A stretch of DNA of 64,000 bases. Origin: Nitrospirales bacterium. Lineage in GTDB: Bacteria > Nitrospirota > Nitrospiria > Nitrospirales > UBA8639. The notes under the pieces are model-generated. The model was not told the DNA's origin. It did no database searches and saw nothing but the letters and a program-made list of their open reading frames with translations. Position 1 is the first letter of the stretch; each line of letters opens with the position of its first letter. Below are positions 1 to 64,000 of this stretch, piece by piece. A program made the translations under genes and the position numbers. The stretch spans positions 1,013,147 through 1,077,146 of the forward strand of contig JALDRJ010000002.1 of the NCBI GenBank assembly GCA_031315865.1, given 5' to 3'.

Positions 1-1
1 C

Positions 2-220
2 TCCGAAAATTCAACATGGGCCAAAACCATACGGTTTGGTGAAAAAATCGACGTGGGGTATCAGTTCGAAATCGCCATAGTGACCGTCAACAAGGCGGAA
101 CACGAAAAATTACGCCTCTACGAGTTTCGAAGCAAAAAAACCGGCGTGTGGGACCCTATCGCGATTCCACCAACCACCTCTCCAACTACGTACCGGATCG
201 TGAAAAAAATCAGTTCATAG
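2..220 (+). CDS. C-terminal end of an unknown protein (cut by window edge)
   Basis: An open frame enters from the left edge and reads 72 codons to a TAG at 218-220. The translated tail is rich in charged and beta-forming residues (WAKTIRFGE, YQFEIAIVTV, LRLYEFRSK, YRIVKKISS), which looks like genuine coding sequence. I do not recognise the family. No terminator-like hairpin follows directly, and about 220 bases separate it from the next gene. Its start lies outside the window, so neither length nor function can be judged. Confidence 0.55.
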   Translation, partial: SENSTWAKTIRFGEKIDVGYQFEIAIVTVNKAEHEKLRLYEFRSKKTGVWDPIAIPPTTSPTTYRIVKKISS

Positions 221-384
221 CCATATTCTTGTATTTCCATCACCACAGACCCTGAGCGTTTCCAGCAGACGGTATTCACCTCACCATAAAAAATAGTAGA
301 CTTTTACCGTTTTTCATTCCATAGTTCCTCTATAGTCAATACAGTCGTATCTCCCCCTCGTTTCTCTATCAAACTTGCAGAGAG

Positions 385-421
385 CCACGGCTCCTAGCCG
401 TGGGTGAATGTTCCACTCACC
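385..421 (+). promoter_or_regulatory. Tandem small hairpins in the leader of the MscS-type gene
   Basis: CCACGGCT (385-392) and AGCCGTGG (396-403) form a perfect 8-bp stem with a 3-base loop. A second short stem, GGTGA (403-407) with TCACC (417-421), follows at once and shares one base with the first. Both lie just upstream of the GAGGAG ribosome site of the channel gene. They could be a leader element or a weak terminator. The loops lack the ACGR sequence of mini-ykkC guanidine riboswitches. Confidence 0.35.
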
Positions 422-444
422 TTAACCAAACGAGGAGTCGCATC

Positions 445-1272
445 ATGGAGCAATTAGAGTACACGACGAATTGGGCAAGAGATCTGGTATTGATGTATGG
501 CCCCAAGTTCTTACTGTCAGTCTTCACGCTGATTATCGGCTGGTGGCTCACGAAACGGGTCGTTGCCCTCATTGAGCGAGCCATGGAACGAGGCCAGGTT
601 GAGGTCACGTTGCGAGGATTTTTGGCCAGCATGGCGGGCATTCTGCTCAAGGCCTTGCTGCTCATCAGCGTCGCCTCGATGATCGGAATAGAAACCACAT
701 CCTTCATCGCCATGCTCGGTGCGGCAGGCCTGGCGGTGGGCCTCGCGCTCCAAGGCAGTCTCGCCAATTTCGCCGGTGGTGTTCTTATTCTCTTTTTTCG
801 CCCCTTTAAAGTCGGAGATTTGATCGAAGCCCAAGGGTTTTTAGGAGTCGTCAAAGAAATTCAGATATTCGTGACGATTCTCACCACATTAGACAACCGG
901 CGCATTATCATCCCCAATGGCCCTCTATCCAATGGCTGCATTACCAACCTCAATGCCGAATCGCTTCGTCGCGTGGACATGAAGTTCGGGATTAGTTACG
1001 GAGATGATGTGCTGAAAGCCAAAGAAGTCATTCAACGAACGCTCGTCGCCGATGATCGAATCCTGAAAAGTCCTGCGCCAGATGTGTTTGTATCGGAACA
1101 TGCCGATAGCTCTATCAATTTCGTCGTTCGCCCCTGGGTCCATCCGAACGATTATTGGGACGTCTATTTTCATGTGCACGAACAACTGAAACTGGCGTTC
1201 GATCGTGAAGGCATCACGATTCCGTTCCCACAACGGGATGTCCATCTTTTTAAAGAAATTGTTTCTGCCTAG
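445..1272 (+). CDS. mscS: Small-conductance mechanosensitive channel, MscS family
   Basis: This is a 275-residue inner-membrane channel that would open under membrane tension to release solutes on osmotic downshock. Three hydrophobic helices occupy about residues 17-120. The pore-lining TM3 signature GLAVGLALQGSLANFAGG is close to that of E. coli MscS. It is followed by the beta domain (FRPFKVGDLIE) and the conserved IIPNGPLSNG segment. Length matches the short MscS type (about 285 residues). I chose ATG 445 because GAGGAG lies at 432-437. A GTG at 400 would add 15 residues but has no ribosome site and falls inside a hairpin. Confidence 0.93.
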   Translation: MEQLEYTTNWARDLVLMYGPKFLLSVFTLIIGWWLTKRVVALIERAMERGQVEVTLRGFLASMAGILLKALLLISVASMIGIETTSFIAMLGAAGLAVGLALQGSLANFAGGVLILFFRPFKVGDLIEAQGFLGVVKEIQIFVTILTTLDNRRIIIPNGPLSNGCITNLNAESLRRVDMKFGISYGDDVLKAKEVIQRTLVADDRILKSPAPDVFVSEHADSSINFVVRPWVHPNDYWDVYFHVHEQLKLAFDREGITIPFPQRDVHLFKEIVSA

Positions 1273-1407
1273 TTCTTTCCGAACAGCGAAGCATCTACGA
1301 GTTTCCGCCTTGGCGATCGAAATGCTGCCTGGATAAGTCCCAGGACTAGAACTCTTACCTCGAACGCCTAGCCTGGGCTTTGGAGTTCATGGATCGAAAT
1401 CTCAAGG

Positions 1408-1443
1408 GGCAAGAGGTGCCTTCTAACATAGACACCTCTTGCC
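1408..1443 (+). terminator. Terminator-like hairpin downstream of mscS
   Basis: GGCAAGAGGTG (1408-1418) pairs perfectly with CACCTCTTGCC (1433-1443) over 11 bp, with a 14-base loop. The following TTATGTT is only a weak U-tract. It lies 136 bases after the channel gene and before the TPR operon. The rest of 1273-1666 holds no convincing gene. Confidence 0.55.
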
Positions 1444-1666
1444 TTATGTTCCCTCTCGAGACGAACGATTATCGTTCTCCTAGCCGCGTTACGCCCACTT
1501 GATGTTGGACTCTGTTCCCAGGAACTGACTGACAGCTCCACCACGAGCTACAGACTGTCGAGACCCCGCTAATCATCAGGAAGAACACGTTCGCCTTCCC
1601 CACGGTCCCTTCCAATTTCCTCGAATTCCTTATACATTGAAAGGACATCGAAGAGAGATCGGCCGT

Positions 1667-3655
1667 ATGAAATCTTGGATTCGTTCCTGTCAATCGCAAA
1701 GCTGCCGAACACCGACGTTGGGCATATTCCTCTGGATAGTCACGGTTTTTGGGTCACTGACGATGCCCCAATGCTTGCTAGCTCAGACCGTAGAATCAGA
1801 GAGTGAAGAGGCCCGTCGGCCCGAAGAAGATCACCTGAGATTAGGAATCGACTTCTACTTAACGGACGAGCTCGAAATCGCTATCGATGAATTTCGAGAG
1901 GCATCCCGTCTCCAATCCGGCTATGCCGATGCTCATTTCAATCTTGGTGTTGCGCTCGCCAAAATTGGGGATTTGACCGGCGCGATTGCCCAATGGTCGG
2001 ATGCTCAACGGCTAGACCCTCAAAGCATGCCGACGCACTACCATATCTCCGCCCTCGTGTCGTACAACTATGGCGTGGCCCTCTTACGCAAGGGCCAACT
2101 TGATCAGGCCATGGATGAATGGAGAGCAGCCCTTCACATTCAGCCCGATCTTGCCGAGGCCCATTACGCAGAAGGATTGGGGTATCTCCTCAAAGGCAAC
2201 ACCCTTCAAGCCATCAGGAAATTTCAACTGGCCCTCGTGGGACACCAAGACTGGGCGATCGCCCATCATCAATTGGGTGTCGCCTACTACGAAACCCGCG
2301 AGTTGGAACTCGCCAAGGAAGAATGGCGCATCGCCCTGGAATTAGACCCGGAACTTGCCAGAACGCACGTCAATATCGGTCTTTTGCGACTATTAGAGGG
2401 TAACGTCACATCGGCCGTTCACGCTTTTCAGCGCGCGATCACGCTTGCTCCTAACCTGCCGGAAGCCCATTTCAATCTCGGAACGGCTTTCTACCAGCAA
2501 AGAGAATGGAAGGCAGCGCTTCAACACCTGCACATCGTCCTGACCCTTCGTCCCCGCTTCCTGGCTGCGTTACAATTGACCGGTGCCACGTGGTCGCACC
2601 TTGGGCATTGGAGCAAGGCCGCGAGCACATGGCGGGAAGCGTTGCACGCCAATCCCCCTGAGTTCGAAAGTGCGAAGTTCCGGTACAATATTGGCCTTGC
2701 ATTGCTAATGATGGGGGACCTGCGAGGCTCCATCAGAGAGTTCCGTCACGCACTCACCCTTCGACCAGAATGGGCCGAAGCCCATTACGCCTTGGCCTCG
2801 GCTTCTGTCTTCGGCAAGGATTGGCGACATGCATCAGAACACCTGCAACGGGTCACGGAATTGGAGCCGACCTGGGCTCACGCGTTTTTTAGCTTAGGCA
2901 AGGTCTATTACCAGATGGGATCGGTCACAGAATCCATCGAAGCCCTACAGCGGGCGATTCAACTGGAACCGGAATTTGCGGATGCGTCCTATCATCTCGG
3001 AGTCACGCTTCGGGCCCAAGATCGTACGAAAGAAGCGATTGAGCCGCTCCAACAGGCAGCTCGGGCTGGAATCGAAGAAGCGCAAAGTCTCTTGGCCATG
3101 ATGTACCAAAATGGAAGCGGCGTCGAGAGGAACCTCCCCATGGCGATGCTTTGGTGGGCTCGATTGTCTTTTGCTGAGACAGAAACCGAGGTAGGGATTC
3201 AGGCCAAGGAACGACTGGCTCAATTTCGTCTCCAAGCTAGGGACCCTCATTCGTCCCAAGCCATGCGACAGGAAATTCTCGCTGGATTTTACTTAATCCG
3301 CCAATCGCTTCGTCAACAAACGGGTGACTTAAAAGTCATCTCAAGTGAAAATAACCAGGGCTTGGGCCTACAATACCTTCAGCATGGACGAGTCAGGGAG
3401 GCGATCCCTCTCTTGATTCATGAAGCCTTGGCGCTTGACGAATCAGCACACCAAGAACTCGAACACTTGTATCAAAATGGAGTTGAAGGAAAATTACATG
3501 CCTACGACGATCGGATCCTTCGCTATTTTCTGGAGCGCGCGCAGGAAAGCAACCCCCAATCGTGTGATTTTTTGGAAAAAGCCGCGACGCATTCCGGCAT
3601 GCCTGAATCAGGAAAAATTACCAATGCATTGCGTACCTGTCGTTCCCAGTCATGA
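1667..3655 (+). CDS. Exported TPR protein with a Sel1-like repeat
   Basis: This 662-residue protein begins with a signal-like hydrophobic stretch (about residues 18-40, ending CLLAQ). It then carries around ten tetratricopeptide repeats, recognisable from recurring A-x-x-NLG-x-A / Y-x-x-A patterns such as ADAHFNLGVALAK and PEAHFNLGTAFYQ. Near residue 480 a Sel1-like unit appears (LLAMMYQNGSGVERN). TPRs are protein-binding scaffolds, and no enzyme motif is visible. The start is ATG 1667 with GAGAGA upstream; a TTG at 1637 is the alternative. Its stop overlaps the next start (ATGA at 3652-3655). The two genes are therefore probably translationally coupled, and the TPR protein may be a periplasmic partner of the CHASE2 sensor. 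Confidence 0.85.
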   Translation: MKSWIRSCQSQSCRTPTLGIFLWIVTVFGSLTMPQCLLAQTVESESEEARRPEEDHLRLGIDFYLTDELEIAIDEFREASRLQSGYADAHFNLGVALAKIGDLTGAIAQWSDAQRLDPQSMPTHYHISALVSYNYGVALLRKGQLDQAMDEWRAALHIQPDLAEAHYAEGLGYLLKGNTLQAIRKFQLALVGHQDWAIAHHQLGVAYYETRELELAKEEWRIALELDPELARTHVNIGLLRLLEGNVTSAVHAFQRAITLAPNLPEAHFNLGTAFYQQREWKAALQHLHIVLTLRPRFLAALQLTGATWSHLGHWSKAASTWREALHANPPEFESAKFRYNIGLALLMMGDLRGSIREFRHALTLRPEWAEAHYALASASVFGKDWRHASEHLQRVTELEPTWAHAFFSLGKVYYQMGSVTESIEALQRAIQLEPEFADASYHLGVTLRAQDRTKEAIEPLQQAARAGIEEAQSLLAMMYQNGSGVERNLPMAMLWWARLSFAETETEVGIQAKERLAQFRLQARDPHSSQAMRQEILAGFYLIRQSLRQQTGDLKVISSENNQGLGLQYLQHGRVREAIPLLIHEALALDESAHQELEHLYQNGVEGKLHAYDDRILRYFLERAQESNPQSCDFLEKAATHSGMPESGKITNALRTCRSQS

Positions 3656-6372
3656 ACTCCCGTAAGGAATCTTTTTTCTCCACCTCCAACTCAAAGCCAA
3701 TGGGCCTCAGGACAATAGGGATTTGCTTCCTGCTGGCAATAGCCGGCACCGTAGCCGGCTTTGGAGCGTCCCTCGTGTTTCCTCAAGGAGACCGATGGGC
3801 GTACGACTGGCAAGTCCGCAATCTCCTTTCGGTTCCAATCAATCCATCTATCGTACTGGTGACGTTGGACGAAACAGGCCCGGAAGCTTGCGGAAAAGGC
3901 GATTGGAACACTTCCGTTCTCGCGAGAACTATCACGGCGCTGAGTCATGCAGGGACCGAGCTAATTGCTCCGGCCATCAATTTTACAGTCCCCACTCCTG
4001 GAGAGTGCGGCGGCGTCATCGGATACACCAACTTACTTGAAGCCTCAAAACAGGCTGGAATTGTCGTATACCCCTCAACGGTTCCTGAAGCTCTGGCGAG
4101 AGAAGCAAAGACCGTTGGTCTCATGCCGTTAGCATCCGATGGAGATGGCGTCTTTCGTCGTCTTGACCCATCCAGCTTTTCTTCCGATATCCTTCCTCAA
4201 CCATTCGGACTCGCCATAGCGCGGATATCGCCAAAAAGTTGGCATTCAAGTCCAACCGTAGCTGATAACTCAAGACCAGCATCCATCCCTCATTCAGAAA
4301 CCGACAGATTGGTGCCTTTCGCGGGAAAGTGGGAAGAACAGCCTTTTCCAACCTACTCCTTTTCTCTGGTGACAGATTTCATCGCTCAACGATCCGATCA
4401 ACGCTTACGTGAAATCGTGGAAGGAAAATCCGTCATCCTGTTTCCAACGCAAGGTCATCTCGAGAGCCTCCCAACACCTGTCGATCGATCGGCTCCTCTG
4501 GGTTTTCTCCACGCAACAATTTTCAATGCGTCTCTCTCTTCTTCCTGGTTATCGACGGCTTCTGTGGTGTTGGCGTTTTTTTCAACCTTGCTCTTCGCAT
4601 TCGCGATAGCGCTCTGGATACAGACTTCACGCGGCAGATGGCAATGGGCCACGATTGGCATTCTGCTCATCATTCATAGCTGTGTTTTCGGGCTTCTTTT
4701 CCCGGTGTCAGGAATCGTCTTTCCGCTATTCACACAAACATCTGTCTTGGTATTGACGACAGTCGTGGCCTTCCTTTGGAGCAACAGGGAAAACCAGGCA
4801 TGGGAAGCAGCACAGGTTCGGACAGTGGAACAACAATTGATCCGCACGCAAGAAACACTCGCCAGCAAAGAACTCGTCGTCGAAGAAATGGAAGAGCGGT
4901 TACAAAAAGCCAGAGACCAGGTCGAGGAAACCTCTCAACAGTATGCGGCGTTGTCAACAACCGGAGACGACGCCCGAATCAAGTTACGAGAAGCGGAAGA
5001 GGAGGCCGAGCGCGCCCGGCAACACGTTGAGAGTCTTCAGCAGGAACTCCGAAAACTACGCCAAGTCTCACCAGTCCCGGCGACGGCTCTCCTGCCAGTT
5101 CACGATCTCGATGATCGGACACTGCAACAAGAGGCGGAAGCATGTGGAATCGTCACATGTTCCCCACTTCTCATGAAGACATTTCATGAGGTGAAAAAAG
5201 CCGCAGCCACAAACAATCCGATTCTGATCCTCGGTGAAACCGGTACCGGCAAAGAATTATTCGCCCAAGCGGCCCATCGGTTGAGCTCTCGGTCTCAGGG
5301 CCCCTTTGTTTCGGTCAACATGGCGGCCATTCGGCCGGAATTGTTCGAGAGTGAGTTATTCGGCCATGTCAAAGGAGCCTTTACCGGCGCGGTCAGCCGT
5401 CGAGGCTTTTTCGAAATAGCCCATGGAGGTAGCATCTTTTTAGACGAGATCGGTGAATTACCCCTCGATCTTCAAGCCAAGCTGTTGCGGGTATTAGAGA
5501 ACGGGGAATTCTATCGCGTCGGACAATCAACCCCGACGCATACTGACGTTCGTATCATCGCGGCCACGAACCGTGACCTGAATCAGACCATCGAGGCAGG
5601 GCAGTACCGGGAAGACCTGTACTATCGCTTACGAAGTTTCCTCGTGACGCTTCCACCTCTCCGAGAACGCGGGACAGACGACATCAACGGGCTCGTTCGG
5701 AAAATCATTGACGATCTATCGGGAAAGATTGAGCGAGAACCGGTACAAATAACTCAAGGAGCCATGGAGGCCATTCACGCCTACGCGTGGCCCGGGAACG
5801 TGCGGGAACTTTGGCAAACCCTGGCTCAAGCGATGGCCTTGGCTGAAGGAGGGATTTTGACTGAAAAAGACCTCCGTTTGCCCGGCGGAACAGGTCAAAA
5901 AACCAAGTCCGTTGCACCGGGCCGTGACGTACGCACTAGCCCATTGGATGGGAAAAAGGCGTTGGCTCTCCGCGAGGATGAATTCGTCCTGTCCATGCTG
6001 AGGAAACATGAGTTCGATATGAAAGCCACAGCCAAAGCTCTTGAATGGGATCGCAGCACCGTCACGCAACGACTGAAGGGAATGGGATTCCAAGCGCTCG
6101 TCGCGCACGGCAGCAATGTGCAGGATGCTGCCGTGGCGTTGGCCGGAGATTCAACGTTGGAAAAAATCGTGGAACTCAAGTTGGAAGAATACTACCAAAA
6201 TCTTGTGTCATCGGCGCTCGAGCATGAAACTGAAGAACAGGCCTTGTCAGATTGTCGCAAACGCATGCGCAACATTCCGGAACGTTATTTTCCTGCCATC
6301 GAATCACTCGTCCGTCAACAGTTCGCGGATTCCTCCACTACGCGGAAACAAAGTTCAACGCCGCAGAGTTAA
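3652..6372 (+). CDS. CHASE2-sensor sigma-54-dependent transcriptional activator
   Basis: This is a 906-residue one-protein signalling system. A first membrane helix (about 20-42) leads to an extracytoplasmic CHASE2 sensor (about 45-290, with WAYDWQVRN and IVLVTLDETG). Three more helices follow (300-375), then a coiled coil (about 380-470) and a sigma-54 AAA+ domain (about 500-740). The AAA+ domain has Walker A GETGTGKE, the sigma-54 contact loop GAFTGA (575-580) and Walker B SIFLDEIGE. A Fis-type helix-turn-helix lies near 800-830 (ATAKALEWDRSTVTQRL), with about 80 further residues of no known fold. CHASE2 is normally found on kinases and cyclases, so direct coupling to a sigma-54 activator is less common. 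Its ligand is unknown. The 3' end overlaps the convergent msrB gene. Confidence 0.9.
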   Translation: MNSRKESFFSTSNSKPMGLRTIGICFLLAIAGTVAGFGASLVFPQGDRWAYDWQVRNLLSVPINPSIVLVTLDETGPEACGKGDWNTSVLARTITALSHAGTELIAPAINFTVPTPGECGGVIGYTNLLEASKQAGIVVYPSTVPEALAREAKTVGLMPLASDGDGVFRRLDPSSFSSDILPQPFGLAIARISPKSWHSSPTVADNSRPASIPHSETDRLVPFAGKWEEQPFPTYSFSLVTDFIAQRSDQRLREIVEGKSVILFPTQGHLESLPTPVDRSAPLGFLHATIFNASLSSSWLSTASVVLAFFSTLLFAFAIALWIQTSRGRWQWATIGILLIIHSCVFGLLFPVSGIVFPLFTQTSVLVLTTVVAFLWSNRENQAWEAAQVRTVEQQLIRTQETLASKELVVEEMEERLQKARDQVEETSQQYAALSTTGDDARIKLREAEEEAERARQHVESLQQELRKLRQVSPVPATALLPVHDLDDRTLQQEAEACGIVTCSPLLMKTFHEVKKAAATNNPILILGETGTGKELFAQAAHRLSSRSQGPFVSVNMAAIRPELFESELFGHVKGAFTGAVSRRGFFEIAHGGSIFLDEIGELPLDLQAKLLRVLENGEFYRVGQSTPTHTDVRIIAATNRDLNQTIEAGQYREDLYYRLRSFLVTLPPLRERGTDDINGLVRKIIDDLSGKIEREPVQITQGAMEAIHAYAWPGNVRELWQTLAQAMALAEGGILTEKDLRLPGGTGQKTKSVAPGRDVRTSPLDGKKALALREDEFVLSMLRKHEFDMKATAKALEWDRSTVTQRLKGMGFQALVAHGSNVQDAAVALAGDSTLEKIVELKLEEYYQNLVSSALEHETEEQALSDCRKRMRNIPERYFPAIESLVRQQFADSSTTRKQSSTPQS

Positions 6373-6829
6373 TGCAGTAGCGTAGACCGGTCGGCTCAGG
6401 ACCATCCTCAAAAATATGGCCAAGATGCCCGCCACACCGCCGACAGTGGCATTCGGTCCGCGGATACAAGAGCTTCCAATCAGTCCGGGTCTTTACGGCA
6501 TTGTCTGAAATGGGCTTCCAAAAACTCGGCCATCCGGTTTTACTGTCGTATTTGTTCTCAGAGGAAAACAATGGAAGCTGACACCCTGCGCATTCATAGG
6601 TCCCGTTTTCTTTATTGTCATGGTAAGGATTCTTGAAAGGCGGTTCCGTCGCTTCTTCCCTGAGAACCTGGTACTGGAGCGGAGTAAGCTCAGCTTTCCA
6701 TTCCTCATCCGATTTCATCACTTCAAATGTCTCTTCAGCAGCCACTCCGCCAACTCCCGTCAGTTTTGCCAAGACCCCGGCACCAAGCACCATCCCAACC
6801 TTCATCAAATTTCTTCTGTTAATATCCAT
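6338..6829 (-). CDS. msrB: Tat-exported peptide-methionine (R)-S-oxide reductase
   Basis: MsrB reduces methionine-R-sulfoxide in damaged proteins. The 163-residue product opens with a twin-arginine export signal (NRRNLMKVG plus a hydrophobic stretch to about residue 30), so it should act in the periplasm. The MsrB domain shows two zinc CxxC pairs (CAGC, CRRC), the GWPSFW motif and the catalytic cysteine in GLRYCINS. A resolving cysteine before GWPSF is absent (KTGWPS), as in many MsrB proteins, so an external thiol would be needed. Its last 35 bases overlap the convergent sigma-54 activator gene. The start has a TCCTCC complement (GGAGGA) just upstream at 6834-6839. Confidence 0.93.
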   Translation of the reverse strand: MDINRRNLMKVGMVLGAGVLAKLTGVGGVAAEETFEVMKSDEEWKAELTPLQYQVLREEATEPPFKNPYHDNKENGTYECAGCQLPLFSSENKYDSKTGWPSFWKPISDNAVKTRTDWKLLYPRTECHCRRCGGHLGHIFEDGPEPTGLRYCINSAALNFVSA

Positions 6830-7000
6830 TTTATCCTCCTCTTATAGATTTTTATTCTCTTTTACCTTTCATCCTCAACAGAAACGTTCTAATATAGGGA
6901 GTCCCATTCGAGAGATAAACGTTACAGTGGGATTCACGGTAAAAACCTCGATCCTGAGAACCCGTGAAGGGAGAGTCATGCCCGACTTTGCGAGAGTTTT

Positions 7001-7029
7001 TTGACAGAAAGTTCCGAAATTTCTACACT
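7001..7029 (+). promoter_or_regulatory. Sigma-70-type promoter of hpf
   Basis: TTGACA at 7001-7006 and TACACT at 7024-7029 are separated by exactly 17 bases. Transcription would start near 7036, giving a leader of about 87 bases before the hpf start codon. The spacing and near-consensus boxes make this one of the clearest promoters in the window. Confidence 0.7.
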
Positions 7030-7122
7030 AGCCGCATGGCTCATTAAGGTCATGAACTCTCTTCCCGAAAGGATTGATAGGAAGAAAATTCGAGACTCTT
7101 TAAGGTGCAATGAGGAGGTTCC

Positions 7123-7500
7123 ATGGACATCAAGATTGAAAGCCGCAACGTGGGGATGACCCCTCGCTGGAAAACCGAAATTGAAACCCGTGTAGCCGCA
7201 CTTGAGAGTGAATCTATTCAGATCACTCATGCGCGGGTCACGTTGACCAAGAATGCGCATCACAAGAAAGGTGAAGATAATGCCGAAGCCCTGGTGTTAG
7301 TCACAATACCTAAACGGCATACCGTCACTGCCCGCAAGGAAGCGAAGACATTTGAAGAGGCGATTCGTCGGGCGTTCTTGGCGGTGGAAAACGAAATACG
7401 AAAAATGCATGAAAAACGAGCATCGAAAGAGTCCGGAAAGGCTGGAGCCAACTCGCTCAAGGGGATTCCCGAAGAGACGATCAAAGAGGAAATCGCTTAG
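7123..7500 (+). CDS. hpf: Ribosome hibernation-promoting factor (short form)
   Basis: HPF/RaiA proteins bind the decoding centre of the 30S subunit and silence ribosomes in stationary phase. The 125-residue product shows the family fold: an N-terminal MDIKIESRNVGMT strand, a central VLVTIPKRHTVTARKEAKTF segment and a basic C-terminal helix (AIRRAFLAVENEIRKM). It lacks the extra C-terminal dimerisation domain of long HPF (about 180 residues), so it resembles the short HPF/YfiA type. AGGAGG sits just before the ATG. A consensus promoter lies upstream, and the gene appears to be monocistronic. Confidence 0.9.
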   Translation: MDIKIESRNVGMTPRWKTEIETRVAALESESIQITHARVTLTKNAHHKKGEDNAEALVLVTIPKRHTVTARKEAKTFEEAIRRAFLAVENEIRKMHEKRASKESGKAGANSLKGIPEETIKEEIA

Positions 7501-7634
7501 GGCGTCTCCATACCCACTACCCCCCGATGCCTGCTCGAGAAGAAGGAGATAACTCTCTCTGGATACGAAAATTTCTCTATTGGATTATGTATGGGGTAAC
7601 AGCGAATCGAGAGATGCGCAACGGTGAGAGGCTG

Positions 7635-9053
7635 CTAGATATTCAACAGTTTTCGACCGGCCTCGACGATTTGGCCCACTCGTTCTTCGGTCGTCGCTTC
7701 ACTATAACAACGGACGATGGGCTCGGTGCCGGATGGCCTGAGAAGAAACCAACTGCCATCCGCCAGTAACAGTTTACATCCATCAAGGCGATTGACTTGA
7801 GAGACCGCAGACCCCGCGAACGTCTCCGGAGGATCGTCAATAATTTTATTGAGCGACTCTCTGACTGCCTCATCAACGGCAATGTCCTCACGTGCTGAGT
7901 AGATCGTCCCCACTCGTTCAAACAGGTCGACGAGCAACGCTTTTAAAGTTTTTCCCGTATGGGCCACCATCTCGACCACCAGAGCACAGGCCAGGATTCC
8001 GTCTTTTTCCGGGACATGTCCTTGAATCGAAAGCCCGGCGCTTTCCTCTCCCCCCATCACTACCTCCCCTTTGGCGAGTAACTCGCCGATATACTTAAAC
8101 CCCACAGGCGTTTCATGGACGGAGAGCCCATGATGACTGGCCACGGCATCGACTAGATGAGTCGTGGCGACCGATCGCGCTACCCACCCAGTCCATTTTC
8201 GGGTTTGAATCAAATGATCGAGTAACAATGCCAAAACGAGGTTCGGCTCGATGAATGTCCCATCTGCGTCGACCACACCAAACCGATCGCCATCTCCATC
8301 CGTGGCTAACCCGATATGCGCTCCTTCCCGCCGGACAGCTTCCTGAAGCTCCCGTAACGTATCTTGCGCCGGTTCAGGGCGTAACCCGCCAAAATAAGGA
8401 TCGCGCCAATGGTGAAGCAAGGCCAGTTTGCAGCCTGCCTGCCGGAGAAACTCGTCCAAATACTCCCGAGTGGTGCCAAAGAGCGGGTCCATGATGATAC
8501 GAAGGCCACGACCCCGGATTTTGTCACTATCGACATGTGCTTCCAGACCTTTGAGGTACTCAGGCTTGGGGTCCAGGAAACGGATCATTCCATCGGCCTT
8601 CGCACGCTCCCAGGGAAGCCATTTAATATACTCCCCATGCAATAGAGGAATGATCCGTTGCTCGATCGCCTTGGTCGTTTCGGGAAGCGCGGGCCCTCCC
8701 CAGGAAGGTGTAAACTTGACGCCATTGTAATCAGGGGGATTGTGACTCGCAGAAATATTGATTCCTCCTGCAAGCTTTCGATGAAGAATATGGTATGAAA
8801 TCGTGGGCGTGGGAGTATCGCGATCACAGAGCAACGAAGGAATCCCATGGGCTGACATCACTTCTCCTGCCACTTTGGCAAACCGTTCCCCCATGAATCG
8901 GGTGTCATAGCCGATAATCACTCCGCGTTGTCCGATTTTTTCCTGTCGCAGGTATTGAGCAATACCCTGGCAAACAATGCGAACATTACGAAACGTGAAC
9001 TCATCTGCGACGATCGCTCGCCAACCCGAAGTCCCAAATTTAATACTTTCCAT
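7635..9053 (-). CDS. Phosphoglucomutase/phosphomannomutase (alpha-D-phosphohexomutase)
   Basis: This 472-residue cytoplasmic enzyme interconverts hexose 1- and 6-phosphates through a phosphoserine. All four family motifs are present: the active-site loop SASHNPP, the magnesium loop DGDGDR, the sugar-binding loop GGEESAG and the phosphate-binding loop RPSGTEP. Sequence alone does not fix the preference between glucose and mannose phosphates. ATG 9053 is preferred because AAGGA precedes it; an in-frame ATG at 9077 would add 8 residues. The gene is isolated, with 318 bases to the upstream xthA. Confidence 0.92.
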   Translation of the reverse strand: MESIKFGTSGWRAIVADEFTFRNVRIVCQGIAQYLRQEKIGQRGVIIGYDTRFMGERFAKVAGEVMSAHGIPSLLCDRDTPTPTISYHILHRKLAGGINISASHNPPDYNGVKFTPSWGGPALPETTKAIEQRIIPLLHGEYIKWLPWERAKADGMIRFLDPKPEYLKGLEAHVDSDKIRGRGLRIIMDPLFGTTREYLDEFLRQAGCKLALLHHWRDPYFGGLRPEPAQDTLRELQEAVRREGAHIGLATDGDGDRFGVVDADGTFIEPNLVLALLLDHLIQTRKWTGWVARSVATTHLVDAVASHHGLSVHETPVGFKYIGELLAKGEVVMGGEESAGLSIQGHVPEKDGILACALVVEMVAHTGKTLKALLVDLFERVGTIYSAREDIAVDEAVRESLNKIIDDPPETFAGSAVSQVNRLDGCKLLLADGSWFLLRPSGTEPIVRCYSEATTEERVGQIVEAGRKLLNI

Positions 9054-9077
9054 GGATTTCCTTTTGAACGCACCCAT

Positions 9078-9395
9078 TCATTATTGGAACAGCTTCACTA
9101 TTTATAGAGAATAGTAGATTTTCTCTCAACGCGCCAGCCCTTATAACCGTTTCAGCGATGCCGAAACGATACAGTGCTCTCTTGTACGCCTTGGCTCTTC
9201 AAGACGTGAGAGAAACAGCCATGTGTGTCAGGACATCCGAGCGGGTATCACCTTCCGCTTGAGACAACGTCCTACCGCGCGGGGGTTGTCGTCTGTATCG
9301 ATTGGAACGTATGTGGACTCGCTATAAGTCTTATGAAGAAAGACTTTTTCGACAAATGGGCATGGACAGTGAGACGCATTGGAGCAAAAAGATGT
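9078..9395. other. Intergenic stretch without a convincing gene
   Basis: This 318-base gap separates the end of xthA from the start of the phosphohexomutase gene. A short imperfect hairpin is visible near 9150 (CGTTTC facing GAAACG across nine bases). A small plus-strand open frame has no ribosome site and no recognisable content, so I do not call it. Confidence 0.4.
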
Positions 9396-10166
9396 TTAGC
9401 GAGACAGCTCGCACCAGGTCGGCGTGTGGTCGGAAGGTTTTTCTAATCCACGAGGTCCTTTATCGACTCCAGAAGCCATGAGTCGATCAGCCGCTTGAGG
9501 CGAAAGAAGCAAGTGATCGATACGTAAGCCTTCATCTTTGTTCCAACGTCCTGCCTGGTAATCCCAATAGGTGTACAGACCAGACTGAGGATGAAGCGCA
9601 CGAAGCGCGTCGGTTAACCCCAGGTGGCACAACTCACGAAACCGAGCGCGTGACTCCACCTGACACAGAGCATCATCAGCGAATCCAGCAGGATCATACA
9701 CATCATCATCGGTCGGACACACGTTATAATCCCCGCCGAGAATAAACGATTCTTCATACGAGAAAAGAGTGCGAACGTGCGTGATCAACCGGTCCATCCA
9801 GGCCAGCTTGTAGGAAAATTTCGGCGTGTTGATTGGATTTCCATTAGGCAGATAGATCGAGGCTACTCGAACATCCCCGACCAGAGCTTCAAGGTACCGG
9901 GCCTGGTCGTCGTCCGAATCTCCGGGAAGCGAAGTTTGCTCGACCTCAATAGGCAATCGTGAAAGAATCGCCACTCCGTTGTAGGTTTTCTGGCCTACCA
10001 CGGCGACATTGTAGCCAAGCTCATCGATCTCTTGATGGGGGAATTGCTCCTCGAGAGTTTTCAGTTCCTGAAGCAACACGATATCTGGCTGTGTGTGCTT
10101 CACCCATTCCACAACATGTGAAATTCTTACCTTTATTGAATTAACGTTCCAAGTGGCGATTTTCAT
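9396..10166 (-). CDS. xthA: Exodeoxyribonuclease III (AP endonuclease)
   Basis: Exonuclease III cuts DNA at abasic sites and removes 3' blocking groups in base-excision repair. The 256-residue product carries the expected endonuclease/exonuclease/phosphatase motifs: WNVNSIK, LLQELK (metal-binding Glu), GGDYNVCP (catalytic Asp and Asn), LRIDHLLLS and the terminal SDHTPTW. The start is ATG 10166 with GGAG six bases upstream; a TTG six bases earlier is less likely. It lies 27 bases downstream of polA on the same strand, so incision and gap-filling enzymes are probably co-transcribed. Confidence 0.95.
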   Translation of the reverse strand: MKIATWNVNSIKVRISHVVEWVKHTQPDIVLLQELKTLEEQFPHQEIDELGYNVAVVGQKTYNGVAILSRLPIEVEQTSLPGDSDDDQARYLEALVGDVRVASIYLPNGNPINTPKFSYKLAWMDRLITHVRTLFSYEESFILGGDYNVCPTDDDVYDPAGFADDALCQVESRARFRELCHLGLTDALRALHPQSGLYTYWDYQAGRWNKDEGLRIDHLLLSPQAADRLMASGVDKGPRGLEKPSDHTPTWCELSR

Positions 10167-10193
10167 CAACAACTCCGACGAGCAACCCGATGA

Positions 10194-12992
10194 TCAATGC
10201 GCTTCATCCCAGGAAGGCCCCTGTCCAACTTCCACGATCAGTGGGACGGATAACTGAAGGGCCGGCCGTGTCGCATGTTCCATGACCTGTTTGACGACTT
10301 GCCCTGTTGTTTCAGCGGCCGACTCTGCGACCTCGAAAATTAATTCATCGTGGACCGTTAACAACATGTACGCCTGGCTATCTATGCCATGTTCCTTCAG
10401 TGCGGGAGGGACCCGAATCATGGCGCGCTTGAGAATATCCGCTGCCGCTCCTTGAATCGGAGCATTAATGGCGGCTCGCTCCGCAAAATTCCTTTTGGCG
10501 GGATTCTTGTCCAGAATGCCTGGAACGTGGCAACGGCGACCAAACAATGTTTGAACATATCCATGTTCGCGACAAAACTGTTTGGTGCGTTCCATATAAT
10601 CTTGAATCCCAGGATACTGCTGGAAATACGCCTTGATATACGTCGCCGCTTCGCTTTGTTCCACATTGAGTTGACGGGCTAACCCAAACGCGCTAATTCC
10701 GTAAATAATCCCAAAATTAATAGCCTTGGCCTTTCGGCGCATCGCGGAATCTATCTTCTCAAGCTCCACGCAAAAGACCTGGCTGGCGGTCAAGGCATGA
10801 ATGTCCTGACCATTCTTGAAAGCCTGCTTCAAAACATCGATATCGGCGATATGGGCAAGCAGGCGGAGTTCAATCTGTGAATAATCGAGCGATAACAGCA
10901 CATGCCCTTTTTCAGCGACGAAGGCCCGGCGAATTCTTCGCCCTTCTTCCGTTCGAATTGGAATATTCTGTAGATTCGGGTCAGTGGATGATAAGCGTCC
11001 GGTCGAAGCGGAGGCCATGGCATAAGAGGTATGGACTCGCTTCGTGATGGGGTTGACCTGTTCCGCTAATGATTCCGAGTAGGTGTTCCGGAGTTTCTCC
11101 AGCTGCCGCCACTCCAGGACTTTGGCCGGAAGCGCATGACCCTGAGAAGAGAGTGACTCCAGCACCTCGGCATTCGTCGTATACGTCCCCGACTTGCCTT
11201 TCTGGCCGCCTTCGAGCCCCAACTCATCGAATAGGATTTCCCCAAGCTGTTTAGGAGAACCGATGTTGAAATCCCGTCCAGCCAGTCCATGAATTTCTGT
11301 GGCTAAACTCTCCTGTCTCTCTACAAACTCTCTGCTCAAGTTTTGCAATTCTGCGAGATCAACTTTTATCCCTTCGCTTTCCATAGAAGCCAGAACGGGG
11401 ATGAGCGGCCGTTCGAGCGTTTCATAGACCGTGACCATCCGTTCTCTTAACAGACGCGGTTTCAGGAGATGATGTAATCGCAACGTGATATCTGCATCTT
11501 CGGCCGCATAGTTCAGGGCGAGGTCAAGCGGCACCTGGTCGAATGTCACCTGCGATTTTCCAGACCCCGTAATATCCTTGTATTTAATGGTCGTATGGCC
11601 GAGGTACAGCTCCGCCAGCTCATCCATTCCATGGCCGTGACTGCCTCCTTCCAGTACATAGGAAAGGACCATCGTGTCATCGACAGGAGATACCGCCACA
11701 TCATATCGTGTGAGGATGACCAAGTCATACTTGATATTGTGGCCAACCTTTAAAACGGCTGGATCTGCGAATAATGGACGCAGGAGAGCCAAGGCGTCAG
11801 CGAGGGGGACTTGCGCGGGAGGATTATGCTCTGACTGACCTGGTTCCTGAGACCATGTATGACCGACAGGGATATAACAAGCTTTCATCGGTTCGATGCA
11901 CAATGACACGCCGACTAATTCCGCGCGACTTTGATCTAACGAGGTGGTTTCCGTATCCACAGCCACGATGCCGGCATGCGAGGCCAGTTCAACCCATTCT
12001 TGCAGCCTTTCGATGGTTTGCACGAGCTCATACCCTGGCTTCGTTCGTGAAGGTGTCGATCCAGTGAGATGTGCTGAACCCTCAGCCATCGAAACACTCG
12101 ATGAATATTTATGCTGAATGCGATCAGCGATCGTCTTGAAGTTTAGCGTAGCGAGAAATTCCATGAGGTCGTCCCCATTGACTTCCCGCCGATTCAGTTT
12201 TTCCAGAGGAACTTCGAGCGGAACATCCGTTCGCAACCGAACCAGTTCGCGTGACAATCTGGCTTTGTCCGCAAACGCTAATAAGTTTTCCCGCCGTTTC
12301 TTCTGTTTAATTTCAGAGGCTCGAGCGAGAAGAGTGTCCAGATCGCCATACTCATTGATTAATTCAGCAGCGGTTTTAATGCCAATTCCGGGAACTCCCG
12401 GAACATTGTCGATTGAATCTCCCGCAAGCGCCTGAACGTCCACGACCTTTTTGGGCGGCACGCCGAACTTTTCCTGCACCTCCTTGGTCCCGATATACCG
12501 ATTTTTTATCGAGTCATACATCCGCACCCTGTCGGAAACCAATTGCATCAGGTCTTTATCAGAGGACACGATGGTCACGGTGGCTTCGGTTTTCAACGCG
12601 AGATGGGTATAGGTGGCGATCAAATCATCAGCTTCAAAGCCCGGAGCTTCGATGCAATCCAAATTAAACGCCCTAGTGGCATCACGCACGAGTGTAAATT
12701 GTGGGATCAAATCATCCGGCGGATCAGGACGATTGGCTTTATACTCTGGTGAGAGCTCATTTCGAAAGGTTGTTCTCGCGACATCAAATATGACAGCGAC
12801 ATGCTTTGGCTCCATGTCGTCCAGTTGCTTCATGAGCATTTGCGTAAAACCATACACGGCGTTCACTGGAGTACCATCTGGAGCCGTCAATGGCCGAATA
12901 GCATGATACGCGCGAAAGATAAAACTCGATGCATCAATGAGGACGAGGTGACGAAGCGGAAGGGCGTTGCCTGATTCTTGAGAGCGATTCAC
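10194..12992 (-). CDS. polA: DNA polymerase I
   Basis: The 932-residue, three-domain repair polymerase fills gaps and removes RNA primers. The N-terminal 5' nuclease spans about residues 15-290 (VLIDASSFIFRAYHA, EADDLIATYTH). The 3'-5' proofreading domain looks active, with DTETT, NIKYDLV and YAAEDAD supplying the acidic residues. The polymerase domain has motif A (SLDYSQIELR), the O-helix motif B (KAKAINFGIIYG) and motif C (VHDELIFEV). Length is standard for the family. It appears to head a two-gene unit with xthA. Confidence 0.97.
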   Translation of the reverse strand: MNRSQESGNALPLRHLVLIDASSFIFRAYHAIRPLTAPDGTPVNAVYGFTQMLMKQLDDMEPKHVAVIFDVARTTFRNELSPEYKANRPDPPDDLIPQFTLVRDATRAFNLDCIEAPGFEADDLIATYTHLALKTEATVTIVSSDKDLMQLVSDRVRMYDSIKNRYIGTKEVQEKFGVPPKKVVDVQALAGDSIDNVPGVPGIGIKTAAELINEYGDLDTLLARASEIKQKKRRENLLAFADKARLSRELVRLRTDVPLEVPLEKLNRREVNGDDLMEFLATLNFKTIADRIQHKYSSSVSMAEGSAHLTGSTPSRTKPGYELVQTIERLQEWVELASHAGIVAVDTETTSLDQSRAELVGVSLCIEPMKACYIPVGHTWSQEPGQSEHNPPAQVPLADALALLRPLFADPAVLKVGHNIKYDLVILTRYDVAVSPVDDTMVLSYVLEGGSHGHGMDELAELYLGHTTIKYKDITGSGKSQVTFDQVPLDLALNYAAEDADITLRLHHLLKPRLLRERMVTVYETLERPLIPVLASMESEGIKVDLAELQNLSREFVERQESLATEIHGLAGRDFNIGSPKQLGEILFDELGLEGGQKGKSGTYTTNAEVLESLSSQGHALPAKVLEWRQLEKLRNTYSESLAEQVNPITKRVHTSYAMASASTGRLSSTDPNLQNIPIRTEEGRRIRRAFVAEKGHVLLSLDYSQIELRLLAHIADIDVLKQAFKNGQDIHALTASQVFCVELEKIDSAMRRKAKAINFGIIYGISAFGLARQLNVEQSEAATYIKAYFQQYPGIQDYMERTKQFCREHGYVQTLFGRRCHVPGILDKNPAKRNFAERAAINAPIQGAAADILKRAMIRVPPALKEHGIDSQAYMLLTVHDELIFEVAESAAETTGQVVKQVMEHATRPALQLSVPLIVEVGQGPSWDEAH

Positions 12993-13204
12993 GGTCTACC
13001 TATCTGGTGAAAGATCGCCTAGAACATACCTGATGAGCAAAACGGGTGTCGATATGAGGATGGAAAAGCTGGAAGATCTCTCTTCGTTCATATCCCCCAT
13101 GGTCTAGCGATTTTCACGGGAGTCATGAACCTCCTGAGGCTCAAGAACGGTTCCAAAGACCATAAGGAGTCATCTGACAGGCAAGCCCCAAACCGGTGTT
13201 GTGT

Positions 13205-13233
13205 GAGGCACTGGGGATACACCCCAGTGCCTC
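13205..13233 (+). other. Strong 12-bp perfect hairpin in non-coding DNA
   Basis: GAGGCACTGGGG (13205-13216) pairs perfectly with CCCCAGTGCCTC (13222-13233) around a five-base ATACA loop. No U-tract follows on either strand, so it is not a standard intrinsic terminator. It stands about 80 bases upstream of a 22-codon ORF with an excellent ribosome site. It could be a leader element, part of a small RNA or a protein-binding palindrome. Confidence 0.55.
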
Positions 13234-13310
13234 CATCCAATCCCAGGCTTACTCGGTAGGCACGTGACTATTCAAGATGACAGGTATCTCAAATAATACG
13301 CAGGAGGAGT

Positions 13311-13379
13311 ATGGCCATGATGAGGAAACCCAGAGGGATTGGAGTCCCCAGGATTACCGAAAGACGAGATATGTGGTAG
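13311..13379 (+). CDS. Possible 22-residue micro-ORF with strong ribosome site
   Basis: ATG 13311 follows a near-perfect CAGGAGGAG ribosome site. The frame runs 22 codons to TAG at 13377-13379, with a basic composition (KPRGIGVPRITERRD). It lies in the roughly 1-kb gap between polA and the response-regulator gene, downstream of a strong hairpin. It matches nothing I recognise. It could be a leader peptide, a small basic peptide or chance. Only the quality of the ribosome site argues for it. Confidence 0.3.
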   Translation: MAMMRKPRGIGVPRITERRDMW

Positions 13380-13669
13380 GCCTAAGAGGAATAGGGATTG
13401 GAAACACGTCATAGAAATGAACCTTTCCACACCATTACCGGCGGGGTTTTCTTTTTCTCAGAATGATAGAACGGCGTCCTATCCTGACTGTATATCCAAT
13501 GCCTAAAGCAAACAGAATGCCGACTTGAAGAATTTAAAAAATATTTTTAAGATCAATATGTTACGAGATGAAGATAGGGAAATATCGCCACACCGCTCTT
13601 GTCTGAGCGAAGGTCCTACCCTTCACTGTCCTACATATGCGTGCCGACTTGGCCACAGGGGGAATGTTG

Positions 13670-13771
13670 AAAAAAGCCGTCAGCGGCGTTCTCGCCATTT
13701 TTCCGTGCTCACGTAATGCCAGTACGCTCTGCGCGCAAAAATGGCTGCGGCCTTGCTGAACGAACTTTTTT
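13670..13771. repeat. Long imperfect palindrome (possible dispersed intergenic repeat)
   Basis: The arms pair in steps: AAAAAAG (13670-13676) with CTTTTTT (13765-13771), CGTCAGC (about 13678-13684) with GCTGAACG (13755-13762, one bulge), and GCCATTTTT (13694-13702) with AAAAATGGC (13737-13745). The whole would fold into a hairpin of about 100 nt. A short open frame overlapping its left part is a by-product. From memory it resembles long palindromic intergenic repeats of Nitrospira genomes. The rest of 12993-14026, about 1 kb, holds no convincing protein gene apart from the micro-ORF. Confidence 0.55.
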
Positions 13772-14026
13772 GATCATTCCCTAGCGTTTATGATGTTGGT
13801 CTCACATAGGGTATTTATGGGCTATGCGAATGAATAATTCAACAGCCCACAGAGGAAATTGGGTAGCCGCCTTCCCCTTGAATTCTCAATAGGAGCCTGT
13901 CAAACCGGATTTCATATTCATTAATTCATTCGGGAAGGAATGTACCTAGGCACCTCAGGCAGAAAAACGGACGTCCATCGGGAGATTTGCCGGTGATTGT
14001 TCTATCTTTCTTCGTCGCTCCAGAGA

Positions 14027-14485
14027 TTAATTGACAACCGTCGCGCCAACCGCGATCGACTCTTCGGAATGAAGAAGCCAATTCGCCAAACTTCGAATTT
14101 CATCCATATCAAAGGGCTTCTCGAGTACAGCTCGGGCCCCGGATTGTAGCGCCCGAGTCTTGAGATCGTGATTGGAGTCGCACGTGATGAGAATGACAGC
14201 CGGCACGTTTCGTCTGTTCTTTTTATGAAGGAGTTCCAGGAATTCAAGCCCCGTCAACACTGGCATATGATGATCCGTCACGACGAGATCCGGCTGAAAC
14301 TGATCGAGCATGGCGAGCCCCATGGCTCCATTTTCAGCTACCTGACATTGATAGCCTTCGGCTTTAAACACAAGTCGAAGGATAGATCGAGCCAAAGAGT
14401 CGTCATCGATCACGAGCACGCGTTTCTCTGAACCAGGCATGGGATTCTGTCTTACAACGCTAGAAAGGGGACCCCTCATGTCCAT
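14027..14485 (-). CDS. Single-domain response regulator (CheY-like)
   Basis: The 152-residue product is one receiver domain plus short tails. The acidic pocket (VLVIDDDS), phospho-acceptor Asp (VVTDHHMPVLTG), Thr (ILITCD) and Lys (LEKPF) are all present, so it should be phosphorylated by a histidine kinase encoded elsewhere. No output domain is attached. The segment around its phospho-site closely matches the regulator at 38 kb (TDNQMPVLTGLEF), suggesting paralogues. GGAGGA nine bases upstream supports ATG 14485. Confidence 0.88.
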   Translation of the reverse strand: MDMRGPLSSVVRQNPMPGSEKRVLVIDDDSLARSILRLVFKAEGYQCQVAENGAMGLAMLDQFQPDLVVTDHHMPVLTGLEFLELLHKKNRRNVPAVILITCDSNHDLKTRALQSGARAVLEKPFDMDEIRSLANWLLHSEESIAVGATVVN

Positions 14486-14554
14486 TGACTACTCTCCTCC
14501 ATCGTGAAACATGAAAATTGACTTGATTGGGTGAAGCTAGCAAAGGCCATTTAT

Positions 14555-14707
14555 TTACGATTCTTCCGCATCTTGCCCTTCAGTACTCTCTTGGCTTCTC
14601 CGGAGCTTTGCCGTGAATAACCGGGAAAGGCCATACCCGTGCCATATCGCACGCATCCCGCAATAAATGACCAATCCTGTGATGATCGCGACCGTGACAG
14701 CTTCCAT
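14555..14707 (-). CDS. Possible 50-residue single-pass membrane protein
   Basis: An open frame of 50 codons starts at ATG 14707 and ends at TAA 14555-14557. The first 20 residues are hydrophobic (EAVTVAIITGLVIYCG). A basic stretch follows (RLFTAKLRRS), then an acidic tail (STEGQDAEES). That is the layout of a small inner-membrane protein with a cytoplasmic tail. The ribosome site is weak (GGGA about eight bases upstream). No family is recognised. The remaining 14708-14999 shows no gene. Confidence 0.4.
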   Translation of the reverse strand: MEAVTVAIITGLVIYCGMRAIWHGYGLSRLFTAKLRRSQESTEGQDAEES

Positions 14708-14999
14708 TAAAATATTCCCGTAAAATATCTAGGGTAAAAAGACGTTGTCTCTATGCATAAGCAATGGTCATACCAATGTTTTCATCACGAAACACGACAG
14801 ATGCTTTTTGGGGTAACACCTTGCAATCACAGAAGAAAGTGTTTTGACCACACATATGACGGAAGACTTACGTCCTGTGGATGGAAAGGAACGGTTATCT
14901 TTTTATGCATGACATGTATCGAAAGAGATAACACGATACACAAGGGTGAAGGCAGGTAGTGTGTCCGGGCTCGCCGAACAGTTTTTTTCGTTGTTCTCG

Positions 15000-17663
15000 T
15001 TATCCTTCGCGCAAGACAGCGAGAGGCGGGTGAGCTAGCAGTCGATAGCTACTCAAGAGGCCCACGATGAGAGTCAGGAAAACGGTCAATATACAGGCCA
15101 TGATCAAATGACTAACTTGAGGAACCCATGCCAGACCTAAGAAAAAATAAAGAATTGCCCAGGACAACAGACTCGCAAATACGATTCCCATGAGCCCGGC
15201 TAAGCCCCCTAACACTCCCAGTTCAATCGCCATAGACTGAGTAATCATTCGTCGGGTCCCACCCAAAGCCTTCAAGATCGCCGATTCATAGAGCCGCCGA
15301 TATCGCGTCGTTGAGAGAGCCGCCGTCATCACCACCGCGCCATTCGCGATGCACAAGAGTGCCATCCCCTGTATGGCCCAGGTTAACTGCTGAAGCAATT
15401 TCGCGATATTGTCCAAGACATCTCCGACATTAATCGCCGTCACATTGGGGAGTCGTTGCACCAGGGCCTGTTGCAGCGGAACTTCATTCGTTTTTCCGAC
15501 CCGCGCAGTCGCGATATAGGTTATTGGGGCCTCATTCAACGAGCGAGGAAACAAAATCATGAAAAAGTTCGTGGAAAAACTTCCCCAATCCACTTGGCGC
15601 GTGCTGGTTATTCTGGCCTGCATCGGCACACCTTGAATATCCAGTTCCACGATAGAGCCGAGGTCGAGCCCAAGATTCTTAGCCGCTTCCGCTTCAATAG
15701 ACATGGGAACCGGCTGGGTTACGGGTGAAGACAGCTGTGCGGGATCGGCTGATTTTGCCTCATTCCACCAAGCGCCTTTCACGATGGTATTATCATCCGG
15801 TAAGTCCGCAAGCGCGGTGACCACATACTCACGAGTAAAATACCATCCGTTACGCTTCCCTTTGTGGGCTTCGGGATCGATGCGTTTGCCGTTAATGGCT
15901 GTCAACCGGGACCGAACGACGGGAATTACGCGAGATGATCCTTGTTCGGTCCACGACTGAATCAGATCAGTAAACGCCTCCCGCTGACCGGGCTGGATAT
16001 CGATAAAGAAAAACGAGGGAGCCTTGTCCGGCATCCGCTCGCCCAGGGCTTCGAGAAGAGAGGTCTTAATCACATCGATGGAAACGATAACCATCACGCC
16101 TATGCCGATAGCGACCATCATGCCGGCAGTAAAATTTCCTGGTCGCCGAAGATTTCCAAGAGCATTGCGGACGTGAAAGAGTCGAAAACGGGGGAAGAGC
16201 GGAAGCAAACGCAGAAGCGCGAGCGAGGCTAGCCACAGGAACAGCAAGGCAACGAGGAACGCGGCGATAAAAAACAAACCAAGCGTGACCGACTGGGCTT
16301 GCCATATGGCTAAACCTGCAAGACTGGCTGTCATCATTAGCCCTGTCACGAGACGAATCCGGTCCTGCACGAAACCCTTAATGGACCTTCGAATCCGGTG
16401 AACGCCCGAAATGGCTTCAGCTTGCGACTCCCCTAGCCCAATCTCCTTACGGAACACCAGGGCAGGCGGAATATGCCTGATCGTGAGGAGGGGCCAGATA
16501 GTAAAAACCACCGTTGAGGCAACACCCAACAGCAATCCTTTGACCACCGGCTCCCAGGACACCGTCAACTCGATCGAAGAGGGAATAAGCCCTGCGAATA
16601 GCGAGGGCAGCAGGATTTGAAGAGCGATACCGAGTCCAACTCCCAAGAGACTTCCAATGCCGCCCATGAAAAGGCTTTGGAAGAGATAGCTACTGATAAT
16701 AACCGGGGCATCGGCTCCAACCGTTTTCAGAATGGCAATGCTTGCCATCTTTTGCGAGATATACCCATAAATCGTGCTGGCCACACCGATGCCTCCGACA
16801 AACAAGGAAGTCAGGCCAATCAAACCGAGGTACGTGGACAATTGATCCAGGAAACGCCGAATACGGGGTTGGGCGTCCCGAAAGGTGGCGATGCGAACAC
16901 CCTCTTTGGCCAACCGTCCTCGAAGCTCTCCGAGCAATGGGCCGAGTGACTGCGTGGGTAAGACTTTAAGCCGGTAACGTTCATGAATACGACTGCCTGG
17001 CTGGAGAAGATCCGTCGCAATCAGGCCCTCGCGAGAAATCAGAACTCGTGGCCCCAGGCTGAACGCACTCGCCACGCGATCAGGTTCTTTCTTGATGATG
17101 CCCATGATCTTGAAATGCGCTTGGCCAATGTCGAGCCGGTCCCCGATCCTGGCACTCAAACTAATTAAGAGTGAATCTTGAACGACTGCGCCAAAACACG
17201 GAGACAGCTCGCAAGCAGATCCTTGCTCTTGGAGTAACGAATCAAGCGGGGCGTCGGGATCAGTCTCGACCGCCCCATAAAGCGGATAGGAACGTTCAAC
17301 GGCTTTGAGCTCGACGAGCTGAGTCGCAGGTACCTGGCTGGGATTCCCGCTGTGGCTCTCTGCCAACGCAGCCATCGCAGCCATTTCGCTGACATGAGAG
17401 ATGACGATTCCCCGTTCTGTGAGAGAATCCAAGACTTGCAGGCCCTCATTGCTCATGAATCGCCGCGAAGATATTTCAAGGTCTCCACCCAGCAAACTTC
17501 TGGCATCATAAAAAATCGCTTTCTCGACGTTTGCCGAAAACAAGCCGACACCCACCACAGCGCCCACACCGATGGCAATACAGAGAAAAAAGTAAGCGAA
17601 ACGGTGCCAGCTGGCTCGAGCTTCTCGCCAAGCGAAAAGGATGGGAAAGGGTAGGCTCTTCAC
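15000..17663 (-). CDS. FtsX-like ABC transporter permease (YbbP family)
   Basis: This is a large integral-membrane permease of about 887 residues. It has a first helix near the N-terminus (YFFLCIAIGVGAVVGVG), a large extracytoplasmic domain, a first FtsX core (LIGLTSLFVGGIGVASTIYG), a middle helix cluster and a C-terminal FtsX core (RRLYESAILKALGGTRRM). The two FtsX units with two periplasmic domains match the YbbP group of MacB/LolE-type mechanotransmission exporters. The ATPase gene lies 25 bases upstream on the same strand, so the two probably form one complex. GTG 17663 is my choice. Longer starts up to 17783 would run back into the ATPase gene and add low-quality sequence. Confidence 0.88.
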   Translation of the reverse strand: MKSLPFPILFAWREARASWHRFAYFFLCIAIGVGAVVGVGLFSANVEKAIFYDARSLLGGDLEISSRRFMSNEGLQVLDSLTERGIVISHVSEMAAMAALAESHSGNPSQVPATQLVELKAVERSYPLYGAVETDPDAPLDSLLQEQGSACELSPCFGAVVQDSLLISLSARIGDRLDIGQAHFKIMGIIKKEPDRVASAFSLGPRVLISREGLIATDLLQPGSRIHERYRLKVLPTQSLGPLLGELRGRLAKEGVRIATFRDAQPRIRRFLDQLSTYLGLIGLTSLFVGGIGVASTIYGYISQKMASIAILKTVGADAPVIISSYLFQSLFMGGIGSLLGVGLGIALQILLPSLFAGLIPSSIELTVSWEPVVKGLLLGVASTVVFTIWPLLTIRHIPPALVFRKEIGLGESQAEAISGVHRIRRSIKGFVQDRIRLVTGLMMTASLAGLAIWQAQSVTLGLFFIAAFLVALLFLWLASLALLRLLPLFPRFRLFHVRNALGNLRRPGNFTAGMMVAIGIGVMVIVSIDVIKTSLLEALGERMPDKAPSFFFIDIQPGQREAFTDLIQSWTEQGSSRVIPVVRSRLTAINGKRIDPEAHKGKRNGWYFTREYVVTALADLPDDNTIVKGAWWNEAKSADPAQLSSPVTQPVPMSIEAEAAKNLGLDLGSIVELDIQGVPMQARITSTRQVDWGSFSTNFFMILFPRSLNEAPITYIATARVGKTNEVPLQQALVQRLPNVTAINVGDVLDNIAKLLQQLTWAIQGMALLCIANGAVVMTAALSTTRYRRLYESAILKALGGTRRMITQSMAIELGVLGGLAGLMGIVFASLLSWAILYFFLGLAWVPQVSHLIMACILTVFLTLIVGLLSSYRLLAHPPLAVLREG

Positions 17664-17688
17664 GAAAATTTGGTGTTCGTTACTGTTT

Positions 17689-18375
17689 CTAAGTCTTCGT
17701 GGGTGCGGTCGACTTATCATCCGCGATCTGTCCATCGCGCAATGTAATGATGCGTTGAGTGCGCTGGGCCAAATCCTGGTCATGGGTCACCAGGACCATG
17801 GTGCTTCCATGATCCTGGTTTAGACGGAAGAGGAGGTCAATAACCACGTTTCCAGTCGCACTATCCAGATTCCCCGTCGGTTCATCCGCATACAGCACAG
17901 GAGGCCTGGTTGAAAAGGCCCTGGCCACCGCCACTCGTTGTTGCTCACCTCCTGACAGTTGAACAGGATAGTGCTGTTGCCGGGATTCCAGGCCAACGGA
18001 ATGGAGCAATTCCTTGGCTCTGTCTGCCGCGCCGGAATCTCCATTGAGTTCAAGAGGCAGGGCGACGTTTTCCAATGCCGTCAGCGTGGGGATCAGGTGA
18101 AACGATTGAAAGACGTACCCGATATGCTGACGCCGAAAATGGACCATCGCCGACTCGGAAAGTTTCGTGATATCAGTGCCATGAATCGTGATCGTACCTC
18201 GAGTGGGCGTATCCAAGCCTGCCAAGAGACCCAGGAGCGTGGATTTTCCGCTCCCGGAAGGACCGACGATCGCGACCACATGCTTCTGAGGAATCTCAAA
18301 GGAAATGTCCTTGATAATCGTCACCACATGACTTCCAGCCCGAAGCTGCATGCCCAAATCCTTGACGACGATCAT
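17689..18375 (-). CDS. ABC transporter ATP-binding protein, LolD/YbbA type
   Basis: The 228-residue ATPase shows Walker A (GPSGSGKST), the Q-loop (YVFQSFHL), the signature LSGGEQQRVAVARA, Walker B (VLYADEPTGNLD) and the H-loop (LVTHD). The GNLDSATG stretch is typical of LolD/MacB/YbbA ATPases. It should energise the adjacent YbbP-like permease. The next gene, divergent on the other strand, is a TesA-like hydrolase; ybbA-ybbP-tesA adjacency is also known in Proteobacteria. ATG 18375 is chosen over a TTG at 18384. Confidence 0.93.
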   Translation of the reverse strand: MIVVKDLGMQLRAGSHVVTIIKDISFEIPQKHVVAIVGPSGSGKSTLLGLLAGLDTPTRGTITIHGTDITKLSESAMVHFRRQHIGYVFQSFHLIPTLTALENVALPLELNGDSGAADRAKELLHSVGLESRQQHYPVQLSGGEQQRVAVARAFSTRPPVLYADEPTGNLDSATGNVVIDLLFRLNQDHGSTMVLVTHDQDLAQRTQRIITLRDGQIADDKSTAPTKT

Positions 18376-18458
18376 GGAATCCAAACCTTATCCGATTGAC
18401 TGCATGTGATATGCTTGTAGGAAAGAACCATCACACGTCGGAGAAATATCCGCAACCA

Positions 18459-19253
18459 ATGTTTCTGAAAAAACGATACCTGAGCCGGCGCACACTCATG
18501 TCTCTCATCATACCAATGTTGAGCTGGAGCTGCATGATCGTCTCAGGATGTGAGAGACCAGGAGAACCTCCGGGACAATCGACAACGGTGTCCGCCACTC
18601 AGCAGCCCATATCTTCAACGCGATCGGAAGCATTGCCGCGATCCAATCAGCCAAACACGGGATTCACTCAGGTTGAGGAACGTCCCCGAATCGTGGCGCT
18701 AGGCGACAGTCTGACAGCAGGCCTCGGCGTACCGGCCCAGGAGTCCTACCCATTTCGCTTGCAAAAACTTCTGGATGCATCCGGATACCATTATCAGGTC
18801 GTGAACGCTGGAGTGAGTGGGGATACGACAGCCGGGGGGCTGAGTCGCTTGGAATGGGTCTTGAAGAATCAGCCTCGTATCGTCATTCTAGAACTCGGAG
18901 CGAACGACGGTCTTCGCGGCCAACCCATCAAGAATATCCATGAAAACTTGCGAAAGATTCTCCAACGGCTGAAAGACGCGGACGTCAAGGTTCTTTTGAC
19001 GGGAATGAAGATTCCTCCAAACTATGGACTCGAATACACCACACAATTTGCCAACGTCTATACTCAACTGGCTACAGAGTTTGATGTTCCATTCTTACCA
19101 TTTTTCTTGGAGGATGTGGCGGCGCATCGATCATTGAATCAGGCCGATGGCATTCATCCGACAGGAGAAGGGTATGGCATCATCGTCCAGAATGTCTTGA
19201 GAGCGTTGAAGCCCCTCCTCAAGGATACATCTCACAACATTCAAAGCTCATAA
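18459..19253 (+). CDS. tesA: SGNH-fold arylesterase/thioesterase lipoprotein, TesA-like
   Basis: The product is about 264 residues. It starts with a basic N-terminus, a hydrophobic stretch and a lipobox (IVSGC), so it is probably lipid-anchored on the periplasmic side. The SGNH hydrolase blocks are clear: GDSLTAGLG (nucleophile Ser), the NAGVSGDTTAGG glycine block, GANDGLRG (Asn) and DGIHPTGEG (Asp-His). TesA-type enzymes cleave acyl-thioesters and aryl esters. It is divergent from the LolD-type ATPase gene. Upstream in-frame starts at 18396 and 18411 exist, but ATG 18459 gives the best signal peptide. Confidence 0.88.
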   Translation: MFLKKRYLSRRTLMSLIIPMLSWSCMIVSGCERPGEPPGQSTTVSATQQPISSTRSEALPRSNQPNTGFTQVEERPRIVALGDSLTAGLGVPAQESYPFRLQKLLDASGYHYQVVNAGVSGDTTAGGLSRLEWVLKNQPRIVILELGANDGLRGQPIKNIHENLRKILQRLKDADVKVLLTGMKIPPNYGLEYTTQFANVYTQLATEFDVPFLPFFLEDVAAHRSLNQADGIHPTGEGYGIIVQNVLRALKPLLKDTSHNIQSS

Positions 19254-19264
19254 GTTTTTATGGG

Positions 19265-19310
19265 ATAAAAAAACCTCCCAGACGTAACCATCGTCACATC
19301 CGGGAGGTTT
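19265..19310 (-). terminator. Intrinsic terminator shared by convergent genes
   Basis: AAACCTCCC (19271-19279) and GGGAGGTTT (19302-19310) form a 9-bp stem. Read on the minus strand it is followed by a run of seven T residues, a classic intrinsic terminator for the small membrane-protein gene at 19339-19512. On the plus strand the T-run is short, so it may also weakly end the tesA transcript. Confidence 0.75.
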
Positions 19311-19338
19311 CAAAACAGAAAAGGTCGCTTATCGAAGC

Positions 19339-19512
19339 TTATGACTTAAAGAAAATATCGTAGACGCCGTACCCCAGGATCACAGCAATGAATCCCACGT
19401 ACATAGCGGTGATCCCCTCATACCCTCCACCAGGGGCATTGGCTAATGCTGGAGTGGCTGAGAGAGCCAGGGCCATTCCTGATCCAAGAATACCTTTCGA
19501 TATGCCTTTCAT
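19339..19512 (-). CDS. Small exported/membrane protein of 57 residues
   Basis: ATG 19512 follows a perfect AGGAGG ribosome site (19521-19526). The 57-codon frame ends at TAA 19339-19341, directly before an intrinsic terminator. The product has a signal-like N-terminus (GMALALSATPALANA), a glycine-rich linker (PGGGYEG) and one membrane helix (MYVGFIAVILGYGVYDIFF), ending in a basic residue. A good ribosome site, a terminator and a coherent protein make this a solid gene despite its size. No family is recognised. A subunit of a membrane complex is possible but unproven. Confidence 0.75.
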   Translation of the reverse strand: MKGISKGILGSGMALALSATPALANAPGGGYEGITAMYVGFIAVILGYGVYDIFFKS

Positions 19513-19745
19513 TGTGTGTTCCTCCTTTAAACGCTGAATATTTCTGAAGCAATAGATCTGACCAATTGTAGTCAGAGACGGATTCTATAAAAATTAAGAG
19601 GACTTTCGCAATAACCAGGCCCGCCAATTTTTTAAAACAACTTTCGAGCGATTTCAGAACTTACCGCATACAAGCATTTGATTTTAAAGAAATTTTTAAA
19701 ACTCACTAAATGCACGGGAAGAACGCCCAGACATGCCCGATCGAA

Positions 19746-19991
19746 TCACCCCTCAAGACGGGAATGAGAACCGTCGCAAAAAGGAGGCCGTTTTGTGTGT
19801 TTACAGCCACACCATGCGACCCGTTTCGCTTCCTTCAACTCTACTTCCATCGGCGAATATTCCGTCCCTGTATGGGAGCCATCACAAAACGGTTGAGTCT
19901 TGGATCGTCCACATTTACACCAGTAATAGGTTCCAGGTTCCATTTCCAGAATGTACGGTAGTTTTTGGGGAATGATAATCGGATCTCCCAT
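19746..19991 (-). CDS. Double CDGSH-type iron-sulfur protein
   Basis: This 81-residue protein has two CDGSH modules. The first reads CKCGRSKTQPFCDGSH and the second CGCKHTKRPPFCDGSH. Each supplies the three Cys and one His that bind a redox-active, pH-sensitive [2Fe-2S] cluster in the mitoNEET family. Bacterial tandem forms are known, and roles in electron transfer or iron-sulfur handling are proposed. No signal peptide is seen, so it is cytoplasmic. GGAGG before ATG 19991 fixes the start. Confidence 0.9.
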   Translation of the reverse strand: MGDPIIIPQKLPYILEMEPGTYYWCKCGRSKTQPFCDGSHTGTEYSPMEVELKEAKRVAWCGCKHTKRPPFCDGSHSRLEG

Positions 19992-20097
19992 TGTTCCTCC
20001 TTCATAAATAACGAACAAAAAAACAGACTGCGTATTTTGAAGGGAATACGATCAAAAATCAACAAAGGGGCTATTGAAAAAAGGCTTGTCGAAAAAA

Positions 20098-20187
20098 TCC
20101 ATCAGCGGGAACGTCGAGACGTACTTGCCACAATTCGTCAAAAAAGGTACGTGGGAAAGAACGAGCGACGGGAATAACGCTGATGGA
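20098..20187. repeat. Nested 90-nt imperfect palindrome
   Basis: Three stems nest inside each other: TCCATCAGCG (20098-20107) with CGCTGATGGA (20178-20187), CGTCG (20112-20116) with CGACG (20166-20170), and ACGTAC (20119-20124) with GTACGT (20147-20152). It lies between the ChaN-like and CDGSH genes. No U-tract follows, so it is not a simple terminator. Its flank (ATTGAAAAAAG) and the CAGCGG arm recall the palindrome at 13670-13771, suggesting one repeat family. Confidence 0.5.
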
Positions 20188-20204
20188 CGGTTAAGACGTT
20201 CTCT

Positions 20205-21164
20205 CTAGCCACATCGTGGCTGCGGCCCACGCGGACCGAGCTCTCGCAGCCAAATATAATCCGCGATGCCGCCGTCTATGGCTTCTTGCACCTCATCGAC
20301 CCGTGACGGGTCAAGCGCGATGAGATAGATCGAAACATCTTGAATGGACGAAGAGACGTTGCGCCTGACTCGTTTTGGCACAGGCACTTCATATTGAATG
20401 TGCCCGCCCCCCGTGTAACTGACTAATGGCCCTTCGCCAGGAGACTTGCTGGTCAGATAATCCGAAATCACCTTCGCCATCCCTTCATCCCGAAAGATGG
20501 AAGCCTGGTAATAGCCGTCATACATCTGCTTCGTCATGCCGGGGTGACAGAGTTCGATCGGTTTGAAGATGACCGCCTTATATTCAGCATCGTCGCGTGG
20601 GATGTCTTTCGGAATCTCCCAGTTGTTCATGGCCGGATCCTGCAAGGCCTCTTCCAAACCCTTCTTGACAACCAGCCTGACCAAAGGACGGGGAGGATTG
20701 AGCGCATAGAGAGGGAGCCGATGGTCTTTCGCCCATTGCACGAGGCGTTCATATTCCCCAAAGTCGCCGCCCCAACTTCCCTCCCAATTCGAATCCTTAA
20801 GAAACTGCCCACGCGTTAACGCATGGTGCCGGGTATATTGATCGAGCGCCGGCTGCCCATCCCAACTAAACATTTCCATCGCCAGCGCCGGAGAGCGGCC
20901 ATGCGCCGCCAAGGCGTCTAAGATTTGAACCGCGGCTTCGATGTGCGAGGGCGTATAATGTTCTTCGCCGATGTAAATGACCTCTGTATTCAGGATGGTG
21001 GACATCAATTCGTCAAACGTCACCCGCCTCCCCGACTTCACTTCGATGATTTGACCGACTTGAAAATTGGTTTGGGTCGGGGAAGACGTCGAGGTCGAAG
21101 TACAGGCGGTATGGGTGAACAGAACAAAGAGGCTCGTACAGATCAGCAAGAATTGTTGCGGCAT
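20205..21164 (-). CDS. ChaN-like lipoprotein (haem-binding uptake / Tiki superfamily)
   Basis: The product of about 319 residues has a lipoprotein signal with lipobox HTAC. It then carries a ChaN-type domain (DUF399), recognisable from EVIYIGEEHYTPSHI, a central aromatic-rich segment (DSNWEGSWGGDFGEYE) and the late SYTGGGHIQYEVPVP. ChaN of Campylobacter is an iron-regulated, haem-binding lipoprotein, and the wider superfamily includes metalloproteases, so the exact role is open. It would sit on the periplasmic side of a membrane. ATG 21164 has AGAGG at good spacing; ATG 21170 is the alternative. Confidence 0.85.
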   Translation of the reverse strand: MPQQFLLICTSLFVLFTHTACTSTSTSSPTQTNFQVGQIIEVKSGRRVTFDELMSTILNTEVIYIGEEHYTPSHIEAAVQILDALAAHGRSPALAMEMFSWDGQPALDQYTRHHALTRGQFLKDSNWEGSWGGDFGEYERLVQWAKDHRLPLYALNPPRPLVRLVVKKGLEEALQDPAMNNWEIPKDIPRDDAEYKAVIFKPIELCHPGMTKQMYDGYYQASIFRDEGMAKVISDYLTSKSPGEGPLVSYTGGGHIQYEVPVPKRVRRNVSSSIQDVSIYLIALDPSRVDEVQEAIDGGIADYIWLRELGPRGPQPRCG

Positions 21165-21310
21165 ACTCATGACCTCTGTCTACCACACAGCTATAGTGAC
21201 CGCAAGCTGTAACACGGGATTCCTTGATGAGAATGAATCCAAATACGACACACCCCGCGCGGTCGAACATGGCCATTGATTGTATGTACTTTTTGCAGTG
21301 ACCATAAAGT

Positions 21311-21627
21311 ATGGAGTTTGAATGGGATGAGGGCAAAAACCGGTGCAATCTCGACAAGCATGAGATCAGTCTTGAAGAGGCCGTGTCGGTATTCGATGAT
21401 GTGCACCTCTCCCGTTTTGATACCCGTGAGGCGTACGGGGAAATCCGGGAAATCACGATCGGGAGATCACCAGAGCAATCATAGCCGTTGTGGTGCATAC
21501 GAAGCGGGAAGAGTCTGTGAGGAGTATCTCAGTACGGAAAGCGAATAAACGAGAAAGGAGGGCCTATCATGCCTACTATACGAAAGAAACGGGACGATCT
21601 CCCGGCTCTGTCGAAGAAGCGGATTGA
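21311..21627 (+). pseudogene. brnT: BrnT-type toxin gene broken by a frameshift
   Basis: ATG 21311 opens a BrnT-like N-terminus (EFEWDEGKNRCNLDKHEIS, LEEAVSVFDD, REITIGRS) that hits TAG at 21482-21484 after 57 codons. The expected C-terminal half continues in another frame from about 21466 (IIAVVVHTKRE, RSISVRKANKRERRAYHAY) to TGA 21625. A -1 shift near 21466-21480 would restore one protein of about 100 residues. BrnT is a ribonuclease-type toxin, and its intact BrnA antitoxin follows. The shift could be real decay, a sequencing error or programmed slippage. No obvious slippery heptamer was seen. Confidence 0.75.
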
Positions 21628-21919
21628 GGAACTGAAATCGATTCCAGACGACAAAATTGATTTCAGCGATATCCCCGAACTCGATGAAGAGTTTTGGGAA
21701 AATGCCGAATGGGTCGAACCGGATAAAACACAGCCGTTGACTATTCGCGTGAAAGAATCCGTACTGGATTATTGTAAAGCCGGCGGGAAGGGCTATCAGA
21801 CCCGTATCAATGCCGTGCTGGAATCATACGTGAGAGCCAGGCAGGCAAACCGCGTCCTCAACGTTCACACCGTTGACACAAACCTGCCAAACAATTCTCA
21901 GACGCGAATCGTATCGTAA
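21569..21919 (+). CDS. brnA: BrnA-type antitoxin
   Basis: This is a 116-residue antitoxin with the BrnA (DUF4415) pattern. The N-terminal part (FSDIPELDEEFWENAEW) should neutralise the toxin. The C-terminal ribbon-helix-helix (LTIRVKESVLDYCKAGG, KGYQTRINAVLESYV) binds DNA and autoregulates the operon. GGAGG precedes ATG 21569. It overlaps the decayed end of brnT, as in normal brnTA operons. With its toxin frame-broken, it may now be an orphan antitoxin. Confidence 0.88.
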   Translation: MPTIRKKRDDLPALSKKRIEELKSIPDDKIDFSDIPELDEEFWENAEWVEPDKTQPLTIRVKESVLDYCKAGGKGYQTRINAVLESYVRARQANRVLNVHTVDTNLPNNSQTRIVS

Positions 21920-21969
21920 GCCAAAAATCGTCTTCGCAGGAAAAGCTGGCAAGATCTCCTTGGCATTGG

Positions 21970-23862
21970 TCACCGGACACCGGCCCCCATCGCCGCCACG
22001 AATTGGGATTGAGCATTCTCAACGGCCGCCAGCATCGTGGTTTTATCTTTTCCTTCAAACCCCTCGATCAAATTCAGCAGAAATTCGCGTGAAGCCGCAA
22101 GGGCTTCATGTTGGCCGATAAAATGCTTGGTGCCTTCAAAGCTCCATTCGAGCTGAAATTCATCCGGGGAACTCTCGACGCGTGTCCGGAGAGATCGTAG
22201 TTTCTCGGGAATATCATCATCTTTGCTCTGTGCTGCAAGCGCGCCAATCTCAATGATCCGAAGCACCACCTGTGCTTGCGCGTCCAGCTTCGGATGATCC
22301 AACAGTTCGCCCAACCGTGTTTCAGCTTCTGAAAATCGCCCGGTCGTGAAATGGGATTCGGCAAAATTGCTGTGCCCCGAAACATCCGATGGATGTCCAG
22401 AAACCCAATGTTTATTCAATGCATAAGCCTTGTCGTATCGAAAAAGGTGTTCATGAAGAACGGCGTTCATGATGTTGTAGGCCTTGGCATAGTCAGGATA
22501 CAGAGCCAGCACATTTTGATAACTGGCCACGACTTGCTCCCAGTCTCTCAAGGCCAACGCCGCCTCGGCCAGATTGTTGTGGGTTTGTGCCCATTGCGGG
22601 GGTAATGTTTCCCGTGTCCGGACTTCAAGGGCGAGCTTGAAGGCCGCCACGGCTTCCCCCAAGAGGCGTTGGCCTTCGGCCCCCCCCGTGCGGATCCCAA
22701 TGTTCTTTAGCGAGTTCCCCAGGTTGTTCTGGGTCATGGCCCAGTCTTGAGGCAGGAGCTCGCGCGTTCTCACCTCCAAGGCCGCGCGATACGCCGCCAC
22801 GGCTTCCCCCAAGAGGCGTTGGCCTTCGGCCCCCCCCGTGCGGATCCCTTGCTGGCTAAACACAATCCCTTTGCCTGTTTGTGCCGCTGCCAAACCTTCG
22901 GCATTGTGCAACCGTGTGTAAGCCGATGCAGCGAGATCATAAGCCGAGAATGCCCGGTGAAGATGTTTGCGAGAGGCTTGTCCTCCGGCACGAATGCCGA
23001 TTGCCCAATTGGCTCCAGCGATCTCCATCTGGAGATCGGCCAATAACAGTCCGGCTTTCTCTTTATCCACATAGGTCATTGCACGCTCATAGGATTTGAG
23101 GGCTTTCGTAAATTGGTAGCTGCTGTAATGACTGTCTCCGGCCTTGCGGAAACTGTTGATGGCTTTTGCCCGAGACTCTTCAGCTTCCTTAGTTTTCATC
23201 TCAAACCGCTTAGCATTCTTTTGTGCATCCTCTTCGAATAATTCAGCCGCCCGTTTAAAGTTTTTTTCGGCAAAGGCGGCTAACCCCAGTTTATAAAAGT
23301 CTTCTTGTTTTTCTTGAGTTTCTTGCACCCATTTATCGATCTGCACTTTCGCTTCTTGAGCGGTGAATCCATAGTTGGCGGCCCACTCCTTGATCATTGG
23401 TCCAAAATCTATCTCCTGCGGTTTCCCTTCGGCTCTGACGAGCAATTTAGCCTTCTCTGCCGTTTGCTCCACAAACATTTCGATGAATGCATCCGTCCAG
23501 AACTTTTTCGAACCTTTGGGCAACAAGGTAATGGCTATAGGATCTTTGCTCAGATTTCGAGGAATCCGTGCTCTTCCACCAGTCGGTTCCCACACACGCC
23601 ATTTCTCTTCCTTGACTTCGAATGTTAACGGTTCTCCAGGTCTATATGCTTGAGGAAGGACGACGCTAAATTGTCCGTCATCATCTGTAATCGCCGAGCC
23701 TCCCAAAGGCTTCACGAGAACTTCCACTCCCGAAGCTGCTCTCTTGTTGCCATCACGTTCTATGTACGAAACCTCTCCCTTGAGGAGCCGAACCTGAGCT
23801 TGCGCCTGGCTCAACGTGAGACTCAGCGCAGAGATAAGAACTATCACGATGATTGATCGCAT
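21970..23862 (-). CDS. Exported protein with beta-sandwich domain and TPR array
   Basis: This 630-residue protein starts with a signal peptide (SALSLTLSQAQAQ). A carboxypeptidase-regulatory-like beta-sandwich follows (about 25-110; GVEVLVKPL, AITDDDGQFSV). After an alpha-helical linker come TPR-like repeats including two 50-residue copies with GIRTGGAEGQRLLGEAVAA. Copy-to-copy DNA identity is perfect over 56 bases. Such NNLG/RTGG repeats occur in bacterial TPR proteins that accompany signalling or conflict genes. Its start lies inside the end of the TIR gene (19-base overlap), so the two are probably translated together. Function is unknown; a periplasmic partner of the TIR protein's outer domain is my inference. 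Confidence 0.82.
   Translation of the reverse strand: MRSIIVIVLISALSLTLSQAQAQVRLLKGEVSYIERDGNKRAASGVEVLVKPLGGSAITDDDGQFSVVLPQAYRPGEPLTFEVKEEKWRVWEPTGGRARIPRNLSKDPIAITLLPKGSKKFWTDAFIEMFVEQTAEKAKLLVRAEGKPQEIDFGPMIKEWAANYGFTAQEAKVQIDKWVQETQEKQEDFYKLGLAAFAEKNFKRAAELFEEDAQKNAKRFEMKTKEAEESRAKAINSFRKAGDSHYSSYQFTKALKSYERAMTYVDKEKAGLLLADLQMEIAGANWAIGIRAGGQASRKHLHRAFSAYDLAASAYTRLHNAEGLAAAQTGKGIVFSQQGIRTGGAEGQRLLGEAVAAYRAALEVRTRELLPQDWAMTQNNLGNSLKNIGIRTGGAEGQRLLGEAVAAFKLALEVRTRETLPPQWAQTHNNLAEAALALRDWEQVVASYQNVLALYPDYAKAYNIMNAVLHEHLFRYDKAYALNKHWVSGHPSDVSGHSNFAESHFTTGRFSEAETRLGELLDHPKLDAQAQVVLRIIEIGALAAQSKDDDIPEKLRSLRTRVESSPDEFQLEWSFEGTKHFIGQHEALAASREFLLNLIEGFEGKDKTTMLAAVENAQSQFVAAMGAGVR
22643..22848. 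repeat. Perfect 56-bp direct repeat within the TPR gene
   Basis: Bases 22643-22698 and 22793-22848 are identical over 56 positions, spaced exactly 150 bases (50 codons) apart. Both contain an eight-C run. They encode the GIRTGGAEGQRLLGEAVAA part of two successive TPR units. Identity without synonymous drift suggests a recent unit duplication or gene conversion, and repeat-number variation would be easy here. Confidence 0.85.
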
Positions 23863-24761
23863 AGGCCTTCTCCTTTGAGCTTAAACGTAAAATCGGTGTT
23901 CCCGAGCCACGTGGTTTTGTACGCCTGTTTGTAGCACTCCTTGCTTGCTCGCAACTGAATTTCCTGACGCTCAATGCCTTCAATTTTTACCGAGTAACGG
24001 CCATCTTTATCGGTATGATCCTTTATCGATAGGGCTGGGTCCTCTCGTGATGTGAATAGAATTTGGACTGCAGGGAGGGGGTGATTCTGATCATCTTGAA
24101 TCTGCCCGGAAAGTGGACGCGCCAATCGTCGCGGTTCAATCTGTTCCGGCCCTAATGGTCCCGGTGGCGGTTGTGGCGAAGGATTCCACATACCCCACAC
24201 GACCCCGATGATCGAGAACACGGCGGCTATGGATCCCAGCCATGTGTGCCAAGGTTCAAAACGAGTACTTTCTCTCGACTGCTCGAACTCAGCTTTCGCC
24301 TCCTCAAGGACTTCTGCTTCATTGACTGACGCGATCCCCGCCAGTCGTTCTATAACTGCCGTGTTTCTCTTCTGGTCTGCTGGCAGCCGGGGTTGTTTGA
24401 GCGCTGTTAAAATTTCCTGTACGGCCCATGCCGGTTCAGGGGCATCGATAGCATGAATCGCGGCCAGCGAGGCGGGCAGGGAGGTTTGATCCCTCAGCAC
24501 GAGCAACACCAGCTTTTTCAGTGCGATCGCGGTCGTCCACTCCAACTCAACAGCGTTCGACTCGGACGAAGGTTTTGACCAAAGAAGCAGGAAGCAATCA
24601 TTTTCTGCGATGGCTTCGCCCAAACGTTTGGGCCAGCGTTCGCCCGTATGCAGATGGGTTCTGTCTCGCCAGACGGCGATGTCGGCTTGCCGTAACCCTT
24701 CCTCCAGAGCCTTGGCAAACGCTTCGTCTTCCCTGGCGTAACTGAGAAAGAGACTCGGCAT
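23844..24761 (-). CDS. Membrane-anchored TIR-domain protein with beta-sandwich tail
   Basis: This 305-residue protein has a TIR domain (about 1-125; SLFLSYAREDEAFA, the WRDRTHLHTGERW loop). It includes the Glu (about E74 in VELEW) that acts as catalytic residue in TIR NADases. A linker of about 45 residues leads to one membrane helix (171-190). A proline-rich stalk follows, then a carboxypeptidase-regulatory-like beta-sandwich (about 215-296; LSGQIQDD, HTDKDGRYSV). The TIR should face the cytoplasm and the sandwich the periplasm. ATG 24761 has GGGAG at good spacing. It sits between VapBC and the secreted TPR gene on the same strand. An NAD-depleting defence role is plausible but inferred. Confidence 0.83.
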   Translation of the reverse strand: MPSLFLSYAREDEAFAKALEEGLRQADIAVWRDRTHLHTGERWPKRLGEAIAENDCFLLLWSKPSSESNAVELEWTTAIALKKLVLLVLRDQTSLPASLAAIHAIDAPEPAWAVQEILTALKQPRLPADQKRNTAVIERLAGIASVNEAEVLEEAKAEFEQSRESTRFEPWHTWLGSIAAVFSIIGVVWGMWNPSPQPPPGPLGPEQIEPRRLARPLSGQIQDDQNHPLPAVQILFTSREDPALSIKDHTDKDGRYSVKIEGIERQEIQLRASKECYKQAYKTTWLGNTDFTFKLKGEGLCDQSS

Positions 24762-24896
24762 ATGGACTCCCGATGAGGCAGTCTTGAGGTATGGAAAAAG
24801 AAAATGTAGTGCAGATGCAGTTAAAAGGCAACGGCGGAAGGCGAGACCAAAGGCATGGTGAGAGTAAAAAGGTGCTCTTAACAAAACATGGAGGGA

Positions 24897-25367
24897 TTAC
24901 GAAACGAGAGAAAGTTGAGGAAAGTATGTGCGGTAATAACCCCGATCTCGAGTGAGGAGTCGATCGGCTTGAAGCTCTGCGTGAGCCCCTATCAAAAAAT
25001 CGGCGACGATATGTTGGCGTACTCGTAGAGATGCTCCGCATTGAGTGCAGGATACTTGTTGACCTCGGCCGCAGTTTGGACACATCATGGTAGTCTTCCG
25101 ACGTCTCGTGTATGCCCCCCATGCTTGCCCCGCGCGCATCCAAACCTCGGAACCACCTGTTAAAAGTTCAAGCCCAGTATCTAAGAGAAAAGTTTGTAAG
25201 GTGGTCGTATCCGGAAAATGAGCAGCAAGTTCAGCTAGAACAACTTCGCTGATGATAACTTGGCCTTGTCTGGATACTTCGTCTAATTGACTCTGAGCTT
25301 TTTCACCATTCGCTGAATCCGGTAACAGGAGATCAAACAACACGTTGGTATCGACAGCGGTAATCAT
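24897..25367 (-). CDS. vapC: VapC-type PIN-domain toxin with zinc-ribbon insertion
   Basis: This 156-residue PIN ribonuclease toxin has its acidic residues at about D6 (AVDTNVLFD), E46 (VLAEL), D123 (VADFLIGAHA) and D141 (LTRDRGYY). Unlike plain VapC it carries two CxxC pairs (C96, C99, C107, C110) between the core and the third acidic residue, the spacing of a small zinc ribbon. The insertion could shape RNA recognition or stability. The gene starts inside the stop of the antitoxin gene (ATGA overlap), typical of TA operons. It precedes the TIR gene by 135 bases on the same strand. Confidence 0.88.
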   Translation of the reverse strand: MITAVDTNVLFDLLLPDSANGEKAQSQLDEVSRQGQVIISEVVLAELAAHFPDTTTLQTFLLDTGLELLTGGSEVWMRAGQAWGAYTRRRKTTMMCPNCGRGQQVSCTQCGASLRVRQHIVADFLIGAHAELQADRLLTRDRGYYRTYFPQLSLVS

Positions 25368-25591
25368 TGACCACGCATGTTGTCGATAAGTTCCTTGGAA
25401 GTTTGGCCTTTGAGGTGCTTTAAGTACCCTCGGTATTTGGCAAAGCGGGCAGGCGATACTTTTTTCTTCACACGAATACCATCTTTCATTTCCTTGAATT
25501 CAACCTGATCTCCTGGATGGAGACCGAGTCGGTTCCTCAAAAGCTTGGGAATCGTAATCTGGCCCTTTTCTGTCATTCGGCTTGTACTCAT
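25364..25591 (-). CDS. vapB: AbrB/MazE-fold antitoxin (VapB type)
   Basis: The 75-residue protein has a SpoVT-AbrB swapped-hairpin DNA-binding domain (TEKGQITIPKLLRNRLGLHPGDQ) and a basic C-terminal tail that would wrap around the toxin (SPARFAKYRGYLKHLKG). It overlaps vapC by four bases. It should repress its own promoter, where two direct repeats are visible. ATG 25591 is used; an internal ATG at 25576 is possible because the ribosome site is weak. Confidence 0.88.
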   Translation of the reverse strand: MSTSRMTEKGQITIPKLLRNRLGLHPGDQVEFKEMKDGIRVKKKVSPARFAKYRGYLKHLKGQTSKELIDNMRGQ

Positions 25592-25620
25592 GACCTAGAT
25601 CCCAGCCTGCCTTAAAAGTA

Positions 25621-25658
25621 ATACCAATTCAGTATACCAAATAAATAATATATTACAA
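25621..25658 (-). promoter_or_regulatory. Promoter and candidate operator of vapBC
   Basis: On the minus strand TTGTAA (25653-25658) and TATACT (25631-25636) are spaced by 16 bases. Two copies of TTGGTAT (plus-strand ATACCAA at 25621-25627 and 25634-25640) lie 13 bases apart over the -10 box, an arrangement suited to an AbrB-type autorepressor. The local AT-richness supports promoter function. Confidence 0.55.
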
Positions 25659-25855
25659 TTCTCATTTCGTCAATTTGTCCCATCAGGGCATATGTGCCCC
25701 CAGTCCAGACAATGGGATAACAATCCGGCCGTGCGAAAGCCATGGCACACCGCATGACCGTGCCCAAGGGCACCGGTAATCCATAAGCCCTGCCTGCAAT
25801 ACCGTTGACGATAAAGAGTTTTGGTATCGGAGAGAAAGCGAGAGTTGCGAATTAT

Positions 25856-25939
25856 TGGTGCCGAAGGCGGGACTTGAACCCGCACGGCTTTCGCCACACG
25901 CCCCTTAAACGTGCGTGTCTGCCATTCCACCACTTCGGC
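25856..25939 (-). tRNA. tRNA-Leu, anticodon AAG as folded, CCA encoded
   Basis: The minus strand folds into a class II cloverleaf. The acceptor arms GCCGAAG/CTTCGGC are perfect and the D-arm is leucine-like (GTGGAATGGCAGACAC). The long variable arm is TGGCGAAAGCC, and the T-arm GCGGGTTCAAGTCCCGC is canonical. The anticodon stem CACGT/GCGTG (one U-G pair) leaves a seven-base loop TTAAGGG, placing AAG at 34-36. An alternative UAA reading breaks the five-bp stem. CCA is encoded at 25856-25858. Leucine identity is secure; the exact anticodon is the interesting point. Confidence 0.9.
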
Positions 25940-26046
25940 ACCTACGCGCATTATGTATTCCTTTTTTTCCCTTGTCAACGAATGAGGCCGCAAGTAGAAT
26001 TTGGAAAATTCCGTTATTTCAAGCTGATTCTTCCTGGACTATTTTC

Positions 26047-26742
26047 ATGCCCCAACCCCCGGCACGACTCGACTCCCCGAACTACCAAGAAAACTGGATC
26101 GGCGCTTTTTTCGATGTGGACAACACCCTCATCCCGGGTCTTTCGATTGAGGTCCTCTTCTTCCGGCATTTATGGAAATTGGGGGTCGTCGGATTTTCAC
26201 AGATGCGGGAAAGCGTCTGGTTTCTGACGCAACGCATCCCCCCGGTCTCGCTCGCGCCGCTCCGCCGTCATAAACTGTACCTGGTGGGGCAACAACCGGG
26301 GTTCATCGAACCGCTTGCCGATGAGTTTGTCCGTCAAGAAATCTGTGCCAAATTATCGATTCGCGGCGAAGGCATCCTGACCCGCCACCAGCAAGCCGGC
26401 CACCACGTCGCTTTGATCAGCGGTTCCCCTGATTTTTTGGTAAAGCCGATCGCCGAGGTCCTGGGAGTGACAATCGTGCAGGCGGCACGGCTGCAAACGA
26501 CCGACGGCGGCTATACCGGTCGCGTGTATGCGCCGCTCCCTTATGGCGACGGCAAACGGCGGATCATCGAAAACCTCGCCGAACGCTATCACTTGGACCT
26601 CAAACGGAGTTACGCTTACGGTGATAGTCCCGGAGACTTTCAGGCCTTGAAAATCGTCGGCAACCCGCTTGTCGTGAATCCGATTCGGGGGATGACCCGT
26701 ATGGCTCGCGAACAAGGCTGGCCGGTGACGGAATGGGTCTAG
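26047..26742 (+). CDS. HAD-superfamily IB phosphatase (SerB-like)
   Basis: The 231-residue cytoplasmic hydrolase has HAD motif I FFDVDNTL (nucleophile Asp and acid-base Asp), motif II ALISGSP, a lysine-bearing region (GDGKRR) and motif III YGDSPGD. This is the HAD-IB layout of phosphoserine-phosphatase relatives, whose substrates vary, so no substrate is assigned. ATG 26047 gives a normal N-terminus. It is the first of a same-strand run with queE, pepA and nagZ, about 100 bases before queE. Confidence 0.85.
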   Translation: MPQPPARLDSPNYQENWIGAFFDVDNTLIPGLSIEVLFFRHLWKLGVVGFSQMRESVWFLTQRIPPVSLAPLRRHKLYLVGQQPGFIEPLADEFVRQEICAKLSIRGEGILTRHQQAGHHVALISGSPDFLVKPIAEVLGVTIVQAARLQTTDGGYTGRVYAPLPYGDGKRRIIENLAERYHLDLKRSYAYGDSPGDFQALKIVGNPLVVNPIRGMTRMAREQGWPVTEWV

Positions 26743-26839
26743 CTCACGAGTGGTCGTTCGTGTGCCGTATCCCGCATGACGGTACGCCCTCACACGCCGA
26801 CCGTACCCCATTTCTCGAAAGACGAATGACGAGTGCCTG

Positions 26840-27496
26840 ATGGATGTAACGGCTTCACACCTTCAAATCACTGAAATCTTCCATAGCATTCAGGGGGAAT
26901 CTTCGTTTGCCGGGCAGCCATGCGTGTTTGTCCGGTTAACCGGCTGTCCCCTGCGCTGCACCTGGTGCGATACCGACTATGCCTTCTATGGCGGGCAACG
27001 CCTGAGCTTCGAGACCATTCTCGAACGCGTACGCTCCTATCGCTGCCGCGTCGTCGAAGTGACCGGAGGCGAACCCTTGTCCCAACCGGCTTGCGTCAAA
27101 TTCCTATCAATGTTATGTGATCAAGAGTTTGATGTCTTGCTCGAAACGAGCGGCGCGATCGACACGATCGGCGTGGACCCCCGGGTCCACATTATTTTGG
27201 ACGTGAAATGTCCCGGCAGCGGCATGGAGCAACAGATGCACTGGGCCAACCTGGAACGTTTGACCCCGAACGATGAAGCCAAGTTCGTCATCAAAGACCG
27301 GCAGGATTATGAGTGGGCAAAAGACGTGATTGCCCGCTATGGATTGACGGATAAGTGCACGGTCTTATTGAGCCCGGTCTTCGGGGAACTTGACCTGCAG
27401 CCTCTGGCGGGATGGATTCTCGATGATCGTCTGCCTGTTCGCTTCCAAGTGCAACTTCATAAATATATCTGGGCTCCGGATATGCGAGGCGTCTAG
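26840..27496 (+). CDS. queE: 7-carboxy-7-deazaguanine synthase
   Basis: QueE is a radical SAM enzyme that contracts 6-carboxy-tetrahydropterin to 7-carboxy-7-deazaguanine, the ring-forming step of queuosine synthesis. The 218-residue product has the family start (ITEIFHSIQGES), a cluster motif CPLRCTWC (CX3CX2C) with the following DTDYAF, the SAM-binding VEVTGGEPL and the late FQVQLHKYIW. Length fits the compact QueE type. No other queuosine genes are in the window. Confidence 0.93.
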   Translation: MDVTASHLQITEIFHSIQGESSFAGQPCVFVRLTGCPLRCTWCDTDYAFYGGQRLSFETILERVRSYRCRVVEVTGGEPLSQPACVKFLSMLCDQEFDVLLETSGAIDTIGVDPRVHIILDVKCPGSGMEQQMHWANLERLTPNDEAKFVIKDRQDYEWAKDVIARYGLTDKCTVLLSPVFGELDLQPLAGWILDDRLPVRFQVQLHKYIWAPDMRGV

Positions 27497-27552
27497 CGCC
27501 TCCCGGCCTTTTCACCTTTTACTTTTCACATTAACTTTCTCAAGAGGACGGC

Positions 27553-29067
27553 ATGAAAATTACGGTAAAGCAAGGAACGCTCACGGGTCTTCCCACTGAC
27601 GTGTTGGTCATCCCCGGCTATGAAGGCGAAACGGGACTAGGGAAGGCGCTACATCCGCTCGACCGGAATCTTGGCGGACAATTAACCGAATTGCGCAAAA
27701 GCGGTGAATTCCAAGGCAAAGTCAATCAAACCGCCTTGATCCATACCCGGGGGGCGATTCCTGCCAAACGGGTGCTCCTCGTGGGGTTGGGAAAACGCGA
27801 AGACCTGACCCTGGATCGTGTTCGCCAAGCCTTGGGCACTGTGGCGAAATACATTCGTCAAATCGAGGTCCTGTCCTTTGCCACCTCAATATTCGGCATC
27901 GATCGTTCGGGACTATGGCCGGATGATCTGGCTCAAGCCATGACTGAAGGCGTCATCTTGGGCGACTACCGTTTTCTTCACTATCGCACCGATTCCGCGG
28001 GAAAGCTGAAACCGCTGAACAGCATGACGTTGTTGGTGGATAAAACTTCATTGATCGAGACCGTGAAACGGGGGATCCAACGCGGGGAAGCCACGGGGGA
28101 AGCCACGTGTTTCGCTCGCGACCTTTGCAACCACCCGGCGAATGTCATGACGCCTCTCCGGATCGTCGAAGAAGCCAAGAAAATCTCGAAGGAGAAGAAA
28201 GTGCGGTTGACGGTCTTGAACCCGGCCAAGATGAAACAGCTTGGCATGGGAGGGGTCCTGGGGGTGGGGCAGGCGAGTCAACACCCTCCGCAGTTTGTCG
28301 TGCTGGAATATCATGGAGGGAAAAAAGGCGAAAAGCCGGTCGTCTTCGTGGGCAAAACGGTGACGTTCGATACCGGCGGTATTTCGCTCAAACCATCTGA
28401 AAATATGGAACACATGAAAGCCGATATGACCGGCGGGGCGGAAGTCCTGGCCACCGTCCGCGCCGCAGCCCGCCTGAAACTTCCCCTCAATGTCGTCGGT
28501 CTTTTGCCCGTGGCCGAGAACATGCCTGGCGGAAAGGCCACGAAACCAGGTGATATTTTAACCATGCTGTCGGGAAAGACGGTGGAAGTGCAAAACACCG
28601 ACGCCGAAGGCCGGTTGATCCTGGCCGATGGCTTGGCCTACGCGGAACGGCTCAAACCCGCCTGCGTGATCGATATTGCCACGCTTACCGGCGCTTGTAT
28701 CATCGCGCTCGGTCAATTTGCGATCGGCATGTTGGGGAACGACGAGACACTCAAGGAACAGCTCAAACAAGCCGGCGATCGCGCGGGAGAACGCGTGTGG
28801 GAAATGCCTCTATGGGATGAGTACTTCGAACAATTAAAGAGTGATGTCGCCGACATGCGGAATATCGGCGGACGGGGAGGCGGGATGATTACTGCCGCCA
28901 TGTTCTTGAAGCAATTCGTCGGAAAATTCCCATGGGCGCATCTCGACATCGCGAGTACCGACTGGAGTGCAACCGATCGCCCCTGTATCGGCAAAGGACC
29001 AACCGCCACCGGTACACGCTTGCTGATTCAGTTTTTGTTGAATATGGTCAACAAACCTCACAAATAG
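27553..29067 (+). CDS. pepA: Leucyl aminopeptidase, M17 family
   Basis: The 504-residue cytosolic enzyme removes N-terminal residues from peptides using two metal ions. The C-terminal catalytic domain contains GKTVTFDTGGISLKP, KADMTGGAE and the M17 signature NTDAEGRLILADGL. The N-terminal regulatory domain (about 1-170) is more divergent, as usual. The start codon of nagZ follows its stop by two bases, so the two are probably coupled. M17 proteins can also act as DNA-binding regulators, but nothing here shows that. Confidence 0.95.
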   Translation: MKITVKQGTLTGLPTDVLVIPGYEGETGLGKALHPLDRNLGGQLTELRKSGEFQGKVNQTALIHTRGAIPAKRVLLVGLGKREDLTLDRVRQALGTVAKYIRQIEVLSFATSIFGIDRSGLWPDDLAQAMTEGVILGDYRFLHYRTDSAGKLKPLNSMTLLVDKTSLIETVKRGIQRGEATGEATCFARDLCNHPANVMTPLRIVEEAKKISKEKKVRLTVLNPAKMKQLGMGGVLGVGQASQHPPQFVVLEYHGGKKGEKPVVFVGKTVTFDTGGISLKPSENMEHMKADMTGGAEVLATVRAAARLKLPLNVVGLLPVAENMPGGKATKPGDILTMLSGKTVEVQNTDAEGRLILADGLAYAERLKPACVIDIATLTGACIIALGQFAIGMLGNDETLKEQLKQAGDRAGERVWEMPLWDEYFEQLKSDVADMRNIGGRGGGMITAAMFLKQFVGKFPWAHLDIASTDWSATDRPCIGKGPTATGTRLLIQFLLNMVNKPHK

Positions 29068-29069
29068 CG

Positions 29070-30179
29070 ATGCCACCTATGTCACTGCGTCAACAAGTCG
29101 GTCAGCTCTTCATGATCGGCTTTGACGGAACCGAGCTGTCTCCAGGTTTGATCTCTTGGATACAGGAGTATCAACCTGGAGGCATCATCTTATTCGCTCG
29201 CAACTTGGTCGATGCTCCACAAATCGCCCGGCTCACCAACGCCTTGCAAGCCCTTTCTGCCTCTTCCCCCTTGCTCATGGCCATCGATCAGGAAGGAGGA
29301 AAAGTCTCTCGCCTGCCTGAAGGATTTACGATTTTCCCGCCGGCGGCCACGGTGGCAGCCTGTGGCTCATCCGACTACGCGTACCACACAGCGGCCGTGA
29401 CTGCGGAAGAATTACGTGCGGTCGGGTTCAATATGAATATGGCCCCCGTGTTGGATGTCAATACGAATCCGGCCAACCCCATCATCGGAGACCGGGCCTT
29501 TAGTTCCACGCCGGAACACGTGTGCACTTTTGGAAACGCAACCATATCCGGCCTTCATGATCATGGGGTGATCGCCTGCGGGAAGCATTTTCCCGGCCAT
29601 GGCGAGACGACCAAAGACTCCCACAAGGAATTGCCTGTGGTCGCCCTCTCGAAAGAACGACTGGAACAGGTCGAACTCCAACCGTTCCGCTCGGCCATCG
29701 CCCATGGGCTCATGACGATGATGAGCGCCCATGTGCACTATCCAGCCCTGGACGATACCGTTCCGGCCACACTCTCATACGACATCATGACGAGACTGCT
29801 TCGTGAGGAATTGGGATTTTCAGGGGTGATCCTCAGCGATGATCTAGAGATGAACGCCATCGCGGAACATACGTCCATGGGGGACGCTGCCGTACGGTCC
29901 GTTCAAGCAGGCGTGGACGTGATTCTCATTTGCCATCAACAGAGCCGCCAAGCCGAGGCTATTGAAGCCATCGAACAGGCCGTCAGTCAAGGCGATATTT
30001 CAAAGGACAGACTGGACCAGAGCCTAGCGCGGATCTCAAGCCTGAAACAACGTTTTCTTCACCCCTACACTCCCGTGGACGAAACCAAGATTGCAGACAT
30101 TGTCGGTCGGCTCAAACACCAAAACCTGCTCGCAGAAATCCAGTCTCTCTCATCATCTCAAAAGGGCCAAAAGGCCTGA
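29070..30179 (+). CDS. nagZ: Beta-N-acetylhexosaminidase of peptidoglycan recycling
   Basis: NagZ releases GlcNAc from muropeptides taken up during cell-wall recycling. The 369-residue GH3 enzyme shows IDQEGGKVSRL, the acid-base loop KHFPGHGETTKDSH and the nucleophile motif SDDLEM. There is no signal peptide, matching a cytoplasmic role. The start ATG 29070 comes two bases after pepA ends; longer upstream frames only read through pepA. Pairing with an aminopeptidase fits a peptide and wall recycling unit. Confidence 0.93.
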   Translation: MPPMSLRQQVGQLFMIGFDGTELSPGLISWIQEYQPGGIILFARNLVDAPQIARLTNALQALSASSPLLMAIDQEGGKVSRLPEGFTIFPPAATVAACGSSDYAYHTAAVTAEELRAVGFNMNMAPVLDVNTNPANPIIGDRAFSSTPEHVCTFGNATISGLHDHGVIACGKHFPGHGETTKDSHKELPVVALSKERLEQVELQPFRSAIAHGLMTMMSAHVHYPALDDTVPATLSYDIMTRLLREELGFSGVILSDDLEMNAIAEHTSMGDAAVRSVQAGVDVILICHQQSRQAEAIEAIEQAVSQGDISKDRLDQSLARISSLKQRFLHPYTPVDETKIADIVGRLKHQNLLAEIQSLSSSQKGQKA

Positions 30180-30395
30180 TCCTCCTTGGCTTGGCCTGTG
30201 GCCTTCTGTGTAGTGCCACGTCAATCTCCTGCTTACAGGTGGAACGGCTAGTCTGCAAGGTGCGATTCACTCTATTCTGGACTTTTGCGTCTCAGTTCTG
30301 ATTAGGTAGAGACTTCATATCGATGATCATGTATGAAAGACTACGTCATAGGCCTACGCATCTCTATCTAAGGACAGCAACGAAAGGAACGTATT

Positions 30396-30794
30396 ATGGC
30401 TCTGAAAAAAGGGGACATTATTGACGAACGGAAGCGCTACCCGGATTCGTGCGGCCTGTTAGTCAAAGTCATGGCCGGCGGCGAAGGGTTTGAAAAACTG
30501 ATGTGTTGCGGACATGAGCTCACGGAAGAAGACGTGGTTGCCTCCCCTGTCGCCAGCAAAGGCCGAAAAAAAGGCCGCCTCGTCGTAGGCATGACGCTTG
30601 AGGAAAAAAAATTGTTTCCTGATTCTTGTGGACTGCGTTTGATGGTAATGGATGGTGGGGCAGGATTTCAGGAAATCTTGTGTTGCAATCACTCGGTGAA
30701 CGACAAGGCCATGCAGGACCTGAATTTTGGGGGCGGTGTCCGCACGCCACCGGCAGAACCCTCCCCCAATACGTCACATACCGGAAACGCGTAG
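30396..30794 (+). CDS. Tandem desulforedoxin-like cysteine protein
   Basis: The 132-residue protein holds two copies of a module of about 38 residues: PDSCGLLVKVMAGGEGF...LMCCGHEL and PDSCGLRLMVMDGGAGF...ILCCNHSV. Spacing and the CC pair match the desulforedoxin fold, whose iron site uses CxxC plus CC. In both copies the first cysteine of the CxxC is replaced by Pro (PDSC), leaving three Cys per module, with a His soon after the CC. A Pro-rich tail follows. Function is unknown; metal binding or redox sensing is an inference. No signal peptide is present. Confidence 0.7.
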   Translation: MALKKGDIIDERKRYPDSCGLLVKVMAGGEGFEKLMCCGHELTEEDVVASPVASKGRKKGRLVVGMTLEEKKLFPDSCGLRLMVMDGGAGFQEILCCNHSVNDKAMQDLNFGGGVRTPPAEPSPNTSHTGNA

Positions 30795-30949
30795 TTCAAT
30801 GAGCGGTGAGGCGTAGCGTGATCGCCAGACGATCAGGAATTAATCTTCCTCGTGCGCTTCACGTTTTACACTTCACCAAAACTCTATCCAAAGACACGAC
30901 CGTCAAACCGTTTTTCGCATGTTGAACCACCACTAGAACTCAGGACATA

Positions 30950-31429
30950 ATGCACGGCTGGACACCGGAATCGATCAAACAATGGGTCAAGTGGATGCAG
31001 TGGCTTGACCGGTGGGGCTATATCACGGCCTGCTTAAGTTTTCTGGTCTTGGGCATGTTGATTTTTGTGTATAGCTGGGTGGAGTTTCTTCAGCATGCAG
31101 CCGGCGGGTTCCTGGAAGCCTCGATCACCCTGATCAACGACCTACTCCTCGTCATCATCCTGCTTGAACTGTTCAGAACAGTCTTGGGATTCTTACAGTC
31201 CGAACGCGTACGCCTTGAACCGTTCCTCCATGTCGGCGTCATTGCCTCGGTTCGAAAAATCCTCACCACGGGCGCCGAGCTCTCACACATCAAAGACATT
31301 CCCGAAGAAACCTTCTATCACTACCTCATGGACCTTGGCCTTCACGTCGTCATTATCCTGGTCCTCATGCTCGCCGTCTATTTAATCAAAAAAAGTGACA
31401 ATGCCCCTCCCTCGACCGTGACGCTGTAA
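30950..31429 (+). CDS. PsiE-family phosphate-starvation-inducible membrane protein
   Basis: This 159-residue integral-membrane protein has four predicted helices (about 24-46, 62-80, 95-110 weak, 130-150). The conserved PsiE block is LELFRTVLGFLQSERVRLEPFLHVGVIASVRKIL. PsiE is induced by phosphate starvation in E. coli, but its molecular role is unknown. The gene is separated by about 150 bases from its neighbours and has no visible Pho box. Confidence 0.82.
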   Translation: MHGWTPESIKQWVKWMQWLDRWGYITACLSFLVLGMLIFVYSWVEFLQHAAGGFLEASITLINDLLLVIILLELFRTVLGFLQSERVRLEPFLHVGVIASVRKILTTGAELSHIKDIPEETFYHYLMDLGLHVVIILVLMLAVYLIKKSDNAPPSTVTL

Positions 31430-31558
31430 TGTCTTACCCTTTTTGATCACAGAGCGACCTGCTGTTTGACCCTATAAATCCAGTACTAACTCCAATCACA
31501 AGCGCAATCGATCAGAGACAGTGGCAAAAATGCTGGCAGGCATAATTGGAGCATGATA

Positions 31559-31573
31559 TCCTACTTAGTAGGA
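31559..31573 (+). promoter_or_regulatory. Palindromic operator candidate of parDE
   Basis: TCCTAC and GTAGGA flank a TTA centre in a perfect palindrome 28 bases before the parD start codon. Ribbon-helix-helix antitoxins bind such palindromes to autorepress, so this is the likely ParD operator. A CATAAT hexamer at 31541-31546 could be the -10 box. Confidence 0.5.
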
Positions 31574-31600
31574 AATTTTTGCAAGAGGAGGGCCTACTCT

Positions 31601-31870
31601 ATGGCGATGGTAAAAAAAAGTATTTCAGTCACAGACAAACAGGATGAATGGATCAAAGCCCAAATTGCGACCGGGCATTTTGGCAATGAAAGCGAAGTCG
31701 TGCGCGAGCTCATTCGTGAACGGCAACTTCGTGAAGAAGAAACCCCAGAACAGATCGAGGCTATCCGCGCTGCACTCATCGAAGCCGAAAAAAGCGGAAT
31801 GAGTGGCCGCACACCCGATGAAATTATGGCGGCGGTCATGAAGCGGAAGCGGAAACATGGGAAAATATAG
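31601..31870 (+). CDS. parD: ParD-type antitoxin
   Basis: The 89-residue antitoxin has an N-terminal ribbon-helix-helix domain (KKSISVTDKQDEWIKAQI, GNESEVVRELIRER) typical of the CC2985/ParD family. An acidic and basic C-terminal part should mask ParE. AGGAGG precedes ATG 31601. Its last 14 bases overlap parE, the usual coupled arrangement. An upstream in-frame start at 31553 would run through the operator and is unlikely. Confidence 0.88.
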   Translation: MAMVKKSISVTDKQDEWIKAQIATGHFGNESEVVRELIRERQLREEETPEQIEAIRAALIEAEKSGMSGRTPDEIMAAVMKRKRKHGKI

Positions 31871-32153
31871 ACTCTCCAAATCTGCTGACAAAGAGTTTGA
31901 AATGATCTTTGACTACGGGATTGACACCTTTGGGCAAGATCAGGCCTTGACATATCAAACAAAACTCAAAGAGCGGTTTTCTCTTATCGCCGAACAACCG
32001 TACTTATATCCTGCTGTGGAGCATATCCGGGCTGGGTATCGCCGGAGTGTTTGCGGGGTTCATTCCATTTACTACCGCATTGCTGAACAAGGAGTGGTAA
32101 TCATGCACATACTCGGCAGGCAAAACCCTAAGAAACAGGAGTGGGAACAGTAG
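31857..32153 (+). CDS. parE: ParE-type toxin (RelE/ParE superfamily)
   Basis: The 98-residue toxin has the ParE pattern: YRLSKSADKEFEMIFDYGIDTFG, a middle LIAEQPYLYPAVEHIRAGYRR and the closing YRIAEQGVVIMHILGRQ. ParE toxins typically poison DNA gyrase, whereas related RelE toxins cut mRNA. Family placement favours ParE, but the target is inferred. It is coupled to parD by overlap. Confidence 0.88.
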   Translation: MGKYRLSKSADKEFEMIFDYGIDTFGQDQALTYQTKLKERFSLIAEQPYLYPAVEHIRAGYRRSVCGVHSIYYRIAEQGVVIMHILGRQNPKKQEWEQ

Positions 32154-32166
32154 GCCAAGAAGGGGA

Positions 32167-32229
32167 AAAGAGCATATTACAAAATTCTCGTTGGACGAGG
32201 TCAAGAAAATGAAGGACCGGACGCTCTAA
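32167..32229 (+). pseudogene. Possible N-terminal remnant of a BrnA-like antitoxin
   Basis: The frame reads KEHITKFSLDEVKKMKDRTL and then stops at TAA 32227-32229. This resembles the N-terminal stretch of small antitoxins of the BrnA group (T-x-F/Y-S/T-LDEVKxM). There is no start codon and no continuation. It follows parE directly and may be debris of another TA module. Confidence 0.35.
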
Positions 32230-32403
32230 AGATGCGCCTGAGCACCTATCCTTGACGAGCTGAAACTAGAACGCCATCCGCCACTTGATTGGCTCTGACA
32301 TGAACGAACCTTTCATGGGCCGTCACGTTGGTCTCCAGTATCGCATTCCTTCTTGTCTCTTCCCACCTTGTGGCACTATAATCCCTCTGCTTTAGGTAAG
32401 ACG

Positions 32404-32949
32404 ATGGAATCACTACCGGAATTCGTTGGAACTGTTCATATTTTTCTCGGCCCATATCGGGGAAATCCGATCGCGCTCTATATGCGAAAGGATGAGGCGC
32501 AATGTCATATCTCACCGAGAGTCTATCCATGGAATAAGACTGTGGGGAGTGGCGAAACGCCTAACAAAGCCGCGGCAGCGTTTGAAGCCAAATGGAAAGA
32601 AAATGAACTCGCGGATGAAATGTATTCAGGACCTCATTGGGAAGGCGGCATCAAACCGGAAAAACCCAAACCTCCCCCCAAGCCTGCCGCCACTTCCGAA
32701 GATCCCAAGGTTGCCGCGCCTGCGAAACCAGCAACTACAGCTCCTGTAAGCAACAAGACTACTGAACCTGTATCTCCGCCTGCGGGCGAAGTCAAAAAAG
32801 CTGAGGCAGCCCAAACGGCAAAAGCTCCTGCCGCCCACGCGAAAACTGCTGCTGCACCACCCGCAAGCCCAACCTCATCCACTCAGTCTTCTCCGAAACC
32901 CTCAACGCCTTCTGAGGGAGAATCACCTGCTCCACCCGGAGCTTCCTAA
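32404..32949 (+). CDS. Unknown protein with Ala/Pro/Lys-rich tail
   Basis: This 181-residue protein has two parts. The first 80 residues look folded (FVGTVHIFLGPYRGNPIALYM, FEAKWKENELADEMY). From about residue 85 the sequence is low-complexity, dominated by Ala, Pro, Lys, Ser and Thr, and probably disordered. No signal peptide or family is recognised. ATG 32404 has a modest ribosome site; a start at 32353 is also open. It is convergent with the amidase gene. Confidence 0.6.
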   Translation: MESLPEFVGTVHIFLGPYRGNPIALYMRKDEAQCHISPRVYPWNKTVGSGETPNKAAAAFEAKWKENELADEMYSGPHWEGGIKPEKPKPPPKPAATSEDPKVAAPAKPATTAPVSNKTTEPVSPPAGEVKKAEAAQTAKAPAAHAKTAAAPPASPTSSTQSSPKPSTPSEGESPAPPGAS

Positions 32950-32974
32950 CATCCATGTTCTAACGGTATTCGCT

Positions 32975-33736
32975 TTAGGCAGATTGAAGGACGCGCGTGC
33001 GCGCAAAAGCTTTTGCGGCTTTAATCAGCGCGAAAAACAGGCTTTTTTGGATGGGGTCGTTTTTGTAGAGGAATTCCGGGTGCCACTGGACCCCAAGCAA
33101 AAAGGCATGATGAGGAGACTCAATGGCCTCGATCACTCCATCGGGAGCCAGAGCGCTGGTGAGTAATCTAGACGGGACTTTTTTCACTGATTGGTGATGT
33201 GAACTGTTCACTCGAATCTTGAGTTTACCCACGATTCGGTGCAGCAGGGTTCGTGGAGTAATCGTAATACCATGAGCCTTCTTCGTGGCTGATCCAGGTG
33301 GCAAGTGAGCAATCTCTTTGGAATGTTGGACGGCAATGTCTTGGATGAGCGTCCCGCCCAACGCCACATTGATAGACTGCATGCCTCCGCAAATGCCTAG
33401 TGTCGGAACCTGCCCACGGTAAGCCAACCGACTGATCCCGATCTCCAGATCGCTTCGTTGCTTGCTCATCTGCCGAAACGGCACACATTGCCGTTCCCCG
33501 TATATTTCGGGGTCCAGATCCGATCCGCTCCCTGTGATGAGCAATCCGTCTACCTGCGACAAGAGCTGCTTTTGACGAGCTTGATCCCCGACGAGTGGAA
33601 GAAGAATGGGAAGCCCACCGGCATCTTCGATCGCTTGCGTATACCGGGCTCGAAGAAAATAGGTGGGCTCCTTTCCGCCCATATCTTCACGGTCACCCGG
33701 ATTGTAGTCTGGTGTGATCCCGATAACCGGTTTCAT
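32975..33736 (-). CDS. Class I glutamine amidotransferase-like hydrolase, C26 family
   Basis: The 253-residue enzyme belongs to the gamma-glutamyl-GABA hydrolase (PuuD-like) C26 group. Motifs are the N-terminal VIGITPDY, ITGSGSDLDPEIYGE, the nucleophile elbow LGICGGMQ (Cys), NSSHHQSVK and GVQWHPEF (His-Glu). It should cleave gamma-glutamyl amide bonds in the cytosol, but no putrescine-pathway partner is nearby, so the substrate is open. Confidence 0.88.
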   Translation of the reverse strand: MKPVIGITPDYNPGDREDMGGKEPTYFLRARYTQAIEDAGGLPILLPLVGDQARQKQLLSQVDGLLITGSGSDLDPEIYGERQCVPFRQMSKQRSDLEIGISRLAYRGQVPTLGICGGMQSINVALGGTLIQDIAVQHSKEIAHLPPGSATKKAHGITITPRTLLHRIVGKLKIRVNSSHHQSVKKVPSRLLTSALAPDGVIEAIESPHHAFLLGVQWHPEFLYKNDPIQKSLFFALIKAAKAFARTRVLQSA

Positions 33737-33796
33737 CGCGGCATTCCTTTCATGCGCGGCAGTTCCGACAGGCCGTTCAAGTCGTCGTTGCCTGAC

Positions 33797-34180
33797 TTAT
33801 TGCTCATCTTCATACGGAGAAACGCCATAAAATCTGACAGCTTCGTCCCCTCTTAAGTGTGCCGGAGTAATGATGTATGTCCCGTAAAAACTCGGCTCCC
33901 ATACCGTTTGGGCTGTTTCAAGATCGCCGCCCGTCAAGACATAGGTAAAGCCGCCGACAATCCCCCCTAATGTGGCGTAGACTAATTTTAATGGGAAATA
34001 CACCAAACTCAGCAGACCACTCCCGATGCCTAAACCCGCTTCTTCTGCGGGACTAGACTCTTCTTCGGCTAGGGTCACTGCCGGCTGAACAATCATCAGA
34101 ACAGACACTAAGAGAACGATCAACATCGGAACCCTACGTCGGCCATTCATTTGCCGGAGTGAAAGACAGTGCATGTTCAT
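33797..34180 (-). CDS. Small exported protein of unknown function
   Basis: The 127-residue product has a basic N-terminus and a signal-like helix (MLIVLLVSVLMIVQPAVTLAEE). A second hydrophobic, glycine-rich stretch follows (LLSLVYFPLKLVYATLGGIVGGFTYV), then a polar C-terminus with WEPSFYGTYIITPAHL. That suggests an exported, membrane-associated protein. The family is not recognised. GGAGGGG eight bases before ATG 34180 supports the start. It lies 60 bases upstream of the C26 gene and may be co-transcribed with it. Confidence 0.7.
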   Translation of the reverse strand: MNMHCLSLRQMNGRRRVPMLIVLLVSVLMIVQPAVTLAEEESSPAEEAGLGIGSGLLSLVYFPLKLVYATLGGIVGGFTYVLTGGDLETAQTVWEPSFYGTYIITPAHLRGDEAVRFYGVSPYEDEQ

Positions 34181-34271
34181 GGGGTATGCCCCTCCTTGCT
34201 AGGCATGAAAGATAAAATCAGTGAACGTGGATGATAAGGATATTCGTCAATCATAATACTCGGATACGGTA

Positions 34272-34775
34272 CTAACAGTTGCTGAGGGTATTGGGAAGGC
34301 CATTCGCCTCGACCGCCGCATCTTGCGAGAAAATTGCCTGAATGTCGAGTTCTTCTAACACGTGTTGTTTAATAGATTCCGCTGTATGGCGTGATAATTC
34401 ATCAAGCTCCTGAACGAGACGATCACGACCAACCGTGGTGTTTTCCTGGTGAATGCCCTGTTGAATGGCCAGTTGCAACTTCGTCAAACACACCTGCTGA
34501 GCGAACAAATCTTTTGCCCGCGTCTCACTTTCATGTCGGCTCTCTTCTGGCAGTTGAGCCAGCATATTCTCCAGCCATGTGGAAAACTGAAGAGATTGCT
34601 GAATTCGCTGGAACTGCGACTCCTCCACATCGACGACAACTTGAACTCCGCCCTTCCAGCTACGTTTTTTGACATTAAACACACATTGTATAACTTGGAG
34701 TGAGCCGTCCACATACTCAGGTCCATAAAAGAGCGTAATACGGTATGCTGGCACCCGTGAAGAAGGTTTAGACAT
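34272..34775 (-). CDS. Unknown soluble protein, mostly helical
   Basis: The 167-residue protein starts with a beta-rich part (YRITLFYGPEYVDGS, VQCVFNVKKRSWKGG-like pattern). From about residue 55 it continues as a helix-rich, Gln/Glu-rich region (LAIQQGIHQENTTVGRD, LDELSRHTAESIKQ). There is no signal peptide or known motif. It is real by length and codon pattern, but I do not recognise it. The 260 bases upstream contain the tatA promoter region on the other strand. Confidence 0.6.
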   Translation of the reverse strand: MSKPSSRVPAYRITLFYGPEYVDGSLQVIQCVFNVKKRSWKGGVQVVVDVEESQFQRIQQSLQFSTWLENMLAQLPEESRHESETRAKDLFAQQVCLTKLQLAIQQGIHQENTTVGRDRLVQELDELSRHTAESIKQHVLEELDIQAIFSQDAAVEANGLPNTLSNC

Positions 34776-34951
34776 CGATTTCGAATTTTATCATGAACAC
34801 GAGGAAATACAATTGATAACTCTCCCTATTTCCATATAGGGTTGTCGACTTTGGTGCCTCCCTGAAATTCTTTCACTCATCACCGTAATCCCAATGTCGC
34901 TGATATATGCTTGTTCCTTCTTACATCCAGGATCTGTGACTGTAAGTCGGG

Positions 34952-34981
34952 TTGACACCCTGCGGGCACGAAAGATAGAGT
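34952..34981 (+). promoter_or_regulatory. Possible promoter of the tatA unit
   Basis: TTGACA (34952-34957) is consensus, and a partial -10 box TAGAGT (34976-34981) follows at 18 bases. The -10 match is only four of six, so this is tentative. It lies about 55 bases upstream of the tatA start. Confidence 0.35.
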
Positions 34982-35037
34982 TCTAAAGAAATCAAGAAGA
35001 TGCGTACGAAGCCTTCATAAAAAGGATTACTTACCAA

Positions 35038-35835
35038 ATGTTTGGAACTATGGGATTTTCAGAACTGATCATCATTCTGGTGATCGTTCTGATCATATTC
35101 GGGGCCGGTCGGCTCCCCCAGATTGGGGAAGGTGTCGGAAAGGCTTTAAAAGGATTTAAAAAAGAAGTGAACGACATTCCACCCCCAGTCGATCCATCTA
35201 CAGAAAGTCCAGAAGCTGCTGCTCCTGCCGTTGATCCAAACATACAAGCGCAAACCCCGCCGGCGGGTCCTCCTTCTCCAACGCCACAGGCTCCGCAATC
35301 CAATCAGCCCTATCAACCCGGGCCTGAACTCACTCCAGGGACAACCGCGGCTCTGTTGTACAAAGGCGCTGGGCCGGAAGCCGTGCAACCCAAAGGTGCG
35401 CCGCAAGCTCAAAGTGCAGCCTCTCATGTGCCTCCCCCGGTCACGATGGAACAGAGAGCCACGGCACCTCCGACAATGTCAGCGCCTCAATATCCTCCAC
35501 TACCGGCATCGGCTCAAGCAAAACCCATGGCCAAACGACCATCCGCGATCGTCAATAAGAAAGCGGTGGCTCGGGTCCAGGCTCAGCAAGCCGCCCTGAA
35601 AGCCAAGGCCAAACCCGCGGTCGCTCCGGCCCCGCAAGACATGCAAACACTCGGGGAGGGGTTGGGTAGTGCTATACGAACGTTTAGAGACGCGGCATCG
35701 GATATTAAGAACTCCATCGACCCTGAAATGCGAACGATTCAAGCTGAACTGGAAGCTGCTGAGAAGGAAATGCAAGAGACGATCGAGACAGCCAAGCAGC
35801 CCGTTCTCCCCAAAGAACCTCCCTCAACGACTTAA
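35038..35835 (+). CDS. tatA: TatA-type translocase protein with very long Pro/Ala-rich tail
   Basis: Residues 1-45 are a standard TatA unit: one membrane helix (ELIIILVIVLIIFGAGRLP) and an amphipathic helix (IGEGVGKALKGFKKEV). TatA forms the pore of the twin-arginine pathway. Typical TatA has 60-90 residues, but this one has 265. About 150 Pro/Ala/Gln-rich residues follow. Near 203-255 there is a second helical segment (LGEGLGSAIRTFRDAASDIKN) that mimics the TatA/TatB amphipathic helix. MsrB in this window is a likely Tat substrate. No tatC is present. A HEAT-repeat lipoprotein gene follows after 16 bases. Confidence 0.88.
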   Translation: MFGTMGFSELIIILVIVLIIFGAGRLPQIGEGVGKALKGFKKEVNDIPPPVDPSTESPEAAAPAVDPNIQAQTPPAGPPSPTPQAPQSNQPYQPGPELTPGTTAALLYKGAGPEAVQPKGAPQAQSAASHVPPPVTMEQRATAPPTMSAPQYPPLPASAQAKPMAKRPSAIVNKKAVARVQAQQAALKAKAKPAVAPAPQDMQTLGEGLGSAIRTFRDAASDIKNSIDPEMRTIQAELEAAEKEMQETIETAKQPVLPKEPPSTT

Positions 35836-35851
35836 TTTCTACGAGATCAGG

Positions 35852-36634
35852 GTGCCCCCTTTTCCACTCTTCTCCTTATGGCTTTCTACGGTTCTATTGA
35901 CAGCGATAACCATGAGCTGCTCTAGCGAGCCTACCTCGCATGATAGCGACTCCGTGGTTCCGATCCTAATGGAGTTGTTGGAACATGATCCTGATACCGA
36001 CATGAGACGGACCGCGGCTTTATCACTTGGGAAAGTAGCCGACTCCGATGGCATTCCTGCATTACGTTCAGGGCTAAAAGATTCAGACTCCCTGGTTCGA
36101 GAATACAGCGCCTGGGCGCTGGGACAGTTGGAAGAGGAACTTCCTCAAGATGCCGCCCTCGACCTCATCATGGCTCTTGGCGATCCGGCAGTAAACGTGA
36201 AACAGACGGCAGCAGCCTCTCTGAGAAATGCCGTACCCCAAAAATCACTTTCGAACCTTCTCAAACAAGTTCTTGCTGTATCGGAAGTTTCAACCAGGCG
36301 AGCCGCCGTGCAGGCCATGGGGGAGCTTGAACTTCACTCGGCCTATGGCGCCTTTCTTCTAGCCGTGGAAGACCCGGACCCTCAAGTCCGTCAATACGCC
36401 ATCGCGGGGCTCGGAGAACTCTCCGATGATCGCGCACTCGTCATCTTTAGAAAGGTCTTACTGAATGATCCTGATGAGGGTGTCCGCTCGGAAGCCGCCT
36501 ATCGCTTAGGCATTCTCGGAAACAAGAATGACGTTCCCGTACTGAAACAAGCCATGACGAACGACCCCACTCCAAACGTCCATCTATGGGCAACCTGGGC
36601 ACTTAAAGAACTTACCGCAAGCCCAGATACTTGA
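35852..36634 (+). CDS. HEAT-repeat lipoprotein
   Basis: This product of about 260 residues probably starts at GTG 35852, 16 bases after tatA. A short hydrophobic segment ends in a lipobox-like TMSC. The rest is HEAT/PBS-lyase repeats (DTDMRRTAALSLGKVAD, DPDPQVRQYAIAGLGELSD, DPDEGVRSEAAYRLGILG), about six in number, forming a protein-binding solenoid. An anchored solenoid beside a Tat component could be an export helper, but that is only context. Upstream in-frame starts lie inside tatA. Confidence 0.8.
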   Translation: MPPFPLFSLWLSTVLLTAITMSCSSEPTSHDSDSVVPILMELLEHDPDTDMRRTAALSLGKVADSDGIPALRSGLKDSDSLVREYSAWALGQLEEELPQDAALDLIMALGDPAVNVKQTAAASLRNAVPQKSLSNLLKQVLAVSEVSTRRAAVQAMGELELHSAYGAFLLAVEDPDPQVRQYAIAGLGELSDDRALVIFRKVLLNDPDEGVRSEAAYRLGILGNKNDVPVLKQAMTNDPTPNVHLWATWALKELTASPDT

Positions 36635-36738
36635 AACACGTTCCAGCTCTCCATAATTCATTTTCTCTCAATTCCTCTGAGGCTGAGCCAGGAATATCGC
36701 AATGGTTCAAGCCGACAACGATCAAAAAACGTGTTGGA

Positions 36739-37380
36739 TTATGATGAGATCGGATGGGATAACGGTATGGTTTTTTTGATGGCTTGTAATTGAGGGACGA
36801 TTTCTTTTTCAAAGCAATGGGGACAAACGCCATGACTAAATTGCACTTCGGCACGGTCTGAAAAATATTCTTCCAACTGTTGCCAGTAATTTTGATCATC
36901 CCTGATCTTTTTGCAATAACTACAGATTGGCAGAAGGCCTTGAAGTTGCTTGACTTCGGACAGAGCTTCCTCAAGGCGATGAACTCGATCGTCCAGCTTT
37001 TCCTGAAGGGACAGAACCCGGAGGCCAACGCCAACCCGAGCTCGTAATTCTTGCAAGTCGAACGGTTTGGTCATGTAGTCATCGGCTCCCGCTTCAAGCC
37101 CCTGGACAATATCATCTCGATTTCCCTTCGTGGTCACTAATACTAGGTATAGAGGACGAGCATCTCTGTTGACATCCTTGAGGGCGCGACAGATCTCAGG
37201 ACCATTCAATCCCGGCATGACCCAATCGAGGATTCCGATCGTGGGTTGTGTGGCGTTTTCAAGAAATGCCATAGCCTCACAGCCATTGTCATATTGAACG
37301 ACATTTTGGCCAAACCCAGTCAGCGAGCGGACTAACAGGGCTTGTGTCACCGGATCATCATCGGCCACGAGTATGGTCAT
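36739..37380 (-). CDS. Response regulator with C-terminal CxxC/HxxC domain
   Basis: The 213-residue protein has a receiver domain (about 1-120) with ADDD, phospho-acceptor Asp in ILDWVMPG, Thr pair (VLVTT) and Lys (TKPFD). A short coiled segment leads to a conserved module, LPICSYCKKIRDDQNYW ... FSHGVCPHC, with two CxxC pairs that probably bind zinc. This module is common after PAS and receiver domains in environmental bacteria, with unknown output. It lies opposite to the HEAT gene, 105 bases apart. Confidence 0.88.
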   Translation of the reverse strand: MTILVADDDPVTQALLVRSLTGFGQNVVQYDNGCEAMAFLENATQPTIGILDWVMPGLNGPEICRALKDVNRDARPLYLVLVTTKGNRDDIVQGLEAGADDYMTKPFDLQELRARVGVGLRVLSLQEKLDDRVHRLEEALSEVKQLQGLLPICSYCKKIRDDQNYWQQLEEYFSDRAEVQFSHGVCPHCFEKEIVPQLQAIKKTIPLSHPISS

Positions 37381-37547
37381 TTGGTAAATTTCCAGCCTGA
37401 AATTTGATATACTGACTTGATGATTCGCTCCCCGAATTAAGTAAACATCGTAAAACGATTTTCCTTATTTATCGGCGATTTTTGGCATCACTAAAACTCA
37501 TGAACCGCGTACAGCTACTGAGATACGGGTTAGAAATAGCGCTTTGA

Positions 37548-37865
37548 ATGTTGAACCACAATGATCACTGGCGTAGAATTGGGCACTTCAAAGCTCCCAA
37601 ACAACAGACGGAAGCCCTTAAACTCGTGACTCTAAAAGATTTCATATATTGGATAGTGACCTTGGGCGTGATCACGTTTCTGACGAGCTGTGCGTCAAGC
37701 CCAAGCCAGTGGTATCGAATTGGAGCGACAGCCCAGGACTTCGAACATGATCAGCAGGCCTGCAATGAAGCTGTACTCAGTACCGGAACGACCAGTTTAA
37801 ATGCTAGCGTCTACTCATTTGAAGAATGTATGGAGAGAAAGGGTTGGACTATTCTTAAACCCTGA
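37548..37865 (+). CDS. Small putative lipoprotein
   Basis: The 105-residue frame contains a hydrophobic helix ending in a lipobox (VITFLTSCASS). A roughly 55-residue periplasmic part follows, with three cysteines and the pattern WYRIGATAQDFEHDQQACNE, reminiscent of small outer-membrane lipoproteins in which each residue is counted from CxxxxxxxA. The long N-terminus before the helix is unusual, so the true start may be an internal GTG. No confident family is assigned. Confidence 0.6.
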   Translation: MLNHNDHWRRIGHFKAPKQQTEALKLVTLKDFIYWIVTLGVITFLTSCASSPSQWYRIGATAQDFEHDQQACNEAVLSTGTTSLNASVYSFEECMERKGWTILKP

Positions 37866-37966
37866 AATGCCCTGTTCGTTCAGATCCCCCAAAAGGGGGA
37901 TAGATAATACCGCTCACGGTTGTTCATGATAGTGCTGAGAATTATGAAGAAGCATGATTGATTGTG

Positions 37967-38353
37967 ATGGGGATGATGAAACGAGTCCTATTAGTAGATG
38001 ACAATAATGATTCCCGTCGAGCCCTTCGACTGGTACTAGAATCTCAAGGACTTGAATGCATAGAATCTGTGAATGGTGCAGCCGCGTTAGAATGGCTAGA
38101 TGCGGATAATGCAGATTTGATCGTTACAGACAACCAAATGCCTGTATTAACAGGGCTGGAGTTCATTGAACGCCTTTCCGCCAAACCTTCATCAACCCTT
38201 CCTCCCATCATTTTCCTGAGCGGAAATTTAGATGAATCCGACAAGGCTAGAGCACGTCACGCTGGAGCCTATGCTATTTTGAATAAGCCCTGCAATTTCA
38301 GCGAATTTCTTTCTGTCGTTTCTCTCGCTCTCGACCAGTCTTCCTCCTCATAA
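37967..38353 (+). CDS. Single-domain response regulator
   Basis: The product of about 128 residues is one receiver domain: RVLLVDDNNDS (acidic pocket), IVTDNQMPVLTGLEF (phospho-acceptor Asp), IIFLSGN and NKPCNF (Lys). The Thr/Ser position is Ser. Its phospho-site region nearly repeats that of the regulator at 14 kb. There is no output domain. Several ATGs cluster at the start (37967, 37973, 37976), so the exact N-terminus is uncertain. No histidine kinase gene is nearby. Confidence 0.83.
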   Translation: MGMMKRVLLVDDNNDSRRALRLVLESQGLECIESVNGAAALEWLDADNADLIVTDNQMPVLTGLEFIERLSAKPSSTLPPIIFLSGNLDESDKARARHAGAYAILNKPCNFSEFLSVVSLALDQSSSS

Positions 38354-38520
38354 CATCTAAGTTTTACTACCGCGCCTTCAACACTGGGTACCTCGTCTGA
38401 GGTATTTCTACATTCAAGTCCTCCAATGTAGTCTACCTAAAGACGGGATGACGGTTTTTCACCGCATACACTCCGTTCTAATCATCAACCATCTGTTCTC
38501 ATTCGAAAGAGGGTACCACC

Positions 38521-38793
38521 ATGATTAAAATATTTTGCGGCATGATTCTCGGATCACTTTCCACGATGATGTTATTAGGCGGTGCACCGGTCGCTGAAAA
38601 AGTACTCCAGAATGCACAGGCGACATTCGGGACACCAACCTCACAAATGAGTCCCGCCCTGACAATATATCTTCTTGCGTTTCTCGCCATCTACATCATT
38701 TATTTTGCAAACTCCATGTTGAGACAACATCAACAAACCGACTTAATCATAAAAAAGTTGCGTCGGATCAGTTCGAACACTGCCTCCACTTGA
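38521..38793 (+). CDS. Small membrane protein of unknown function
   Basis: The 90-residue protein has two hydrophobic segments: a signal-like start (FCGMILGSLSTMMLLGG) and a membrane helix near 47-65 (ALTIYLLAFLAIYIIYFAN). A basic C-terminal tail follows (IIKKLRRISSN). GAGGG is spaced well before ATG 38521. No family is recognised. It is convergent with the Crp-family gene. Confidence 0.6.
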   Translation: MIKIFCGMILGSLSTMMLLGGAPVAEKVLQNAQATFGTPTSQMSPALTIYLLAFLAIYIIYFANSMLRQHQQTDLIIKKLRRISSNTAST

Positions 38794-38853
38794 GCTCTTT
38801 TCATCAAGCTTGAAATGGGAGACAGGCAGAGGGTTCTTCGACCCGGCATGAGG

Positions 38854-39558
38854 TTATCGAACTCTGGCAAGTTTCTCTTTATCAAGAATCTGGATAGAGC
38901 GGCGCGCTTGCTTGAGCAATCCGCGTTGGGCAAATTGCGTCATGAGTATACTGACTGTTTCTCGGGAAGTCCCGATCAAATTCGCTAAGTTTTGATGAGT
39001 CAAGCGAACCTGCAACCAGACAGCACCGTTCTCCATTACCCCCATAGTCTCGCTTAACTCCAAGAGAAGCGAGGCAAGACGAGCAGGCGCGCTTTTAAAA
39101 ACCAAATCGCCGACGCGCGTTTCCAGCTGCCGCAAACGACCACTCATAAACTTGATCACTTTCCCTCCCACTTCCGGATACGTCTTGAGGTATCGATCGA
39201 AATCACTTCGCTGGATTTCACAGACCATGACTGGCTCGAGCGCTTCCACTATCGACTCCCTTGGGGTCGCATTCAGCACTTCGACCTCTCCAAATATTTC
39301 ACCCGGTACCAGTATAGCGATCGTAACCTGACGCCCCTCATGACTCATCTTGGAGAGTTTCACTCGACCTTTTTTTAACATGTAAACCTGTTCGCTCGGT
39401 TCTCCGGGAAGGTAAATAGGCTCGTTTTTCCGATAGTCAACCATCCGAGTAACACGCTTCAGCTCTCGGAGTTCCTGCCAAGATAACCCAGAAAATACGT
39501 TGATATTTTTCAGGTACCAGAGCTTTTTAGATTGGGAGGTATTAGTCGCGATTTGCAT
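38854..39558 (-). CDS. Crp/Fnr-family transcriptional regulator
   Basis: The 234-residue regulator has a cyclic-nucleotide-binding beta-roll (about 20-140; GEPSEQVYMLKKGRVKL, PGEIFGEVEVL) and a C-terminal winged helix (LTHQNLANLIGTSRETVSILM). The FNR cysteine set is absent, and the nucleotide pocket lacks the full Crp RxS motif, so its ligand is unclear. A TATACT box 18 bases upstream of ATG 39558 suggests a very short leader and supports this start over ATG 39621. Confidence 0.88.
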   Translation of the reverse strand: MQIATNTSQSKKLWYLKNINVFSGLSWQELRELKRVTRMVDYRKNEPIYLPGEPSEQVYMLKKGRVKLSKMSHEGRQVTIAILVPGEIFGEVEVLNATPRESIVEALEPVMVCEIQRSDFDRYLKTYPEVGGKVIKFMSGRLRQLETRVGDLVFKSAPARLASLLLELSETMGVMENGAVWLQVRLTHQNLANLIGTSRETVSILMTQFAQRGLLKQARRSIQILDKEKLARVR

Positions 39559-39768
39559 AAGGATTACAAGACGAGAGTATATCAACGCACCACAAATGCC
39601 CGCCAGCTCTAACCATCGCAAAATAGCCGTATCAATAGACTGAACAAGCCGTCAAGGAATGTGACGGAACAGAACGAAAATCTCCACCATTTCTGATGCA
39701 CCCCGCCAGAAGCATTGAGTTTTTCAGACAAAAATCCGATGAGATACGCAGTAAGGGATTCTTACGCC

Positions 39769-40287
39769 ATGGATATTTCGCCCATTGCCCTAACCATTGA
39801 TTCAATTCCTCAGCTTGCTGAGACTCGCTTCAGCCGAACCACGGCTGACCATAGATCGACCTCTTCTTCCTCATCTGAGGAGGAAACGGCCGAGCTCGAC
39901 AAACTTCGAGCCCGAGACAGGGAAGTTCGCACCCATGAACAGGCCCATGCTGCAGCCGCGGGAGGACATGCTAAAGGTGGTCCTAACTTCACCTTTCAAC
40001 GAGGATCCGATGGAAGGTTATACGCGGTAGGAGGTGAAGTGAATATCGATACCTCGCCAATCGAGGGGAATCCGCAAGCGACGATTCGGAAAGCTCAGCA
40101 AATCCGATCCGCCGCATTAGCGCCTGCCGACCCATCGCCACAAGACCGTTCAGTGGCAGCCTCGGCTTCTGCACTTGAGGCACAAGCACGACGAGAGTTG
40201 CGTGAAGAAAAGGAAGAAAAAGAGCAAGATCAACAAACACACGACCCTGCTAATTTGACAAGACTCCGGATCGATCTGTTCGTCTAA
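39769..40287 (+). CDS. SprA-related putative metalloprotease
   Basis: The C-terminal two-thirds match the SprA-related (CJM1_0395-type) family: VRTHEQAHAAAAGGHAKGGP, FQRGSDGRLYAVGGEVNID and a basic/acidic helical tail. HEQAH resembles a zinc HExxH site, and annotators call the family a putative metalloprotease, although activity is unproven. The N-terminus is Ser/Glu-rich and likely disordered. ATG 39769 has AAGGGA upstream; ATG 39739 or TTG 39715 would lengthen it. Confidence 0.75.
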   Translation: MDISPIALTIDSIPQLAETRFSRTTADHRSTSSSSSEEETAELDKLRARDREVRTHEQAHAAAAGGHAKGGPNFTFQRGSDGRLYAVGGEVNIDTSPIEGNPQATIRKAQQIRSAALAPADPSPQDRSVAASASALEAQARRELREEKEEKEQDQQTHDPANLTRLRIDLFV

Positions 40288-40891
40288 ATACTTTCCATTA
40301 GCCTTCTTTCAATAGACAGTCTCAATTTATTCCACGTTCCCTGCCTGAGTGAATTTTCGCACTGATCTTTCTGTCAGTCGACTGACTCTTTTCAGCTCGC
40401 TCAACTTAACCACTGACGTCGCCATTTCCCTTACCATTCTACTGTTAATTCATTGTCATGATTTACCTAGTTACAATTCTCGATGTTCTCGGTCCATACC
40501 AAAATTGTCATCTGAACGGACTAGGAATAGCTTGCCCACCATAGGGCATCACTTGACGAAAAACGTACCGATTCTTTTTGTAGAAAATGTCATCGTCAGA
40601 ACCCCCATTCGTTCCGGAGCTTGGGAGACAAGCCGATTCTTTGGGAATATTTCTACAGCCTTCTGGCAAACGTTTTGCTTATCAAAATAAAACTATAGCC
40701 GTTAAAAAAGCTCCCTGACGTTTGAGCTGTAGGATCGCGAAGAGTGAATTGATTTCCACCTACTGGAACGTATTTAGATTCGTGATAGTTTTTCCAATTT
40801 CAACTTCGCCCCCCCAAAAGCTATCTGTTTTGTCTCGCCTCATTCACGTAAATTGTTTTTTCACCACTTTGAACCATTCCAGGAATGATCT
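40288..40891. other. AT-richer intergenic region without a supported gene
   Basis: These 604 bases separate the SprA-related gene from the methyltransferase gene. A 113-codon plus-strand frame at 40349-40690 has no ribosome site, odd composition (many Ser, Arg, Thr, Asn) and no recognisable domain, so I leave it out. I see no terminator, repeat or RNA signature. It could be decayed coding DNA. Confidence 0.4.
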
Positions 40892-41914
40892 ATGAACATC
40901 GTCGCAAAGATGAAACAGGATTGGGATCGCCGCGCCAAACATCATACTCGCTTTTGGATCGCCACCGAGGACTTTCAGAACGAAGAGGTCTTCGCGCAGT
41001 CGGGACTCAGGACTGCTGAAGCAATCTTGGCAACGCTCGGTTCATACACGAGCACAACGTGGAGGGTGTTGGACATTGGATGCGGGATCGGAAGGGTATT
41101 AAAACCCTTATCGCCTCACTTTCGACATCTCACTGGAGTAGATGTTTCAGCGGAAATGATCGCGAAAAGCAAGACATGGCTTACAGACATCAAGAATGTT
41201 TCAACGTTTGAGACGTCCGGCGTTGATCTGAGCCTTTTTCCATCAAGAAATTTTCATCTCGTCTATTCATACGTCGCATTCCAACACATGCCCCGACCTG
41301 TGTTTGATCGGTATGTAGAAGAAATTAATCGCGTGCTTACGCCAAGAGGCTTTCTGGTCTTTCAACTACCGATCGGCCGACATCAAGACGCGCCGCTTGA
41401 AGATACGATCGCGGTCCGCTCTTATGAATATGAGGAACTCGAGCAAAAACTCAAAAAAAATGGATTTGAGTTGATTGAAGCGACTGAGCGGGATCGATCG
41501 TCTTTACCTAGCATGGCACGACAGAATAACTTTCATGGATTCTTCCTGGCTCAAAAAACCTCAACCATTCGTCCCGACATCAACGTGAGTTGGATTCAAT
41601 CGGAATGTCGAGAACATGCGTCCTTTCTTGACACGCATATGTACCTGTCTTTCGCGGAAAGATGCCTCGATACGGGTGATACCGAGGAAGCCATCCAAAC
41701 GTATGAACAGTTACTCAACCACAACCCTTCCAGTTTGGAAGGCTGGCTGCAGCTCACACGAGTCTTTATCCATCTTGGGAAACTCGACCGGGCCGTTTCC
41801 ACTTTAACCGCCTTGACCCAAATCCATCCCACCTATGACGCCGGACATCGCACCTTGCAAGAGCTCCAAAGAAAATGCCGTCAGATCGAAGGTGCCGTGC
41901 GCCCCATTAGTTAA
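40892..41914 (+). CDS. SAM-dependent methyltransferase fused to TPR repeats
   Basis: The 340-residue protein has a class I methyltransferase domain (about 45-190) with motif I VLDIGCGIGR, acidic residue LTGVDVSAEM and the FHLVYSYVAFQHM region. A C-terminal TPR-like part follows (about 245-330; YLSFAERCLDTGDTEEAIQTYEQLL). Small-molecule or protein substrates are both possible. Fusion to TPRs suggests that a protein partner is bound. The 5' side is the empty 0.6-kb region. Confidence 0.82.
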   Translation: MNIVAKMKQDWDRRAKHHTRFWIATEDFQNEEVFAQSGLRTAEAILATLGSYTSTTWRVLDIGCGIGRVLKPLSPHFRHLTGVDVSAEMIAKSKTWLTDIKNVSTFETSGVDLSLFPSRNFHLVYSYVAFQHMPRPVFDRYVEEINRVLTPRGFLVFQLPIGRHQDAPLEDTIAVRSYEYEELEQKLKKNGFELIEATERDRSSLPSMARQNNFHGFFLAQKTSTIRPDINVSWIQSECREHASFLDTHMYLSFAERCLDTGDTEEAIQTYEQLLNHNPSSLEGWLQLTRVFIHLGKLDRAVSTLTALTQIHPTYDAGHRTLQELQRKCRQIEGAVRPIS

Positions 41915-42070
41915 ACCGGTTCAGGAAACATCGACCGATTCAATGACACAGCACCATTTGCTCTTTCTCGTTTTTTGTCTTTTCATAGGGAAAACTTCTG
42001 CTATAATCAGGATCATCCCAGGCCCATGAAGGGCTGAATTCATGATAACCATTAACGGAGGAGGGCGCGT

Positions 42071-42586
42071 ATGAGTAAAAAGTTATCGATGATGTGCTTG
42101 ACATGTGTGCTATCGCTTGGAATCACGGGGCTCGCGTTCGGGAACCCACCTAACAGTGGTCCCGGATGTGGGTTAGGACACTTAGCTTGGTCAGGTAGCA
42201 GCGCCAACCAGAATGCCATAGGCATTCAAGTACTCATGGCTACCACGAATGGTACCTTTGGAAGTCAAACTTTCGGAATAAGTACGGGGACCTCGGGCTG
42301 TACGAACGACGGCACCATCGTCATGAAAGAAAAAGTTAACGTCTTCGCGGCTGTCAACTTCGAGAATCTGTCACAAGAAATGGCGCAGGGCAAGGGCGAG
42401 CACTTAGCGTCGATGGCCACACTAATGGGAATCCCTGAAGAACATCATGCCGAGTTCTTTTCCCTGACTCAGGAGAAATATTCGACATTGATCAAAGGTG
42501 GTGAAACAAGCCCGAAAGCCGTGGTAAAAGCCTTACATGATTCGATGGTTGCCCATCCGGTTCTGGCAAAGGTCTCAACTCCATAA
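42071..42586 (+). CDS. DUF3015 family exported protein
   Basis: The 171-residue secreted protein has a signal peptide ending around GLAFGNPP and the DUF3015 hallmarks: GPGCGLGHLAW near the mature N-terminus, GTSGCTNDG in the middle and a helical C-terminus (EHLASMATLMGI). DUF3015 proteins are often encoded beside DUF4105 genes, as here, and their role is unknown. GGAGGAGG lies before ATG 42071. An intrinsic terminator follows eight bases after the stop codon. Confidence 0.88.
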   Translation: MSKKLSMMCLTCVLSLGITGLAFGNPPNSGPGCGLGHLAWSGSSANQNAIGIQVLMATTNGTFGSQTFGISTGTSGCTNDGTIVMKEKVNVFAAVNFENLSQEMAQGKGEHLASMATLMGIPEEHHAEFFSLTQEKYSTLIKGGETSPKAVVKALHDSMVAHPVLAKVSTP

Positions 42587-42593
42587 TCCTTTC

Positions 42594-42626
42594 AGGGCCC
42601 GGGTTTCTATGCTTGGGCCCTTTTTT
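42594..42626 (+). terminator. Intrinsic terminator whose loop holds the next start codon
   Basis: AGGGCCC (42594-42600) and GGGCCCT (42615-42621) form a 7-bp GC stem followed by six T residues (42621-42626). This is a textbook intrinsic terminator after the DUF3015 gene. The 14-base loop contains the ATG (42609-42611) of the following DUF4105 gene, so terminator folding would also mask translation start. Confidence 0.75.
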
Positions 42627-44525
42627 CTCCTCTCTGTCATCTTCCTGACTTTCTTGGTGTTCCATCCGAGCGACTCCCTGGCAACAAGCAAGTCCTCATA
42701 CCTTCAAGAACTCCAACAACGCGCCATCGACACTCGCTTGTATGACCAACGCTACTGGCATCTCCTCTTACACTATCGACCGAACGTATTTGGCGGTTTT
42801 ACCAGTGAAGTCGATGACCCTGACTTTTTCATGTCCCAAGAGGGCAAAACCGACCCCAAGGCGGAGTTATTGGCGACGCTCCATCAGTTCTTTTCGCCTG
42901 AGGCGGTAGGGAGATCGCAACAACCCGCACAATGTGCGTTTATTGCCCGCTATTCTTGGTTGAAGAAAATATTAGAGTTTAACGACGAAAGGCTTCCGCC
43001 TCTCGAATGCCCACGTTTTACATCTTGGCTCACTGAACTGAACCCGGAAAAAATATCGCTTATTTTTCCGTCAGCATTCATGAACAATCCAGCTTCGATG
43101 TTTGGGCACACATTTTTGAGAATTGATCAAAAAGGCCAGACCGAACATACGCGCATTCTGGCCTACACGATAAACTATTCGGCTGAGGTCCCACCAGATG
43201 CAGGGGTCGAATATGCCTGGAAAGGGATTTTTGGAGGTTATAAAGGGTTTTTTTCGACCTTCCCGTATTACATGAAAGTGAAAGAATACGGAGACATTGA
43301 AAATCGGGATATCTGGGAATATACGTTGTCGTTCACTGATGACCAAATCCACGCTTTACTGATGCATGCCTGGGAACTCGGCAACGCGTATTTCGACTAT
43401 TATTTTTTCAAGGAAAATTGCGCTTATCACATCCTGTCTTTACTCGAAATAGCCGATCCCTCTTTGCACCTCCTGGACCAATATGTTTTCTGGACCGTTC
43501 CAGCGGATACCATCAGAGCCCTCACCAAATACGAAGGCTTGATCGAAGACATCACCTATCGTCCCGCGAAAAGCACGCAAATACAGCGTAAACGAGAAAC
43601 GTTAACCGACGGCGAACGAACCTGGCTCGAACGAATCACTGAAGACCCAACGCGAGTTCACGAACCGGAATTTCACGCGCTGCCGCAGAAACAACAAGTT
43701 TTTCTCATGGATCTTGCGTCAGACTACTTGCAATTCAAAAGTCTGGGGCGCAATGAAGACCAGCAACATTACAGGCTCCTCAATCAGTCCATATTGTCAG
43801 AGAGAAGTACCGTGAGGATCCCTTCACCACCCTTCATCGTACAACCATTCACGACTGCTCCCGAAACAGGACACGGTACCTCAAGAGCAGGCATTGGAAT
43901 GGGGTGGAGAGAAGACGAATTTTTTGAAGAATTTACTCTACGGGCAGGATATCATGACCTGCTTGATCCAGACGCAGGATACACCCGGGATGCGCAAATC
44001 GAACTACTGGCGGCTTCATTTCGTCACTACGAAAAACGCAACCAATTTCGACTGGAACAATTTACCTTTGCCAATGTTGTTTCACTCTCCCCCATCGATG
44101 CATTCTTTCATTCCCCTTCCTGGAAATTGAATATCGGGATGGAAACGATCCGCTTTAAAGAATGCAAGCTTTGTAGCAATGGGAATTTGAGCGGGGGAAT
44201 CGGGGCTGCGGCCGAGACCCAACTGCTCAATCGAGAGGTCTATTTTATATTCGCCGATATTGACGCGAACGTCAGCAAGGCATTCGACGATGATTATCGC
44301 ATCGGCCCCGGCACAACCGCTGGCGTTGTGGTTCATTTAACTGACGATTGGAAAACATTGCTTTCTACCGGATATTTTTATTATCCGCTGGGGGACCAAT
44401 CTGATGATTTCAGAGTGTCAGTTGGGCAGCGTTATACGCTTCGTCAGAATTGGGCAGTACGCGCCGAATATAACCACCGAGATCACGACAATGAAGTCAT
44501 GTTATCACTCCAGGCATTCTTCTAA
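42609..44525 (+). CDS. DUF4105 family envelope protein
   Basis: The product of about 638 residues begins with a signal peptide (FFLLSVIFLTFLVFHPSDSLA). The DUF4105 domain shows FPSAFMNNPASMFGHTFLRID and YFFKENCAYHILSLLE, whose conserved His and Cys suggest a papain-like or lipobox-type hydrolase fold. The last 200 residues alternate polar and aromatic residues and end in Phe, like an outer-membrane barrel. It pairs with DUF3015. ATG 42609 gives the signal peptide but sits inside a terminator loop; an earlier in-frame ATG at 42537 lies inside the DUF3015 gene. Confidence 0.83.
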   Translation: MLGPFFLLSVIFLTFLVFHPSDSLATSKSSYLQELQQRAIDTRLYDQRYWHLLLHYRPNVFGGFTSEVDDPDFFMSQEGKTDPKAELLATLHQFFSPEAVGRSQQPAQCAFIARYSWLKKILEFNDERLPPLECPRFTSWLTELNPEKISLIFPSAFMNNPASMFGHTFLRIDQKGQTEHTRILAYTINYSAEVPPDAGVEYAWKGIFGGYKGFFSTFPYYMKVKEYGDIENRDIWEYTLSFTDDQIHALLMHAWELGNAYFDYYFFKENCAYHILSLLEIADPSLHLLDQYVFWTVPADTIRALTKYEGLIEDITYRPAKSTQIQRKRETLTDGERTWLERITEDPTRVHEPEFHALPQKQQVFLMDLASDYLQFKSLGRNEDQQHYRLLNQSILSERSTVRIPSPPFIVQPFTTAPETGHGTSRAGIGMGWREDEFFEEFTLRAGYHDLLDPDAGYTRDAQIELLAASFRHYEKRNQFRLEQFTFANVVSLSPIDAFFHSPSWKLNIGMETIRFKECKLCSNGNLSGGIGAAAETQLLNREVYFIFADIDANVSKAFDDDYRIGPGTTAGVVVHLTDDWKTLLSTGYFYYPLGDQSDDFRVSVGQRYTLRQNWAVRAEYNHRDHDNEVMLSLQAFF

Positions 44526-44618
44526 TATGGATACCCCCGCCCCATCGGTTCTCACAGGACAAACCCGTTCTCTTTGGAGTAAACCTTGATAGGGATCGGA
44601 AGCACGAATGGGGAACGC

Positions 44619-45257
44619 TTAAAACTGAATCCCAATTCCTCCGATTACATATTGAGAACGAAAATCGACTGAAAGTTGCTTCCAATGATAGTCAGCATGC
44701 ACGAATTTATATTCTCCAAAGAAAAATATTTTCTCGCTGACATCGACGTGAAGCCCTGCCAAAAATTGATACCCCATTGTGATGGCGCCTTCAAAGCTTT
44801 TATCGTTTCTATCCTGGATTTTGGCGTTCACCAGTATGCCGCTCGACGACCCTCCTCCTATCCCAACATAGGGCCGTACCTTCTCGCCGGGATAGCGGAG
44901 AACAAGGTTTACCATAGAATGAAGGACGATCAGATCGGCCTTCGACCGGCTCATGTTTCCTGGCGATTGGAAACGGATATCGCCATTGTTTCCACTATAC
45001 TCCAGTTCGATTCCGAGCATTCTTCTCGTAAAATCAGGGAACACTCCGATTTTCAATCCTCCTCCAAGTCCATTGCCGAGAGATGAGTTCAGTCCTCGCG
45101 TTCCATCTATCCGTATATCATGCCCTGATTCTTTAGGAATACTGACCAAAGCATAGACCCCCAAATACATATCAACCTCATCGAGCGCCATCAGTTCTGC
45201 TGGAGAACAAACGACCAAGATTCCAAGCACAAACAAAAGTATTTTTTTTACAAACAT
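44619..45257 (-). CDS. Outer-membrane beta-barrel protein (small porin-like)
   Basis: The 212-residue protein has a signal peptide (ILLFVLGILVVCSPAELMA). A series of amphipathic strands follows (YLGVYALVSIP, RPYVGIGGGSS, FFFGEYKFVHADYHW), with a terminal aromatic (GGIGIQF), the pattern of eight-stranded OmpA/Opa-type barrels. Its role is probably structural or adhesive. It is convergent with the DUF4105 gene. A CCAGGG/CCCTGG hairpin (45293-45309) stands in its leader. Confidence 0.8.
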   Translation of the reverse strand: MFVKKILLFVLGILVVCSPAELMALDEVDMYLGVYALVSIPKESGHDIRIDGTRGLNSSLGNGLGGGLKIGVFPDFTRRMLGIELEYSGNNGDIRFQSPGNMSRSKADLIVLHSMVNLVLRYPGEKVRPYVGIGGGSSSGILVNAKIQDRNDKSFEGAITMGYQFLAGLHVDVSEKIFFFGEYKFVHADYHWKQLSVDFRSQYVIGGIGIQF

Positions 45258-45351
45258 GTAAGAAGGAAGAGACTGTAAAACATCTTAGCCTTCCAGGGGA
45301 ACACCCTGGTAGGTTTCCCCCCAAAACATCCTCGACTAACTTAACAAAAAA

Positions 45352-45379
45352 GGCCCCACCGATATTGGATCGGTGAGGC
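45352..45379 (-). terminator. Intrinsic terminator of the TRL lipoprotein gene
   Basis: GGCCCCACCGAT (45352-45363) and ATCGGTGAGGCC (45369-45380, one mismatch) form a GC-rich stem. On the minus strand it is followed by a run of seven T residues, so it ends the TRL gene 53 bases after its stop codon. Confidence 0.75.
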
Positions 45380-45432
45380 CCTTTCTAGCCTTCCAAAGAA
45401 AGGCTCTTATGAGATACATAAAAACTCGAAAC

Positions 45433-45774
45433 TTAATTCCCTCTGGCGACGGTACACAGTTGAGTATAAACTCCCCAGACAACGTGCTTGAGTTCATAGT
45501 TGATATACACAAGCTTGCTGATGCCTCCGTCAGCCATAGCTGATTCTACCGTATTATCGCCATGCGCAATAATTCCGAGGATCTGGTGGCTACACGATTT
45601 TCCTGTTTTTGATGGGGCAACTCCATTGTCTAAAACCTGAGTTCCACCTTTTACATCTGAATAGATACCAGCCATGGCAAATGAAGCACTTGGCTGATTA
45701 AGCGAACCAATACCACATCCGGTCAATGTGAGCGCATACAAAGCAACAGCTAAAAGAGCGAGTCCTCTTTTCAT
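45433..45774 (-). CDS. TRL-domain lipoprotein
   Basis: The 113-residue product has a lipoprotein signal (ALYALTLTGCG) and a TRL-like domain: AGIYSDVKGG, GKSCSHQILGIIAHGDNTVESAM, GGISKLVYINYELKH. These small lipoproteins, found in spirochaetes and other phyla, carry the GD-x-S/T-V-x-x-AM pattern and have no known function. GAGG is placed well before ATG 45774. The gene is alone in its unit, with its own terminator. Confidence 0.87.
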   Translation of the reverse strand: MKRGLALLAVALYALTLTGCGIGSLNQPSASFAMAGIYSDVKGGTQVLDNGVAPSKTGKSCSHQILGIIAHGDNTVESAMADGGISKLVYINYELKHVVWGVYTQLCTVARGN

Positions 45775-46071
45775 AAAACCTCCTCATTGCTAACGGTTGT
45801 ACATGATGAAATCTTCCTGGCTTAGCCCCATACACCTACCGTACTTCCTCTAACATGTCAAGAAAATAAGGATGGCTCAGTTTTTTGAATAGCTCAATAG
45901 AGCGCTCATCATTCCGGAATGCAAACGGCAATCAGGACACGACACTCTTTGACATCATATGCGTACCCTCTTAGACGCTTTCATTTCGGTATTGCGCCCT
46001 GACCATGCTAACATACGACTCTTATTTTGCTTGAATGACGTAATAGCTCACTCGCTATTCCGATCTGTTCC

Positions 46072-46569
46072 ATGAATCTGCATATTGAGATCATTCAAGG
46101 CAGCATTCTCGACGTCACGGCTCAAGTCATCGTGAATGCGGCTAATAGTCATGGCTTGATGGGTGGGGGAGTCGCTGGCGTGATTCGTCGAGCCGCCGGA
46201 CAGATTGTCGAAGAAGAAGCCAGAGAGCAATCCCCAATCCCGGTCGGGACGGCAGTGCTCACTTCCGGAGGCCAGACGGCTTTTCAGGGAATCATTCACG
46301 CTCCGACCATGGCGGAGCCCGCCATGCGAATCCCGAAAGAAAACGTAGGATATGCAACTCGAGCCGCCCTCAGCCTCGCGGATCAGTGGGGATTTGCTTC
46401 GCTGGCATTCCCGGGGATGGGCACTGGAGTTGGTCATGTTTTATTCTCTGATGCCGCCAGTCAGATGCTGAACGAGATTCAGTCATTCTCCCCAGAAACG
46501 TTAGTTAGGATTATCCTAGTCGATGTCGATCCTGCTATGGTTGAAGCATGGCGCAATCGATTAGCATAA
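46072..46569 (+). CDS. Macrodomain protein (ADP-ribose-binding)
   Basis: The 165-residue protein is a single macrodomain: IVNAANSHGLMGGGVAGVI forms the ADP-ribose pocket and FPGMGTGVGHV the phosphate loop. Macrodomains of this AF1521-like class bind ADP-ribose and often remove it from proteins or hydrolyse ADP-ribose derivatives. The substrate cannot be told from sequence. The HTH-metallo-beta-lactamase gene follows with a close or overlapping start. Confidence 0.88.
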   Translation: MNLHIEIIQGSILDVTAQVIVNAANSHGLMGGGVAGVIRRAAGQIVEEEAREQSPIPVGTAVLTSGGQTAFQGIIHAPTMAEPAMRIPKENVGYATRAALSLADQWGFASLAFPGMGTGVGHVLFSDAASQMLNEIQSFSPETLVRIILVDVDPAMVEAWRNRLA

Positions 46570-46610
46570 ATGGGAGCCGTCATCTTCAGCAGGAAAGCGC
46601 AGCCTGTGTC

Positions 46611-47462
46611 ATGACTCTAGAGGATGATTTTTGCGATATCATAAAAAAATCCCGACATGGCCAACATCTGTCCCCTTCTTTCGTCGCCTCTCAATGTCAC
46701 ATATCCCGAAGTGACCTAGACCACCTGGAAAAAGCAACTCGCCTTCCGACTCAAGAAGAAGTAGCGCTTCTTTCCCAAACCTTGAACCTTCGAAGCGAGC
46801 CGTTGCAACGTATTGCGCAGAAAGGATGGTTACCGAACGACATGCCTGACTGGGTCATGCAGGGCGGACTGCTCACGACTATCCTTGGAAACATTGGAGG
46901 TTACGAGGTGAAAGGATATATCCTGACCGATCCTATCACCAACGACTCAATCATGATTGACACGGGATACAATGCCACGCAGATGTTGGAGACATTGGCA
47001 ATGCGCGCACTCAACCTACGGGGGATCTGTCTGACCCACGGACATGCCGATCATGCTGGAGGTCTCGATGCACTGTTGTCCAAGTGGAAAGTACCGGTAT
47101 ACATCGGAAAGGAAGACCTCGCGCTACTGGACTGGAGGCCGCCCAAGCATGTTCTTCAATTCCTTGACGACAAGCACACTATTTCGTTTGGCTCTTTAAC
47201 CCTGGAATGCCTTTCGACGCCGGGACATACTCCGGGAGGATATTGCTATCGACTCTGGAAAAACGGGCATTCCCTGTGTTTCGTCGGAGATACGCTTTTT
47301 GCCGGGTCGGTCGGTCGATCCAACCCCTTTTCCCTCTACCAGACCCATTTGCATTCAGTTCGGCAAATAGTATTAACCCTTTCGGGAGAGACGGTGTTAT
47401 TGCCAGGCCATGGGCCGCCAACAACGGTGCAAGAGGAACGGGATTCCAATCCGTTCGCCTAA
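46611..47462 (+). CDS. Helix-turn-helix plus metallo-beta-lactamase hydrolase
   Basis: The protein of about 283 residues has an XRE-type HTH at its N-terminus (SPSFVASQCHISRSDLDHLEKAT). A metallo-beta-lactamase domain follows, with LTHGHADHAGG, LSTPGHTPGG, VGDTLFAGSVGR and LPGHGPPTT, the glyoxalase II-like metal ligands. Fusion of a DNA-binding motif to this hydrolase is unusual and suggests regulation by, or localisation to, DNA. ATG 46611 is chosen. ATG 46548 would overlap the macrodomain gene by 22 bases and lacks a ribosome site. Confidence 0.8.
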   Translation: MTLEDDFCDIIKKSRHGQHLSPSFVASQCHISRSDLDHLEKATRLPTQEEVALLSQTLNLRSEPLQRIAQKGWLPNDMPDWVMQGGLLTTILGNIGGYEVKGYILTDPITNDSIMIDTGYNATQMLETLAMRALNLRGICLTHGHADHAGGLDALLSKWKVPVYIGKEDLALLDWRPPKHVLQFLDDKHTISFGSLTLECLSTPGHTPGGYCYRLWKNGHSLCFVGDTLFAGSVGRSNPFSLYQTHLHSVRQIVLTLSGETVLLPGHGPPTTVQEERDSNPFA

Positions 47463-47518
47463 AGCGAGGCTGATCAGGACTTCAGAGCATTTGAGTATCA
47501 AGGAGAAAATGAAACACA

Positions 47519-48571
47519 GTGGAGCGGAGCCCACAAGATTCTGACCCTTTTGAAGATAAGACTTCCCATTCGTTGCTATCGTCTCCAGACACAAACACCG
47601 ATCAACGAGAAACAGAAGTACACACACCTCAGACCAATCCGTCAGCCCACACACCTATCCCGGCAGAACAGGAAGAAGTCATGGCTTATCAGCCAACGGC
47701 CATGGCTCCGACAAATTCCTTTTCGCATTGGGGTCTTCCTCTCATGCTATTTGTCTTTACTGTTTTTACCACATTGTGGGCTGGAGCACTTCATCTGAAT
47801 ACGAAACCGGTGAGTGGTGCCTGGGACTTTCTTATGAAATACCCGGACACGTTACTACGTGGGATTCCATTCGCCGGAACACTACTCGGTATCCTTGTGA
47901 CTCACGAATTGGGCCACTATGTGCTCTCTCGTATTCATCGCGTGCCCGCTTCATTCCCGTTGTTTATTCCCGGTCCCCCGCACTTCATCGGAACCTTTGG
48001 AGCGGTCATACGTATGCGATCGCCGATCATGAAGAAACGCGCGTTGTTTGATATCGGAGTCGCCGGACCCATTACTGGATTTATCGCCGCAGTCTTTGCC
48101 CTGATTGTCGGCCTGTCGCTTTCAGAAATCGTCCCGCGTTACCAAACGTTCGGCCTCCAACTCGGAGAACCTCTGTTGCTGCAGTTTATTGCCTGGATGA
48201 TCTTTGGACCCATTCCGGAAACCCATGACATTGTCCTGCACCCGATCGCGTTTGCGGCGTGGTTCGGGTTTTTTGTGACAGCGTTGAACCTGATCCCCAT
48301 CGGTCAATTGGACGGAGGGCACGTGGCCTTTGCCGTATTCGGGAGACGACAACGAACACTTGCACTTATCGCAATTCCGACATTACTCGTTCTCGGGGTG
48401 ATTGGCTGGCGGGGATGGATCTTGTGGGCCTGCCTGGCCGGCTTCGTCGGCCTTTCTCATCCTCCTGTCATCGATCCTAACGTCAGCTTAGGGCAGACGC
48501 GTATAAAAATCGCCTGGCTCGCTCTCGCTATTTTTCTGCTCTCGTTTTCACCAATCCCGTTCTACTTTTGA
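47519..48571 (+). CDS. Site-2-protease-like M50 membrane metallopeptidase
   Basis: The 350-residue integral-membrane protein has a disordered N-terminus and about seven helices. The zinc site is THELGHYV with the second ligand in LNLIPIGQLDGGH, the signature of M50 site-2 proteases that cut membrane-bound regulators. It has no PDZ domain. The start is uncertain. GTG 47519 opens the long frame, but AGGAG at 47501 serves an out-of-frame ATG at 47509. ATG 47681 has AGGAAG and would give 296 residues without the disordered tail. Confidence 0.85.
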   Translation: MERSPQDSDPFEDKTSHSLLSSPDTNTDQRETEVHTPQTNPSAHTPIPAEQEEVMAYQPTAMAPTNSFSHWGLPLMLFVFTVFTTLWAGALHLNTKPVSGAWDFLMKYPDTLLRGIPFAGTLLGILVTHELGHYVLSRIHRVPASFPLFIPGPPHFIGTFGAVIRMRSPIMKKRALFDIGVAGPITGFIAAVFALIVGLSLSEIVPRYQTFGLQLGEPLLLQFIAWMIFGPIPETHDIVLHPIAFAAWFGFFVTALNLIPIGQLDGGHVAFAVFGRRQRTLALIAIPTLLVLGVIGWRGWILWACLAGFVGLSHPPVIDPNVSLGQTRIKIAWLALAIFLLSFSPIPFYF

Positions 48572-48693
48572 TCACACCTGTTCTCCCTTTCTCGGCCACG
48601 CAAAGCTTTTTTCTTCATAGAGAAACGCCACATTCGTAATTATGACAGGGCATGTTATAATTCTGGCCACCCCACTGACCGGAGGCCCGCCAG

Positions 48694-50100
48694 ATGCAAA
48701 AGCACGATCCCCATCTTGAATCGTACATCAAGCATTCCCGCCCATCCTATGAAGACCTTCTCGCTCAAATGGTCGAAATTCCTTCCGTCAGCTCGGATCC
48801 TGCACACCAATCCGACATGCGACATATGGGAACGACTGCTTCAAACATACTGAAAAGCTTCGGGGCCGAAGCCCGCCTCGTGAAAACCTCTGGGTATCCT
48901 GCAGTTTCCGGTGGATGGTTTGTCGGCAATCACTATCCGACGGTCACGATATACAATCATCTCGATGTTCAACCGGCCGACGAGCCAGAGTGGCGACATC
49001 CCCCATTCGCTTTCCACAAGGAATCGGATCGATATCACGGCCGGGGAACGACCGACGACAAAGGCCCCGCATTGACGGCCCTCTTTGCCGCCCGGTATGC
49101 CATTGAAGAGAAACTTCACCTCAACATTCGTTTTCTCTGGGAATTGGAAGAAGAAATTGGCAGTCCCCATTTCGGCGAAGTGCTTCGTCAACAGGAGCTC
49201 GTTCCCCGTTCTGACTCCGTTCTTGTCTCCGATACCATCTGGGTTTCCAAGCAACGTCCAGCCATTCCCTATGGGCTGCGGGGACTTCTTTCAGCACGAC
49301 TCGTGTTGCAAACCGGCAGTACTGATGTCCATTCGGGGCTAACGGGAGGCGGAGCGCGAAATCCACTAGCTGAACTATGTGACATCGCGCACGCTTGCGT
49401 TGACGCAAAATCAGGCCATGTCAAAATCCCAGGGTTTTACGATAAGGTCGTCGAACCGACACCGGAAGAAAGCAAGGAATTCGTGGCTTCGGGATTTCAA
49501 GTGACCCGATTCAAACAAGCCTATCGATTGCGATCTCTACGCACCGACGATCGAACCGAATTGCTCAATCGCATCTGGGCCGCTCCAACGTTTGAAATTC
49601 ATGGGTTATCAGGAGGCTATATCGGCCCTGGCGTCAAAACCGTGGTCCCGGCTTCCGGAGAGCTTAAGGTCAGCATGCGGTTGGTTCCGAATCAACGGCC
49701 CGATAAAGTCCTGACTCTGCTCAGACGCTATGTGAAGGGTCTCAACCCCAATGTTCGAGTCTACAGTGACGGAAAGCTGGAGCCGTTTCGCGGCCCTTCG
49801 ACTGGGCCTTACGCCGATGCGCTTCGTCGTTCCGTTCAGGTGGGGTTCGGAAAAACTCCTGTCATGGTAAGGGAAGGCGGGTCGATCGGAGCGATTGACC
49901 ACCTGGACCGTGCGTGGAATGTTCCGATTCTGTTCATGGGATTGAGCCTGCCGGAACATGGATACCATGCCCCCAATGAGTATTTTGATTGGGGGCAGGC
50001 TTCTGGTGGCATTCGAACATTCGTTCAGTACTTTCGCGAACTGGCCCGCATGGGCCGCCAAGCGGCGATGAAGAAAAAGCCCAAGCGATCGGCCCGGTAG
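48694..50100 (+). CDS. M20 family dipeptidase/peptidase
   Basis: This 468-residue cytoplasmic metallopeptidase carries the M20 motifs: YNHLDVQP (His-Asp), GRGTTDDKGP (bridging Asp), LEEEIGSPHF (Glu-Glu) and the late LSLPEHGYHAPNEY (His). The dimerisation domain is inserted around 200-330. This form matches the carnosinase-like M20A group that cleaves dipeptides. An exact substrate cannot be given. It is convergent with der. Confidence 0.92.
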   Translation: MQKHDPHLESYIKHSRPSYEDLLAQMVEIPSVSSDPAHQSDMRHMGTTASNILKSFGAEARLVKTSGYPAVSGGWFVGNHYPTVTIYNHLDVQPADEPEWRHPPFAFHKESDRYHGRGTTDDKGPALTALFAARYAIEEKLHLNIRFLWELEEEIGSPHFGEVLRQQELVPRSDSVLVSDTIWVSKQRPAIPYGLRGLLSARLVLQTGSTDVHSGLTGGGARNPLAELCDIAHACVDAKSGHVKIPGFYDKVVEPTPEESKEFVASGFQVTRFKQAYRLRSLRTDDRTELLNRIWAAPTFEIHGLSGGYIGPGVKTVVPASGELKVSMRLVPNQRPDKVLTLLRRYVKGLNPNVRVYSDGKLEPFRGPSTGPYADALRRSVQVGFGKTPVMVREGGSIGAIDHLDRAWNVPILFMGLSLPEHGYHAPNEYFDWGQASGGIRTFVQYFRELARMGRQAAMKKKPKRSAR

Positions 50101-50162
50101 CATGAAGACCGCGAGCCATCAATGACAATCTCGATGCTTTTCCGTTGAGATCGTTTTCCCTT

Positions 50163-51626
50163 TCACTTCCTGCTCTTCTTGCTCTTCGCCGTTTTCGATA
50201 CCTTGCGCAGACTTTTTCTCCCTGTAGTTGGACTCTTATTACGGACGAGAACTTTGATCGGCGTTCCGATAAAACCAAAGCTTTCCCGTAAGGCATTCTC
50301 CAGGTACCGTTGATATGAATTATTCACATCTCCGGAATGTCGAACAAAGAGCGCAAACGTCGGGGGCTTCGTCGCGACCTGGGTGATATAGACAGATTTG
50401 ACAGGATTCCCCGCTCGAAGCGGTAAAGGATTTTTCTCGAGGGCTTGCTGCAGGAATTGATTGAGCTTTCCCGTTGGTATTCGTTTGACGAACTCCGACA
50501 TCACCCGGCCCACTTCAGGGAAGACCCGGGAAACCGTCTTCGGGTTTAACGCCGAAGCAAAAACCACTGGCACAAACCCAAAAAACGGGAAACGCCGGCG
50601 TAGTTCCTGTTCGTAGTTCGCCCGCGCTTCATGATCATGTTCACGCAAGTCCCACTTATTCACCATTAACACGCATCCACGGCCTTGCCGTTGAATCAAT
50701 CCCGCAATCTTCGTGTCTTGTTCGGTCACGCCTTCAGACCCGTCAAGTAACAGGATCGCGACATCCGACCGACCAAGAGCGCGAATGGCCCGAATGACAC
50801 TATACCCTTCGACGCCACGCTCTATCCGCCCGCGTCGTCTGATACCGGCGGTATCCGTAAGGACGTAGGATGATCCCTGATAGGTCACTTCGCTATCAAC
50901 GGGATCTCTCGTCGTGCCAGGCTGATGGCTGACGACCACTCGATCTTCTCCTAGGATGAGATTGACGAATGTTGACTTCCCGACGTTTGGCCGGCCTACA
51001 ACAGCCACTCTCGGGACCAAAGAGGGATCATCGTCTTCCCGGGCACGAGGGCAATAAGGCAAAAGCGCTTCGAGTAACTCATCCACTCCCAACCCGTGCT
51101 CGGCCGATAGCGGAAAGATTTCCGTCAGACCCAGTCGGTAAAAGTCAGCGAGTAACGGCTCGGACTTCGGGGTATCGACCTTATTCACCACCCAAAACAC
51201 GGGTTTCTGTATACCTCGAACAAGCGAGACAATTTCTTGGTCGAGAGGAGTTAGCCCACTTCTCCCGTCCATCGCCACGATCAGAAGATCCGCTTCGGCT
51301 ATGGCGAGCTCCGATTGCCGTTTGATGTGAACGATCATTCCTTCAGTGGCGGATGGGTCCAGACCACCTGTATCGATAAGCTGGAACACCCGTCCCTGGT
51401 AGGTGCCTCGAGCCTCATGCCGGTCCCGTGTAACCCCAGGATGATCATCAACGATAGCTTTTCGCAGTCCCACGATGCGATTGAATAGCGTTGATTTGCC
51501 CACATTGGGTCTGCCGATAATCACGATTCTTGGAATGGCCTCGCCAACGTTCGCCTCTGGGTTCGTCTCTGGTTCAGGCGTAAAAAGAGGCGTATCGAGT
51601 CTCTTTTCTGAACGTTTTCTCGCCAT
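50163..51626 (-). CDS. der: Ribosome-assembly GTPase Der (EngA)
   Basis: Der is the double-GTPase factor for maturation of the 50S subunit. The product of 487 residues has two G domains, each with a GRPNVGKST P-loop, DTGG or DTAG switch and NKVD/NKWD base-recognition motif, followed by a KH-like domain (VYITQVATKPPTFALFV). A basic C-terminal tail ends in KSKKSRK. The N-terminal extension of about 25 residues is polar. ATG 51626 has AAGGA upstream; a longer start at 51674 is less likely. Confidence 0.95.
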   Translation of the reverse strand: MARKRSEKRLDTPLFTPEPETNPEANVGEAIPRIVIIGRPNVGKSTLFNRIVGLRKAIVDDHPGVTRDRHEARGTYQGRVFQLIDTGGLDPSATEGMIVHIKRQSELAIAEADLLIVAMDGRSGLTPLDQEIVSLVRGIQKPVFWVVNKVDTPKSEPLLADFYRLGLTEIFPLSAEHGLGVDELLEALLPYCPRAREDDDPSLVPRVAVVGRPNVGKSTFVNLILGEDRVVVSHQPGTTRDPVDSEVTYQGSSYVLTDTAGIRRRGRIERGVEGYSVIRAIRALGRSDVAILLLDGSEGVTEQDTKIAGLIQRQGRGCVLMVNKWDLREHDHEARANYEQELRRRFPFFGFVPVVFASALNPKTVSRVFPEVGRVMSEFVKRIPTGKLNQFLQQALEKNPLPLRAGNPVKSVYITQVATKPPTFALFVRHSGDVNNSYQRYLENALRESFGFIGTPIKVLVRNKSPTTGRKSLRKVSKTAKSKKSRK

Positions 51627-51839
51627 TGCTAAAATTATCCTTTGTTGGGCTTTTCCCATGCGGTGCTTACGCACACAATATGGGATGAGATTTATGGGAC
51701 CCTATCACAGGAGCTTTCAAGGGAACAATCAAACGCGCATAAACCGAACGGGTCGGTGTAGATCCTAATACGTGACCTGGAAGCAAAAATTTAGCGAAGA
51801 GGAGTGAGGAGTAAGGAAGAGCATGGGCAGAGAAACGGT

Positions 51840-52355
51840 CTAGCCGTGCAAATTTTTCATCGCAGCCGCACAAAGAATGATAAAGAGTCCCATCCACAGG
51901 GTTCCGCGTTGAAATGGAACAACCTCATAATCTTGTTCGTCCGTCGCTTCTTCGGTTTGATCATTCTTAAAGATAACCGTATACAGAAAGATCGTGAGAA
52001 CCCCGAGCACTAAGCTGAGCTTGATAAAGAAAACCGTCAGATATTTTGCGTTATGTGAGATGCCCTCACCGGTCAATAGCTCCATGGCTTTGCTGACATA
52101 GTGAAGATTGATCCCGCCCGTGAATAAGGCAACGACGAGAATAACCCCCACTACTCGCTTGTATTGGTGATAGAACGTATCCGTGATGGGGCGTATATAT
52201 TCCTTGGGAACAGCCGTTCGTAACCCAGGCGTCACAGCCATGACCAAAAACGCCAACCCCCCAATCCAGATAACGGCTGAAACCAGGTGCAGCCAATGAA
52301 TCATGATAGGGACAACTTGATTAAGATCAGTCAATACGATTTGCAGATCTTCCAT
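51840..52355 (-). CDS. CopD-family membrane protein
   Basis: The 171-residue protein has four membrane helices (about 17-42, 66-85, 103-123, 147-165) with family features: IMIHWLHLVSAVIWIGGLAFLVM, a conserved histidine-rich start, and HQYKRVVGVILVVALFTGGINL. CopD proteins take part in copper uptake, and many homologues are cytochrome-b-like haem carriers, so the metal role is uncertain. It is not linked to any copper gene here. Confidence 0.82.
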   Translation of the reverse strand: MEDLQIVLTDLNQVVPIMIHWLHLVSAVIWIGGLAFLVMAVTPGLRTAVPKEYIRPITDTFYHQYKRVVGVILVVALFTGGINLHYVSKAMELLTGEGISHNAKYLTVFFIKLSLVLGVLTIFLYTVIFKNDQTEEATDEQDYEVVPFQRGTLWMGLFIILCAAAMKNLHG

Positions 52356-52499
52356 GAGAAGGAGAATCCTGTGAAATTATCGAAAATTACGTGTTTTCAG
52401 GAAATCCACCATAGCCATAGTGTACGCGATGAGACAACACAAGGCATCAGTCGCATGTTTGTTGAGGAGCGTCGAATGTAGGAGTCTTGGCGATTTACA

Positions 52500-53885
52500 T
52501 CAAAACTTAAACACGGGAGTTTCGTTCCCAAACCGTTTCTTGCGAAGCTCTTCCATTAACTCTGTCGTGACGACGGAAAGACCGCGTTCGATGGCATGTC
52601 GTTCAACACCTTTTTTTACCATGGCCCGAAGAAAATAGGGGATACGATCCAATCGAGTTTGAGCGGCTTCATCCCAGACAACCGAGGTCGTCTCGGGAAC
52701 ATTGAAGGCGACTTCTACTTTGTCTCCACCCTTTGGCGTATACAAGCACCATTGGTCCTCATCCAGCCAATCGCCATGGTCTACATAAGGCCGGGCTCGG
52801 CATCCTCCGCAAATTTCGCTGTATTCACAGTCTCCACACTTTCCCTTGAGGTGCGGATAGCGAAAAGAGTCAAAAATATCGGAACGTTCCCAGAGATCGA
52901 CAAAACTCTTGTCGCGGACATTCCCTGCTGAGAGCGGCATGTACGGACAGGGAGTCAAATCACCGTTTGGCGTGACTCGCGCGTAATTGGTACCGGCCAG
53001 ACATCCACCACCCATGTACCCTTGAGCTTTGGTGATGGGGGAATTAGGGTCCTTTTCAAAAGCCAACCGTTTAAAATGCGGGGCGCAGCGGGCACGGACC
53101 AGCATATCCTTGTATTTATCTTGACAGTCAACTAGATACCCAAGAACTTCCTCATACTGAGTAGGAGTGATATCGGACAATTCTTCTCCCCGTCCGGTGC
53201 AAACCATAAAGAATACGTTTAGCACCTTCGCACCGAGATTGTGCGCCCAATCGATGACCTCTGGTAACTCCTGGTAATTGATGGGTTGCGCACTAAAGTG
53301 AATCTGAAATTGCAGGCCATTTCTCTTACAGGCTTCAATCCCAGCGACTGCCCCCTCCCAGGCCTTTGGTAATCCACGAAACCGGTTGTGCTTTTCGGGG
53401 TCGAGTGAATCGATACTAATGCCGACTCCCATGACTCCGATTTCGACCAACGTCTTGGCCATGTCATCGTCGATTAGCATGCCATTCGTTCCGAATACCA
53501 CCATAAATCCACAAGAAACGGCATGTCGGGCAATATCCAGGATATCCGGGCGAACCAACGGCTCTCCCCCGGTAATGACAAGAAGACAGCCACGATTTAC
53601 TTCCGCGATTTGGTCTATCAGTTGATAACATTCCTGGGTCGTCAGTTCATCATGGCCGCCCCCCAGTTTTGTCGTCGCATCCAAATAACAGTGGTCACAT
53701 TTCAAGTTGCAGCGCTTCGTAAGGTTCAGCGCGATCAGATAGGGCTTGAAATCGTCAACCGTACGGCCATCATAGGGATTGTCCTGGCCGGAGGGTAGAG
53801 AATCGAAACGGGTCACATTCGCCGGGAACGCCGATTCTGCAGAGGAGGGACCGGGAAATTGAACGATGGGAAGGGACTTACCCAT
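52500..53885 (-). CDS. Radical SAM/SPASM protein with C-terminal PCP-reductase domain
   Basis: This 461-residue enzyme has the radical SAM cluster CNLKCDHCYLD (CX3CX2C) and TGGEPL. A SPASM region follows with GGCLAGTNYARV, TPCPYMPL, CGDCEY and CGGCRARPY, closely similar to the AhbD/NirJ haem-modifying enzymes. Residues from about 405 form a PCP_red domain (VVWDEAAQTRLDRIPYFLRAMVKK). A haem b synthase role by the sirohaem route is plausible, not shown. It overlaps the universal-stress gene by eight bases, and both carry PCP_red domains, so they probably act together. Confidence 0.88.
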   Translation of the reverse strand: MGKSLPIVQFPGPSSAESAFPANVTRFDSLPSGQDNPYDGRTVDDFKPYLIALNLTKRCNLKCDHCYLDATTKLGGGHDELTTQECYQLIDQIAEVNRGCLLVITGGEPLVRPDILDIARHAVSCGFMVVFGTNGMLIDDDMAKTLVEIGVMGVGISIDSLDPEKHNRFRGLPKAWEGAVAGIEACKRNGLQFQIHFSAQPINYQELPEVIDWAHNLGAKVLNVFFMVCTGRGEELSDITPTQYEEVLGYLVDCQDKYKDMLVRARCAPHFKRLAFEKDPNSPITKAQGYMGGGCLAGTNYARVTPNGDLTPCPYMPLSAGNVRDKSFVDLWERSDIFDSFRYPHLKGKCGDCEYSEICGGCRARPYVDHGDWLDEDQWCLYTPKGGDKVEVAFNVPETTSVVWDEAAQTRLDRIPYFLRAMVKKGVERHAIERGLSVVTTELMEELRKKRFGNETPVFKF

Positions 53886-55983
53886 GTTGCCCAGCTCCCG
53901 ATGGAGCCTGAGACTGTTCTCCTGAACCAGTCAAATTCGCGATGATGTCTTTCACGTTGCCGGTTTTCATCGCTTCTTCCATCGTCTGTTTGGCCTGCTC
54001 GATTCCCTCATTGGCCACATCAATAGTAATGACCGTCGTGCCGAGCTTTTCGGCGTGTTTGATAATGAGGGCGCGAGTACAGTCTCGCATAAAGCCGGCA
54101 GGCGCACGCTCCAAACGTTCAGTGGCAGCCGGCTCCCACGTATACGGGGAGGAATCCGATGGTTGATCGTTCGTCCCACTTTCTTGTGTCATGGTCGATT
54201 CCCCACTGTTTGGTGTTTTATTAGCAAAAATTGGCGTATAGTCTTCTGCCGCAGCTTCTTGAATCGTGGGAGCCGCATATTCCAAGGTAATCGTGGTCAT
54301 ACCCAGCTTTCTCGCAGATTTTTCAATCCTCGCTTTAGCCCGTCGTCGCTGAAATCCCGCGGGAACAGCGCGAATGGCTTCTTTCGCGTCCTTTGTCCAC
54401 TGCATCGGGACATCATCATAGGCCAGATGAGTTTCAAGCTCCCCTTCAGCCTTGGCCGCTGCGTCAAAAATCGCTTTGTCAACCTCTTTAAATTGGGCCC
54501 CATCCGCAGCACAGACAGGACATTTGACCGGAGCCGGATCACCCTTTCCGATGTATCCACACCCATTGCACACATAGTAGGTTCGAGACATCCGATCGAG
54601 GTAATTCTGGTTAGGATTGCTGGCCGCTTTGCTTGAACCGTTATCAACGGGTTTTTCCTCGACGATTTGAGTCATCATCCCGCTGAGAGTTGATCCCATC
54701 AGGTCGTTGGCAACGGAATCATCCGCTTGCATTTTGTCTCGATCAATTCCCGCAGCGTCAAGATTCCCACCGAGAGCTCTCATCGCATCCATCGCGCCCT
54801 TAGGAAGAATATCACCGACCGCAGCATCAATAACCGAATCGCTGATGATGGTATGGCCTTTCTCGATGGCATACCGGTGAATAGCGGTTTTCGCTACGCC
54901 CCTGGCAAAAACAGGAATTTTCTCCATCCGTTTGAGAGCCTCTTCTGTCCACGCAATCGTATATTCTGCCTGGGTGTCGATCGGAGGCACGAATTTTTTA
55001 TTGGAAATCAAAATATTGCACGGAGCCGATCGAAGCAGGTTTTCGGCATTGCTCCCGATGTCCATATCATCGTCACTGTGGACACCGATGCGCCCCACGA
55101 TGAGCAACCACGGCTGTTCTTTCCGAACATACTGAATGACCTTTTCAAAGGCTTTTCCATCGAGTAACGTCGTCTTAATATCCGCCCCTTCTTCTTGCGC
55201 CACATCGCGTGAAACATCAAGATGAGACTGATAAATCTTTGCCAAGCCACTATCAATGACTTCTTCATGGAGTTTTTCTTGCTCCTTGAACCTGAAGACT
55301 TTTCCCGCTTCTTCGTTCAACACACCCGATATGCTGTGGAAAGCAGCATAATGAAAGTACGGATCAAAGGCCGAGATAGCTTCGACCGGCTTGTTTAAGG
55401 CCTTGCCCAATGCTAAAGCGGTCTTGAGTCCTCCGAAAGAATAGTGACTACCATCAACGGCCACGACAATTTTTCCGTTCTCTGATTCTTTCAGGTCTTT
55501 AATAATCAACATGTCGGAGTTACGGACACGACGAACAACACGTTCGGTATTGCTGCCAACGACAGAATCTTTAACAGCGCCAACTCCCAAAGCTCCCATA
55601 ATGGTCAAATCATAACCATTCGTCCCTATGTCTTCAGCCAAAACCTTCCAGTTGCGACCTTCCAGAGAGCGGCGTTCTAGAGGTATATTGGCCTCACCAC
55701 ATTGTTGATCAACATAGTCCAAGTAGGAATCCGTGATAATCTGGAGACCACGAGTGATCAACGAATCATGGATTTGTCGCTGACGGTCAAGTTCTTTTTC
55801 ATCATGATATTCTTCAGGAAGGCCAGCCTCCATCTGCTTAAAACGTTTATCATGCATTTTCGCCGCATACACATGACTCCCGACAATTTTAGAGCCAAAC
55901 GTTTTAGCCAGCTTGACGCCTAAATCGACTGCCTTATTCGAATGGTCAGAATTATCAACAGGAATATATATGGTTTTATACAT
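53878..55983 (-). CDS. Two-USP, rubredoxin and triple PCP-reductase-domain protein
   Basis: The 701-residue protein is a mosaic. Two universal-stress domains (about 1-163, 170-328) each have the ATP loop G-x2-G-x9-G-S. A first PCP_red domain (about 343-395; AWTEEALKRMEKIPVFARG) follows. A rubredoxin-like knuckle pair (468-500; YVCNGCGYIGKG, VKCPVCAADG) comes next, then two more PCP_red domains (527-575, 613-660). It is translationally coupled to the radical SAM gene. A stress-responsive electron-delivery partner for that enzyme is a reasonable inference. AAGGAGG precedes ATG 55983. Confidence 0.85.
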   Translation of the reverse strand: MYKTIYIPVDNSDHSNKAVDLGVKLAKTFGSKIVGSHVYAAKMHDKRFKQMEAGLPEEYHDEKELDRQRQIHDSLITRGLQIITDSYLDYVDQQCGEANIPLERRSLEGRNWKVLAEDIGTNGYDLTIMGALGVGAVKDSVVGSNTERVVRRVRNSDMLIIKDLKESENGKIVVAVDGSHYSFGGLKTALALGKALNKPVEAISAFDPYFHYAAFHSISGVLNEEAGKVFRFKEQEKLHEEVIDSGLAKIYQSHLDVSRDVAQEEGADIKTTLLDGKAFEKVIQYVRKEQPWLLIVGRIGVHSDDDMDIGSNAENLLRSAPCNILISNKKFVPPIDTQAEYTIAWTEEALKRMEKIPVFARGVAKTAIHRYAIEKGHTIISDSVIDAAVGDILPKGAMDAMRALGGNLDAAGIDRDKMQADDSVANDLMGSTLSGMMTQIVEEKPVDNGSSKAASNPNQNYLDRMSRTYYVCNGCGYIGKGDPAPVKCPVCAADGAQFKEVDKAIFDAAAKAEGELETHLAYDDVPMQWTKDAKEAIRAVPAGFQRRRAKARIEKSARKLGMTTITLEYAAPTIQEAAAEDYTPIFANKTPNSGESTMTQESGTNDQPSDSSPYTWEPAATERLERAPAGFMRDCTRALIIKHAEKLGTTVITIDVANEGIEQAKQTMEEAMKTGNVKDIIANLTGSGEQSQAPSGAGQHG

Positions 55984-56000
55984 CTAGAAACTTACCTCCT

Positions 56001-56505
56001 TGGGCACCGCCACTAGGAATCAACTGATTTACACACACTACTATTCTTACTCTCGATAAGACATGAGAGTGATCCTGAATACATGATTCAGGAGATTTTT
56101 ATAGGACTGGCGGCTGATCTTACCACTCGATATTTCGCTAATGCAAGCCGAACACACACGACATAAGCTCTTTAGGATCACGCTCTTAGGTTGGTTTTCC
56201 CAGAAAATTTAGTGAATTTCGAATTAAGATTTTTCACCTAATAATTCGTGCAGCATTCTTGCTCATGAGCCTTATTCCGGCATTCTGCTATGTAGGCTGA
56301 ATCGATATTCTGAGATATGACCTCTCGTTATTTGTTTTTCTATCTTGCTCTCCATCGAACTTCTTAAAGTTGCTCCTATCAATCAACGGACGGTTTAAAT
56401 CCTTCTTCAGTTTGAATGGCCTACAGAATTTGACTGTTCCGTCTAAAAGACTCATTTTTTTCTTTAAAATTCCGATAGTTGTAAGACGAGCCATTCCTTA
56501 TTTTG
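56001..56505. other. Divergent intergenic region between the USP gene and metK
   Basis: About 500 bases, AT-rich, with promoter regions for both directions expected. Two short overlapping frames of about 69 codons on opposite strands (56288-56494 minus, 56370-56579 plus) have no ribosome site and no known domain, so I do not call them. No repeat or RNA gene was recognised. Confidence 0.4.
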
Positions 56506-56533
56506 TTGACATATCAAGGTATGGTTTTATTAT
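56506..56533 (+). promoter_or_regulatory. Promoter of metK
   Basis: TTGACA (56506-56511) and TATTAT (56528-56533) are 16 bases apart in an AT-rich stretch. Transcription would start near 56540, leaving a leader of about 100 bases that contains a two-tier hairpin. Confidence 0.6.
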
Positions 56534-56568
56534 AGTAGTGACTTTGCCCACCGCTTATCCATTTCAAA

Positions 56569-56615
56569 GGGACCCTTAATGAGGATATTCGTACAATCTA
56601 ATATCGCCACGTCCC
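56569..56615 (+). promoter_or_regulatory. Structured leader element before metK
   Basis: An outer stem GGGAC (56569-56573)/GTCCC (56611-56615) encloses an inner stem GATATT (56584-56589)/AATATC (56600-56605), with internal loops of about 10 and 5 bases. It lies between the metK promoter and the AGAGGA ribosome site. metK leaders often carry SAM-sensing riboswitches, but this one matches none of the classes I can recall in detail. A new regulatory RNA or a chance fold are both open. Confidence 0.4.
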
Positions 56616-56640
56616 TGAAACCCAGAGGAAACCTAAGCAC

Positions 56641-57792
56641 ATGAGACGATCTAACTATCTATTTACTTCTGAGTCTGTCACAGAAGGACATCCCGATAAG
56701 ATTGCCGATCAAATTTCTGATGGCATCTTGGACGCGATTATTAAAAAGGATAAAAATTGTCGAGTCGCCTGTGAAACGATTCTGACCACCGGATTGGCTT
56801 TCGTCGCTGGAGAAATTTCAACCAAGGCCTATGTGGAGATTCCAGATATCATACGAGAAACCATTAAAGGTGTCGGGTACTCTGATGCCACCTGGGGGTT
56901 TGATCATCGAACATGCTCTGTCCTGACAGCCATCGACGCCCAATCCGGGGATATCGCGATGGGAGTGGATACGGGAGGAGCCGGAGACCAAGGGTTGATG
57001 TTCGGGTACGCCACCAATGAGACGTCTGAACTCATGCCCATGCCTATCGTATTGGCCCATCGCCTTACGCGTCGACTGGCTGAAGTCCGGAAGAAAAATA
57101 TTCTTCCTTGGGTGAGGCCTGACGGGAAAGCCCAGGTCACTGTTGAATACAAAAACGGGAAGCCCGTTAGAATCGATACAATCGTGGTATCGACCCAGCA
57201 CAGCGACTCTGTCACATCCAAAAAGATTGAGAAGGATATTCGGGAGAAAGTGATTGCCCCGGTCATGCCAAAAAAGCTCTTTAACCCCAGGGCCGTAACC
57301 TTTCACATCAACCCGACTGGACGTTTTGTGACCGGCGGTCCGATGGGTGATACGGGACTGACGGGCCGCAAGATCATCGTCGACACTTACGGAGGTGTCG
57401 GCAGCCATGGGGGAGGAGCTTTTTCTGGAAAAGATCCGAGTAAAGTCGATCGATCAGCCTCCTATATGGCGCGGTATATCGCCAAGAACATCATCGCCGC
57501 CAAACTGGCCGATAAGTGTGAAGTGCAACTCGCCTATGCTATCGGCGTCCCTGACCCAGTTTCCGTGTTGGTCGATACAAAGGGAACCGAAAAGACTGGG
57601 GTTGAGCGCATCGAAAAACTCGTCCGCAAACATTTCCCGCTTAATCCCCGTGGGATCATTGATCATTTGAAATTACGTCGTCCGATTTACAAGCCCACAG
57701 CCGCCTATGGGCATTTCGGTCGCAACGAGCCAGGGTTTACCTGGGAGAAAACCGACAAAGCTACCTTGCTGCGGCGAGAGGCTGGAATATAG
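56641..57792 (+). CDS. metK: S-adenosylmethionine synthetase
   Basis: MetK makes SAM from methionine and ATP. The 383-residue enzyme carries the family motifs: [18 protein letters not shown] (ATP and metal), the flexible loop region and the signature [16 protein letters not shown]. Length is typical. ahcY follows after 100 bases on the same strand, so SAM production and removal of its by-product are probably co-expressed. AGAGGA precedes ATG 56641. Confidence 0.97.
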
Positions 57793-57811
57793 ACCGGCAA
57801 AATCATCTCTA

Positions 57812-57837
57812 AAGATCATGATAGGGGTTGTGATCTT
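57812..57837 (+). other. Intercistronic hairpin between metK and ahcY
   Basis: AAGATCA (57812-57818) and TGATCTT (57831-57837) form a 7-bp stem with a 12-base loop, followed by CTCTCTTG rather than a U-run. It may stabilise or process the metK-ahcY mRNA. It does not resemble the SAH riboswitch consensus as I recall it. Confidence 0.35.
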
Positions 57838-57893
57838 CTCTCTTGATTAGTGAGCCCCAAAGATTTTGAATCACAGAAAGGAATTGGAAGTAT

Positions 57894-59279
57894 ATGAGTA
57901 CTGCAGCCACACTGGACCAAAAAGTTACGGATTATAAAGTTGCCGATATCACCCTCGCAGACTGGGGGCGTAAAGAGCTCGAAATTGCCGAAACTGAAAT
58001 GCCTGCATTGATGGCATTACGAGAAAAGTATCGAGGGTCCCAACCCTTAAAGGGCGCCAAAATCCTTGGCTGTATCCATATGACGATCCAAACTGGCGTA
58101 TTGATTGAAACACTGATCGAACTTGGTGCAGAAGTTCGGTGGTCCTCGTGTAATATCTTTTCAACCCAAGATCATGCCGCTGCCGCTATCGCCGCACGCG
58201 GTATTCCCGTCTACGCATGGAAGGGTGAGACGGCAGAAGAGTATGACTGGTGCATCGAGCAAACCATCTTAAAAGATGGGCAGCCCTGGGATGCCAATAT
58301 GGTACTGGACGATGGCGGAGACTTAACGCTCATGCTCCATGAAAAATATCCGGCCATGCTCGATCGCATTCATGGCATCACGGAAGAAACCACCACCGGA
58401 GTCCATCGCCTTCAAGACATGTTGAAGAAAGGCACCTTGAAAGTCCCAGCCATTAACGTGAACGACTCTGTAACCAAGTCAAAAAATGACAATAAATACG
58501 GTTGTCGTCACAGTTTAAACGATGCCATCAAACGGGGAACCGATCACTTGCTGGCTGGCAAGAAAGCACTCGTCATCGGCTATGGAGACGTGGGAAAGGG
58601 TTCCGCTCTCTCTCTTCGACAGGAAGGCATGATCGTCAAAATTTCAGAAATTGACCCCATCTGTGCGATGCAGGCCTGTATGGATGGGTTCGAGGTCGTC
58701 TCTCCTTACGTGGACGGAATCAATACCGGCAAAGTCGAGAATATCAATACCATTCTACTCAGCAATACGGACCTGGTCGTCACCACGACAGGAAACTTTA
58801 ATGTCTGTGATTCGGCCATGCTTCAGATGCTTAAGGGTGGAGCCGTTGTCTGTAATATTGGCCACTTTGATAATGAAATCGATACCGCCTACATGCGAAA
58901 ACATTGGGAATGGGAAGAAGTGAAACCTCAAGTGCACAAAGTCTACCGCAATCGAGCGACCAACGATTATGTCATTCTCCTCTCGGAAGGTCGGCTCGTC
59001 AATCTGGGGAACGCGACGGGTCATCCGTCACGCATCATGGACGGCTCGTTTTCCAATCAGGTCCTCGCCCAAATTTACCTGTACGAAAGAAAATACGCCG
59101 ACCACGTTGAGCCTGAAACTCCGACCGTTCAAGTACTCCCCAAGATTTTAGACGAAGAGGTGGCAGCGCATATGGTGCGTGGGTTTGGAGGCGTCATCAC
59201 CAAACTGACCCAAACTCAGGCGGACTACATCAATGTACCAGTAGAAGGACCCTATAAAGAAGATACCTACAAATACTAA
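57894..59279 (+). CDS. ahcY: Adenosylhomocysteinase
   Basis: AhcY splits S-adenosylhomocysteine to adenosine and homocysteine, relieving inhibition of methyltransferases. The 461-residue protein shows the NAD-binding loop [28 protein letters not shown] and the C-terminal cap [10 protein letters not shown] that reaches into the partner's NAD site. AAGGA is well placed before ATG 57894. Together with metK it forms an activated-methyl cycle pair. Confidence 0.96.
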
Positions 59280-59330
59280 ACGGCAAAACCAATACTCGCG
59301 TACGGATATTTCAATAAACCCCGGAACTGT

Positions 59331-59365
59331 ACTTCCTCTTGGCGACCACGTGACCAGGAGGAAGT
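59331..59365 (+). terminator. Stem-loop after ahcY, terminator-like without U-run
   Basis: ACTTCCTCTTGG (59331-59342) pairs with CCAGGAGGAAGT (59354-59365) over 12 bp with one wobble. It lies about 50 bases past the ahcY stop. The following TCCGAAAA gives no U-tract, so it may be an RNA end protector or a Rho-linked terminator. Confidence 0.45.
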
Positions 59366-59508
59366 TCCGAAAATCCGTGAGTTGAGTTAGGTGGTCCTAT
59401 TGGCCTGAGTCCAACTCGCCTTCTCCAAACTCCCTATTTACGAGTTCGAGCGGCTAAAATACGGAATCCCTTCCCCTGGAGAACAAAAGCTAGTTAAAAC
59501 CAAGAGCT

Positions 59509-59537
59509 TTGACAACATTGGAACCAAACGGTATTCT
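59509..59537 (+). promoter_or_regulatory. Promoter of the fatty-acid desaturase gene
   Basis: TTGACA (59509-59514) and TATTCT (59532-59537) are exactly 17 bases apart. The predicted leader is about 165 bases, long for a single gene, and could host cold- or membrane-related regulation. The remainder of 59280-59708 contains no other gene. Confidence 0.65.
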
Positions 59538-59708
59538 AAGTACAATTGTCGGGCATCTAACATTAAACGCGAACTCTTCATTGCCCTTCTACCGGCACCT
59601 TCGATAACACATCAATAACCAAATAGTTCATGTAACGCCATGAGAACGATGCTTGTTCCCTTGTCTTTATTAAAGAAAGGGCATCTTCCCATCTAAGGCC
59701 TGTAGCAT

Positions 59709-60551
59709 ATGAATACAGAAACGAGAGAATTCGACTACCTCACGACTATACTGTTCTCATCTATTGTCCTCATGACGATCATCGGACTACCAGTCTTTAT
59801 CTATTACTACGATTTTTCCTGGGTGGACTGGACGATGTTTGTGATCTTGTACATATTTACGGGACTCGGCATTACGGTGGGTTACCATCGGCTCTTCTCT
59901 CACCGAAGCTTTAAATGTACGAAATTCGTGGAGATGATGATGTTGATTGCGGGCGGAATGGCCTTGCAAAATTCCGCATTAAAGTGGGCATCCGACCACA
60001 TCCGTCACCATGCCCGATGCGATGAAGATGACGATCCCTACAATGCCAAACTTGGATTCTGGTGGAGTCATTGCGGATGGCTGTTCTGGAAGGATAAGGA
60101 TCCGTCGCGGTTTGAAAAATATAAGACAAGACTGAGAAACAACCCTCTCGTCATGTGGCAACACAACAATTACATCGCGATTGTCCTTGCCGGACTGGTC
60201 TTACCGTTTATCGTTGGATTTCTCTACAACGGATGGATTGGCGGGCTGAGCTGTTTTCTCCTTGCCGGAGTGGCACGCACGTTTTTCGTGTTGAACTCGA
60301 CGTTTTTCATCAACTCGATCTGTCACCTTTGGGGGAGTCAAACGCATGGGACTTCAGACTCGAGCCGCGATAGCTGGATCGTCTCGCTCCTCACATTCGG
60401 AGAAGGCTACCATAATTATCATCACATGTATCAGAGTGACTATCGAAACGGCCCGCAATGGTACAATTTTGACCCTTCCAAGTGGCTCATCTGGCTCTTG
60501 AGCAAACTCGGCCTGGCCTACGACCTCAGACGGCAGTCAGCTTCGTCCTGA
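59709..60551 (+). CDS. Acyl-CoA delta-9-type fatty-acid desaturase
   Basis: The 280-residue membrane di-iron enzyme has the three histidine boxes HRLFSH, HIRHH and GEGYHNYHH in order, separated by four hydrophobic helices. This is the delta-9 (stearoyl-CoA desaturase-like) type, which introduces a double bond into saturated acyl chains using O2. It therefore implies an oxygen-using cell that adjusts membrane fluidity. The upstream promoter is near-consensus, with a long leader. Confidence 0.92.
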   Translation: MNTETREFDYLTTILFSSIVLMTIIGLPVFIYYYDFSWVDWTMFVILYIFTGLGITVGYHRLFSHRSFKCTKFVEMMMLIAGGMALQNSALKWASDHIRHHARCDEDDDPYNAKLGFWWSHCGWLFWKDKDPSRFEKYKTRLRNNPLVMWQHNNYIAIVLAGLVLPFIVGFLYNGWIGGLSCFLLAGVARTFFVLNSTFFINSICHLWGSQTHGTSDSSRDSWIVSLLTFGEGYHNYHHMYQSDYRNGPQWYNFDPSKWLIWLLSKLGLAYDLRRQSASS

Positions 60552-60702
60552 GCCTTTTCATCGGATTCGTCGTCCGACCGGACTATCCTTCTGCAAGCAG
60601 CCCCACGGTCTTCCAGGAAGGTCAGAGTACTTGCTCGTGCTTCAGGCTGATGGTTTTCACTCCTACCCCCTAGATCATATTGCACACGTGAGAATCCATG
60701 TG

Positions 60703-60752
60703 CTAGATTCGCCTGTATTCACGCGGGTTTTCTCACGACATAGCGAATCTAG
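60703..60752. repeat. Perfect 10-bp inverted repeat upstream of argD
   Basis: CTAGATTCGC (60703-60712) and GCGAATCTAG (60743-60752) are perfect inverted copies across 30 bases, about 170 bases before the argD start. It may be a cruciform, a hairpin in an RNA or a paired regulator site. The other parts of the 374-base gap 60552-60925 hold no gene. A weak ARG-box-like motif (near 60868-60883) is noted but not claimed. Confidence 0.4.
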
Positions 60753-60925
60753 ACAAGTCCTATTCGGACTAGCATGACAAACCCTGAGTACTGATTCACT
60801 TGGAACAAGTGAAAGGGTATACCCGCTTGGATGCACTGACAACCGTTGGCGCGTATACCAGCAGTGGATATTACGATTCAGCAACTTGGCATTTTATCGA
60901 TTCGGTATGACTGAAACGGCTAGAC

Positions 60926-62119
60926 ATGCTTACTGAAGAAATTCAACAGATCACCAACCAGTACGTGATGAACACGTATGACCGGCTTCCGTTATCGATC
61001 GTTCGAGGACAGGGAAGTCAGGTGTACGATGCAGAGGGACGCGCGTATTTGGATTGCGTAGGAGGCATCGCCGTCAATTCCTTAGGATATGGCCACCCTG
61101 ACTTGATTAACAGCTTAGAACGACAAATTCGTCGCCTGCTTCACACCTCCAATCTTTTTTACACAGAACCACAGGCCCAACTCGCACGCAGACTGGTCAA
61201 CCATTCATTCGCCGAAAAAGTATTCTTCGCGAACAGCGGCGCAGAAGCGAATGAAGCTGCGATAAAATTGGCCAGAAAATACTCGCACGATCATTTTGGA
61301 CCTGAACGCTCAGAAATAGTGACCATGGTCAACTCCTTTCATGGTCGTACGTTAGCCACATTGAGCGCAACGGGACAGACCAAAGTCCAACAAGGATTTT
61401 GGCCACTTCTTGAGGGTTTCACATCGATCCCATTCAATGACCTTTCAGCCCTTGAGGCCGCCATTTCGGAACGGACCGCCGCCGTCATGCTGGAGCCTGT
61501 GTTGGGGGAAGGTGGAGTCGTCGTGGCCGAGGCGGAGTATCTCAAGGCTGTGCGAGAACTCTGTACGTCGCGAAATATTCTCTTGATTTTCGACGAGATT
61601 CAAACCGGAATTGGACGTACGGGCTCGCTTTTCGCCTATGAACACTTTGACATACAGCCCGATATCATGACATTGGCCAAAGGATTAGGCGGCGGACTCC
61701 CGATCGGAGCCTGTTTGGCCACCCAGGATGTTTCACAGGCTTTCAGTCACGGAACTCACGGCTCGACTTTCGGCGGAAACCCCCTGGCCTGTTCAGCCGC
61801 GCTGCAAGTACTCAACATTCTCCTTGAAGGCGGAGAGCTGAACCGCTGTCGAGAACGCGGGGAATATCTTCATAACGGATTACGAGCCTTAATGGACCAG
61901 TTTCCTGTCATCAATGAAGTTCGAGGGCTTGGACTGTTACAGGGGATTGAACTCTCGATCGAGGGCAAGCCCATTGTCATGGATTGTCTGGCACGCCGTG
62001 TCATCATCAATTGCACGATGGGCCGCGTGCTTCGATTCGTTCCACCGCTGGTCATTACGCAATCGGAGATCGACTCCTTGCTGTCCACACTGTCGGATGT
62101 GCTCGCAAAATATTCGTAA
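60926..62119 (+). CDS. argD: Acetylornithine aminotransferase
   Basis: ArgD transfers an amino group to N-acetylglutamate semialdehyde in arginine synthesis, using PLP. The 397-residue product has the class III aminotransferase pattern: YLDCVGGIAVNSLGYGHP, FANSGAEANEAAIKLARK, FDEIQTGIGRTG and the PLP lysine in TLAKGLGGGLPIGA. Length and motifs fit ArgD; overlap with succinylornithine activity cannot be excluded. It starts a unit with argF and argG. Confidence 0.93.
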   Translation: MLTEEIQQITNQYVMNTYDRLPLSIVRGQGSQVYDAEGRAYLDCVGGIAVNSLGYGHPDLINSLERQIRRLLHTSNLFYTEPQAQLARRLVNHSFAEKVFFANSGAEANEAAIKLARKYSHDHFGPERSEIVTMVNSFHGRTLATLSATGQTKVQQGFWPLLEGFTSIPFNDLSALEAAISERTAAVMLEPVLGEGGVVVAEAEYLKAVRELCTSRNILLIFDEIQTGIGRTGSLFAYEHFDIQPDIMTLAKGLGGGLPIGACLATQDVSQAFSHGTHGSTFGGNPLACSAALQVLNILLEGGELNRCRERGEYLHNGLRALMDQFPVINEVRGLGLLQGIELSIEGKPIVMDCLARRVIINCTMGRVLRFVPPLVITQSEIDSLLSTLSDVLAKYS

Positions 62120-62155
62120 GGTCTCAGAGTTAAGACTCAATCGCGTTCATAACAT

Positions 62156-63115
62156 ATGAGCCCAACAACCAAAACACGGCCGTCTCAACGATCAGTGAAA
62201 GATCTTCTCACCATCGCAAGTCTTTCCGCACAGCATATCTCCACTCTGATCAAACATGCCCGGACATTGCAAAAAAAACGCCGCGCCGGACGTATGCCGC
62301 GCCCGCTGCTTGGCAAGACCCTTGGGTTAATCTTTGAAAAGCCCTCGACCCGAACACGTGTGTCGTTTGAAGCGGGAATGAATCAGTTGGGCGGCCAGTC
62401 TTTGTTCTTAGAGTCGGAAAAAATTCAACTCAGCCGGGGAGAAAGCTTGGCGGACACCGCCCAAGTCCTGTCGCGATATGTTCATGGCCTGGTAGTCCGG
62501 ACATTCGATCAAGCCACGCTTGAAGAGTGGGCCACACATGCCACCATCCCGGTGATTAACGGGCTAACCGACCAGTGCCATCCCTGTCAGATCCTGGCTG
62601 ATTTATTCACGATCATCGAGAAAAAGAAACGCTTAAAGGGGTTAAAGCTCGCGTATGTTGGCGATGGGAATAATGTCACCCATTCGCTGCTAGAGGCTGG
62701 CGCCCTTGTAGGCATGCACGTAAGCGTTGGATGTCCGTCGGGCTATGAACCCGATCAAAAAATCGTGGAATGGTCCATGCGAGAAGCGGCAAAACATCAT
62801 GCCACGATCGACGTTACTCCAGACCCGATCGAAGCGGTCAAAAATGCGGATGTTCTCTACACCGATGTCTGGATCAGCATGGGGCAGGAACGCGAACAGA
62901 AACGACGGCTCAAAGCTCTTTCCCCCTACCAGTTAAATGAGCGGCTCTTGAACCAAGCCAAGCCCGATGCCATCGTCATGCACTGCCTTCCTGCACACCG
63001 TGGAGAGGAAATTTCCACCGAGGTACTCGACGGTCCGCAATCTGTGGTCTTAGAACAAGCCGAAAACCGGCTCGATATGCAGAATGCCATCCTGATCGAT
63101 TGGCTTGCGAGGTGA
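62156..63115 (+). CDS. argF: Ornithine carbamoyltransferase
   Basis: ArgF makes citrulline from ornithine and carbamoyl phosphate. The 319-residue product has the carbamoyl-phosphate site EKPSTRTR, the HPCQ motif in DQCHPCQILAD and the ornithine-loop signature MHCLPAHRGEE. The C-terminus is typical. It lies 36 bases after argD and 107 bases before argG, so a single arginine operon is likely. Confidence 0.96.
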   Translation: MSPTTKTRPSQRSVKDLLTIASLSAQHISTLIKHARTLQKKRRAGRMPRPLLGKTLGLIFEKPSTRTRVSFEAGMNQLGGQSLFLESEKIQLSRGESLADTAQVLSRYVHGLVVRTFDQATLEEWATHATIPVINGLTDQCHPCQILADLFTIIEKKKRLKGLKLAYVGDGNNVTHSLLEAGALVGMHVSVGCPSGYEPDQKIVEWSMREAAKHHATIDVTPDPIEAVKNADVLYTDVWISMGQEREQKRRLKALSPYQLNERLLNQAKPDAIVMHCLPAHRGEEISTEVLDGPQSVVLEQAENRLDMQNAILIDWLAR

Positions 63116-63222
63116 CCGTTGATGCGACTCGCCTACCATGCCCCATTCTCAAGAATGCCTTTAGCATAACTTGGTCAGTCATACACATATCATGTAGGAC
63201 AAACATACGCTCTTAATTACTT

Positions 63223-64000
63223 ATGAAGAAATCTACAAAACAATCAAAACCGCGTTCTTCTGTGCCACAGAACACACAAAAAGTTGTCCTGGCCTACTCG
63301 GGCGGACTGGACACATCCGCTATTCTCCACTGGCTAAAAAATTCCCATAGGTTCGAGGTTATCGCGTTCTGTGCTGATCTTGGCCAAGGAGAAGACTTAC
63401 AAGCCATTAAACAAAAGGCCTTGGCTGTCGGGGCATCCAAAGTCTACGTAGAAGATCTCCGTCATGAATTCGTCAAATATTATGTCTTTCCCATGCTACG
63501 AGCGAATGCGGTATACGAAGGTAGCTATTTGCTCGGAACCTCGATTGCCCGGCCTCTCATCGGCAAACGACAAATCGAAATCGCTAAAAAAGAGGGGGCC
63601 ACGTCCGTCAGTCATGGATCCACGGGAAAAGGGAACGATCAGGTACGATTTGAGTTAGCCTATGCGGCCCATGACCCCTCTATCAGGGTGATTGCTCCAT
63701 GGCGTGAATGGACCTACACATCCAGAGAAGACTTGATCGCCTACGCCAAAAAACATCGTATCCCCATTACCGTGACAAAGGCGAAACCTTACAGCATGGA
63801 CCTGAATCTTCTCCACATCAGCTATGAAGGGGGAATACTCGAGGATCCTTGGGTCGAGCCACCAGAGGATATGTTTAAAATGACGGTCTCACCTGAACGC
63901 GCTCCCAACAAGTCGCAATCTCTTGAAATTCAATTCCATCGAGGAGATCCGGTCGCCATCGACGGACAACGCTTGAAACCCGCTGACCTCTTGGCACACG
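63223..64000 (+). CDS. argG: Argininosuccinate synthase (5' part, cut by window edge)
   Basis: The frame opens at ATG 63223 and runs, without a stop, to the window end, giving 259 of about 400 codons. The nucleotide-binding [18 protein letters not shown] is diagnostic of argininosuccinate synthase, followed by [18 protein letters not shown] and [14 protein letters not shown]. It joins citrulline to aspartate. An extra basic N-terminal tail of about 16 residues precedes the normal start, so an internal start is possible but no good one is seen. The missing part lies outside the window. Confidence 0.93.

Follow-up and report, generated by a model that had tools for sequence, protein, structure and literature searches.

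The radical SAM enzyme AhbD (heme b synthase, TIGR04545) combines a radical SAM core with the full SPASM layout of eight auxiliary-cluster cysteines (GRCGxCEYxxxCGGCRAR; cysteine set from PMC10452713). In some organisms, AhbD ends the coproporphyrin route of haem synthesis (PMC7242693), and in Haloferax volcanii ChdC acts aerobically and AhbD anaerobically (PMC5746218). A second curated family of the tetrapyrrole group is NirJ2 (TIGR04055). The 45-aa PCP_red domain (PF08369), on the other hand, is shared by BchB/ChlB of DPOR and the stand-alone protein Asr4154 (PDB 2l09, 2kru); we found no stated function for it in the literature, even in BchB, and a literature search pairing PCP_red with radical SAM, with subscription papers mostly outside its coverage, returned nothing. 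In a 2026 study, PF08369 was one of the markers used to pre-screen for phototrophy (PMC12815261). The tandem universal stress proteins (USPs) Rv2623, TTHA0350, and UspE carry two USP domains with ATP motifs, and HemJ and HemY are porphyrinogen oxidases. Here, we describe a gene pair from a Nitrospirales bacterium in which relatives of AhbD/NirJ2 and of the tandem USPs are both fused to PCP_red domains.

A gene pair with four PCP_red domains

The pair and a third, adjacent gene are encoded on the reverse strand of the window, i.e. the whole analyzed stretch of 64,000 nucleotides, with the following features:

52500..53885 (-): radical SAM/SPASM protein (rSAM), AhbD/NirJ2-like, with C-terminal PCP_red; 461 aa, AlphaFold2 (AF2) pLDDT 83.7
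53247..53726 (-): Radical_SAM core with CX3CX2C, residues 54-213 (Pfam; motif in alignment)
52824..53003 (-): SPASM domain of the rSAM, residues 295-354 (Pfam)
52542..52676 (-): PCP_red domain of the rSAM, residues 404-448 (Pfam)
53878..55983 (-): tandem USP with three PCP_red domains and a rubredoxin-like domain; 701 aa, AF2 pLDDT 78.5
55495..55977 (-): USP domain 1, ATP motif GALGVGAVKDSVVGS (Pfam; extent from the AF2 model)
55006..55476 (-): USP domain 2, ATP motif GRIGVHSDDDMDIGS, residues 170-326 (Pfam)
54820..54951 (-): PCP_red domain 1 of the USP protein (Pfam)
54487..54576 (-): rubredoxin-like domain (RUBY_RBDX) of the USP protein, residues 470-499 (Pfam)
54280..54399 (-): PCP_red domain 2 of the USP protein (profile search)
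54013..54138 (-): PCP_red domain 3 of the USP protein (alone below cut-off; AF2 model)
53878..53885 (-): 8-bp overlap of the USP and rSAM genes (ORF coordinates)
51840..52355 (-): third gene, a 171-aa membrane protein, putatively of the CopD/HemJ superfamily, conserved beside the rSAM (sub-threshold profile matches, hhalign)

Pfam searches of the rSAM returned Radical_SAM (4e-24), SPASM (1e-9), and PCP_red (55.7 bits, cut-off 32.5), while the USP protein matched Usp twice (5e-31), PCP_red three times (102.5 bits in total, gathering score 32.5), and RUBY_RBDX (33.3 bits, cut-off 26.5). A preliminary description of this DNA had proposed four PCP_red domains over two genes overlapping by 8 bp, with a failed PCP_red profile search as the refuting outcome; the search detected the domain above the gathering score in both proteins. 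The weakest copy (54013-54138) scored 28.9 bits alone, under the gathering score, and is backed by the AF2 model, where it adopts the strand-helix-helix-strand-helix arrangement of the other copies. The rubredoxin-like site and the two USP domains with ATP motifs were likewise recovered by Pfam and a motif check. Both USP domains carry the canonical G2xG9xGS motif (criterion G2xG9xG(S/T), MJ0577 type, PF00582) and are, by motif, of the ATP-binding type, with binding itself predicted. The nearest solved folds of the AF2 model of the USP protein were the tandem USPs Rv2623, TTHA0350, and UspE; unlike these, the protein extends into a C-terminal tail with the PCP_red domains and the rubredoxin-like site, and its gene usually lies beside an rSAM gene.

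The genome itself encodes 12 PCP_red domains over five proteins, and the domain was present in 60/60 Nitrospirales relatives, mostly in 8-12 and usually in 10-12 copies, an abundance far beyond chance. PF00148 (BchN/BchB/nitrogenase) was absent from all 26 genomes searched (the organism's own and 25 relatives), which therefore lack DPOR, in keeping with the earlier view of PCP_red in a non-phototroph. Thus, unlike in DPOR, PCP_red occurs here outside the BchN/BchB context, multiplied and fused to rSAM and USP proteins. A relic of lost chlorophyll synthesis was considered and rejected, given the missing PF00148 core and a fusion that marks a clade across at least ten phyla. The use of PF08369 as a phototrophy marker is directly concerned by a domain that is found throughout the 60 relatives and a DPOR core that is found in 0/26 genomes.

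Conservation, gene neighborhood, and respiratory oxidases

The pair is no local oddity and recurs across many bacterial phyla. Most Nitrospirales carry one copy of the rSAM, at 73-91% identity, and its named close relatives, in Nitrospira sp. and Nitrospirales bacterium records, are 78-89% identical, which points to the order Nitrospirales for the window; the rSAM is more divergent (about 45-48%) in one family (f4) and missing or partial in a few mostly fragmented Nitrospirales assemblies (e.g. G022, G035, and G041). A contig scan with a profile of deep members identified at least 562 relatives, and the 80 that were kept belong to Nitrospirota, Nitrospinota, Pseudomonadota, Planctomycetota (including anammox), Poribacteria, Gemmatimonadota, Acidobacteriota, Chloroflexota, Myxococcota, and Thermodesulfobacteriota, together with a few archaeal and Bacillota NirJ2/AhbD-like proteins that lack PCP_red. 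One to three PCP_red domains were found in all 117 rSAM relatives examined, from at least ten phyla; this locus set partly duplicates genomes across collections (e.g. L116/L158, L125/L195, and L083/L224) and omits one locus cut at a contig end (L236). In a quick tree, computed with no bootstrap and with long outgroup branches, the 60 PCP_red-bearing rSAMs that were included formed a single clade (SH-aLRT 93) and the AhbD-like proteins a group of their own (99), while the archaeal NirJ2/AhbD-like proteins and a Bacillota NirJ2 (565.7 bits, devoid of PCP_red) branched outside the PCP_red-rSAM clade.

A USP gene adjoins the rSAM on the same strand in 88/117 loci, compared with 0/20 AhbD-like control loci. 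This neighbor is missing beside the acidobacterial, poribacterial, and some other rSAM copies, and bare tandem USPs are the partners in one deep Nitrospirota group. The PCP_red copies (0-4) and the rubredoxin of the USP partners vary by lineage. Since the rubredoxin site is confined to 36 of 94 partners, electron delivery via rubredoxin cannot be general, and rubredoxin was dropped as a general electron donor. The preliminary description had suggested a stress-responsive haem-modification or electron-delivery complex; both the stress response and the complex are putative.

The third gene occurs in two forms that never co-occur among the 117 loci: a CopD/HemJ-like membrane protein in Nitrospirales (44 loci, this one included, with adjacency to the rSAM counted at 43 of 117) and a HemY-like flavoenzyme in Proteobacteria (29 loci). 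At 246-291 bits, the HemY-like proteins clear the PPO equivalog cut-off of 98, and they fall into clades apart from the housekeeping CgoX. The 171-aa membrane protein gave sub-threshold matches to DUF4149, CopD, and DUF2214, and PF03653 (HemJ) was absent both from its matches at E<=10 and from those of the genome search. Its hhalign match to HemJ, judged for superfamily membership by profile-profile similarity with an aligned TM1 His and a later Lys, was weak and above the null (probability 60.6, score 34 vs 8-18 for 20 shuffles). The CopD-like protein may thus be a remote relative of HemJ, the second type of PPO.

Wider neighborhoods set the rSAM loci (117) apart from the AhbD controls (20): CydA-like genes were counted at 19 rSAM loci, cyt c-EB_dh at 21, NarJ-like at 9, and molybdenum-enzyme subunits at 6-7, with controls at 0-1. 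Further rSAM neighbors include cytochromes c, cyt c-EB_dh heme-b subunits, and subunits of the type II DMSO-reductase family. The controls, in contrast, adjoin hemE (18/20), hemH (10/20), and hemY (8/20), whereas hemE lies beside the rSAM in 0/117 loci.

A gene-content survey of 246 genomes of the phylum extended the oxidase link beyond adjacency. Outside the organism's own class (157 genomes, derived by subtraction as 246-78-11), 20 genomes hold both the rSAM and a CydA-like protein, 3 only the rSAM, 2 only the CydA-like protein, and 132 neither (Fisher P=4e-20, for genomes that are not independent and a co-occurrence that is partly phylogenetic). The two states agree in 26/26 genomes of four mixed families, and a CydA-like protein is found in 1 of 98 AhbD-only genomes. 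Inside the class, CydA-like genomes without the rSAM comprise five with only a weaker AhbD-like match and two with none above threshold, and the link is therefore not absolute. COX1 (haem-copper oxidase) is far more weakly associated with the rSAM (P=6e-4) and was rejected as the linked oxidase. No COX1 match was found in the organism's genome at E<=1e-30, where at least four CydA-like genes are present, and haem-copper oxidase was not detected in most Nitrospirales sampled. Co-occurrence with CydA-like proteins could instead mark a lifestyle.

Enzyme class and competing explanations

Among NCBIfam models, the rSAM scored 327.6 bits for NirJ2, 306.8 for AhbD, about 170 for AhbC/NirJ/NirJ1, and 110 for PqqE, thus missing the 500-bit cut-offs of both NirJ2 and AhbD. 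Other members of the PCP_red-rSAM family scored 297-329 bits for AhbD, and NirJ2 was the best curated family for most of those tested (318-343 bits). The AhbD-like proteins of the phylum, roughly 34-38% identical to the rSAM across the core, reach 452 bits for TIGR04545, likewise under 500. All 11 AhbD-type cysteines, i.e. the three of the radical SAM motif and the eight of the auxiliary clusters (residues 267-380), are conserved in the alignment, and the GRCGxCEYxxxCGGCRAR motif is shared with AhbD. Two AhbD motifs are altered: VPTGR is replaced by VCTGR in 93 members, and CAPHYYR mostly by CAPHFKR, and the substrate may therefore differ from that of AhbD. These scores agree with the AhbD/NirJ-like SPASM core of the preliminary description, and the phylogeny it called for upheld the placement in the AhbD/NirJ2 tetrapyrrole group while resolving a clade separate from both AhbD and NirJ2. 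Judged by sequence, the rSAM is related to the two families but distinct, with its own PCP_red fusion and a place outside both; it is predicted to work like a tetrapyrrole rSAM, yet fails AhbD and NirJ2 membership. Simple AhbD orthology was ruled out by score, tree, motifs, and gene context, the last including the coupled USP gene and a position outside hemE-hemH operons. No AhbA/B- or NirDL-like partner of the rSAM was seen.

The haem route of the genome itself bears on the most serious alternative, in which the rSAM is an oxygen-independent coproheme decarboxylase, i.e. a functional AhbD at the low-oxygen end of the coproporphyrin route, with ChdC serving aerobic growth. The genome encodes hemE and CgoX in tandem and a ChdC-like protein (PF06778; best NCBIfam match the H2O2-dependent heme synthase, 130.7 bits, under the 235 cut-off), HemN is absent (168 bits vs a cut-off of 325), and HemH was not detected. 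Such a gene set fits a coproheme decarboxylase, as do the two AhbD precedents cited at the outset and the location of other Nitrospirota AhbD-like genes with hemE-hemH-hemY. The same inventory confirmed the lack of hemN anticipated earlier but not the siroheme route proposed with it, which was rejected as far as the search for AhbC/AhbD-group rSAMs, HemN, HemE, CgoX, and ChdC reached: the rSAM is the sole AhbC/AhbD-group member detected (next match 43.7 bits), and HemE, CgoX, and the ChdC-like protein are present. We nevertheless regard a coproheme decarboxylase as unlikely, given the separate clade, the sub-cut-off AhbD score, the altered motifs, the lack of any adjacent hemE, and an rSAM that tracks CydA-like proteins. 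In particular, four genomes hold both an AhbD-like gene and the PCP_red rSAM; together with the ChdC-like protein, they indicate that plain haem b synthesis does not obviously need the rSAM.

Alternatively, the rSAM could be a maturase that acts on a protein or peptide of a respiratory complex and not on haem, with the USP and PCP_red domains as chaperone or docking partners. Its neighbors, oxidoreductase subunits and a NarJ-type chaperone, are consistent with such a role, and the closest PDB folds to its AF2 model are the peptide- and protein-modifying SPASM enzymes PqqE, SkfB, SuiB, and anSME. However, the fold ranking cannot discriminate, because all SPASM enzymes match and the PDB matches include no AhbD structure, and the tetrapyrrole rSAM families outscore PqqE by about 200 bits. 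Moreover, the model contains no RRE-like N-terminal domain (residues 1-34 are disordered), and no conserved small ORF that could encode a precursor was found among the clustered neighbors of at least 70-80 aa. Taken with these observations, a maturase appears distinctly doubtful.

Alignments across many phyla show no variation in the radical SAM and SPASM cysteines, which implies catalysis. It is thus improbable that the pair acts as a scaffold for regulation or storage in which the USP senses ATP, PCP_red provides protein contacts, and rSAM catalysis is minor or lost, although PCP_red is found also in proteins without enzymatic domains and several Nitrospira marina USPs rise under low oxygen (PMC8115632; their link to this USP is putative). 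Finally, a role in a heme d1-like (NirJ2) pathway, to which the top NirJ2 score and one locus (L118, with adjoining cytochrome-d1-domain, related, and NirJ-like genes) would point, is hardly credible in light of the missed NirJ2 cut-off, the restriction of d1-type neighbors to that locus, and the position of the Bacillota NirJ2 outside the clade.

A proposed role in haem modification for respiration

Because the pair recurs beside unusual respiratory oxidases in many phyla, its probable task is to produce or tailor haem for these enzymes. The reading that we favor, with a probability of about one half, is that the cassette carries out an oxygen-independent tetrapyrrole (haem) modification for a respiratory chain of CydA-like and type II molybdenum enzymes; homology and gene context suggest the tetrapyrrole link. 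Weighing against it are the ChdC-like protein and the four genomes that also hold an AhbD-like gene, the altered AhbD motifs, the rSAM copies that lack a USP neighbor, and the partly phylogenetic co-occurrence. Haem chemistry in a non-phototroph, as first envisaged in the preliminary description, accords with the AhbD/NirJ2 grouping, the 11 cysteines, the PPO/CgoX-family or HemJ-superfamily third gene, and the lack of DPOR. That description did not note that the pair is conserved across phyla, nor did it point to the third gene or to the CydA-like oxidase link.

In the proposed mechanism, the rSAM would most likely use a 5'-deoxyadenosyl radical to oxidize the propionates of coproheme or of a similar haem precursor, with the electron leaving via the SPASM clusters. 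The third gene would probably provide porphyrinogen-to-porphyrin oxidation or an electron acceptor, and the probable task of the PCP_red domains in the two proteins is partner docking or porphyrin handling. The USP, with its predicted ATP binding, would make the step depend on energy or oxygen status. We infer that the respiratory chain served by the product would comprise CydA-like oxidases together with cytochromes c and type II molybdenum enzymes. In this scheme, the domains, motifs, clade, gene linkage, and co-occurrence are observed, and the substrate, the reaction, the contributions of PCP_red, the USP, and the third gene, and the enzymes served are proposed.

A bolder and tentative version, to which we assign a small chance, is that a novel haem, e.g. 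with partly decarboxylated or oxidized side chains, is the cofactor of the CydA-like 'bd-like' oxidases and that PCP_red is a general tetrapyrrole- or partner-docking module. If true, this would cover the bd-like terminal oxidases of nitrite oxidizers and other low-oxygen chemolithotrophs. Nitrospira marina encodes seven putative bd-like oxidases (PMC8115632), and, if the favored reading is right, the poorly understood Nitrospira enzymes of this type would have a uniform, testable gene set behind them, and PCP_red, known from chlorophyll synthesis, would enter the haem metabolism of non-phototrophs.

Further PCP_red proteins

L033:9889-11635 (G000, the window's own genome, contig C2:1096389-1098135): two-domain PCP_red protein with Mrp/ApbC-type ATPase
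L035:6050-13165 (G000, contig C2): 162-aa two-domain PCP_red protein with neighbours
L034:9343-10329: stand-alone 328-aa PCP_red protein

At locus L033, a protein with two PCP_red domains and a Cys-containing N-terminus is encoded directly 3' of an Mrp/ApbC-type Fe-S carrier ATPase, a gene order that recalls the BchL-BchB pairing. One speculative idea is that P-loop Fe-S ATPases may dock on PCP_red. The 162-aa protein at L035 neighbours a CydA-like protein of 637 aa, a DUF420 protein and a secreted CarboxypepD_reg protein, the same kinds found beside the radical SAM cassette elsewhere. The protein at L034 is built of four PCP_red domains.

Cassette flanks in relatives

L075:771-3686: 5' flank with MpqE
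L120:7260-7991: example of the 217-253-aa family

In L075 and other f3 Nitrospirales, the cassette is preceded 5' by the methyl-plastoquinone methyltransferase MpqE (410 bits, above cut-off) and by a B12-binding radical SAM protein akin to slr0320 (445 bits, below cut-off). Directly 3' of the radical SAM gene in deep Nitrospirota (L113, L117, L120, L121 and L124) lies a family of 217-253-aa proteins with no Pfam or NCBIfam match.

Haem-route genes and PF08369 as a marker

G000, whole genome; L239:5751-8379 and L238:6388-7092: haem-route genes

Ferrochelatase HemH (PF00762) was not found in 16/16 genomes of the window's family, single-contig ones included, and was present in 8 of the 10 from sister families. 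Despite this, the window's genome retains hemE, CgoX and a ChdC-like gene.

The phototrophy pre-screen of a 2026 study includes PF08369 among its markers (PMC12815261); its use there would flag Nitrospirales, which have no DPOR core in the 26 genomes searched.
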